Source: a virus
DNA: 30,836 bases
Reading direction: 5' to 3' (one strand)
IMG/VR virus record: IMGVR_UViG_3300044949_001018
Location: 1 to 30,836 of that record
The notes under the pieces are model-generated. The model searched no databases and was not told the DNA's origin. It saw only the letters and a list, made by a program, of their open reading frames with translations. Shown in pieces: positions 1-30,836 of the stretch. Every line of letters begins with the position of its first letter. Position 1 is the first letter of the stretch. The position numbers were made by a program, and so were the translations under genes.

Positions 1-1
1 C

Positions 2-226
2 CCCGACATCGTAAACAAAGAAGCCGTTGATGAAGCGGGGTATTTGTGGGGTATAGAAGAGGCTAAAATAATTAAAGAAGGTAGCATGGTTCCTTTTGGG
101 AGTAACGATGCAACCCCTATAACATATCCTGAATCCGTCGGTGACAATTCAGACAACCCCGATCCGGTTAATACCAATCAGGTAGACTACGCAAAGCTCG
201 TGAAGCACAATTTTTTTAACTATTAA
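2..226 (+). CDS. Probable HK97-family prohead protease, C-terminal end (5' truncated)
   Basis: The frame is open from the left edge of the window and ends at a TAA, so only the last 74 residues are seen. The visible part contains a stretch around LIKEGSMVPFGSNDATP-like residues (window residues 20-38), which resembles the end of the catalytic domain of HK97-type prohead proteases, where a 'kEgS.V.fg.N..a.p' pattern closes the fold. This is a resemblance from memory, not a search. The remaining tail is Asp/Asn/Pro-rich. The gene lies 12 bases before the major capsid protein, the usual place for the maturation protease that trims the capsid delta domain. His and Ser catalytic residues would be upstream of the window and cannot be checked. 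It could instead be another capsid-maturation or scaffold protein. Confidence 0.65.
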   Translation, partial: PDIVNKEAVDEAGYLWGIEEAKIIKEGSMVPFGSNDATPITYPESVGDNSDNPDPVNTNQVDYAKLVKHNFFNY

Positions 227-238
227 AAATCACAAACA

Positions 239-1465
239 ATGGAATTTAACGAACAAGAAAAAGCCCTGATTACAGAAATCACAGGTCAGGCGCAAAAGTT
301 TGTCACCGACAAATTGAACGGGATGATAAACAATCAGGAATTTGCTTCAAAGATGGAAGCATTAACCGAATCAATCAAAACGGAAACTAAAGCCGTTCAG
401 GACTCTTTAACAGACACGTTGAAGGCTCAAGGTATTGCAATCGAAGAATTGCAGGCCATGAAACAACGTGACTACAAAGAACCAACATTTACAGACCAAG
501 TAAGCAAACAATTAGGTCAGCACATCGAGCAGTTGAAGAATTGGAAGCCCGGCCAATCGGTTGAGATGTCAATCGTAAATAAGGACGTTGCCAACATGAG
601 TTCAAGCAACTACTCAGGAGGCTTTGTTGGGATTTCTTCATGGGACCCAAATGTGGGCCAATTTGCCCGTCGTGCGCCATTCTTGCGTCAATTAATCAGA
701 ACCCGTCCGATTGCAGACCAATATATCAGTTGGTTTGACAAAGCAACCCCTGAAGGTGGTGCAGGTATGCAGACCGAAGGAAATGCTAAATCACAATCCG
801 ATTTCAATTTAGTGGAGCGCAAATTACCTGTTGAAACCGTTGCATCTTATGTAACCGTTACTAAGCAGGCATTGGCCGACTTGCCTTACTTGCAGTCAAT
901 CATCAATGATGAATTACGCGAATTGGTTGAGTTAGAATTGGATTCGCAAATCTTAACAGGTAGCGGTACAAGCCCGAACTTGAAAGGAATTGAAACATAC
1001 GCAACTGCTTATGCAACAACCGGATTTACTGATTTGATTGAGAACGCCAATATCTTTGACTTCCTTGTAACCGCAAAGGCTCAGGTAGCTAAATCAAACT
1101 ATAACGCAACGGTTGCATTGATGAATCCAAATGACGTTGCTTTGCTTCGCATGGTGAAAGACAAAAACGGTCGTTATGCTACCGATGTTCCGGGCGGGTT
1201 GATGACCTCTGCTGGTCTGTTGGTTGTAGAAAACAACGGCGTAACTGCTAATGAAGCCTACATCCTTGACCCATCTAAATGTACATTGGGTATTCGTGAA
1301 GAGTTCAATATCAGCGTCGGTTTGAACAGCGATAACTTCACTAAAAACCAAGTTACCATCTTAGGTGAAATGCGTGCGGTTCACTATGTGAAAGAGAACG
1401 ACAAAGCAGCAATTGTTTACGCTTCAAACATTACAAACGCTATTGCAGCTCTTGAAACTCCTTAA
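239..1465 (+). CDS. Major capsid protein, HK97 fold (phage_capsid family)
   Basis: This 408-residue protein has the two-part plan of HK97-type capsid proteins. Residues 1-110 are Gln/Lys/Glu-rich and helical, as expected for a delta (scaffolding) domain removed by the prohead protease. Residues 120-400 form the shell domain: an RRAPFLRQLIRTRPI-like N-arm around 143-158, a spine helix region with LPYLQSIINDELRELVELELDSQIL near 216-240 (quoted as a region), and a P-loop/A-domain ending with an EMRAVHYVKENDKAAIVYASN-type strand near 378-398. Length is normal for the family. The gene follows the protease fragment and precedes head-tail joining genes, the standard order. No Shine-Dalgarno is present; the start has an A-rich leader. 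Assignment is by family pattern and gene order and is firm. Confidence 0.93.
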   Translation: MEFNEQEKALITEITGQAQKFVTDKLNGMINNQEFASKMEALTESIKTETKAVQDSLTDTLKAQGIAIEELQAMKQRDYKEPTFTDQVSKQLGQHIEQLKNWKPGQSVEMSIVNKDVANMSSSNYSGGFVGISSWDPNVGQFARRAPFLRQLIRTRPIADQYISWFDKATPEGGAGMQTEGNAKSQSDFNLVERKLPVETVASYVTVTKQALADLPYLQSIINDELRELVELELDSQILTGSGTSPNLKGIETYATAYATTGFTDLIENANIFDFLVTAKAQVAKSNYNATVALMNPNDVALLRMVKDKNGRYATDVPGGLMTSAGLLVVENNGVTANEAYILDPSKCTLGIREEFNISVGLNSDNFTKNQVTILGEMRAVHYVKENDKAAIVYASNITNAIAALETP

Positions 1466-1476
1466 TTTTAAATAGT

Positions 1477-1656
1477 ATGGCGAAAGCAACACACACACAA
1501 GAACCAGCAAAAAAGGAAGAAGCAGTACAAGCGCCTGAGGGCTTTGTTACCGTAACAGGAACAGGCAAAAAGGATAAATACAAAGAGGGTAAAAAATACA
1601 CTCTTAATGCTGAAACTGCTGATACCTTGATTGCAAAAGGTCATGTAAAAAAGTAA
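1477..1656 (+). CDS. Small Lys-rich head-module protein, unknown function
   Basis: This is a 59-residue open reading frame starting with ATG, 11 bases after the capsid gene and 6 bases before the next gene, filling a gap that would otherwise be empty. The first 20 residues are disordered-looking (Lys, Glu, Gln, Ala, Thr). The rest, with the sequence around VTVTGTGKKDKYKEGKKYTL and a final AxTLIAKGHVKK-like end, reads as a small beta-strand domain followed by a helix. Small proteins of this form often follow capsid genes in tailed phages and are annotated as hypothetical or as short head-tail or decoration proteins. I cannot assign a function. Position and close packing support a real gene co-transcribed with the capsid. 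Confidence 0.75.
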   Translation: MAKATHTQEPAKKEEAVQAPEGFVTVTGTGKKDKYKEGKKYTLNAETADTLIAKGHVKK

Positions 1657-1662
1657 ATCCGT

Positions 1663-2214
1663 ATGGCTACGATAATCGATAACTCATATTTTGTTGGTGA
1701 TAACATACTGCCAAACACAGACGATTCAAAGTCTGAGGGTCAGTATTATATCGAGATGACAGCAATCCATGAAGATAACTACCTTGTTGACTTCTTAGGG
1801 TATAAGATGGCAAAGGACTTAACCGCTGCCATTGCATCAAACCCTACGTCCGGCATTTGGTATAAAATCTGGAAGGGTGCTGAATTCACCGACTCAAATG
1901 GGTTATTGAATAAGTGGCGCGGGTTAGCTAATACGGAAAAAGAAAGCCCGATAGCTAACTATGTTTTTACAAAGATTCTAACAGGCTTAAAATCGCATAA
2001 TTCAGGGGTTGGTGTTATACGCCAACTTCCTGAAAATGCGACTCCCGTTAGTATCGTAAAGACATCAGTAAGGGCATGGAATCGCATGGTGGAACTAAAT
2101 AGAATCCTTGATGATTTTATTTATCAAAACAAGGCGGACTATCCCGATTACGCAGGATTTACAGGCAATCAGCCCGAAAGGTTCTTTATCAAACAAAACT
2201 ACATCGGTATATAA
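1663..2214 (+). CDS. Putative head-tail connector / adaptor protein
   Basis: A 183-residue protein that follows the capsid genes where the gp6-like head-tail connector normally sits. The N-terminal part (residues 1-55) has an 'EDNYLVDFLGYKMAKDL' type helix after a short extended lead-in, and Trp/Gly-rich segments (IWYKIWKGAEF, about 66-76) precede a longer helical stretch (about 95-165) with RAWNRMVELNRILDDFIYQN. An all-helical adaptor with an N-terminal helix pair is what connector proteins look like, and Bacteroidota phages carry a divergent family of this size. Its stop TAA overlaps the next ATG by one base (TAATG), so translation is probably coupled. The role is inferred mainly from order and shape; no catalytic motif is visible. 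Confidence 0.55.
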   Translation: MATIIDNSYFVGDNILPNTDDSKSEGQYYIEMTAIHEDNYLVDFLGYKMAKDLTAAIASNPTSGIWYKIWKGAEFTDSNGLLNKWRGLANTEKESPIANYVFTKILTGLKSHNSGVGVIRQLPENATPVSIVKTSVRAWNRMVELNRILDDFIYQNKADYPDYAGFTGNQPERFFIKQNYIGI

Positions 2215-3386
2215 TGGCTCATACATACGAACAATTACCTGTTTCTATTCCTTCACTATTTGAAAAGATAGTGCAGGATGTCAGCGCAAATCTTCGCACT
2301 GAATTAGGGCGTGATGTTCAGTTCTTGTACGGCTCTTATAATCACATCCGCCAACGTCTTGCATCGAAAGATAAATCAGAAGGCAATAAGGAGGTTAAAT
2401 ACCCGCTTATAGCATTGATTTATTCATTTGATGAAAGAAAAGTAAGCGGTAAGGATTCGCTTGATGTATCGCTTACATTCTTGATATGCACCGAAAGTGA
2501 GAACTCGATGTATAGTGAGGACCGTTACACGCAAAACTACTTACCTATTCTTTACCCGATTTACGCGGAATTTATGGCCGTTGTTGAATCAAGTAATTAC
2601 TTCAGGAAGTATCATAGCAGGGGCGTTCCTCATGTAAAAGTTGATGACTTGCACATGGGTGAAGAATCAGGCGGGGGCAAGATAGCGTATATCCTGCCCG
2701 ATGTTGTGGATGGCATTTGGATTAAAGACCTTGAGTTATCTGTATTGCCAAATATGTGTACGCTTCAATCATGGGTTGTGCCGTCATTGCCTCAGTTGTT
2801 GTTTTACTCAGCAGTTACGACCATTGATGTAACGTATTCCGGCGATGAGATTACAATCGAGTTTGAAGGCGAAGTGATTGATGTGGACAATATATCCCCA
2901 TTATTTTATTATTTTCTTGACAAAGGTGATGGCAACTTTGCAACCGATGTAACAGCCTATGTTGGCGAACCTTATACGTTCAGCGTATCTGCTTATGCGG
3001 ATGGCGAGTATGTCGGATATGTCAAGATTGAAGACGGGGTTACAACGGACTCACGTTTGGGTTTTTGGTTCAAGGTTCAATCAGGTAAGGTTGTGGCTGC
3101 GATGTCGAACAGCTATGAACTAACTCCGATTACATTAGCGGTTCCTAAGTTCACAGCGGTAAGCAATGTGCAGTCAACAGAGTACAACCTAACCGCGTTT
3201 GATTACTTAGCAAATAATCAAATAGACCCGGGTTATTCTCATGTAATAAACGGGCTAATCAAATCACTTGATGACGTAGATAATGAATACATCGTGAGCC
3301 GTTCAAGTAGCTTTCAGTCATACAAACAAAAAATAAGGATTTCAAACAAAACAATTAATTCAACAATCATTTACAAAATCAATTAA
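2214..3386 (+). CDS. Putative tail-terminator/neck protein with C-terminal beta domain
   Basis: This 390-residue protein starts at an ATG overlapping the previous stop. Residues 1-185 look like a compact alpha/beta domain: helix (SLFEKIVQDVSANLRTELG), then a strand run with YPLIALIYSFDERK and SLDVSLTFLICTES, and a later strand around DGIWIKDLELSVLP. This pattern resembles tail-completion or tail-terminator proteins, which cap the tail tube. Residues 190-390 are beta-rich with many Val/Tyr/Asp and resemble an appended Ig-like or fibre-like domain. The extra domain makes it longer than classical tail terminators (about 130-180 residues). Its place, between the connector and the probable tail tube protein, fits a neck role. 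Function is inferred. Confidence 0.5.
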   Translation: MAHTYEQLPVSIPSLFEKIVQDVSANLRTELGRDVQFLYGSYNHIRQRLASKDKSEGNKEVKYPLIALIYSFDERKVSGKDSLDVSLTFLICTESENSMYSEDRYTQNYLPILYPIYAEFMAVVESSNYFRKYHSRGVPHVKVDDLHMGEESGGGKIAYILPDVVDGIWIKDLELSVLPNMCTLQSWVVPSLPQLLFYSAVTTIDVTYSGDEITIEFEGEVIDVDNISPLFYYFLDKGDGNFATDVTAYVGEPYTFSVSAYADGEYVGYVKIEDGVTTDSRLGFWFKVQSGKVVAAMSNSYELTPITLAVPKFTAVSNVQSTEYNLTAFDYLANNQIDPGYSHVINGLIKSLDDVDNEYIVSRSSSFQSYKQKIRISNKTINSTIIYKIN

Positions 3387-3397
3387 AATAAAAAATT

Positions 3398-4369
3398 ATG
3401 CCAAATTCATTAAATGCGTTTAGCTGCATAGCAAGTGTGTCCAATACAGGATTCACTTCATGCCACTACACGCCCGGACTTATTGAAGCCGTGTTACTTG
3501 TGCCGAGAGGCGAAGAGTTCACAACGGCTCAAATATCCGATATGCTCACAACGGTTCAGGACGGGTTAGCGGAGGACGTGCAAGCGGACCGCTTCCAACT
3601 CATTAAAACATTCGTGGGTATGGAGGACAAATCATCTGAGGGGGTTTATGAAGCCACACCATACGGAGGTAATCGCAAAATCCGAAATGGTAAATATTCG
3701 TACACCTTCGAGTACATCAAAGGCGGTGCTTGTTTGCATCAAAAAATCAGTTCATTGGATAACAAACAGGACTTATTCGATGTTATCTATGTGGACACCC
3801 AAAACAACGTATTGCTCGGCGTTAAAACCGCTGACAACAAGTTCAAGGGATTCACGTTGGAAATGATTGACGTGCCAAACTTCAAACTCAATACCGGTGC
3901 TGCAGATTCTAAGTTCTACGTCACGTTTGCAATGCAAAACCCTGATGAGTTCAACAACTCATGGGGTATCGTTTCATTTGACAAATCCGTGAATCTGTTA
4001 TATGAATTGAATTCCTTGATAGATACTGAAATCGTTGTCCACACTGCAATGACGGCGGGCGGTTTGGTTAAGTTGCAAATCAATGACGGCTGCGGGGCTA
4101 CAAATCTTGCTGACACCTATTCCGCCGAATTAGATACGGCATCATTGTACAGCGCTCAGAACGTGGCAACAGGTAATGCAATCACCGTTACATCCGTAAC
4201 CTATGCAGCAGCTACTAAGACGTTCAATGTCCAATTGGATGCAGCAGATACAGACTATCCTGGAACAGCGGGCGCGCTTATCAAGATTACCATTGGTGAC
4301 GTATCGGATTTAGTAACAGCGGGCGTATTAGGTCATGCAGGAACATCAATTACCACACCAAGAAGCTAA
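3398..4369 (+). CDS. Probable major tail (tube) protein
   Basis: A 323-residue beta-rich protein in the slot where siphoviruses encode the tail tube subunit, after neck genes and before tail-assembly genes and the tape measure. Residues 1-215 contain several long alternating strands and the central segment GGACLHQKISSLDNKQDLFDVI-like region (about 108-130). Residues 220-323 are Ala/Thr/Gly-rich (TYAAATKTFNVQLDAAD, AGVLGHAGTS) and look like a separate Ig-like or decoration domain, common on tail tube subunits. I recognise no diagnostic motif; similarity to 'structural protein' entries of Bacteroidota phages is an impression only. An A-rich leader (AAAATAAAAAATT) precedes the ATG, typical of highly expressed genes in this host group. 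Confidence 0.55.
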   Translation: MPNSLNAFSCIASVSNTGFTSCHYTPGLIEAVLLVPRGEEFTTAQISDMLTTVQDGLAEDVQADRFQLIKTFVGMEDKSSEGVYEATPYGGNRKIRNGKYSYTFEYIKGGACLHQKISSLDNKQDLFDVIYVDTQNNVLLGVKTADNKFKGFTLEMIDVPNFKLNTGAADSKFYVTFAMQNPDEFNNSWGIVSFDKSVNLLYELNSLIDTEIVVHTAMTAGGLVKLQINDGCGATNLADTYSAELDTASLYSAQNVATGNAITVTSVTYAAATKTFNVQLDAADTDYPGTAGALIKITIGDVSDLVTAGVLGHAGTSITTPRS

Positions 4370-4372
4370 CGT

Positions 4373-4552
4373 ATGGAAACAATCAGAATAGACAAAGTGT
4401 CCTTCAATCTCGATTGGGTTGCTACGTTCAAAAGTAAAGATAAGTTTATGAAGCACCCCGCAAATGACGGGGTTGCTTCTCAAACATTGGATTTGCTTTG
4501 GGACAAAACCCACCCGGTTAAGGCGGAACCAAAAGAAGAAAAAAATCAATAA
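4373..4552 (+). CDS. Small tail-module protein, unknown function
   Basis: This 59-residue frame starts three bases after the stop of the probable tail tube gene and ends 18 bases before the next start, so it fills an otherwise empty interval. The sequence begins METIRIDKVSFNLDWVATF and contains a helix-type middle (SQTLDLLWDKTHP) and a charged end with KAEPKEEKNQ. The pattern 'hydrophobic strand, then short helix ending DLLWDKTHP' suggests a small folded domain. No function can be assigned. Its place directly after the tube protein is where some phages carry small tail-assembly or tube-associated proteins. Confidence 0.7.
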   Translation: METIRIDKVSFNLDWVATFKSKDKFMKHPANDGVASQTLDLLWDKTHPVKAEPKEEKNQ

Positions 4553-4570
4553 CAAAAAACAAAAACAAAA

Positions 4571-5047
4571 ATGAAAAATTTTATTTTCGCAATTATCGCC
4601 GTGTTATGCTTCACGGCCTGCAACCAAAAAGCAAATGCACAATTACCATATCTCTACGGCTCAGATACTTACTTCGATACCGTAACGAATGCGGGTACTA
4701 CGTATTTGACATCCCAATTAGGAGCAATTAAGGCAAACCAAAGTGGCCGTTATCGTGTATCATTGAAAACAACCAACATTTCAGGTACATCTACCTTTAA
4801 GGCAATCCTTCAGGGCTCTTTGAACGGGTCTGATTGGGTTAACTTCTATGGCACAGCCGGAACAACCGGCGTTCAATGCGATACCTTACAGGTTACATCT
4901 GCTGCTCCTGCTTACTTCATTTGGTCATTAAATCCGACTCCAACGGTATTATCCAATTGGGGTAGGGTGTTATATTTGCGTATTGCTTGTGTCGGAACAG
5001 GCACACAATCTACACGTGTTGAGGCTCAGGTCTTAAACATGGACTAA
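4571..5047 (+). CDS. Secreted or lipid-anchored beta-sandwich protein inside the tail operon
   Basis: This 158-residue protein opens with a clear export signal: Lys at position 3, a hydrophobic core (FIFAIIAVLCF, residues 4-14), then TAC at 15-17 and ANA-Q at about 22-25. Both a lipoprotein cut before Cys17 and a signal peptidase I cut after ANA are possible; the -3 residue before Cys is Phe, which is not ideal for a lipobox. The remaining 130 residues are Thr/Ser/Gly-rich alternating strands, including GRYRVSLKTT and a closing RVEAQVLNMD, as in a beta-sandwich. A strong terminator follows directly. An exported protein here is odd: it could be a superinfection-exclusion lipoprotein, a virion protein with a retained signal, or a surface decoration. 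I cannot choose between these from sequence. Confidence 0.8.
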   Translation: MKNFIFAIIAVLCFTACNQKANAQLPYLYGSDTYFDTVTNAGTTYLTSQLGAIKANQSGRYRVSLKTTNISGTSTFKAILQGSLNGSDWVNFYGTAGTTGVQCDTLQVTSAAPAYFIWSLNPTPTVLSNWGRVLYLRIACVGTGTQSTRVEAQVLNMD

Positions 5048-5056
5048 AAAACAAAT

Positions 5057-5084
5057 GTGGGGGTGAAATGCCCCCACTATTTTT
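5057..5084 (+). terminator. Rho-independent terminator after the secreted-protein gene
   Basis: A perfect 7-bp stem GTGGGGG (5057-5063) and CCCCCAC (5071-5077) encloses the 7-base loop TGAAATG and is followed by TATTTTT. It lies 10 bases after the stop of the exported protein and directly before the next gene at 5090. It would end or thin transcripts that cover the capsid, tail-tube and exported-protein genes, leaving the downstream tail genes at a lower level by read-through. Confidence 0.88.
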
Positions 5085-5089
5085 AACCT

Positions 5090-5527
5090 ATGACTATACA
5101 AGAACTTAAACGCAGATGGTCTAAAATAGACGTCAAACGGGCAGCAATTAGCATTGTGGCTGAACGTAAAGATGACATCATAGATAAGAACCGCGAGCAG
5201 TTAATGGATGGGTTTGATAAAGAAAAGAAACGGCTAAAGAAGTATGCTTCAGCGGCATACGCAGCAAAGAAAAACAAACGGAACCCATCACCCGGGTACG
5301 GGAATCCAGACCTTTACGATAAAGGCGGGTTTCAGAATTCAATGAGGTTAAACATACAAAGCACAAACCTATATGAAATCACTTCAACGGATAGCAAAAC
5401 GCCTGATTTGAAGAGGAAATACGGTGCTGCTATATTCGGGCTTACAACGGATAATAAGGAGGATGTTAAGTACGAAATAATCAATCCGGGACTTGTGACG
5501 TACATCAAAAAAGAAACAGGATTATGA
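5090..5527 (+). CDS. Putative tail-completion / neck-type protein (HK97 gp10-like)
   Basis: A 145-residue basic protein. Residues 1-60 are a long charged helix (Lys/Arg/Glu-rich, ending AAYAAKKNKR). The C-terminal half has a 'YDKGGFQNSMRLNI...YEITSTD' strand pattern and ends with a KYGAAIFGLT segment and short strands. This arrangement, a helix followed by 'g.l..s....' and '...yg...f.g', is reminiscent of HK97 gp10-like/virion morphogenesis proteins that join head and tail, although I would expect those before the tube gene. It starts 5 bases after the terminator U-tract and its stop overlaps the next start (ATGA). The role is a weak inference. Confidence 0.45.
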   Translation: MTIQELKRRWSKIDVKRAAISIVAERKDDIIDKNREQLMDGFDKEKKRLKKYASAAYAAKKNKRNPSPGYGNPDLYDKGGFQNSMRLNIQSTNLYEITSTDSKTPDLKRKYGAAIFGLTTDNKEDVKYEIINPGLVTYIKKETGL

Positions 5528-5748
5528 CTCAGTTAATAGATCCGGGCTGCATACCATGTAGGTTAAAAAAGCAGCTATTAAACCAACAATACGATGCAAT
5601 CTATAACACAACCAAACAGCGCGCGATGGATTCAGGTATTAACCATGCCATTTATTACGATGAAGAGGATGGTAAGTTTAGGGCTACTGAACTCCAAACA
5701 ACCATTGAGAGAGGAGTCGAGCGATACGAAATTGTTACACCGCATTAA
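5524..5748 (+). CDS. Small conserved-looking protein at the tail-chaperone position
   Basis: A 74-residue protein whose ATG overlaps the previous stop by four bases (ATGA), suggesting coupled translation. It carries a CIPC pair (Cys9, Cys12) near the N-terminus, a helix (KQLLNQQYDAIYNTTKQRAMDSG) and a beta part with AIYYDEEDGKFRATEL. The acidic 'YYDEEDGK' turn followed by strands gives the impression of a small domain common in Bacteroidota phages, where it is left as hypothetical. It lies between tail-completion and tape-measure genes, where siphoviruses often place tail-assembly chaperones. The end of the reading frame overlaps the next gene, which has no nearby ATG in its own frame. Confidence 0.7.
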   Translation: MTQLIDPGCIPCRLKKQLLNQQYDAIYNTTKQRAMDSGINHAIYYDEEDGKFRATELQTTIERGVERYEIVTPH

Positions 5749-6340
5749 TGACGTTCCTTTATCTGTATTCATTGACTGCATTTGTGACAATGACTACAAG
5801 GGGCTAATCATATCAGGTAAGCCAACAAACGAAGAAACAGCAACGGCATTTGAGGCCATTTATGAGCAATATATCGAAGCCGTTGGGGGTAAGGACTTGC
5901 TTAGGCATATCCGGCAAATAAAGGAAATTGCCATATCACAAAACAGGGTCGTGAGTGCTGAATGCATCATTGAAACATTTAAGCTATACCCAACAGAGGG
6001 GCTTTATGAGCAGTTGTATAAGTTCGGCTACAACCTACCAAAAAAGCCATATAATTATTCGAATGTAAATGAGGTTTTGCGTATTTTTGTAGCGAATTAC
6101 AAGTACGATTTTAGGAAGTTAGAGAAACTGATTTTGGAATTTGAATCAGTGAACAAATCGGACGGGGAAAAGAGTAGTGGATATACAAGGGAATATTTTA
6201 TAGGCTCATTGGTAGATATGAGCGAAGCTTTCAAGTTCAACATTTCCGAAAAGGATTTATCATTGTTGCAATACTGCATTTATATCAACAGGTACAAGGC
6301 ATATTGTGACGCACAACTAAAAAAAATACAACATGGGTAG
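5732..6340 (+). CDS. Putative tail-assembly chaperone-type helical protein
   Basis: This frame encodes about 202 residues if it starts at TTG 5732, reading LLHRINDVPLSVFIDCICDND after the initiator position. The region after that point is convincing: a hydrophobic helix (PLSVFIDC), 'GLIISGKPTNEETATAFEAIYEQYIEAV', and then helices up to the C-terminal AYCDAQLKKIQ. The frame continues upstream to ATGs at 5669 and 5594, but that extension would run inside the well-formed preceding gene and reads like out-of-frame sequence, so I prefer the TTG with a 17-base overlap. A frameshift from the upstream gene is the alternative. Position directly before the tape measure suggests tail-assembly chaperone. 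It overlaps the next ATG by eight bases. Confidence 0.6.
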   Translation: MLHRINDVPLSVFIDCICDNDYKGLIISGKPTNEETATAFEAIYEQYIEAVGGKDLLRHIRQIKEIAISQNRVVSAECIIETFKLYPTEGLYEQLYKFGYNLPKKPYNYSNVNEVLRIFVANYKYDFRKLEKLILEFESVNKSDGEKSSGYTREYFIGSLVDMSEAFKFNISEKDLSLLQYCIYINRYKAYCDAQLKKIQHG

Positions 6341-6530
6341 TATTATATATATTTTAATCGGGGTTATCATAGGGATTGTCATAGGCGTTCTACTTATGAT
6401 GGCAATTAGGCGTTTGCTTCAAAAGGCCAATCTTGATATGTGGTATAAGGTTCATTCGGATGATGTACTTAATCAGGTAAAGAAAGATATTGAAAACGAA
6501 TTAAACCAAAGACATGGCGGAAAGGATTGA
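6333..6530 (+). CDS. Small single-pass membrane protein
   Basis: A 65-residue protein with one clear membrane segment: residues 4-24 are almost entirely Ile/Val/Leu/Gly (IIYILIGVIIGIVIGVLLMMA). A basic patch RR at 26-27 follows, which would place the C-terminus in the cytoplasm, then a charged helix to the end with DVLNQVKKDIENELNQ. It overlaps both neighbours (8 bases upstream, 17 bases downstream), so it is firmly within the tail operon just before the tape measure. Possible roles are a membrane-associated tail assembly factor or a holin-type protein, but nothing in the sequence decides this. Confidence 0.75.
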   Translation: MGSIIYILIGVIIGIVIGVLLMMAIRRLLQKANLDMWYKVHSDDVLNQVKKDIENELNQRHGGKD

Positions 6531-8991
6531 TGATATAATCAGTAAGGAGGCGTTTGACCAAGTCGCAAAGATGGACAAAGGCCTATCAGACTTAATCAAA
6601 CGATTTGAAGGCAATGCCAATGCGGTTAAGTTGTTCAATGCGGCATTACAAGGGTCTGATAAGATGTCGCAGGTTACGGCTACGATTAAACAGGCTGCAA
6701 CAGAAACGGCTAAACTTGAAGCGGCGCAAAGACAGTTAGCCTTTGCGAATTCTGAACAGGGTAAAGAGTTGGCATTGTTAAAGGTTCAGATTGAAGAAAA
6801 CACACGTGCCAACAAAAACGCAGCAAAAGAAATGCTTGCTACTGAAGGTAGTGTTAAGCAGATGAACGCCCAACTAATCAGGCTCAGGGGTCAATGGGAT
6901 AATATGTCTGAGGCACTCAGGAAGTCACCAATGGGGGCGGATTTGGCAAAACGAATCAACCTTGTTGATACGGCCTTGAAAACATTGGATTCAAACACAG
7001 GGCGCTTTCAGCGCAATGTAGGTAATTACGCAACGGCTACGAACTCGCTCAGTCAGGTGTTGAGAGAGATGCCTGCGTTTACGTATTCAGCACAAACTGG
7101 GATACTTGGCCTATCCAATAATTTACCTATTCTTGTTGACCAATTTAGGGCGGTTCAGGCCCAAACAGGAAGTGCAGGGTCTGCATTGAAAGTATTTGCA
7201 GGTAGTTTATTGAGTTTTCCAAATATCTTAACGGTTGCAATCGGTTTATTTACGATTTTTTACAAAGAAATCATGCAGTTTGTGACCGGCACAAAACAGG
7301 CAAGTGAATCGGCAAAACAATTATTTGAATCCGTTGGAAGTGAAACTGGAAAATTGGAAGCGCTTACCCGTCAAATAGATAACCACAACCTAAGCACACA
7401 GGAACGAATCAGGGCAGCGAAAGAACTGAAAGACCTTTACCCCACAGCCCTTAAAAACTATTCGGCCGAAGAAATCGCAGCAGGTAAAGCGGCGGGTGCA
7501 ATTATGAGCATTCGAAATGCATTGGTGGCCGTTGCAATGGCACGGGCTTATCAAACAGATTTAGAGAAGAAAGCTGCTGAAAAATATGAATTAGAAAGAA
7601 CGTTGGCATTAAAGAAATCTGAGTTAATGAGAGCGGAGGCAGATGAAGCGGCAAAATTAGCACGTGCGCAATCTGTTTGGGGTTCTAAGAATGACGAAGC
7701 AGCAACTGAAAATTACAATAAGGCAACCGCAAGGGTATCAAGTCTAAAAAATGAAATTAGAGATTTGGAATCTGATGCTATTGGCACAGAAATAGCAATG
7801 AACAGTTTAGCCGAAAAGATAGGTAACATGAGTTCAAGGTCAGCTATAATTGGGCCAAATAAAGCAACTCCGTCGGGCGGAGGTACAACCGGAGGCGGGC
7901 GGACGGGGCAAACAGCAGCGGGACAAACAGAGGATTCAGGCTTTGATTTCGAGCAACAATTCATGGAATTAACCCAATTAGACCGCGAATGGCGCGAAAT
8001 GAGCGAAAAGGCGGACGCTGATTTATACGCCCGAATGGAGAAGGCTGCAAAGGAGAAACACAGGAGAAATAAGGAGGCATACGACCAAGAACTTGACTTG
8101 ATTAGCCAATGGGAGCGTGACCAAAAAACTTTCTTTGATAACATTGATAAAGCGGATCAGGAACGATACGACAAACAAGTAAAACGATTAGAAACCCTTG
8201 CACAACTTGTAAAGATGGCCGCTGAGCTATGGTCAACGATTGCGGCGGCTATGTATGATTCTGAGATTGCAAAGATTGAAAACAGAGATAAAGCCCTGAG
8301 CGCATCGTATGACAAAGAACTAAAAGCCATTGAGTTAAGCGGTAAATCCAAAGCACAACAGGAAGCGGATAAACGTAGGTTAGAGGCGCAAACGGAGGCG
8401 CAACGCAAACGGATTGATAGGGATAGGATAGCAGCAGCAAGGAAGAAAGCAAGGGCTGATAAACAAGCAGATATAGCTAATATCATAACATCGACAGCGG
8501 TTGCGGTTGGGAACGCATTGAAGTCATTTCCACCGCCTGCAAACTATGCGATGGCAGCATTAACAGGTGCAATCGGGTTAGCCAACTTAGCAAGGGCTGC
8601 TGCAGCTCCATTGCCACAATTCGCAAAGGGTACTAATTCAGCGCCGGGCGGGTTGGCCGTTGTATCGGAAAGAGGTCAGGAATTAGTCATTGAGCCATCA
8701 GGTAAGAAATACCTTACCCCTGCAACGGAATCAATAATAAATCTACCTAAAGGGTCAAAGGTTATTCCGAATGATGAACTAATGAAATCAGTTGAACAGG
8801 CTACAATGATAAAGTTAGGTCAAGGTGGGGCTGTAACTTCGCAGCAGTATGGTGATGTCATGGTGGAAATATTCGAGCAGACATTAGAGGAAAACAGAAA
8901 GTTAAGAAGGGTATTAGAAGATAAGAAAATGTCGGTTGTAATCAATAACAATTCCGAATTTGATAATTGGACTAAAAAATACGTCAAATAA
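6514..8991 (+). CDS. Tape measure protein
   Basis: At 825 residues this is the longest tail gene and has the usual tape-measure composition: Ala/Lys/Glu/Gln-rich coiled coil over residues 1-160, a hydrophobic segment near 215-255 (SLLSFPNILTVAIGLFTIFY region), further charged coiled coil to about 430, a Gly/Thr-rich linker near 450-465 (SGGGTTGGGRTG), a second strongly charged coiled coil (490-660) and an Ala-rich hydrophobic segment near 670-700. The C-terminus holds FAKGTNSAPGGLAVVSERGQ and LPKGSKVIPNDE-like pieces, the 'G...aG.a.VGErG.El.i...g..ViP' pattern that is characteristic of phage tape measure C-termini. It sets tail length; at about 0.15 nm per residue one would expect a tail somewhat over 100 nm. 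It is followed immediately by distal tail genes. Confidence 0.92.
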   Translation: MAERIDDIISKEAFDQVAKMDKGLSDLIKRFEGNANAVKLFNAALQGSDKMSQVTATIKQAATETAKLEAAQRQLAFANSEQGKELALLKVQIEENTRANKNAAKEMLATEGSVKQMNAQLIRLRGQWDNMSEALRKSPMGADLAKRINLVDTALKTLDSNTGRFQRNVGNYATATNSLSQVLREMPAFTYSAQTGILGLSNNLPILVDQFRAVQAQTGSAGSALKVFAGSLLSFPNILTVAIGLFTIFYKEIMQFVTGTKQASESAKQLFESVGSETGKLEALTRQIDNHNLSTQERIRAAKELKDLYPTALKNYSAEEIAAGKAAGAIMSIRNALVAVAMARAYQTDLEKKAAEKYELERTLALKKSELMRAEADEAAKLARAQSVWGSKNDEAATENYNKATARVSSLKNEIRDLESDAIGTEIAMNSLAEKIGNMSSRSAIIGPNKATPSGGGTTGGGRTGQTAAGQTEDSGFDFEQQFMELTQLDREWREMSEKADADLYARMEKAAKEKHRRNKEAYDQELDLISQWERDQKTFFDNIDKADQERYDKQVKRLETLAQLVKMAAELWSTIAAAMYDSEIAKIENRDKALSASYDKELKAIELSGKSKAQQEADKRRLEAQTEAQRKRIDRDRIAAARKKARADKQADIANIITSTAVAVGNALKSFPPPANYAMAALTGAIGLANLARAAAAPLPQFAKGTNSAPGGLAVVSERGQELVIEPSGKKYLTPATESIINLPKGSKVIPNDELMKSVEQATMIKLGQGGAVTSQQYGDVMVEIFEQTLEENRKLRRVLEDKKMSVVINNNSEFDNWTKKYVK

Positions 8992-11250
8992 ATGCAGCCA
9001 AACGCCTTTAAATATTATCTACGTTCATACAACGGCACTAACTATGATTACTATTCGGTTAATTCATCAGGAACCATCGTAGTAACTGCATCAGGTACGC
9101 CCGTTAATCCAATTCAATATGCGCCCGATGGATGGTCGGATAAAGAGGTTATGTGGAAACGTGGATTTGAATATCATGGAATCTTCACGACCTATGCTAA
9201 CCCATTGAGATTCGAACGAGATGCCCGAAAAATTTTAAGGCAAAGGTTTTACGCACAAGGGACAGAGGCGCAACTTGAATTGTATATTGAAAAGCTAAAC
9301 GAATCCGATTACACCTATGCAGCCTTTTATTCTGGTGAATTCGATTTTGCTACATTTACAGACTTTGAAAACGATTGCCAATGCTCAATGCGTGACGGTG
9401 GATTTATGACTAAGTTTCAGGCAACCGAAGGCAATGATTACGAATTGCCAGTTGAAACCAATGATGACGTAGTTTGGGTTAAGATTGATGGCAGACCTCC
9501 TATGTGGTGCTATATGAAATTCACAGGCATTGAGCAGCCACAGGATGATTCAAGTACTCCATTGTTTGACCAAGCCAATGGAATCAATATGCCTACATTA
9601 TTGCCTTTCATTACTGAGGGATATAACAGAGGCGATATATTTAACAAGGGTAACGATTTCATCGGTACGTTTTCGCAATGTTTTCAACAGGCCGCGAGTA
9701 CTTTTATATCACTTTCAATGGCAGATAAGTACTACCTGAGAAACACAAGCACAACAGGGAGTTATGATGTCCGAATAAAGGGCAAATTGGTCATTGCAAC
9801 AATAGCAGGTACAGGCGCTTCGGCTCAATGTAGGTTAAGGACATTGAGGGCAGCATTTGGAACAGGAACAATACTTCAAAACCATGCATTAGCTGACGGC
9901 ATAACTTACGCAGCGGGTGCAAATGGAACGGAAACCATTGATTTTGATTATGGTTATGCATTAGGACCGAATGAATGCTTATGGCTTACTTTCTTTTATA
10001 CAAATTCCGCAAAATTTCATATCTATTCACTTGAACTCGAGGCGCAATTCCAAAACTTTGTGCCTGATACATACGTTCCTGTAATTCCTGCAGGTCGGGT
10101 CATTGAGCAGCTAATGGATAAGATGACGAATTCAGGCCCAACTACCGCAGATGTTAATGTATTAGATACGACATACAGGCGCATTCATATAACGTCAGGG
10201 GATGCGCTTAGAAGGCTTGAAAATTCACAACTTAAGCTATCATTTAACAAGGCATACAAGGCATTGAACTATCATTTGGACTTGTGCTTGAAGTACGATA
10301 AAACAGCCGATGAATTAATCATAGATGAAAAAGAAACGGCCTATGATAACACTACACAAATAATTGACTTAGGCGAAGTCGCTACATTGGAAGTAGAGCC
10401 ATTGAAGGAATTAAATTTCAGCACATTAAAGATAGGAAGCCCGAATAATATCTATGATGAAATCAATGGTAAAGAAGAATTTAATGTGACCTCTGAATTT
10501 TCATCACCAATGCAAAAGATAATCGCAACCCGTGACATGGTGAGTGAGATTCGGGCAGATATGTTCGGAATTGCAATGACTATTGCAAACCTAACCGACA
10601 AACAGCAGGCCGACGCAGACAGCGACAATGACCCGTTTTTTCTTGATGTTGACGCGGACGCCGTCGCTGGTACGTTTGACCTTAATGGGGTAACAACTAA
10701 TTATTATAACCTATACCGAACACCAATAAACGGAACGGCAGGGGCTTCTTTTTTTGAGATACAAAACCTATTTTTAGACGTAAACGGCACATACTCAAAT
10801 GAGGACAAGGCCTTTAATATTTTCTTCCAACCAAAACGGATGTTATATCGAAACGGGCGTTTTTTGCGGTCTATATTGTTTCATCAAGGAGGCGAAGATT
10901 TAAAGCTAATCACAACGGGTAAGAATACGGCAGGTAACGTGCGAATGATAGTAAGCGAAGGCGCTACACCTACCGTATATGATGAAGGTGTAAATGAAAC
11001 GATTAATGATTTAGCAGCAGCATCAACTGCATACTTTGCGCCGTTTCTATTTAAGGTTATGGCCAAAACGCCCGCAAATTTGTTGTCCATTATTACAACC
11101 GACCCTTATGGATTCGTTGCGTTCAGATGGTTAGGAACTTCTTATTATGGCTTTATTTTGCAGATGAGCGAAAAGGTTGCAGAATTACAGCCCGGCAAAT
11201 TTGAACTAATCGCAATGGCAGACACAGACTTCACAAACTTAGTATCATAA
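8992..11250 (+). CDS. Large distal-tail / baseplate-hub type protein
   Basis: A 752-residue protein starting on the base after the tape measure stop. Residues 1-150 have the sequence plan PDGWSDKEVMWKRGFEYHGIF, then 'PLRFERDARKIL', 'YTYAAFYSGEFDFATF' and a 'GGFMTKFQATEGNDYELPVE' end, a pattern I associate with the first large tail protein after the tape measure in Bacteroidota phages (distal-tail like). The middle (about 200-400) is beta-rich, and 420-540 contains a domain with LRRLENSQLKLSFNKAYKALNYHL and LGEVATLEVEPLKELNFSTLKIG. The end (about 560-750) is again beta-rich. Order directly after the tape measure is the strongest evidence for a tail-tip role. No enzymatic motif is visible. Confidence 0.65.
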   Translation: MQPNAFKYYLRSYNGTNYDYYSVNSSGTIVVTASGTPVNPIQYAPDGWSDKEVMWKRGFEYHGIFTTYANPLRFERDARKILRQRFYAQGTEAQLELYIEKLNESDYTYAAFYSGEFDFATFTDFENDCQCSMRDGGFMTKFQATEGNDYELPVETNDDVVWVKIDGRPPMWCYMKFTGIEQPQDDSSTPLFDQANGINMPTLLPFITEGYNRGDIFNKGNDFIGTFSQCFQQAASTFISLSMADKYYLRNTSTTGSYDVRIKGKLVIATIAGTGASAQCRLRTLRAAFGTGTILQNHALADGITYAAGANGTETIDFDYGYALGPNECLWLTFFYTNSAKFHIYSLELEAQFQNFVPDTYVPVIPAGRVIEQLMDKMTNSGPTTADVNVLDTTYRRIHITSGDALRRLENSQLKLSFNKAYKALNYHLDLCLKYDKTADELIIDEKETAYDNTTQIIDLGEVATLEVEPLKELNFSTLKIGSPNNIYDEINGKEEFNVTSEFSSPMQKIIATRDMVSEIRADMFGIAMTIANLTDKQQADADSDNDPFFLDVDADAVAGTFDLNGVTTNYYNLYRTPINGTAGASFFEIQNLFLDVNGTYSNEDKAFNIFFQPKRMLYRNGRFLRSILFHQGGEDLKLITTGKNTAGNVRMIVSEGATPTVYDEGVNETINDLAAASTAYFAPFLFKVMAKTPANLLSIITTDPYGFVAFRWLGTSYYGFILQMSEKVAELQPGKFELIAMADTDFTNLVS

Positions 11251-11251
11251 C

Positions 11252-12940
11252 ATGGCAAATATATTTGAATTTCCAAAAGTAAACGCAGTCAGATTCTTTC
11301 TTCAATCCGACATCACATATAACACCGCAACAGGGTCTATATTGTTGGGGGTGTTTAACCCATCATGGCAAAACAAACAATTTGATTCAGACTTCCTATC
11401 AAGAATGCTCAGGGATTGGATTGACCAGGAATATTACCTGCAACCATATCAGCAATCCGACGTTATAAAATTCCAATGGTCAGGAAGTGATACAACAAGT
11501 GCAAACTATGTTGTTCGTTTGTTGGACTGCGAAGGTCGAACCTATGCAACGCAAACACATAGCTCAATAACGGGGACATTCGCAGGGCTTAAAGTTTATG
11601 AATGTTTTATCGGATGCGCAACAATTCCTGAAGGTGTTTATTTCATTCAAATACAGCACTTACAAGACGGGGCCGATGTGTTTGCCATTAGTGAGCCTAT
11701 ACACATAAAGCAAGTACATGAACGCTCAATGCTGATTAAGTACAGCAATTCGTATAACTCACAAAACGTGAAGTATAACAACGGCATGAACTTTCTTTTG
11801 CGGGTGCATGGATTTATAGGCGATATGACACCGGACGCAGACTATCATGTTTATGAGGACCAACCGCATAACCTTGAAATGATTAGCGGTAAGGTTCACA
11901 GGTCTTTTCAGATTCATTTGCATAAAGCGCCTGAATGGATAGCAGATAAGCTAAACAGGGCTACTATTTGCGATACGTTCCAAATAGATGGCATTTATCT
12001 TACCCGACCTGAAAACGGCAAAATAGAGGCCGAAAGAGTGAAAGAGAATCCATTGTGTGACTATACCCTAAACATGCGTGAGAGATACAATGATGATAGC
12101 GTGGTGATAGATGAAATCCAATCAATAAGCATTGCACAGCTACCGACTACAAGTCAATTCTATGTAAAAAGAATAACATTAGGCGGGTCAGTAATAACTA
12201 TGGAGCAGGGGTTCACAGGGGCGGCTAACTTTGTTGATTATCTCAATAACTTAGTACATCGCAATATCGTTAATCTTGATGGGTTCTTTTCCATCGCGGA
12301 TGACGGATATTTATATTACAGCAAAGCAAGCGGAGAAACAATATCAGGCACTTACGAGCTCACAGCGGGTAATGTATTGCCGTATTGCATCGAAGTCGGT
12401 GTTAATGTGGTCGGAGCAAATAATACGCTATCCTTCGACCTAATCAGCGTGGCCTCTAAAAACTATGCGGTGGTTTGGGGTGATGGAACGCAGGTAAATT
12501 TAACCGCATATTCAGGCACCGTGACACCTTCAAAGTCGTATTCAAGCCAAAAGAGATACACAGCCCGCATTTATGTAAGTGATGCCGAAGATATTGATTT
12601 CACACCTTCTGAGGACGTATTCGTTTACATCGGTGGTGATTTGCCTCCATCAATGACGGGGTTTATATTGACAAATAAGAACCTGAAATCAATTCGTGAT
12701 AACATTTGGATGTACACCACGCAGGCCATTTCGTTTGATGTTAGTGCTAATAAGTTGACTACCATTGCAATAAATCAAATTTTACGTTATCTTTACACCG
12801 CAAACCAAAACGGAACCGTTATAGCAGGCAGTTCATACGCTTTGGATTCGCAAAGCCCAGCGGCTCCTCCTGCACAATCAGAAGGCATGACGCTAATCAG
12901 AGGCACATTAGAAACAACCGTAACAATTACGACAGACTAA
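11252..12940 (+). CDS. Large tail-tip / receptor-side protein with PKD-like and repeat-like C-terminus
   Basis: A 562-residue protein following the distal-tail gene after one base. The N-terminal 200 residues are beta-rich with several Trp/Tyr pairs (FNPSWQNKQF, LRDWIDQEYYLQPY). Around residue 400-440 there is a 'YAVVWGDGTQVNLTAYSG' segment followed by a strand set, which resembles a PKD-type beta-sandwich (WGDGT is the typical turn). After this, IGGDLPPSMTGFILTNKNLKSIRDN and SFDVSANKLTTIAINQIL suggest a few leucine-rich-type strands; such combinations occur in adhesive surface proteins. A role in host binding at the tail tip is likely but inferred. Its stop overlaps the next ATG by one base (TAATG). 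Confidence 0.6.
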   Translation: MANIFEFPKVNAVRFFLQSDITYNTATGSILLGVFNPSWQNKQFDSDFLSRMLRDWIDQEYYLQPYQQSDVIKFQWSGSDTTSANYVVRLLDCEGRTYATQTHSSITGTFAGLKVYECFIGCATIPEGVYFIQIQHLQDGADVFAISEPIHIKQVHERSMLIKYSNSYNSQNVKYNNGMNFLLRVHGFIGDMTPDADYHVYEDQPHNLEMISGKVHRSFQIHLHKAPEWIADKLNRATICDTFQIDGIYLTRPENGKIEAERVKENPLCDYTLNMRERYNDDSVVIDEIQSISIAQLPTTSQFYVKRITLGGSVITMEQGFTGAANFVDYLNNLVHRNIVNLDGFFSIADDGYLYYSKASGETISGTYELTAGNVLPYCIEVGVNVVGANNTLSFDLISVASKNYAVVWGDGTQVNLTAYSGTVTPSKSYSSQKRYTARIYVSDAEDIDFTPSEDVFVYIGGDLPPSMTGFILTNKNLKSIRDNIWMYTTQAISFDVSANKLTTIAINQILRYLYTANQNGTVIAGSSYALDSQSPAAPPAQSEGMTLIRGTLETTVTITTD

Positions 12941-13737
12941 TGATTGCCACATTTACCATAAATTCAGTTGAATACTCAATAAGTAGTGAATTCATTACTT
13001 ATGCCCGCGAAGGTGAAGCGGGGTCAACTATATTGGCATTCGACAGAACTCAAACAAATCAGGTCAGGGCATTGGAGGCCATGCCAAACGATGCGGAGGT
13101 ATTAGTTGATGATACAACCTATGCAGACTTCAAAACAGCTATGTCAGACGGCGGGTTCTATGAGTTTGGTCATGCCTCATATACGGATATTTTTGTGAAT
13201 TGCCATCACGTTAAGCGGGTTGAGGAATCAGGAAGCGGGGCCGTATTGACTATGTATCGAAGCGATGTCATTGTGGTAAGTGATAGCTATGCGGACACGC
13301 TAAATGCAATAAGGACGGCAACGACAATTTCACCAAGTGGTTTGACCGTCACCACCATAGAAGTTGATTTAGGTCGCACCCCGTTAAGCAGAGGAACATT
13401 CACCGTAACAGATGCAGGGGTTACATCAACGACGAAAATAATGATATGGCAGGCCATGTCATCATTAACAGGTAAGGGGTCATTAGCTGATGAAAACGAA
13501 ATGGATACGTTACTACTCAAGGCCACAGCAGGAACAGGGAACTTTAAAGTTAATTGGGAGGCAAACGAAGGGTTTGTATTGGCTCCCGTCATAGCAGGCG
13601 GGTTCGTAAAAGGGGGGATTTTGACATCAAGACCAAACACAGGTGCGTATCCAACAGCAGACATAAACCGACTTTTTAGAACGGTTAAACTTGGTAAGGT
13701 AGTCGGCAAATTCAAATTTAATTACATAAAAATATAA
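12940..13737 (+). CDS. Tail or fibre-associated protein, unknown function
   Basis: A 265-residue protein coupled to the previous gene by a TAATG overlap. Residues 1-125 form a beta domain (MIATFTINSVEYSIS, then strands to LTMYRSDVIVVSD). Residues 125-265 are Thr/Gly-rich and include TTISPSGLTVTTIEVDLG and SLTGKGSLADENEMDTLL. The two halves look like separate modules: a small folded domain and a fibre-like segment. No recognised motif. The gene lies within an unbroken run of tail genes transcribed together, so a structural role at the tail tip or fibre is the sensible reading. Confidence 0.55.
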   Translation: MIATFTINSVEYSISSEFITYAREGEAGSTILAFDRTQTNQVRALEAMPNDAEVLVDDTTYADFKTAMSDGGFYEFGHASYTDIFVNCHHVKRVEESGSGAVLTMYRSDVIVVSDSYADTLNAIRTATTISPSGLTVTTIEVDLGRTPLSRGTFTVTDAGVTSTTKIMIWQAMSSLTGKGSLADENEMDTLLLKATAGTGNFKVNWEANEGFVLAPVIAGGFVKGGILTSRPNTGAYPTADINRLFRTVKLGKVVGKFKFNYIKI

Positions 13738-13739
13738 CA

Positions 13740-14420
13740 ATGGCAATCATTCAATCAGGGGCTTCAGATAGCGTAATCGTAAACATTGGCGAGGCAGCCG
13801 CAAAGGGTTTGCATAACATCGCAAAACCACAGGATTACGGCACATTGGGCCACTATGCCGTATCGGTTCAAACGGGCTCAATCGGGGCGGGGTCGGCTGC
13901 AAATAGCGAACTTGTACAATTACGTTGGACGGATTCGACAAGGGTTTGCGTTATCACTGAAATCGTATGCAATGGGATGGTAGCATTTACCGCTTTTGCT
14001 GCGGGTTCAATTACCTTAAATGCAACTATCTGTAGAAGTTGGTCGGGTGATGGTTCAGGCGGTACTCCAATCACTTTAACAGGTGACACAAACCAACTCA
14101 GAGCATCTATGGGCGCTTCACTCATGGGTAGTGCAAGGGTATCAACAACGGCGGCATTGACGGCAGGAACAAAAACCATTGACTCCCAACCTATCGGGAT
14201 GATTACCTCTCATTCAAGCGGTGGGGTCGGGTCAGCTACGCCCATAATCGGTAGTATCTACCTACCAACACCACAGCTATACAAGTGCGACCTTGCAAGC
14301 GGTGAACATCCTATCACATTGGTTCAAAACGAAGGTTTAATCATTCGTTCAACCGTTCCGGCAACGGGTGTATGGGTAGCAGGGTTCACAATCAAATGGA
14401 TGGAATTATCAATATTTTAA
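13740..14420 (+). CDS. Beta-rich Gly/Ser/Thr-rich virion protein, possible fibre or decoration
   Basis: A 226-residue protein, two bases after the preceding stop. Composition is dominated by Gly, Ser, Thr, Ala and Ile with alternating strand patterns throughout (SVQTGSIGAGSAANSELVQL; later GSIYLPTPQLYKCDL) and a hydrophobic end (WVAGFTIKWMELSIF). Only the first 35 residues contain helix-like sequence. Such proteins form trimeric fibres or jelly-roll domains on tails. No catalytic residues or known repeats are visible. It follows two large tail genes and precedes small tail-end genes, so a receptor-binding or fibre-tip function is plausible but unproven. Confidence 0.55.
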   Translation: MAIIQSGASDSVIVNIGEAAAKGLHNIAKPQDYGTLGHYAVSVQTGSIGAGSAANSELVQLRWTDSTRVCVITEIVCNGMVAFTAFAAGSITLNATICRSWSGDGSGGTPITLTGDTNQLRASMGASLMGSARVSTTAALTAGTKTIDSQPIGMITSHSSGGVGSATPIIGSIYLPTPQLYKCDLASGEHPITLVQNEGLIIRSTVPATGVWVAGFTIKWMELSIF

Positions 14421-14443
14421 TCACAAACTAAAAAATAAAAATC

Positions 14444-14755
14444 ATGGCATCTTTTTACAACATTGACACGACATCTCACGGCAATGGTGATGTATCAATC
14501 ATCATTACCGAATGCACTGCAGCAGGAGCAAGCACACCAGTTGAAAATTATTCGTTTGCGCTTTATCATGACCCGATAATATATTACGCTGCGGGTGATG
14601 CACAAGTTGCACCTTACTTCCAAATCGTTTCGCATGAAGGGCGCAACTCACCTATCTTTACAATGAATAACGTAATTAAATTAAACGGAACGGCTCACGC
14701 ACAAACAAGTACGCAAAAATTGGCGGATACGATTTTGGATTTAATTATAGCTTAA
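14444..14755 (+). CDS. Small structural-type protein, unknown function
   Basis: A 103-residue protein with an A-rich leader (ACTAAAAAATAAAAATC) before its ATG. It contains short strands (DVSIIITECTAAG; YSFALYHDPIIYYAAG) and a final helix (STQKLADTILDLII). Its composition matches the neighbouring tail genes. No motif was recognised. The separate A-rich leader suggests efficient translation, as for virion components. It is probably the last structural gene before the two small membrane-type proteins. Confidence 0.6.
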   Translation: MASFYNIDTTSHGNGDVSIIITECTAAGASTPVENYSFALYHDPIIYYAAGDAQVAPYFQIVSHEGRNSPIFTMNNVIKLNGTAHAQTSTQKLADTILDLIIA

Positions 14756-14765
14756 AAATAATCTC

Positions 14766-15131
14766 ATGGCAGCGGACGAAATTAAGGAATACGGAGGTTG
14801 GATTACGACGATATGTTTACTAATCGGGGCAGCGGTTCGGGCATGGATTGACCTTGCGAAAAAGAAAACAGAAACGGACGGAAGGATTAAGCTAAAAAAA
14901 GAAGAGGTGGCTAAATTGGGGCGAGATGAAATAATGACCCAATACAATGAACTGCAAAAGGAGTTTAAGTTAGTCATGGGTCAACTCGAAGAGATACAAA
15001 TGCAAATGATTGAAATACGTTCAGCGTTCGATGTATTGATGCCGTTTCTTGAGAAAGCCGTAACTGATAACACCGAACTAAAAAACGCCATGAATAAGGC
15101 TGTTTCGAAATTGAAATTAAATAACGCTTAA
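14766..15131 (+). CDS. Membrane-anchored coiled-coil protein (possible spanin- or holin-type)
   Basis: A 121-residue protein with an N-terminal hydrophobic segment (WITTICLLIGAAVRAWIDLA, about residues 12-31) followed by a Lys-rich stretch (KKKTETDGRIKLKKEEVAKLG) and a long coiled coil to the end (about 50-110, Glu/Gln/Met/Leu heptads). One transmembrane helix plus a charged coiled coil is the architecture of i-spanin-like or of phage 'DUF' membrane proteins placed before lysis genes. The endolysin lies 1 kb downstream beyond a promoter. The positive residues after the hydrophobic segment suggest a cytoplasmic coiled coil, which argues against a spanin. Function uncertain. Confidence 0.6.
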   Translation: MAADEIKEYGGWITTICLLIGAAVRAWIDLAKKKTETDGRIKLKKEEVAKLGRDEIMTQYNELQKEFKLVMGQLEEIQMQMIEIRSAFDVLMPFLEKAVTDNTELKNAMNKAVSKLKLNNA

Positions 15132-15141
15132 AAAAATAATT

Positions 15142-15309
15142 ATGCACATCATTCAATTAATTCAGGAGCATTGGGAGCCAATTACAACGGCTGCAATTGC
15201 GGTTTATGAAGTCATTATCCGCTTAGTTCCGACCTCAAAAAGTTGGAGTCTGTTCACGTTATTGGGGCGTTTGATTCCTGATAAAACAACTGAAAACGAA
15301 GCACGATAA
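15142..15309 (+). CDS. Small holin-like protein, candidate
   Basis: A 55-residue frame with ATG start 10 bases after the preceding stop. It reads MHIIQLIQEHWEPITTAAIA, then VYEVIIRLVPTSKSWSLFTLL and a polar end with PDKTTENEAR. One amphipathic-to-hydrophobic helix (about 14-30) and a second short hydrophobic stretch (about 35-45) are visible. The 'RLVPTSK.wS......L..LIPD' arrangement resembles small proteins found next to lysozymes in many Bacteroidota phages, where they are sometimes suspected to be holins. This is a resemblance only. It is the last gene before the promoter at 15324. Confidence 0.6.
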   Translation: MHIIQLIQEHWEPITTAAIAVYEVIIRLVPTSKSWSLFTLLGRLIPDKTTENEAR

Positions 15310-15311
15310 TA

Positions 15312-15332
15312 AAATATATCGTATATATTTGC
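15312..15332 (+). promoter_or_regulatory. Promoter for methyltransferase-endolysin genes, with palindrome over the -7 box
   Basis: TATATTTGC (15324-15332) matches the Bacteroidota -7 consensus TAnnTTTG. No TTTG is found 19-21 bases upstream. Instead the box overlaps an 8-bp inverted repeat, AAATATAT (15312-15319) - CGT - ATATATTT (15323-15330). Transcription would start near 15338, ten bases before the ATG at 15348. The same extended form TATAT-SR-TATA-YM-TTTG is seen at 19410 and 28953, so this may be a phage-specific promoter type. Confidence 0.65.
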
Positions 15333-15347
15333 AGGTAAATACCTCAA

Positions 15348-15965
15348 ATGAATATAGAATCCAATGTTTACAACTGCGACTGCATGGAATTAATGGCACG
15401 TTACCCCGATAAATACTTTGATTTGGCGGTGGTGGACCCGCCGTATGGGATTGGAGAGGATGGAGGCAAAGCAAGAACGAGAGGCAGTAAAAGAACCAAC
15501 GGAGAAAAAAAAGGATGGGATAACGAAAGACCAAACGCAGAATACTTTGCCGAACTGATGAGAGTATCTAAAAATCAAATTATTTGGGGTGGCAATTACT
15601 TTGCTGATTTATTACCTGCTTCAAGATGCTGGTTGTATTGGCAAAAAAATATGGGTGGCGATTTTGCTGATGGTGAATTGGCTTGGACTTCATTTGATAA
15701 AGTGCTAAAGCAATACACCAAACGAAGCGAAACATTTGATAGAATACACCCAACTCAAAAGCCAATAGCATTGTATGAGTGGATTTACCAAAACTATACA
15801 AGTGAAGGCCAAAAGATTTTAGACACTCATTTGGGTTCAGGTTCAAGCCGAATTGCAGCCCGAAAAAACAAACTAAACTTTACCGCCTGCGAAATAGATA
15901 AAGAGTATTTCGACAAACAAGAACAACGCTATCAAACATTCATTTCTCAATTAACACTATTCTAA
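15348..15965 (+). CDS. DNA methyltransferase, beta-type order, probably N6-adenine
   Basis: A 205-residue enzyme with all core methyltransferase motifs. The catalytic motif IV is VVDPPYGIG (D30-PPY33), HPTQKP is at 134-139 (motif X region), and the S-adenosylmethionine-binding motif I is LDTHLGSGSS at 158-167, followed by ACEIDKEYF (motif II, 180-187). Motif IV before motif I is the beta-class order, and DPPY fits N6-adenine, though N4-cytosine cannot be excluded. The target-recognition region is short. No restriction endonuclease gene is adjacent, so it is an orphan enzyme that likely protects phage DNA or alters regulation. It follows its own promoter and is coupled to the next gene by a one-base overlap. 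Confidence 0.92.
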   Translation: MNIESNVYNCDCMELMARYPDKYFDLAVVDPPYGIGEDGGKARTRGSKRTNGEKKGWDNERPNAEYFAELMRVSKNQIIWGGNYFADLLPASRCWLYWQKNMGGDFADGELAWTSFDKVLKQYTKRSETFDRIHPTQKPIALYEWIYQNYTSEGQKILDTHLGSGSSRIAARKNKLNFTACEIDKEYFDKQEQRYQTFISQLTLF

Positions 15966-16174
15966 TGACCCCCATCCAACGCATTACAACAATCCTATCA
16001 GGTTTAGGACTTAGCTACCACTTGCATTACGACTGCAATACGCCAAGTGTAGTAACCGTATCGACTTCAGTAGCGGATGCGGGTCTGTTTAAAGATGAAC
16101 TAAGCATAGCGGGTATCTTTTTTGAGCATATCGGAATTGAGGACGGAGGACCAACAACTAAAGTATATTTATGA
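15965..16174 (+). CDS. Small protein between methyltransferase and endolysin, unknown function
   Basis: A 69-residue protein whose ATG overlaps the methyltransferase stop by one base, and whose own stop overlaps the endolysin ATG by four bases, so the three genes are translationally coupled. The sequence alternates helix (PIQRITTILSGLGLSYHL) and strands (PSVVTVSTSV; GIFFEHIGIEDGG; TTKVYL), suggesting a small alpha/beta fold. There is no signal peptide or membrane segment, so a holin role is unlikely. Function unknown. Confidence 0.75.
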   Translation: MTPIQRITTILSGLGLSYHLHYDCNTPSVVTVSTSVADAGLFKDELSIAGIFFEHIGIEDGGPTTKVYL

Positions 16175-16734
16175 TTGACCGCAAAAGATTATTCGATACG
16201 GTAAGGCCATTGTTCTTAAAGTACACCGCAAAGCAGATTCAGGGCATTGATTCAATACTTGATGAATACGAACAAAAGTATTCTCACATAGGCATTAAGG
16301 GTCTGGCGTATTGTTTGGCAACGGTATTCCATGAAACAGCAAAGACCATGCAACCAATTGTTGAATTTGGCAAAGGTAAAGGCCGTCCTTATGGTAGTAA
16401 AATCCGAATGGACCGAAAGCCTTACACAACGCCCGACCAATTATACTACGGACGTGGATTCGTTCAGCTCACATGGTATGAGAACTATCAGAAAGCCGGT
16501 AAAAAGTTGGGAGTTGATTTGCTGAACAATCCTGAATTGGCCTGTGATTTAGAAATTGCAACCGACATCATGTTTGAAGGTATGATTCATGGATGGTTTA
16601 CAGGTCGGAAATTATCACAATATTTCAGCGCAACAAAAACCGATTGGATAAATGCCCGGAAGATCATCAACGGGCGGGATAAGGATGTATTAATTGCGGG
16701 TTATGCTCAGGCTTTTTTCAATGGACTAAAATAA
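16171..16734 (+). CDS. Endolysin, glycoside hydrolase family 19 (chitinase-like lysozyme)
   Basis: A 187-residue enzyme with the family 19 pattern. Helix-rich N-terminus leads to AYCLATVFHETAKTMQPIVE (residues 46-65), where E55 in HET is the likely catalytic acid; YYGRGFVQLTWYENY (92-106) is the family signature; and NARKIINGRDKD (161-172) is the typical C-terminal substrate-cleft helix. No signal peptide is seen, so release needs a holin or equivalent. The enzyme would cleave the glycan strands of peptidoglycan at the end of infection. It ends a short operon with the methyltransferase and is followed by a terminator. Length is that of a single catalytic domain without a cell-wall binding domain, common for hosts with a Gram-negative envelope. 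Confidence 0.9.
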   Translation: MIDRKRLFDTVRPLFLKYTAKQIQGIDSILDEYEQKYSHIGIKGLAYCLATVFHETAKTMQPIVEFGKGKGRPYGSKIRMDRKPYTTPDQLYYGRGFVQLTWYENYQKAGKKLGVDLLNNPELACDLEIATDIMFEGMIHGWFTGRKLSQYFSATKTDWINARKIINGRDKDVLIAGYAQAFFNGLK

Positions 16735-16785
16735 AAATAATGCAGCCGCATAAAAACTTTTTCATAGGTAGGTTTAAAAAGAACG

Positions 16786-16811
16786 CCCTGACTTGTCTAA
16801 GTCGGGGTTTG
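16786..16811 (+). terminator. Probable terminator after endolysin
   Basis: CCCTGACTT (16786-16794), loop GTCT and AAGTCGGGG (16799-16807) form a 9-bp stem with one G-U pair, followed by TTTGTTATTT. The U-tract is imperfect, so termination may be partial. It separates the endolysin operon from the metalloprotein genes. Confidence 0.65.
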
Positions 16812-16838
16812 TTATTTATCACCACATAAACAAAGGTC

Positions 16839-17090
16839 ATGCCCAAAAAAGTAAAAGTCGAATATAAAAAACTGCGATATGCAAGGGGTTATTTTTACAC
16901 CCCTGAAAACAAAATTGAAATTGATAGCAGGCTTGAAGGCGAAGAACTGCTTAACACCTTGATACATGAATACACGCATTATTTGCAGCCGTATCTTGAT
17001 GAAGCACAAGTAGAAATGATTGGTAACGAAATGGCGAAATTTTTAATTGATAACGGATATGAAAGGACAAAAGATAACGGAGGTCGGTAA
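16839..17090 (+). CDS. Miniature HExxH metalloprotein (SprT/peptidase-like)
   Basis: An 83-residue basic protein centred on LIHEYTHYLQPYLDE (residues 41-55). HEYTH is an HExxH zinc site with Glu44 as potential catalytic base; Glu55 or Glu59 twelve to sixteen residues further on could be the third ligand. A short strand (KIEIDSRLEGEELLNTL) precedes the helix, as in SprT-like and ImmA/IrrE-like metallopeptidases. It is much shorter than these families, just a core domain. It precedes the metallophosphoesterase by 9 bases and follows a terminator, so the two probably share a transcript. Role unknown: processing of a virion or host protein is possible, but the small size makes catalysis uncertain. 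Confidence 0.7.
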   Translation: MPKKVKVEYKKLRYARGYFYTPENKIEIDSRLEGEELLNTLIHEYTHYLQPYLDEAQVEMIGNEMAKFLIDNGYERTKDNGGR

Positions 17091-17099
17091 ACTTACCCT

Positions 17100-18299
17100 A
17101 TGTCATACAAACCAATAGACTACTACCAATACGACGCTCAGATAGCTGAATTGCTACGTCAAGGCATGGGCCACTCTAAGATAGTAGAGAAAATCCTAAA
17201 CACAACCGCAAAAAGGGATGAAGACCCGATAGTAAGAGGGTTTAGGCGGTTTATAGCCCGACATGAAAAGCGGTTGTTAGATGAGCATGAAGGGTTATAC
17301 AATGCGACAAATAATCTTGATGTTCCCAATACATCCACAAAGAATATGTGGATTAAAAACAAAGAGGCGTCATTGTTTGTAGTTAACCCAAATTATCGGG
17401 AGGCGGGCGAAGTAAGAGTTGAAGATATTGATTTTAAGGCGTTATTTGGGAAGATAAAGCCTTTGCAGTATAAGAAGCAACCATCGGTAGAAACGGCCTT
17501 ATTTGACCGCTTAGTTTACACCGATACGCACGTTGGAATGATGATAACTGATTATAGTTTGTATGGCGGTTTGTGGGATGAACATGAACTGAACAAGATG
17601 TGCGATAGGATGATTCAACACACCATTTTAAACAGAAAATCAAAGGTTTTATACATTGATGATTTAGGCGATTTCCTTGATGGCTACGATGCACAGACCG
17701 TACGGAAAGGGCATCATTTACCGCAAAACATGGACAACCAAAAAGCGTTTGATGTAGGATTGAGGTTTAAGATTAAATTGGTTCAATCGTTAGCTCCGTA
17801 TTACGATAATATCATTTGCCACAATGTATGCGAGGACAATCACGCAGGTAGTTTTGGGTACATTCTCAATTCAGCATTCAAGACAGCCATTGAAATGATG
17901 CTCCCAAATGTTGAGGTGGTTAATATCAGAAAGTTCATTGATTTTTACAAGGTCGGGAAGTACACATTTGTACTAAGCCATGGCAAAGATTCGGTTTCTT
18001 TAAAGTTTGGATTTAAGCCGAAATTGGATAAGATACAAGAAAACAAGATTGATAACTACCTCGATAGAAATGGACTAAAAGGGGTTATCGAATTCAGTAA
18101 AGGTGATTCGCACCAATACTTATTTGATAGCAGCACCGCTCAAAGATTCAACTATTATAATTACCCGGCATTAAGTCCATCATCATCATGGGTGCAAGTA
18201 AACTTCCAACAAGGGATAAGCGGGTTTATAAGTTTCAACTATTATGAAGATAGGAAGGTGATTAATGAATGCATCATCAATCATTCATGTATTGATTGA
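17100..18299 (+). CDS. Calcineurin-like metallophosphoesterase
   Basis: A 399-residue protein with metallophosphoesterase motifs spread over residues 140-340: TDTHVG (141-146, DxH), DLGDFLDG (188-195, the GD motif), CEDNHAG (244-250, in place of GNHE), LSHGKD (292-297) and GDSHQ (335-339, GxH-like). These bind the two metal ions in the family. The N-terminal 130 residues include a helix-turn-helix-like stretch (AQIAELLRQGMGHSKIVEKILN) and a charged linker, so it may bind nucleic acid. Phage members are usually annotated simply as metallophosphatases; DNA or nucleotide processing is the likely area. It ends at a strong terminator that separates it from the convergent minus-strand genes. Confidence 0.85.
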   Translation: MSYKPIDYYQYDAQIAELLRQGMGHSKIVEKILNTTAKRDEDPIVRGFRRFIARHEKRLLDEHEGLYNATNNLDVPNTSTKNMWIKNKEASLFVVNPNYREAGEVRVEDIDFKALFGKIKPLQYKKQPSVETALFDRLVYTDTHVGMMITDYSLYGGLWDEHELNKMCDRMIQHTILNRKSKVLYIDDLGDFLDGYDAQTVRKGHHLPQNMDNQKAFDVGLRFKIKLVQSLAPYYDNIICHNVCEDNHAGSFGYILNSAFKTAIEMMLPNVEVVNIRKFIDFYKVGKYTFVLSHGKDSVSLKFGFKPKLDKIQENKIDNYLDRNGLKGVIEFSKGDSHQYLFDSSTAQRFNYYNYPALSPSSSWVQVNFQQGISGFISFNYYEDRKVINECIINHSCID

Positions 18300-18301
18300 T
18301 T

Positions 18302-18345
18302 AACCCTACATTGTATGGCATAAATCGGGTTAATGTAGGGTTTTT
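18302..18345 (+). terminator. Strong terminator between convergent gene sets
   Basis: AACCCTACATT (18302-18312) pairs perfectly over 11 bp with AATGTAGGGTT (18332-18342), followed by TTT to 18345. The 19-base loop is long. It ends the late + strand transcript; on the minus strand no T-run follows, so it is mainly one-directional. Confidence 0.85.
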
Positions 18346-18386
18346 CGGACGATGAATAGACGCAGGGTATTGCGTGTATTTGGGGG

Positions 18387-18614
18387 TTATCGGCAAGGTT
18401 CAAAGACATCGCAGTGCCACTTTTCGTAAATATTCCTATCATTGATAAACGTGTTTTCGTTGCTATCCTGCATACATTCAACAATATCTCCATCAAGATT
18501 ACCCAATCTAACTTCGTGTCTTAAATATTTACAGTCTGAGCAACGAACCCAGCCGCTAACATCACCTAAACAAGATGGCGGGGTTTCGTGGTTTAATGAT
18601 GTTTCGTGTTCCAT
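18387..18614 (-). CDS. Small Cys-rich putative zinc-binding protein
   Basis: A 75-residue minus-strand protein. It has Cys15, the cluster RCSDCKYLRH (24-33), Cys47 in VECMQD and the end KWHCDVFEPC (65-74). The 'C.dCk....' start and 'W.C..Fe..' end are the pattern of a small treble-cleft or rubredoxin-like Zn-binding protein that occurs in many phages as an unnamed gene. Opposite-strand frames are longer here but have no such pattern. It is the last gene of a three-gene minus-strand unit, separated from its neighbour by 149 bases. Function unknown. Confidence 0.72.
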   Translation of the reverse strand: MEHETSLNHETPPSCLGDVSGWVRCSDCKYLRHEVRLGNLDGDIVECMQDSNENTFINDRNIYEKWHCDVFEPCR

Positions 18615-18763
18615 ATTTATATTTGATGTTTTCTTTATATGTTTTTACAACGTGTATAGGTTTTGGCACTTTTCTTTACATATCAAAAGCATTGGTTATA
18701 ACAGCACATACACGCTATTTTCCTGCCCTCAATCCAACGCTCACAGCCTGTATCCACCAAACG
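18615..18763. other. 149-base gap without a supported gene
   Basis: Between the two minus-strand genes lies sequence with no convincing frame. It holds ACAACGTGTATAGG (near 18649-18662) and CAAACGTTAGCG (near 18758-18769), short words that I recall as frequent in intergenic repeats of Bacteroidota chromosomes; this is memory, not a comparison. A + strand frame crosses it but lacks protein-like composition. No TAnnTTTG promoter was found on the minus strand. Confidence 0.35.
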
Positions 18764-19108
18764 TTAGCGTTCACCGCCCAACACCTTCATCATCACCCCC
18801 ACAAACTCACTAACCGTCAACTCACTTATCTTTCGGTTATCGGTTTTGATGTCAACAGGTGCGCACATTGTTTGGTTGTATGCTTCAATGGCTTTGAGCC
18901 AATTAGCCCGATTTCGCTTTACGTCATCAATGTGAATGGATACTTCGCCGACGATCCGTTTTGCTTCGATTACGTTTGTAGATAATAACCGCTTCATTTC
19001 GCGGGTTAATCGGTCGGCCATCCCGGTTACGCTTATGCCTTGACTTATGGCAAATTGTTTTTGGCTCAGTCCGCTTTCGAGGAATTGTTTTAGGTTGTTG
19101 AAGTGCAT
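18764..19108 (-). CDS. Helix-turn-helix protein, putative regulator
   Basis: A 114-residue minus-strand protein. Residues 14-42 (LSQKQFAISQGISVTGMADRL) read as a helix-turn-helix: 'sqkqfA...GiS...va.rL' with the recognition helix near 27-38. The rest is mostly helix (MKRLLSTNVIEAKRIVGEVS, WLKAIEAYNQTM), ending with a short conserved-looking tail (ISELTVSEFVGVMMKVL). It could be a transcription regulator or a replication-related DNA-binding protein; phage small-terminase-like proteins also begin this way, but one is encoded elsewhere. It lies 6 bases after the probable ribbon-helix-helix gene on the same transcript. Confidence 0.75.
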   Translation of the reverse strand: MHFNNLKQFLESGLSQKQFAISQGISVTGMADRLTREMKRLLSTNVIEAKRIVGEVSIHIDDVKRNRANWLKAIEAYNQTMCAPVDIKTDNRKISELTVSEFVGVMMKVLGGER

Positions 19109-19114
19109 GGTACT

Positions 19115-19312
19115 TTATTTATTAGTCCTCACTAAATTACCCTGTTTATCACGCTTAACATAGCCGGCATTAATCGTGTAATCAATACACAGGTCCTCGA
19201 TGATGTGTTTAGGGTACTTGTTCCCGTTTGGCTTCTCTTTCAGACCGATTATCTCAATTGCTTCCAATACGGGGCGCGGGAGGTCGATATTTTTGCGTTG
19301 TGTTTCTTGCAT
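19115..19312 (-). CDS. Small putative ribbon-helix-helix repressor
   Basis: A 65-residue minus-strand protein starting at the ATG at 19312. The alternative TTG at 19330 lies inside the promoter -7 box and is rejected. The sequence RKNIDLPRPVLEAIEIIGLK (6-25) looks like a beta-strand followed by helix A, and YPKHIIEDLCIDYTINAG (33-50) like helix B, as in Arc/MetJ-type ribbon-helix-helix proteins. The basic end (VKRDKQGNLVRTNK) could contact DNA. It is the first gene of the minus-strand unit and faces the early genes across a control region with repeated ATATACAC boxes, which is the standard place for an autoregulated repressor. Fold assignment is by pattern only. Confidence 0.7.
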   Translation of the reverse strand: MQETQRKNIDLPRPVLEAIEIIGLKEKPNGNKYPKHIIEDLCIDYTINAGYVKRDKQGNLVRTNK

Positions 19313-19326
19313 ACTATTCTTTTTTT

Positions 19327-19335
19327 GCAAATATA
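19327..19335 (-). promoter_or_regulatory. Minus-strand promoter -7 box for the regulator unit
   Basis: On the minus strand the sequence is TATATTTGC, a full TAnnTTTG match, lying 15 bases before the ATG at 19312. A TTG is present upstream on the same strand but closer than the usual 19-21 bases. The extended context (AACATGGTGTATA before TTTG) matches 10 of 13 positions of the phage promoter motif described under findings. Confidence 0.6.
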
Positions 19336-19414
19336 CACCATGTTTTCAATATACACACCATTAAATATTATTAACAATTCGGTAACAATATAGGTAGCGG
19401 GTGTATGTGTATAT
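19331..19414. promoter_or_regulatory. Divergent control region with three ATATACAC operator-like boxes
   Basis: Two direct copies, ATATACACCAT (19331-19341) and ATATACACACCAT (19349-19361), are 18 bases apart. A third is inverted: GGTGTATGTGTATAT (19400-19414), which reads ATATACACATACACC on the other strand. The first overlaps the minus-strand -7 box and the third the + strand promoter, so one protein could shut both. Two of the boxes contain ATATACACA, one base away from the DnaA box TTATNCACA, so the phage's DnaA-like protein is a second candidate binder. Confidence 0.6.
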
Positions 19415-19426
19415 CATATATCTTTG
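19410..19426 (+). promoter_or_regulatory. Early promoter, extended -7 type
   Basis: TATCTTTG (19419-19426) fits TAnnTTTG and sits 21 bases before the ATG at 19448. There is no TTTG at the -33 place. The preceding bases TATATCATATA give the same extended motif as the promoters at 15315 and 28953. It would drive the early + strand genes away from the regulator unit. Confidence 0.65.
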
Positions 19427-19447
19427 TGTCAACAAAACGATAAAACA

Positions 19448-19618
19448 ATGACAAACACATTAAGCACCCAGACAAAAACACAAACAGCGATTCAAATGGT
19501 AATCATGGACGCGATTGAAAAAGGACATACAAACGCAAACGAATTGATTCATTACATGAAATCAGAAGTATTTGAAACAGCGGTAAAGAATTATATCTCA
19601 ATGCTTGACCAATTCTAA
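19448..19618 (+). CDS. Small early protein, unknown function
   Basis: A 56-residue protein rich in Thr and Gln at the N-terminus (TNTLSTQTKTQTAIQMV) followed by two helices (IMDAIEKGHTNANELIHYM; FETAVKNYISMLDQF). I chose the ATG at 19448: the in-frame TTG at 19424 lies inside the promoter -7 box. It is the first gene after the early promoter and is followed by a hairpin. First early genes of phages often encode small host-takeover or anti-defence proteins; nothing in the sequence tells which. Confidence 0.72.
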   Translation: MTNTLSTQTKTQTAIQMVIMDAIEKGHTNANELIHYMKSEVFETAVKNYISMLDQF

Positions 19619-19622
19619 CCAC

Positions 19623-19641
19623 AGGGGCAAAACGCCCCTTT
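19623..19641 (+). terminator. Short hairpin after first early gene, possible partial terminator
   Basis: AGGGGC (19623-19628), loop AAAAC, GCCCCT (19634-19639), then only TTC. The 6-bp GC-rich stem with a minimal U-tract suggests attenuation or mRNA 3'-end protection rather than full termination, so the next genes could be expressed at a lower level. Confidence 0.5.
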
Positions 19642-19677
19642 CATTCATTAATCACAAACAATAAAAACCCCAATAAC

Positions 19678-19989
19678 ATGAGACTCCAAACATCATTTCA
19701 AAAATTCAGACCACTTAAACAAGGCGGTAAAAACCAACTACAGGAAATCGTGATTAGCTGCAACGTAAGCAGCCCACGCGAAGCCTATGACCTTTCACAT
19801 GAACATTTCGCCATTGATTTGTATATCGATCGAAAATACATCGGTGACTTATCCTATATCCTTGCTGAAGTCAATGACGAAGCATTTAGAGATATAATCG
19901 ACTCCATTGATTGGGATTACGAGTGGCACGTGGCCAACGATAACAGCCTTGATGATGACCAACAGCGGACTGATTGGCAAGATAGATAA
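19678..19989 (+). CDS. Early protein, acidic, unknown function
   Basis: A 103-residue protein with a basic N-terminus (QKFRPLKQGGKNQLQ), a strand (EIVISCN), helix and strand elements in the middle (HFAIDLYIDRKYIGDLSYIL) and a very acidic C-terminus (Asp/Glu-rich, WDYEWHVANDNSLDDDQQ). The dense negative charge at the end could mimic DNA, as in some phage anti-restriction proteins, but the evidence is composition only. It has the host-type A-rich leader. No family recognised. Confidence 0.7.
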   Translation: MRLQTSFQKFRPLKQGGKNQLQEIVISCNVSSPREAYDLSHEHFAIDLYIDRKYIGDLSYILAEVNDEAFRDIIDSIDWDYEWHVANDNSLDDDQQRTDWQDR

Positions 19990-20015
19990 TTTTTAAACAC
20001 TTAAAATAAAACAAC

Positions 20016-20303
20016 ATGAAAATTCAAATTACAACAACAACAACCCAAGAAAGAGAAATCGAATTACCTCATTACATCCGATTAAGCGAATTCCAATGCT
20101 GCAAAATCGTATCAGAAACCGAAGTTATCTGCGCTCATGTTTGGGATGGCCCGACCTTCAAGGCGGGTCAAATTGAACAGAGAGACAGCGCTCAGGACGT
20201 ATTAGCTTATAAGCATGAAGAAATCAGCGCAAACGAATTTCAATCCCATCTAAACAAGGCCAAGCAAATCATTGATGAAGCCTATAATAAAGCCAATATT
20301 TAA
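20016..20303 (+). CDS. Early protein, unknown function
   Basis: A 95-residue protein starting with strands (MKIQITTTTTQEREIELP), then a Cys pair (QCCKIV), a strand (EVICAHVWDG) and a C-terminal helix rich in Glu, Lys and Ala (SHLNKAKQIIDEAYNKAN). The layout 'beta meander then helix' is common in small early phage proteins. No motif links it to a function. It is in line with its neighbours, separated by 26 bases upstream and 22 bases downstream. Confidence 0.7.
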   Translation: MKIQITTTTTQEREIELPHYIRLSEFQCCKIVSETEVICAHVWDGPTFKAGQIEQRDSAQDVLAYKHEEISANEFQSHLNKAKQIIDEAYNKANI

Positions 20304-20325
20304 TTATCTTTAAACCTTACACCAC

Positions 20326-20436
20326 ATGACCCCAATAGACATAACAATCATTTCAGTCCTAACTATAGCGGTAATCTACTCCGCTATAGTTTTAGGTTCA
20401 TACTCAAAAATAACTCCAGATGATGAACAGATTTGA
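20326..20436 (+). CDS. 36-residue membrane peptide
   Basis: A short frame beginning ATG at 20326. Residues 4-24 are a single hydrophobic helix (IDITIISVLTIAVIYSAIVLG), then a polar tail SYSKITPDDEQI that overlaps the next gene by 17 bases. It occupies an otherwise unused 116-base interval. The coding sequence contains a perfect 11-bp inverted repeat (20361-20391), so the segment may act at the RNA or DNA level as well. Whether the peptide is made is uncertain. Confidence 0.5.
   Translation: MTPIDITIISVLTIAVIYSAIVLGSYSKITPDDEQI
20361..20391. repeat. Perfect 11-bp inverted repeat inside the small membrane peptide frame
   Basis: AACTATAGCGG (20361-20371), 9-base spacer TAATCTACT, CCGCTATAGTT (20381-20391), followed by TTAGG. 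The stem would be stable in RNA and the TTTT at its 3' edge could act as a weak terminator. As DNA it could be a dimeric operator. Confidence 0.7.
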
Positions 20437-20641
20437 AGCCGAAATGGAACTGCATATACTGCTCAACAAACGCAGCACCGACCATGAGCAACTTTGCGAC
20501 CTGTACAACAAGATAGGCTCTGAATTGAGCCGAGAATGTAAACAAGGCCTATGCACTTACAAATTTGCAACAAAGAAGCTCAGAGTGCTGGAGGATCGAA
20601 TAACAATTAATCACTTAATTAATCAAATATCATGCAACTAA
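20420..20641 (+). CDS. Helical early protein, unknown function
   Basis: A 73-residue charged helical protein (MNRFEAEMELHILLNKRS, then DHEQLCDLYNKIGSELSRE and FATKKLRVLEDRITINHL). ATG at 20420 or 20423 are equally possible. It overlaps the previous frame by 17 bases and the next by 10, which supports real coding in a compact operon. No motif; perhaps a small DNA- or protein-binding helix bundle. Confidence 0.68.
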   Translation: MMNRFEAEMELHILLNKRSTDHEQLCDLYNKIGSELSRECKQGLCTYKFATKKLRVLEDRITINHLINQISCN

Positions 20642-20859
20642 TCTCAAACACAATCGCAACCACAACCGACGAATTAACCGAATTGCAGCAGTACTGCATC
20701 CTTCATGGAATCAAAGGCCCGGTAAACATCACCTTCGAGGATGGCCAAATAAAAGTTTGGCAGCCGTCACGAATGCCGGTGGCCGAATCGGTCCGAAAGA
20801 ATCAACGCCGACCAACACACGACGAGGACGCATGGCATCCACATGAATTTGCGGGGTAA
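20632..20859 (+). CDS. Small early protein, unknown function
   Basis: A 75-residue protein with a helix (TTDELTELQQYCILHGI), two strands (GPVNITFEDGQIKVWQP) and a polar, His/Arg-rich tail (RKNQRRPTHDEDAWHPHEF). It is the last gene before the promoter at 20943. Nothing identifies its role. Overlap with the previous stop suggests coupling. Confidence 0.65.
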   Translation: MQLISNTIATTTDELTELQQYCILHGIKGPVNITFEDGQIKVWQPSRMPVAESVRKNQRRPTHDEDAWHPHEFAG

Positions 20860-20879
20860 GCCTATGACTTGACAAATCC

Positions 20880-20906
20880 GTCGCAAAAGTCAGCTAAATT
20901 TGCGAC
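20880..20906. repeat. Inverted repeat upstream of recombination-gene promoter
   Basis: GTCGCAAA (20880-20887) and TTTGCGAC (20899-20906) are perfect inverted copies with an 11-base spacer. The repeat ends 14 bases before the -33 element at 20920, a suitable place for an activator. No U-tract follows, so it is not a normal terminator. Confidence 0.6.
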
Positions 20907-20919
20907 AAATAAAAAATAA

Positions 20920-20951
20920 TTTGTATATCCGATATACATTATTATCTTTGC
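20920..20951 (+). promoter_or_regulatory. Consensus Bacteroidota promoter with operator palindrome in the spacer
   Basis: TTTG (20920-20923), 19 bases, TATCTTTGC (20943-20951): an exact match to the TTTG-N19-TAnnTTTG consensus. The spacer contains the palindrome TGTATATC-C-GATATACA (20922-20938), touching the -33 box. A repressor bound there would block RNA polymerase. The half-site TGTATATC also occurs at 19408-19415 in the early promoter, suggesting one common regulator. Start of transcription would be near 20957, 20 bases before the annealing-protein ATG. Confidence 0.8.
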
Positions 20952-20977
20952 TTATTATTAATTCAAAACCCCTTTAA

Positions 20978-21619
20978 ATGACAAACATTCAGAAAGTTCC
21001 GACGCTGAACGAATTACTCAGCGAAACGGAAGCAACACTCAAGGAAAACCAATTAACGGTACTACTTAACACCGCACCACCAGCTAAATGGGTTAAGGAG
21101 CAACCAATGGCAAGGACATCATATCTGCCAATTGACAAGGTTCAGTACCTACTAACGAAGATATACGGTAAATGGTGGGTAGAGGTCATTAACTCACAAG
21201 TATTTGCCAATTCCGTAACCGTTACCGTCCGCCTATTTGTCCGCAATCCATTGACAAACGAAATAGAACACAATGACGGCGTAGGGGCTGCACCCATTCA
21301 AACCGACAAGGGTAAGGGAGCAATGGACTGGAACTATGCCAAAGCAGACGGAGTGCAAAAGGCACTACCAGCAGCGAAGGCATACGCCATCAAGGACGCA
21401 GCAGAGGAATTCGGTAAGATTTTCGGGCGTGACCTTAACAGAAAGGATACGTTTAATGACTATACCTCAATGCTCAAACCTGATGCCAATGTATTAGCTG
21501 AAATGCTAAATGCAAAGCGCAATGAGATGACACCGGAGGAAATCGAAAACGCTGAACGTATCATCAACAACAACGAAGTAAACTCCTTTTCAAAACTCTT
21601 TAAATCACTAAGCAAATGA
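20978..21619 (+). CDS. Single-strand annealing protein, Rad52-fold (Sak/Rad52-like)
   Basis: A 213-residue protein. Residues 30-150 follow the Rad52-type core: a strand-turn with WVKEQPMARTSYLPIDKVQYLL, KIYGKWWVEVINSQVFANSV and VTVRLFVRNPLTNE, then the 'GVGAAPIQTDKGKGA' loop and the helix YAKADGVQKALPAAKAYAIKDAAEEFG. The sequence 'G.ga......g...d..KaA.sdAlK.Aa...G.' is the hallmark of Sak/Rad52-type annealing proteins. The remaining 60 residues are a charged tail. Together with the exonuclease gene that overlaps its stop by four bases it forms a recombination pair for annealing-based DNA repair and replication. It is first in its operon behind a consensus promoter. Confidence 0.85.
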   Translation: MTNIQKVPTLNELLSETEATLKENQLTVLLNTAPPAKWVKEQPMARTSYLPIDKVQYLLTKIYGKWWVEVINSQVFANSVTVTVRLFVRNPLTNEIEHNDGVGAAPIQTDKGKGAMDWNYAKADGVQKALPAAKAYAIKDAAEEFGKIFGRDLNRKDTFNDYTSMLKPDANVLAEMLNAKRNEMTPEEIENAERIINNNEVNSFSKLFKSLSK

Positions 21620-22383
21620 ACAACGAATTAAGACATGGCCGTTTCACATCAAGTGAAATATACAAACTAACTAAAAAAGGCAGGGCAAAAGATGACCTAT
21701 TCGGTGAACCTGCAAAGAAGTACATCCGTTCACGATTATTTGAGCGCAAACTTAAACGCTCACTAAATTCAAGCAGTTCCGCCCGCCCGTTGCAATGGGG
21801 GAAATGCGTAGAGCAAATATGCTTCGATATGCTACCAACCGAATACACATTGAACTCACAGGACACTATCATACACCCTGATTACCCATTCATTGCAGGA
21901 ACACCCGACGTGCTAAAACAACGCCCCAAAAAAACCGTTGGCGATATTAAATGCCCTGAAACATTGGAATCTTTCTGCACACTAATTGAAGCATACAACA
22001 AGGGCGGGTTTATTGAAATCATTGATACGCATAACGACGGTGAGAAGTTCTATTGGCAGTTAGTCAATAATGCGATTCTAACCGATAGCGAATGCGCTGA
22101 ATTGATAGTATTTGCCCCAAGTGATGAGCATAGAGCAGACGTAATCGAGAGCGCGAATCTATGGGGGTTCAATTGGATTAGTTATGCCTCTAATTCGGAA
22201 CTTCCATTCCTTTCTTCTGATTCAGAATACCAATCGCTTAATATCCTTAGCGTTGATATTCCGCAGAGCGATAAGGACAAGTTAATTGACCTTGCAATAC
22301 AAGCAGAGGCAATGATAAGCAGTACCCCACTTATCACCATCCACGACAAGGACGTGACCGTATTTGACAAATTACCGGGTTAG
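21616..22383 (+). CDS. YqaJ/lambda-Exo-type recombinase exonuclease
   Basis: A 255-residue nuclease partner of the annealing protein. Residues 9-20 (RFTSSEIYKLTK) match the 'iTASe...l' start of YqaJ-type enzymes; LQWGKCVEQICFDML (59-73) gives E66; AGTPDVL (94-100) gives D98; and VGDIKCPE (108-115) gives D110 and K112 of the PD-(D/E)xK site. A later FYWQLVNNAILTDSEC region fits the 'yy.Q.q......' helix. It should digest one strand of double-stranded ends to make the single strand used by the annealing protein. Start overlaps the previous stop (ATGA); a terminator follows. Confidence 0.88.
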   Translation: MNNELRHGRFTSSEIYKLTKKGRAKDDLFGEPAKKYIRSRLFERKLKRSLNSSSSARPLQWGKCVEQICFDMLPTEYTLNSQDTIIHPDYPFIAGTPDVLKQRPKKTVGDIKCPETLESFCTLIEAYNKGGFIEIIDTHNDGEKFYWQLVNNAILTDSECAELIVFAPSDEHRADVIESANLWGFNWISYASNSELPFLSSDSEYQSLNILSVDIPQSDKDKLIDLAIQAEAMISSTPLITIHDKDVTVFDKLPG

Positions 22384-22397
22384 GGGTAATCCCGGTC

Positions 22398-22430
22398 GGG
22401 GGCGGTGTGAGGATGCCGCTCCCATATTTT
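22398..22430 (+). terminator. Terminator after the recombination pair
   Basis: GGGGGCGG (22398-22405) and CCGCTCCC (22416-22423) form an 8-bp GC-rich stem with one G-U pair and a 10-base loop, followed by ATATTTT. It should end most transcripts of the annealing protein and exonuclease genes. No new promoter was recognised before the next gene, so read-through must supply it or a promoter was missed. Confidence 0.75.
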
Positions 22431-22452
22431 TAAACTTTAAAATGATAACAAT

Positions 22453-22893
22453 ATGACACCACAACAAGCGCTCGAAGAGGCGCGTAAGAGATACCCGGAA
22501 GGGACGGAGTATATCGGAGCAGGGAAGGGTTATATCGTAACCGTTCGAGATACAATTCTATTTCAAATTTTCGGAGGAGCGGAGCAATTTATTATAGTTG
22601 ACGTTCCGAATGGGCCTCTATACAACTCAGAAACCGACACATGGGCCGAAATCATATCCACGTCGAAAAGCCTTGAAGATAGGTTGGTGGATGAGTTTGA
22701 GTTTGTGAAACACACGTTTCCACATGGCGAATTCACTACAAACCGATACGAAAAGGACGGATTAAGCATTGACTTTGATTATGAGAATGGCAAAGTATGT
22801 TCGGTAGATATTCAAATCGAAAAAGTATCAGTTGCAAAACCGAACAACCTTGAATCATTTGTAAAGTATTATTTAGAATTAGGTAATCATTAA
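22453..22893 (+). CDS. Acidic protein, unknown function
   Basis: A 146-residue protein. The start ALEEARKRYPEGTEYIG and the central GPLYNSETDTWAEII segment are short modules that recur in many unrelated Bacteroidota phage proteins ('A...a..rYp.Gt.y', 'lyn..t..WAeii'), probably a small beta-barrel repeat. The C-terminal 70 residues are acidic with strands (SIDFDYENGKVCSVDIQIEKV) and a final helix. No enzymatic motif. Association with replication genes only by position. Confidence 0.65.
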   Translation: MTPQQALEEARKRYPEGTEYIGAGKGYIVTVRDTILFQIFGGAEQFIIVDVPNGPLYNSETDTWAEIISTSKSLEDRLVDEFEFVKHTFPHGEFTTNRYEKDGLSIDFDYENGKVCSVDIQIEKVSVAKPNNLESFVKYYLELGNH

Positions 22894-22904
22894 AACAAAA
22901 CACA

Positions 22905-23300
22905 ATGACAAACGAAAATAAACTTGAGTACATACTTAATGCGGTCGCTGAAGAATGGGGCGTAACAGTTGCGCAAATACAATCGAAATCAAGAAAGCGG
23001 GAATACGTCGAACCCCGCCAAATCTATTGCAAGTTGGCGAAGAAATTTACCGAAATGCCTTTTGCTGCAATAGGTCAAACGCTTGAAGGGCGTGACCACA
23101 CAACCGTACTTTATAGCATTCAAACGATAAACAATTTAATCGACACGGAGCCATATCTTAAACGAAGATTCGGGCTTATTTACTTCAAGTTGATGGACGC
23201 ACTTCACCCGCCCGTTGAACCCGCTAAAGGAATCACACCACCATTTCCCGGCGCTGCATTGCTTCACAGACCTTATCCTAAACTAATGATGCAGGGGTAA
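22905..23300 (+). CDS. Stand-alone DnaA domain IV (origin-binding domain) protein
   Basis: A 131-residue protein whose first 95 residues match the C-terminal DNA-binding domain of DnaA: a helix with LEYILNAVAEEWGVTVAQIQSK, then SRKREYVEPRQIYCKL (29-44), FAAIGQTLEGRDHTTVLYSI (53-72) with the diagnostic GRDHTTV, and a final helix. In full DnaA this domain reads the 9-base DnaA box. There is no AAA+ ATPase part, so it can bind but not melt DNA. The last 35 residues are Pro-rich. It may compete with host DnaA, or bind boxes on the phage genome (see the near-matches at 19349-19414). Chromosomal DnaA is about 470 residues, so this is a domain-only gene. Confidence 0.92.
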   Translation: MTNENKLEYILNAVAEEWGVTVAQIQSKSRKREYVEPRQIYCKLAKKFTEMPFAAIGQTLEGRDHTTVLYSIQTINNLIDTEPYLKRRFGLIYFKLMDALHPPVEPAKGITPPFPGAALLHRPYPKLMMQG

Positions 23301-23374
23301 AAATGTCGCATATTATCAACAATAACCCCGATAATGTGGGGGAATAAACAACAATTATAAAAACAATAAAAAAA

Positions 23375-23773
23375 ATGAAACAAGTAAATTTATTCGGTCA
23401 AGAGTTTGCACCAAATCAAGATGATCAAAAGTATTCATCAAAGATTGAAGCACCTATTTATGAGCCAAAAAACAAAAAACCACACTTGATAGAATTGGTT
23501 GATAAATCAAAAACACATAGGCTTATCAAAGAAATTGATGCTTCAAGTTTATCCTATGAAGAAAAGAATTTTTTGATTGATGCAGCAAGGAGGCATAATG
23601 TTTTCAATTATGAGAAAGTCGCTGATTACTATGCTCACGCTACGCCCGAAATGCAAAACTTAATGGAACGAAGCGGATTAGTTATAATTGACTTTGAAAA
23701 AGCAATACAATACGGATATGTTAAACTTTGTGATGAAATTAAGAATCAATATCTGCAAGAATATACTTTATAA
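23375..23773 (+). CDS. Unknown protein, conserved-looking, start of AT-rich island
   Basis: A 132-residue protein beginning MKQVNLFGQEF, the 'NLFG.e.' opener found in several phage proteins that may bind other proteins by this short peptide. The core KKPHLIELVDKSKTHRLIKEI, SLSYEEKNFLIDAARRHNVFNYEKVADYYAHATPEMQNL-type region (given in pieces) and SGLVIIDFEKAIQYGYVKL looks like a conserved helical domain seen in many Bacteroidetes phage genomes next to DNA-metabolism genes. I recall no function. It is the first of three genes with clearly lower G+C than their surroundings. Confidence 0.7.
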   Translation: MKQVNLFGQEFAPNQDDQKYSSKIEAPIYEPKNKKPHLIELVDKSKTHRLIKEIDASSLSYEEKNFLIDAARRHNVFNYEKVADYYAHATPEMQNLMERSGLVIIDFEKAIQYGYVKLCDEIKNQYLQEYTL

Positions 23774-23796
23774 TTATAAACAAAATAATAAATAAC

Positions 23797-24030
23797 ATGA
23801 AAAACGAAAAATTAAATCAGGTAATTGCAATTCTAAATGAAATTGACATTGATGGCGAAACTATGGAAGATGTTTTAGAACAAGTAGGATTAAGAGAACA
23901 AGTAGTACATCAAATTTTAGAAAGTGAAAAATATAATGCAGTAAAAAAGCTGTGGGATGATATTCAAAACAACAATACGCTTTGGTGTAATTCTTTTGAT
24001 GATTATTATGCACATACATTTTTAAAATAG
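23797..24030 (+). CDS. Small acidic protein, unknown function
   Basis: A 77-residue acidic protein with two helices (LNQVIAILNEIDIDGETMEDVLEQVG; EQVVHQILESEKYNAVKKLWDDI) and an aromatic end (DDYYAHTFLK). AT-rich like its neighbours. It sits two bases before the glycosyltransferase gene, so it may be part of the same acquired unit. No family recognised. Confidence 0.7.
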   Translation: MKNEKLNQVIAILNEIDIDGETMEDVLEQVGLREQVVHQILESEKYNAVKKLWDDIQNNNTLWCNSFDDYYAHTFLK

Positions 24031-24032
24031 TT

Positions 24033-24902
24033 ATGAAAAATAAAGATTTTGCAGTATTTATTATGGTTTATGGCAGACCAAGTAAAAATTTAACTTATGA
24101 TACACTAAAGAAATGCAACTATACAGGTAAAATATATATAATAGCAGATGATAATGATGATTCTTTATTCGAATATAGAAAAAAGTATGGGGATATTTTA
24201 TTGACTATTGATAAGGTTAACTGTTCAAAGAAATATGATAACGGTGATAATACAGGCGATATGAGAACCTCAATGGTTAAGTCTAATGAAATATTTAATA
24301 TAGCTGAATCTTTAGGTATTACATATTTTATGATTATGTGCGATGATTATTATGAGTTTGATTATATGTTTAAAGATGAAATAAAAGGCATGAAATTATG
24401 TCGAAATATTGACAAGATATTTGACTTAACAATAGATTTTTATAAAACTACCAACGCCTTATCAATAGCTTTTGCTCAAACAGGAGATTTTATAGGTGGT
24501 ATAGATAACGGGAAAGGGATATATAGATTTAGTAAAAGAAAAGCTATGAATACTTTTTTATGTAGTACTAAAAGACGATTCCAATTTTATGGCAGAATGA
24601 ATGAAGATGTTACAACATATACATTATTAGGTCAGCAAGGGAATTTGTTTTTAACTATACCTGTATTTGCTATAAATCAAAAAGATACACAACAAGAGAA
24701 AAAAGGATTATCAGAAATGTATGTAGATAATGGAACTTATGTAAAATCAATGTTTTCTGTTATTTATAACCCATCATGCGTAAAAGCGTCAATGATGAAC
24801 GCTTCGCACAAAAGAATACACCACACAATAAAGTGGATAAACACCACCCCTATGATATTGGATTTAAAATATAAAAAAACATTAAACAATCATAAACCAT
24901 GA
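24033..24902 (+). CDS. Glycosyltransferase resembling the TET-associated family (DNA-base modification)
   Basis: A 289-residue protein with a GT-A-like start: strand AVFIMVYGRP (7-16), NLTYDTLKKCNYTGKIYIIADDNDDS with the acidic DDNDDS at 39-44, a loop with DNGDNTGDMRTSMVKSNEIF (69-88) and ITYFMIMCDDYYEF (96-109), whose CDDYY takes the DxD-like place. This order - 'vygRp.n..T...L...gy.g.iyii.DD.D', then '..a..lg..yf...DDDy' - is the pattern of TET-associated glycosyltransferases, which add sugars to modified bases in phage DNA. No TET/JBP hydroxylase, hydroxymethylase or nucleotide-sugar gene is visible in the window, so the substrate is open. Base composition is very AT-rich compared with its neighbours. 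It overlaps the next ATG by four bases. Confidence 0.72.
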   Translation: MKNKDFAVFIMVYGRPSKNLTYDTLKKCNYTGKIYIIADDNDDSLFEYRKKYGDILLTIDKVNCSKKYDNGDNTGDMRTSMVKSNEIFNIAESLGITYFMIMCDDYYEFDYMFKDEIKGMKLCRNIDKIFDLTIDFYKTTNALSIAFAQTGDFIGGIDNGKGIYRFSKRKAMNTFLCSTKRRFQFYGRMNEDVTTYTLLGQQGNLFLTIPVFAINQKDTQQEKKGLSEMYVDNGTYVKSMFSVIYNPSCVKASMMNASHKRIHHTIKWINTTPMILDLKYKKTLNNHKP

Positions 24903-25261
24903 GCAGTTACACAATCGAAGGCCGCGTATTATCAGTCGGTCAAACAGAACAAAAAACAGAAAAGTTATCCATTCGTAAATTCGTCATTGATGACCAAGCG
25001 CCTGAATATGCAAACCTGCATGAGTTCCAACTTGCAAACGCCAAAACCGAATTAGCAGACAAAATCAAAACAGGAGAGCGCGTGCGCGTCCACTTCAATC
25101 TCAAAGGGCGGGGCTGGACTTCGCCAAGCGGGGAGGTTAAGTATTTCACCTCGTTGGATGCATGGCGTATCGAATCACTTGATGTGCAGCAACAGGAACC
25201 ACAACCAAAGCAACAACAGCAACCGGCACAAGCACCCATTGAAACGGATTTACCTTTTTAA
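24899..25261 (+). CDS. SSB-like OB-fold protein (DUF3127-type)
   Basis: A 120-residue protein. Residues 1-95 fit an OB-fold: YTIEGRVLSVGQTEQ (4-18), a strand RKFVIDDQ, EFQLANAKTELADKI, GERVRVHFNLKGRGWTS and 'YFTSLDAWRIESLD', matching the DUF3127 pattern I know from Bacteroidota. A Gln/Pro-rich linker follows and the last residues are ETDLPF, the acidic-hydrophobic tip used by bacterial SSB to recruit replication proteins. I infer that this is the phage's single-strand DNA-binding protein. It sits in the replication region, before the primase-helicase, as expected. Confidence 0.8.
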   Translation: MSSYTIEGRVLSVGQTEQKTEKLSIRKFVIDDQAPEYANLHEFQLANAKTELADKIKTGERVRVHFNLKGRGWTSPSGEVKYFTSLDAWRIESLDVQQQEPQPKQQQQPAQAPIETDLPF

Positions 25262-25263
25262 TT

Positions 25264-25428
25264 ATGCAACACATTATACGAATCGACTGCAAGTACAAGG
25301 GCTGCAATCTGTATGACTTAACAGATTCGGCCTTTGTCATGTGGTATATCAGACACTTCAGGATAATTCTGGTTCCAAAAGAATTAAAAGATTTGATGAA
25401 TAATATTCCTGAAGAATTCTTACCTTAG
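25264..25428 (+). CDS. Small basic protein, unknown function
   Basis: A 54-residue frame starting 2 bases after the SSB-like gene. It has two Cys (IDCKYKGCNLYD), a hydrophobic aromatic strand (SAFVMWYIRHFRIILVP) and a helix (KELKDLMNNIPEEFL). It is the last frame before the structured leader of the primase-helicase. Tight spacing supports it as real. No function is evident. Confidence 0.6.
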   Translation: MQHIIRIDCKYKGCNLYDLTDSAFVMWYIRHFRIILVPKELKDLMNNIPEEFLP

Positions 25429-25443
25429 CACTTCAATAATCGT

Positions 25444-25539
25444 GTGACGGCGATGATTACAAAACTACTATATAACTCTTTGCCCCAATGCAGGAAACCC
25501 CTATGACGTAGGGGCCGTCACCTTGTATTGTGGGCAAGG
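25444..25539 (+). ncRNA. Structured leader RNA with pseudoknot potential, upstream of primase-helicase
   Basis: Three helices can form. P1: GTGACGG (25444-25450) with CCGTCAC (25515-25521). P3: CCCCTA (25498-25503) with TAGGGG (25509-25514), stacked directly on P1. P2: CTTTGCCC (25478-25485), in the loop of P1, with GGGCAAGG (25532-25539) outside it, eight pairs with one G-U. That makes an H-type pseudoknot, in the strand order P1-P2-P3-P3'-P1'-P2' also known from HDV-type ribozymes. A competing hairpin, CCTTG (25521-25525) with CAAGG (25535-25539), would break P2. The last helix ends 13 bases before the ATG at 25553, so folding could control translation. All pairings were found by eye. Confidence 0.55.
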
Positions 25540-25552
25540 AGTTTGTTCAATA

Positions 25553-27841
25553 ATGAATAAACCAACATTAGACCGATGTTATAGGCTTTTTGACTGCGGA
25601 TATAGCCTTATTACGGTTGGCGAAAACAAACGCCCTAACTATGCATGGAAGCCATGCCAAAACAAACCACTTGAGAAATCAGCGTTTGAAAAACAATACC
25701 AATACGCAGGGGGCTACATCAAGAAAGACGGTGAAGAAATGCAAGCGACCGTTGGAGTCGGGCTTGTATGCGGGTACAATGGCCTTGAGGTCATAGACGT
25801 TGACTTGAAAGTGTTTAACTCACTCCCTGAACAGCAGGCGTTTTGGGCTGAACTATACGCATACCTTACAGATAACATTGATGACTTCGACCGCAAATTT
25901 GTTGTGGTCAAAACCCGTAATCAGGGCTATCATATCCTTTACCGATGTGAATTCGTAGCGGGGAATACCAAGATAGCAAAGCTAAAAGGCCACACCGAAG
26001 CCGTTATTGAATCACGGGGCGTAGGCGGGTATGTGTTTATCTATGACAATCAGATAAGCCAATTAGGTTATAATGATGTGCAGGAGATAACTAAACAGGA
26101 TAGGGAGATACTTTGGAATATCTGCGCCACGTTTAATTACGTTGATGAAAGCAGACCGATTGAAACCGAAAGGCCCATAAAGCAGTACGAAAAATCCGAC
26201 GTAACCCCGTGGCAGGACTTCAACGATAAAACCGATATATTCGACATAATAGGTCCGGATTTCGACATTGTAAGGCAATTGAGCGACAAATACATCATCC
26301 GCAGACATGGTGCAACAAGTCCGCATAGCGGATATGTTTATAAGAATTCGGGATGTATGTATCTGTTCAGCACCGGAACCATTTACCCGCATGAAAAACT
26401 AATCAGCCCCTTTAGCGCATACGCATACAAGCACCATAACGGGGACTTCTCAAGGTCGGCATCACAGCTATACAAAGACGGATTCGGGAGCCGGACAAAG
26501 GAAATAAAAGTACCTGAGTTAAAGACCGAAATCGAGGACATTAGCGAAGTTGCTTTCCCGTTGGATGTGTTTCCTGCTCCGATTCAAGAATACATGATAC
26601 AATGCAACAAGTACCTTAACCATAGCTTTGATTACATGGGCGCTTCAATGCTTTGGATGTTATCGGTTATTGTTGGTAATAGTATGCGCATCAAAGTCAA
26701 AACAGGATGGAGCGAAATAGCGACGGTTTGGATTTCGGTCGTAGGTCAGGCCGGAATTGGTAAGACCCCAAGTATTGATAGTATTATATTCCCGTTACTT
26801 AAGCAAAACAGCAGGGAGGTTAAGCGGTACATCAAAGCCCTGAAAAAGTTTGAGGAATACAGCAAACTAACCAAAGATGAAAAGCAATACACCGAAGAGG
26901 CCAAAGAGCCTATTAAATCCCAATTCATTGCAAACGACATCACTTTGGAGGCATTGGTCGAATTGCATGGTGAATCGAAGGTGTCAGTTGGCGTGTTCAA
27001 GGATGAGTTAAACGGGTGGTTTAAGGATATGAATAAATACAGGGCGGGTTCTGATTTGGAGTTTTGGTTAAGTACATGGAGCGGTAAGTCGGTGGCGTTT
27101 AACCGCAAAATGGCAAAGTCCGCTTTTGTGGATTTGCCCATCATCCCGGTACTGGGTGGAATACAGCCCGGTGTATTGGCTTCGATGTACACAGAAGAAA
27201 ACAAAGAGAATGGATTTGTAGATAGGATGCTGCTCACGTTCCCTGAGTTACGGGTGGATGAATACAATGAAAACGAAATCGATCCCGTAATTGTCCATTG
27301 GTATGAGGAGGCGGTGGTATCAATGTATGAAACCGTCCGAAATGAGATGGTCGAATTCGATTTGGACGGCGAAGTGGTCCCGATGCTTTGTAATTGGTCA
27401 CAGGAGGCAAAACGGGAATGGATACGGATATTTAACAAAATAACCCATCAACAGAACAGCGACGAAATCAACGAATACGCAAAAAGCGGACTACCAAAGA
27501 TGAAATCATACATACCACGATTTTCCCTTTTATTGCACTTCCTGAATGCCTCCGTTACCGAAACGGATGTAAATATCAGGGAGGTGTCAAAACAAGCCGT
27601 TTTAGGGGCTGAAAGGTTGGCGGAGTACTTCACGTCCATGTCACGAAAGATAAGGTCAACGAGCAGAGATGAGGCCCAAATAAAAGAGGTATCGAAAAGC
27701 AATCAAGGCCGGACTCCGTTTGAAATATTTGAGGCTATGTATCGCAAAAATCCGAAGATAAAAACGGCTTCTGTAGCCTCACAACTTGAGGTAAGCCGAC
27801 AAACGGTTTACAATTGGAAAAAAGAGTTGGACAAAATGTAA
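25553..27841 (+). CDS. Primase-helicase: prim-pol domain fused to DUF3987-type ATPase and HTH
   Basis: A 762-residue protein. Residues 10-175 are a bifunctional primase-polymerase domain: GLEVIDVDLK with D82 and D84 as metal ligands, NQGYHILYR (123-131) and ESRGVGGYV (153-161). Residues 230-312 are a middle domain with CMYLFSTGTIYP and a SQLYKDGFG end. From 330 a DUF3987-like helicase part begins, with Walker A GQAGIGKTPS (398-407) and FKDELNGWF (near 485) as a probable Walker B region. The C-terminus (about 735-760) is a helix-turn-helix (TASVASQLEVSRQTVYNWKKEL), which might bind the repeats just downstream. It would prime and unwind phage DNA. I chose the ATG at 25553; an upstream TTG lies inside the structured leader. 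No separate DnaB-type helicase gene is seen. Confidence 0.9.
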   Translation: MNKPTLDRCYRLFDCGYSLITVGENKRPNYAWKPCQNKPLEKSAFEKQYQYAGGYIKKDGEEMQATVGVGLVCGYNGLEVIDVDLKVFNSLPEQQAFWAELYAYLTDNIDDFDRKFVVVKTRNQGYHILYRCEFVAGNTKIAKLKGHTEAVIESRGVGGYVFIYDNQISQLGYNDVQEITKQDREILWNICATFNYVDESRPIETERPIKQYEKSDVTPWQDFNDKTDIFDIIGPDFDIVRQLSDKYIIRRHGATSPHSGYVYKNSGCMYLFSTGTIYPHEKLISPFSAYAYKHHNGDFSRSASQLYKDGFGSRTKEIKVPELKTEIEDISEVAFPLDVFPAPIQEYMIQCNKYLNHSFDYMGASMLWMLSVIVGNSMRIKVKTGWSEIATVWISVVGQAGIGKTPSIDSIIFPLLKQNSREVKRYIKALKKFEEYSKLTKDEKQYTEEAKEPIKSQFIANDITLEALVELHGESKVSVGVFKDELNGWFKDMNKYRAGSDLEFWLSTWSGKSVAFNRKMAKSAFVDLPIIPVLGGIQPGVLASMYTEENKENGFVDRMLLTFPELRVDEYNENEIDPVIVHWYEEAVVSMYETVRNEMVEFDLDGEVVPMLCNWSQEAKREWIRIFNKITHQQNSDEINEYAKSGLPKMKSYIPRFSLLLHFLNASVTETDVNIREVSKQAVLGAERLAEYFTSMSRKIRSTSRDEAQIKEVSKSNQGRTPFEIFEAMYRKNPKIKTASVASQLEVSRQTVYNWKKELDKM

Positions 27842-28097
27842 AATTGTCAAATTTGTCAAAAGTGTCAAACGCGACAATATGTAAATCATTGATAATCAAT
27901 AAGTTAGAAAAGATTTGTAAAGTTGACAAAATGGAAAATGAAAAATTAAGAGTAAATAAAAATGTCAAAAAAATAAAAAATGTAAAATTTGTCAAAATTT
28001 GACACTTTTCGCCCGAAAGGCCTATAAACAGGGCATTCTTGTTGTCAAATTTTTGTCAAATTTGTCAAAAAAGTGTAAAGTTATAAAAAATCATAAT
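27842..28097. repeat. Iteron-like TGTCAAA repeat region, candidate replication origin
   Basis: Eight direct copies of TGTCAAA start at 27845, 27854, 27863, 27963, 27990, 28043, 28054 and 28063. They form two triplets: 27845/27854/27863 (9-base spacing) and 28043/28054/28063. Inverted or variant copies occur at 27923 (TTGACAAA) and 27998 (TTTGACAC). TGTCAAAATTTGACA (27990-28004) is a perfect palindrome. The interval is extremely A/T-rich apart from a short GC-rich part at 28011-28034. It lies between primase-helicase and nuclease genes and contains no convincing gene. Binding by a replication initiator is inferred; a transcription-control array is the alternative. Confidence 0.7.
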
Positions 28098-28937
28098 ATG
28101 AGTATAAAAAAAGCCATTGAGCTGTTAAAAAACGAGTCATTCACGATTGAAACAATCGTACCTTATTTGCGGGAATTATTTGATGATTATAGAAGTGCAG
28201 GCGGGGAACCAAAAAAGTGGTTATCTGGAATGCTCAAGGGAATAAATGATAATTCACACAGATATAAGCCTGAAATATTTGAAGCTATTGTTATCAAATT
28301 AACCGAATGGATTGAAGTACAAAAAAAGATTGGGTTTGATTCTTTGTATCACTACACAAAACAATATAAAGAGTATTGCGAAATACCTGATAAAAAACAG
28401 TACAAATCTGATATAAACCTAATCACCCAATCCGAATTTGAAGCCCTCTATAATGAGCGACGAAAGCAACAAATGAAGGACGGATTCTTCAAGAAATCAT
28501 TCCCGCTGATGACTACTAAAGTCATCAAGAAACGGCAGGACATTTACAAAGCAGATGAAAACGGTGTACCTACTTTAGTGGAACGAATACCGGGCGTGTC
28601 TAAAAAAGCATTTAACACCAATAACTTTAACAAGTTATGTCAGGCCGTGTGGAAGTATTACACCGGAACTAAATTAGAGAGAATATCATCAGAGGGTAGA
28701 TATAGGCCGGGTATAGGATTCATTCCGAGTACAAACAAGGGATTTTCAGACCTGCATGGGATGTACAAGGGTCGGGCCGTTTACATCGAAACTAAGCAGC
28801 GAAATGAGAAGCACCTAAAGAGCCAACAGGACTTCATGCAATGGGTTCGTGACGGTGGCGGGATATACCACACCGTCCGATCATTTGAGGATATGTATTT
28901 GGTTACGCAAAATATTTTAAAAGAATTCTCAAAATAA
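28098..28937 (+). CDS. VRR-NUC-type nuclease (PD-(D/E)xK)
   Basis: A 279-residue protein. I chose the ATG at 28098; the frame extends upstream to 27999, but that part runs through the repeats. The first 140 residues are helical (ELLKNESFTIETIVPYLREL onwards). The C-terminal 80 residues are the nuclease: FIPSTNKGFSDLHGMYKGRAVYIETKQ with D218, E231 and K233, then KSQQDFMQWVRDGGGIYHTV (Q243/Q244 and the GG turn) and SFEDMYLV. 'G.sDl.g...Gr...iE.K......Q..f...v...GGi' is the VRR-NUC pattern, used by phage Holliday-junction or flap-type nucleases. It probably resolves branched DNA after replication or recombination. Confidence 0.87.
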   Translation: MSIKKAIELLKNESFTIETIVPYLRELFDDYRSAGGEPKKWLSGMLKGINDNSHRYKPEIFEAIVIKLTEWIEVQKKIGFDSLYHYTKQYKEYCEIPDKKQYKSDINLITQSEFEALYNERRKQQMKDGFFKKSFPLMTTKVIKKRQDIYKADENGVPTLVERIPGVSKKAFNTNNFNKLCQAVWKYYTGTKLERISSEGRYRPGIGFIPSTNKGFSDLHGMYKGRAVYIETKQRNEKHLKSQQDFMQWVRDGGGIYHTVRSFEDMYLVTQNILKEFSK

Positions 28938-28938
28938 A

Positions 28939-28970
28939 TTTGTTAGATTGAATATATGGTATACATTTGC
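28939..28970 (+). promoter_or_regulatory. Consensus promoter for the small genes before the terminase
   Basis: TTTG (28939-28942), 19 bases, TACATTTGC (28962-28970). The -7 region has the extended form TATATGGTATACATTTG (28953-28969), aligned base for base with those at 15315-15331 and 19410-19426. Transcription would begin near 28976, 18 bases before the ATG at 28994. Confidence 0.82.
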
Positions 28971-28993
28971 GTAAGATTTAAAACAATAAGAAA

Positions 28994-29173
28994 ATGACAA
29001 CTACAATATTCAAATCAGAAAAAAACGCAAAAGTTTACGAAATCCGTTCTGCAAAAGCACAAGGAGTTTACGCTGCTGGCGAACTTATTAGAGTAGTAAA
29101 AACTGACAAAATAAACGAATTGACAAATGGACAACAATACGAAGTTACAGCAACTGAAATCAAGGTTGCTTAA
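28994..29173 (+). CDS. Small protein, unknown function
   Basis: A 59-residue frame right behind a consensus promoter. The sequence MTTTIFKSEKNAKVYEIRSA, a loop AQGVYAAGELIRVVKTDK, and GQQYEVTATEIKVA reads as a small all-beta domain (four to five strands, SH3-like or OB-like in length). It overlaps the next frame by 47 bases. The promoter position and clean strand pattern support expression. No function can be named. Confidence 0.7.
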   Translation: MTTTIFKSEKNAKVYEIRSAKAQGVYAAGELIRVVKTDKINELTNGQQYEVTATEIKVA

Positions 29174-29354
29174 AATAGAAAGCGAACTATCCACTTGCAG
29201 AACTTCGGTTTTGCAAGATGGATGGCAAACGCAAAGGCACGCAAAAAAAGCCCGTAAATGGGATATTTTGGCAGACCGTAAAATGGAAATACTTAGCCAA
29301 ATATATGAAATTGAATATTCACAATCCTTAATGGATACAGACCCTTTTATATAA
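29127..29354 (+). CDS. Small coiled-coil protein, unknown function
   Basis: A 75-residue charged helical protein (TKLQQLKSRLLKIESELSTC; HAKKARKWDILADRKMEILSQIYEIEYSQ). Two helices joined by a WQTQ turn suggest an antiparallel coiled coil. The 47-base overlap with the previous frame is long for this genome, so a later start or an out-of-frame artefact must be considered. Its composition is still protein-like and the interval 29174-29354 would otherwise be empty. Confidence 0.6.
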   Translation: MDNNTKLQQLKSRLLKIESELSTCRTSVLQDGWQTQRHAKKARKWDILADRKMEILSQIYEIEYSQSLMDTDPFI

Positions 29355-29410
29355 AAAATATTGCGATTTGGTGGTAACCATCTGGCTAAAAAAATAAAAC
29401 AAACAATCAC

Positions 29411-29569
29411 ATGAAACTCCTCCTAACTATCTTGCTGCTACTTGTCGCAGCCATTCCGGTAATCGAACACAACCGAAAACGAATGAGCCTTGAAGCATAC
29501 CTCAGGGCGTACTACATTGTTTATGCCGGAATTATTGCAGATTTGATTTGTATTATTTGGGTTTATTAA
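29411..29569 (+). CDS. Small two-segment membrane protein
   Basis: A 52-residue frame with two hydrophobic segments: LLLTILLLLVAAIPVI (3-18) and IVYAGIIADLICIIWVY (36-52), joined by a basic loop (EHNRKRMSLEAYLRAYY). The positive loop would be cytoplasmic, giving an N-out/C-out hairpin, a shape seen in small holins and in antiholins. It has an A-rich leader. It is not near the endolysin, so a lysis role is only a guess. Confidence 0.65.
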   Translation: MKLLLTILLLLVAAIPVIEHNRKRMSLEAYLRAYYIVYAGIIADLICIIWVY

Positions 29570-29579
29570 TTACCTTTGC
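29547..29579 (+). promoter_or_regulatory. Promoter-like element for a possible short RNA
   Basis: TTTG (29547-29550), 20 bases, TACCTTTGC (29571-29579) fits the Bacteroidota consensus. Transcription would start near 29585 and meet the terminator at 29615-29645 after about 60 bases, with no open frame between, so it may produce a short RNA. Chance occurrence of the consensus is possible. Confidence 0.5.
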
Positions 29580-29614
29580 ACAATCCATTTTCAATTGTTG
29601 TTTTATCATTTTCT

Positions 29615-29648
29615 AAGCAGGCCCCTTTTTAGGGGCTTGTTTGGTTTT
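29615..29648 (+). terminator. Terminator before the terminase operon
   Basis: AAGCAGGCCCC (29615-29625), loop TTTTTA and GGGGCTTGTTT (29632-29642) form an 11-bp stem with two G-U pairs, followed by GGTTTT. It separates the small-gene transcript from the terminase operon. Its 3' arm overlaps the -33 element of the next promoter. Confidence 0.78.
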
Positions 29649-29670
29649 GAGAAATATAGTTTATCTTTGC
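29640..29670 (+). promoter_or_regulatory. Promoter of the terminase / late operon
   Basis: TTTG (29640-29643), 18 bases, TATCTTTGC (29662-29670). The context AATATAGTTTATC before TTTG agrees with 10 of 13 positions of the extended motif seen at the other phage promoters. The terminase ATG lies 41 bases downstream of the box. It probably drives packaging and, beyond the window, head genes. Confidence 0.72.
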
Positions 29671-29710
29671 TTTGTATTTCAAAGTGAAACAGTCCTAAAA
29701 CAGTCCATTT

Positions 29711-30070
29711 ATGCCAAACCCACAAAACGTAGTCGGTAAAGGGACGCCGTTCAAAAAAGGCCAATCAGGAAACCCGAACGGACGGCCTAAAGAAATCCCA
29801 GCATTAAAAGAATTGATGAAAAAAATAATGTCAACCGAAGATAAGAACGGGATACAAACCGCTGAGCAGATATTGGAAGCGGTTAAGAAACGGGCATTGG
29901 ATGGTGACATAAAAGCCGCTGAGTTACTTTTAGACCGGGCTTATGGTAAGGTTGTTACGCCCGTTGCCACCACCGACTCCGAAGGCAAGGACGTAGCACA
30001 ACTTAACATCATTGCGCCCGTTGGCTTAAAACTTGAGTTCCCAAATAATACGGATGGAGCAACTACATAG
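29711..30070 (+). CDS. DUF5681-type protein, probable small terminase subunit
   Basis: A 119-residue protein starting with the FKKGQSGNPNGRPKEIP signature (residues 14-30) of the DUF5681 family, followed by helices (ALKELMKKIMST; TAEQILEAVKKRALDGDIKAAELLLDRAYGK) and a beta end (QLNIIAPVGLKLEF). Members of this family commonly lie directly before large terminase genes and are thought to act as the small subunit that binds DNA ends. Here the stop overlaps the TerL start by 17 bases. Size fits. The packaging role is inferred from position and family custom. Confidence 0.8.
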   Translation: MPNPQNVVGKGTPFKKGQSGNPNGRPKEIPALKELMKKIMSTEDKNGIQTAEQILEAVKKRALDGDIKAAELLLDRAYGKVVTPVATTDSEGKDVAQLNIIAPVGLKLEFPNNTDGATT

Positions 30071-30836
30071 CCCATTTGTTAAACAACCCGATCCGCTTTA
30101 TTACGCAAATCTATTTGCCAATGAGCGAATCGTAATCAATCAAGGCGGTACATCTTCAGGTAAATCGTACTGCATTATGCAGGTACTTGTGACCATTGCA
30201 ATGGCAGCACCTAACTACGTTATAACGGTTGTTAGTAATACGGTGCCGAAGCTAAAAGAGGATACAATGCGTATCATGGCCGAACTTGTGGCGAATAATC
30301 CGTTGGTTAAACGAAGCGTTAAGGACTTCAACAAATCGGATAGGGTTTATACATTCAAGAACGGCACTATAATTGAGTTTAAATCATTTGAGAACGCAGA
30401 ACAAGCCAAAGGAGGTAAACGCCATATTTTGTACTTAAATGAAGCTACAAGGGTGGACTATATGCTTTTCTTTGAAGCTAATATGAGGACGTATGTAAGG
30501 ACGTATTTAGACTATAACCCTTCATTTCGGTTTTGGGTACATGAGCGCATCATCGAGAATAAAACCGAATACCCATCTGTTAAGGTGCTTAGGTCATGGC
30601 ACGTTCATAACTCATACTTACCACAGGATATTAGAGATTCAATCGAGCGCATACAAGATCCTGAACTATGGAAGGTTTATGCCAGAGGATTAACGGGACG
30701 TTTGTCGGGTGCTGTGTATCATTTCGGGGTAGTGGATTCGGTTAAGATGGAGGACGTATCCAATGTCATTTGGGGCTGTGACTTCGGCTATACCAATGAC
30801 CCGACGGCACTTGTTAAGGTCTATGTAATGAAGCCG
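30054..30836 (+). CDS. Large terminase subunit (TerL), 3' truncated by the window edge
   Basis: An open frame of 261 codons that runs off the right edge. It has the ATPase P-loop GGTSSGKSYC (31-40), a 'KGGKRHILYLNEATRVD' segment (about 124-140) in which LYLNEA is the Walker B region with Asn before the catalytic Glu, as in many phage TerL proteins of the terminase_3 type, and WGCDFGYTNDPTALV (about 241-255), the first Asp motif of the RNase H-like nuclease. The rest of the nuclease lies outside the window. It packages DNA into proheads using ATP and cuts it at the end. It starts inside the small-subunit gene. Confidence 0.92.
   Translation, partial: MEQLHSPFVKQPDPLYYANLFANERIVINQGGTSSGKSYCIMQVLVTIAMAAPNYVITVVSNTVPKLKEDTMRIMAELVANNPLVKRSVKDFNKSDRVYTFKNGTIIEFKSFENAEQAKGGKRHILYLNEATRVDYMLFFEANMRTYVRTYLDYNPSFRFWVHERIIENKTEYPSVKVLRSWHVHNSYLPQDIRDSIERIQDPELWKVYARGLTGRLSGAVYHFGVVDSVKMEDVSNVIWGCDFGYTNDPTALVKVYVMKP

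Follow-up and report, generated by a model that had tools for sequence, protein, structure and literature searches.

How can a phage make use of a glycosyltransferase of the TET-associated type (TAGT) when no enzyme that would prepare its acceptor is seen in the same genome? This question is raised by a short AT-rich island in the window, the 30,836-nucleotide stretch of viral DNA analysed here (IMG/VR record IMGVR_UViG_3300044949_001018). TAGTs without T4-type glucosyltransferases are already known as a puzzle, since a 2026 survey found that 288 of 753 glucosyltransferase-bearing phages have a TAGT and neither T4-type glucosyltransferase, and left its function open (PMC13216743). The main discovery reported here is the partner of the enzyme, encoded by the gene at 23375.

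Genomic setting of the AT-rich island

The three ORFs that a first-pass annotation had read in the island are all present (Table 1), and the AT-rich island that it had described was recovered when G+C was calculated in 600-base windows, with 25–30% over 23.4–24.9 kb and 38–45% on both sides. Over the span from gene 23375 through the TAGT gene, G+C is 28.1%, against 41.3% in the 4-kb flanks. This gap of 13 points is the third largest among 111 loci with this pair of genes, for which the mean gap is 2.7 points, so the module is usually just slightly AT-richer than its host genome. Going by this gap, the module in the window looks recently acquired. A further AT-rich stretch of about 30% G+C lies at 27900–28500, and the island at 23.4–24.9 kb is therefore not the only one. 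A promoter scan gave a result no better than shuffled sequences.

The island is flanked by replication genes. A free-standing DnaA C-terminal DNA-binding domain protein precedes it in this replication region, and the start of the SSB-like gene behind it overlaps the stop codon of the TAGT gene. Capsid-region genes occupy 1–1465 at the start of the record, and its end (29711–30836) lies inside the large terminase gene; the record probably holds an almost complete phage genome that was opened between the terminase and capsid genes and lacks the portal genes.

Table 1 Features of the island and of the flanking replication genes
Feature	Coordinates	Strand	Basis
DnaA C-terminal (DNA-binding) domain protein, flanking replication gene	22905–23300	+	PF08299, E 3.3e-23
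TAGT partner and putative adaptor, stand-alone form, 132 aa	23375–23773	+	Identity to ParB-like C-terminal part; upstream of TAGT
QVNLF, putative sliding-clamp-binding pentapeptide, partner residues 3–7	23381–23395	+	Consensus QL[S/D]LF
Partner core domain, helical, approximately residues 20–118	23432–23728	+	13 invariant residues in 49 sequences; AF2 model helical
ORF between partner and TAGT, 77 aa	23797–24030	+	Relatives, all weak, in Flavobacterium phages only
TAGT-family GT-A glycosyltransferase, 289 aa	24033–24902	+	PF20691, phrog_842, AF2 fold, dN/dS
D104-D105, DxD-like metal/sugar-nucleotide motif	24342–24347	+	Invariant in 55 aligned homologues
N190-E191-D192, putative GT2-like xED catalytic-base motif	24600–24608	+	Conservation in 55 homologues
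H263-H264, histidine pair near C-terminus	24819–24824	+	Invariant in alignment
DUF3127/SSB-like protein, flanking replication gene	24899–25261	+	PF11325, E 8e-17; phrog_4932 (SSB), E 3.4e-23
Primase/helicase, flanking replication gene	25523–27841	+	PF13148, E 1.4e-46; PF09250, E 1.8e-5

The glycosyltransferase and its obligate partner

The protein encoded at 24033 matches the Pfam family PF20691, "TET-Associated Glycosyltransferase", with an E-value of 9.5e-29 and 101.2 bits (curated cut-off 27.5), and the match spans residues 6–223, which is nearly the full profile. The PHROGs family phrog_842 covers the whole protein (E 3.5e-55). An AF2 model built from 55 homologues (pLDDT 82.1, pTM 0.84) has the GT-A fold, with Z-scores of 13–14 to GalNAc-T2 and to GnT-I (N-acetylglucosaminyltransferase I) and 12.3 to SpsA; these fold matches, at Z 12–14, extend across about 200–225 residues. 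No solved structure is related to the TAGT by sequence, and NCBIfam has no family for it or for 23375. The first-pass annotation had guessed the TAGT type from motif order, and family profiles and fold agree with this guess. The acceptor, though, is not told by the GT-A fold alone.

The active-site motifs are intact. The DxD-like motif is spelled CDDYY in the window and DDDY in most relatives. N190 and D192 are invariant among the 55 homologues and E191 is conserved in at least 90% of them; by analogy with GT2 enzymes, these three residues would form the catalytic-base motif. The invariant H263-H264 pair is a probable metal ligand. The dN/dS of the TAGT gene is about 0.06–0.10 against its nearest relatives (about 0.10 against the relative at locus L007), with synonymous sites saturated, and this low ratio marks it as a maintained gene under purifying selection. 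A second, divergent TAGT paralogue lies beside the pair in the gut bacterial genomes at loci L098, L099, L101, L103 and L107.

The protein encoded by gene 23375 shares 36–48% identity with the C-terminal ~95 residues of ParB-like proteins that are encoded directly upstream of a TAGT in phages of Escherichia (E. coli), Lactobacillus, Haloarcula and Nocardia. Only this C-terminal domain aligns: 23375 has no ParB/Srx domain, and no ParB N-terminal domain was found elsewhere in the window. A fold search of the core against the PDB returned nothing below an E-value of 0.001, a profile search of PDB sequences gave weak repeat-protein matches only, and PADLOC gave a marginal match (E 0.007). Like the TAGT gene, gene 23375 has a low dN/dS (0.08–0.10 against nearest relatives, synonymous sites saturated).

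The association of the two genes was followed from both sides. Viral contigs were scanned by TAGT, which yielded 80 loci, and the partner core was found upstream in every locus with enough upstream DNA. Bacterial genomes of many phyla were scanned by the partner core alone, and a TAGT adjoins it in 34 of 34 loci; likewise, the 28 isolate-phage records matching the core are all TAGT records. In 115 of the 118 pairs the two genes adjoin or overlap; the window and loci L040 and L089 each have a gene inserted between them. A fusion of both proteins in a single ORF was looked for, and none was found. For this TAGT subfamily, the partner core domain is thus an obligate companion, and the pairing extends over phages and prophages of both bacteria and archaea.

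ORF 23797 was also considered as a functional member of the module and rejected, as 115 of the 117 other pairs have no intervening gene and two have a different, unrelated one; relatives of 23797 in plasmids were not found. It is an incidental small phage gene inserted in the pair. The first-pass annotation had suggested that the two small genes could supply a missing step, and had asked whether homologues keep them next to the TAGT. The suggestion holds in part: the core of 23375 stays beside the TAGT and is its obligate partner, while 23797 is found with the pair at no other locus. The likelier role of 23375 is that of a targeting adaptor, not of a biosynthetic step. At L040 (4334–5185) and L089 (5883–6719), the gene between partner and TAGT is SAM-methyltransferase-like, and in L089 it terminates with QLSLL, nearly a clamp peptide.

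Two forms of the partner and a proposed mechanism

The partner occurs with two different heads. The sliding-clamp consensus is QL[S/D]LF, its key residues being Q, L and F at positions 1, 4 and 5 (PMC3919608), and 23375 in the window starts with M-K-QVNLF, where all three are present. A QxxLF/MF motif in the short N-terminal tail was found in 34 of 40 stand-alone partners and in none of the 74 ParB-fused ones, with a shuffle mean of 0.5. Most of the stand-alone partners fall in a few related clades and the motif is only five residues long; in a tree-aware sign test, the clamp motif was not significant, with too few independent pairs. On the best tree of 92 TAGTs the form of the partner changes 8 times, and at least 4 of these changes are forced by well-supported branches.

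The two forms also differ in their settings. Counted in de-replicated loci, a terminase lies within 4 kb of 48 of 58 ParB-fused loci and 2 of 34 stand-alone loci (Fisher p about 1e-13, kinship ignored), whereas a helicase or primase is nearby in 21 of 34 stand-alone loci and 3 of 58 ParB-fused ones (Fisher p about 4e-9, kinship again ignored). The same split emerged when flanking genes were tallied by PHROG.

The QVNLF tail appears to be a clamp-binding peptide. A DnaN-like clamp is absent from 18 of the 19 stand-alone records searched, the window included, which makes the host DnaN the likely dock. A clamp peptide matching the full consensus lies close to an end of just one other ORF in the window, 15348–15965, which encodes an N6_N4 DNA methyltransferase that ends in QLTLF at its extreme C-terminus, and a C-terminal clamp-like peptide is kept in 20 of 34 of its viral relatives. 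Given these peptides on both the methyltransferase and the partner, both DNA-modification functions of the phage seem to ride the clamp.

With moderate confidence, we propose that the island is a mobile two-protein module for DNA glycosylation, made of the TAGT and of 23375 as an adaptor docked on the clamp via QVNLF. The TAGT would glycosylate bases of the phage DNA, with a nucleotide sugar of the host as the probable donor. The dedicated adaptor 23375 would hold the TAGT with its helical core and dock with its N-terminal tail on the replication sliding clamp, probably that of the host, so that sugar addition would accompany DNA copying. The sister form carries a ParB/Srx domain on this core and lies among packaging genes; there the head would likewise take the enzyme to DNA, through ParB near packaging rather than through the clamp during replication. 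The closest precedent comes from T4, whose alpha-glucosyltransferase co-purifies with its clamp, gp45 (PMC13216743).

Acceptor, alternative readings and known systems

The phage DNA glucosyltransferases established so far depend on a hydroxylated base (PMC13216743), and the TAGT may accordingly act last in a conventional hypermodification pathway, on a base hydroxylated by a host enzyme or by an undetected phage enzyme such as a TET-like oxygenase or a radical SAM enzyme. This reading concerns the acceptor and is compatible with the adaptor model. A radical SAM gene lies directly downstream of the TAGT in L080 (6826–7788), L101 (8074–9030), L102 (7230–8216), L113 (7171–8109) and L119 (2695–3627), where its product is a candidate acceptor-maker. 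Against this, no thymidylate-synthase/hydroxymethylase-type gene (PF00303) was found in 33 module-bearing records, although the same profile finds T6 gp42; for the window itself, this absence is limited by the incompleteness of the record. To this extent, the first-pass statement that no hydroxylase, hydroxymethylase or sugar-synthesis gene was seen stands, namely for hydroxymethylases of the thymidylate-synthase type. A Tet_JBP search gave no match in the 33 records, but it gave none in the control genomes either, and C5-cytosine methylases were present in 1 of 32 records. Furthermore, no constant extra gene goes with the module in the small phages that carry it, whose hosts are unrelated (E. 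coli, Lactobacillus, Haloarcula, Nocardia, Bacteroidota). We consider a hydroxylated acceptor possible, though on the unlikely side.

Since the two-gene set is found in hosts as unlike as E. coli and Haloarcula and no third gene constantly goes with it, the acceptor would be a canonical base, something universal, or the product of an unrecognised acceptor enzyme. In L094, a gene like those of GDP-mannose dehydratases/epimerases (3417–4415) directly follows the TAGT gene, a hint of a dedicated sugar donor. This gene and the downstream radical SAM genes suggest local elaborations. The boldest form of our proposal is that the pair is self-sufficient, placing a sugar straight onto canonical DNA bases, not hydroxymethylated beforehand, with interchangeable heads, and is active in bacterial and archaeal prophages, which we put forward as a rather doubtful conjecture. 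If it were true, a direct-glycosylation system would be active in about 16% of complete E. coli genomes.

The absence of an acceptor-base enzyme from the 33 records would fit a protein target, with the heads leading the TAGT to a DNA-handling protein such as a replication protein, a terminase or a host defence protein. The fold matches include protein O- and S-glycosyltransferases (GalNAc-T, ThuS/SunS), and the ParB-fused forms adjoin terminase. However, the GT-A fold is common to enzymes with many acceptors and says little here, both heads are DNA-associated modules, and the T6 enzyme, the PF20691 member whose activity is known, works on DNA bases (PMC13216743). We therefore judge a protein target unlikely.

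Far less probable is a surface glycosyltransferase, a lysogenic-conversion gene for LPS or O-antigen. Its GT-A/GT2-like fold is common to such enzymes, but Pfam and PHROGs both assign it to the TAGTs, no surface-glycan family scored in Pfam, the ParB- or clamp-type partner is constant, and the pair is located in replication or packaging operons. A decayed remnant of a T-even-like modification pathway, which the first-pass annotation had allowed for and to which the AT-rich composition, the splitting of the pair by an extra ORF and the missing pathway genes might point, is hardly credible given intact motifs, a dN/dS of about 0.1 in both genes, and the recurrence of the same two-gene set alone in >110 loci.

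Returning to the proposed clamp- or ParB-directed module, the obligate partner gives the class of TAGTs without T4-type glucosyltransferases a concrete architecture, which poses the questions of whether the pair modifies DNA and whether the head decides when. The coliphage cassette has a match covering at least 80% in 885 of 5,426 complete E. coli genomes, about one in six, and with so many prophages carrying it these questions are answerable in laboratory strains. In RefSeq, the genes of this cassette are named ynaK and "GREB1-related" or hypothetical protein (prophages L121 and L122), and the partner ORF of L121 is intact although annotated as incomplete. K-12 has a truncated ynaK only, which from its neighbouring genes we take to lie in the Rac prophage. 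If the proposal is right, a modular adaptor with exchangeable clamp-peptide and ParB heads would be a new way to aim a DNA-modifying enzyme. No publication that connects a TAGT with ParB or a clamp peptide was found in a search that did not cover the 2013 NAR survey (Iyer et al.), where ParB beside a TAGT would most likely have been mentioned before.

Among known systems, the beta-glucosyl-HMC-alpha-glucosyltransferase (ggt) of T6 is, like the TAGT of the window, a phage-encoded enzyme of GT-A type and a member of PF20691, both being above the cut-off (E 1e-8 for T6, 9.5e-29 for the window). No direct similarity between the two was detected by BLASTP (E 0.096, 35 aa aligned) or by hhalign (probability of 0.1%), and the Pfam profile is their only link. 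The T6 enzyme acts after the alpha-glucosyltransferase on hydroxymethylcytosine made by gp42, which is encoded beside it, and the T-even phages, unlike the phage of the window, have no match to the partner core. The T4 alpha-glucosyltransferase is likewise a DNA glucosyltransferase tied to a sliding clamp, gp45 (PMC13216743), as the TAGT of the window may be; it has the GT-B fold and contacts the clamp directly, whereas the window has a GT-A enzyme and a separate adaptor bearing the putative clamp peptide. A survey of the ParB-CTPase fold (PMC12704722) describes methyltransferase fusions with an N-terminal ParB/Srx domain, as in most partners of the sister lineage, while 23375 has no such domain; in the text of that survey, "glycosyl" occurs in a reference title only. 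Finally, the ynaK–"GREB1-related protein" cassette of E. coli prophages is the ParB-fused version of the same pair and lies directly upstream of terminase, so that a ParB head in a packaging module stands there against a clamp-like peptide in a replication module in the window.
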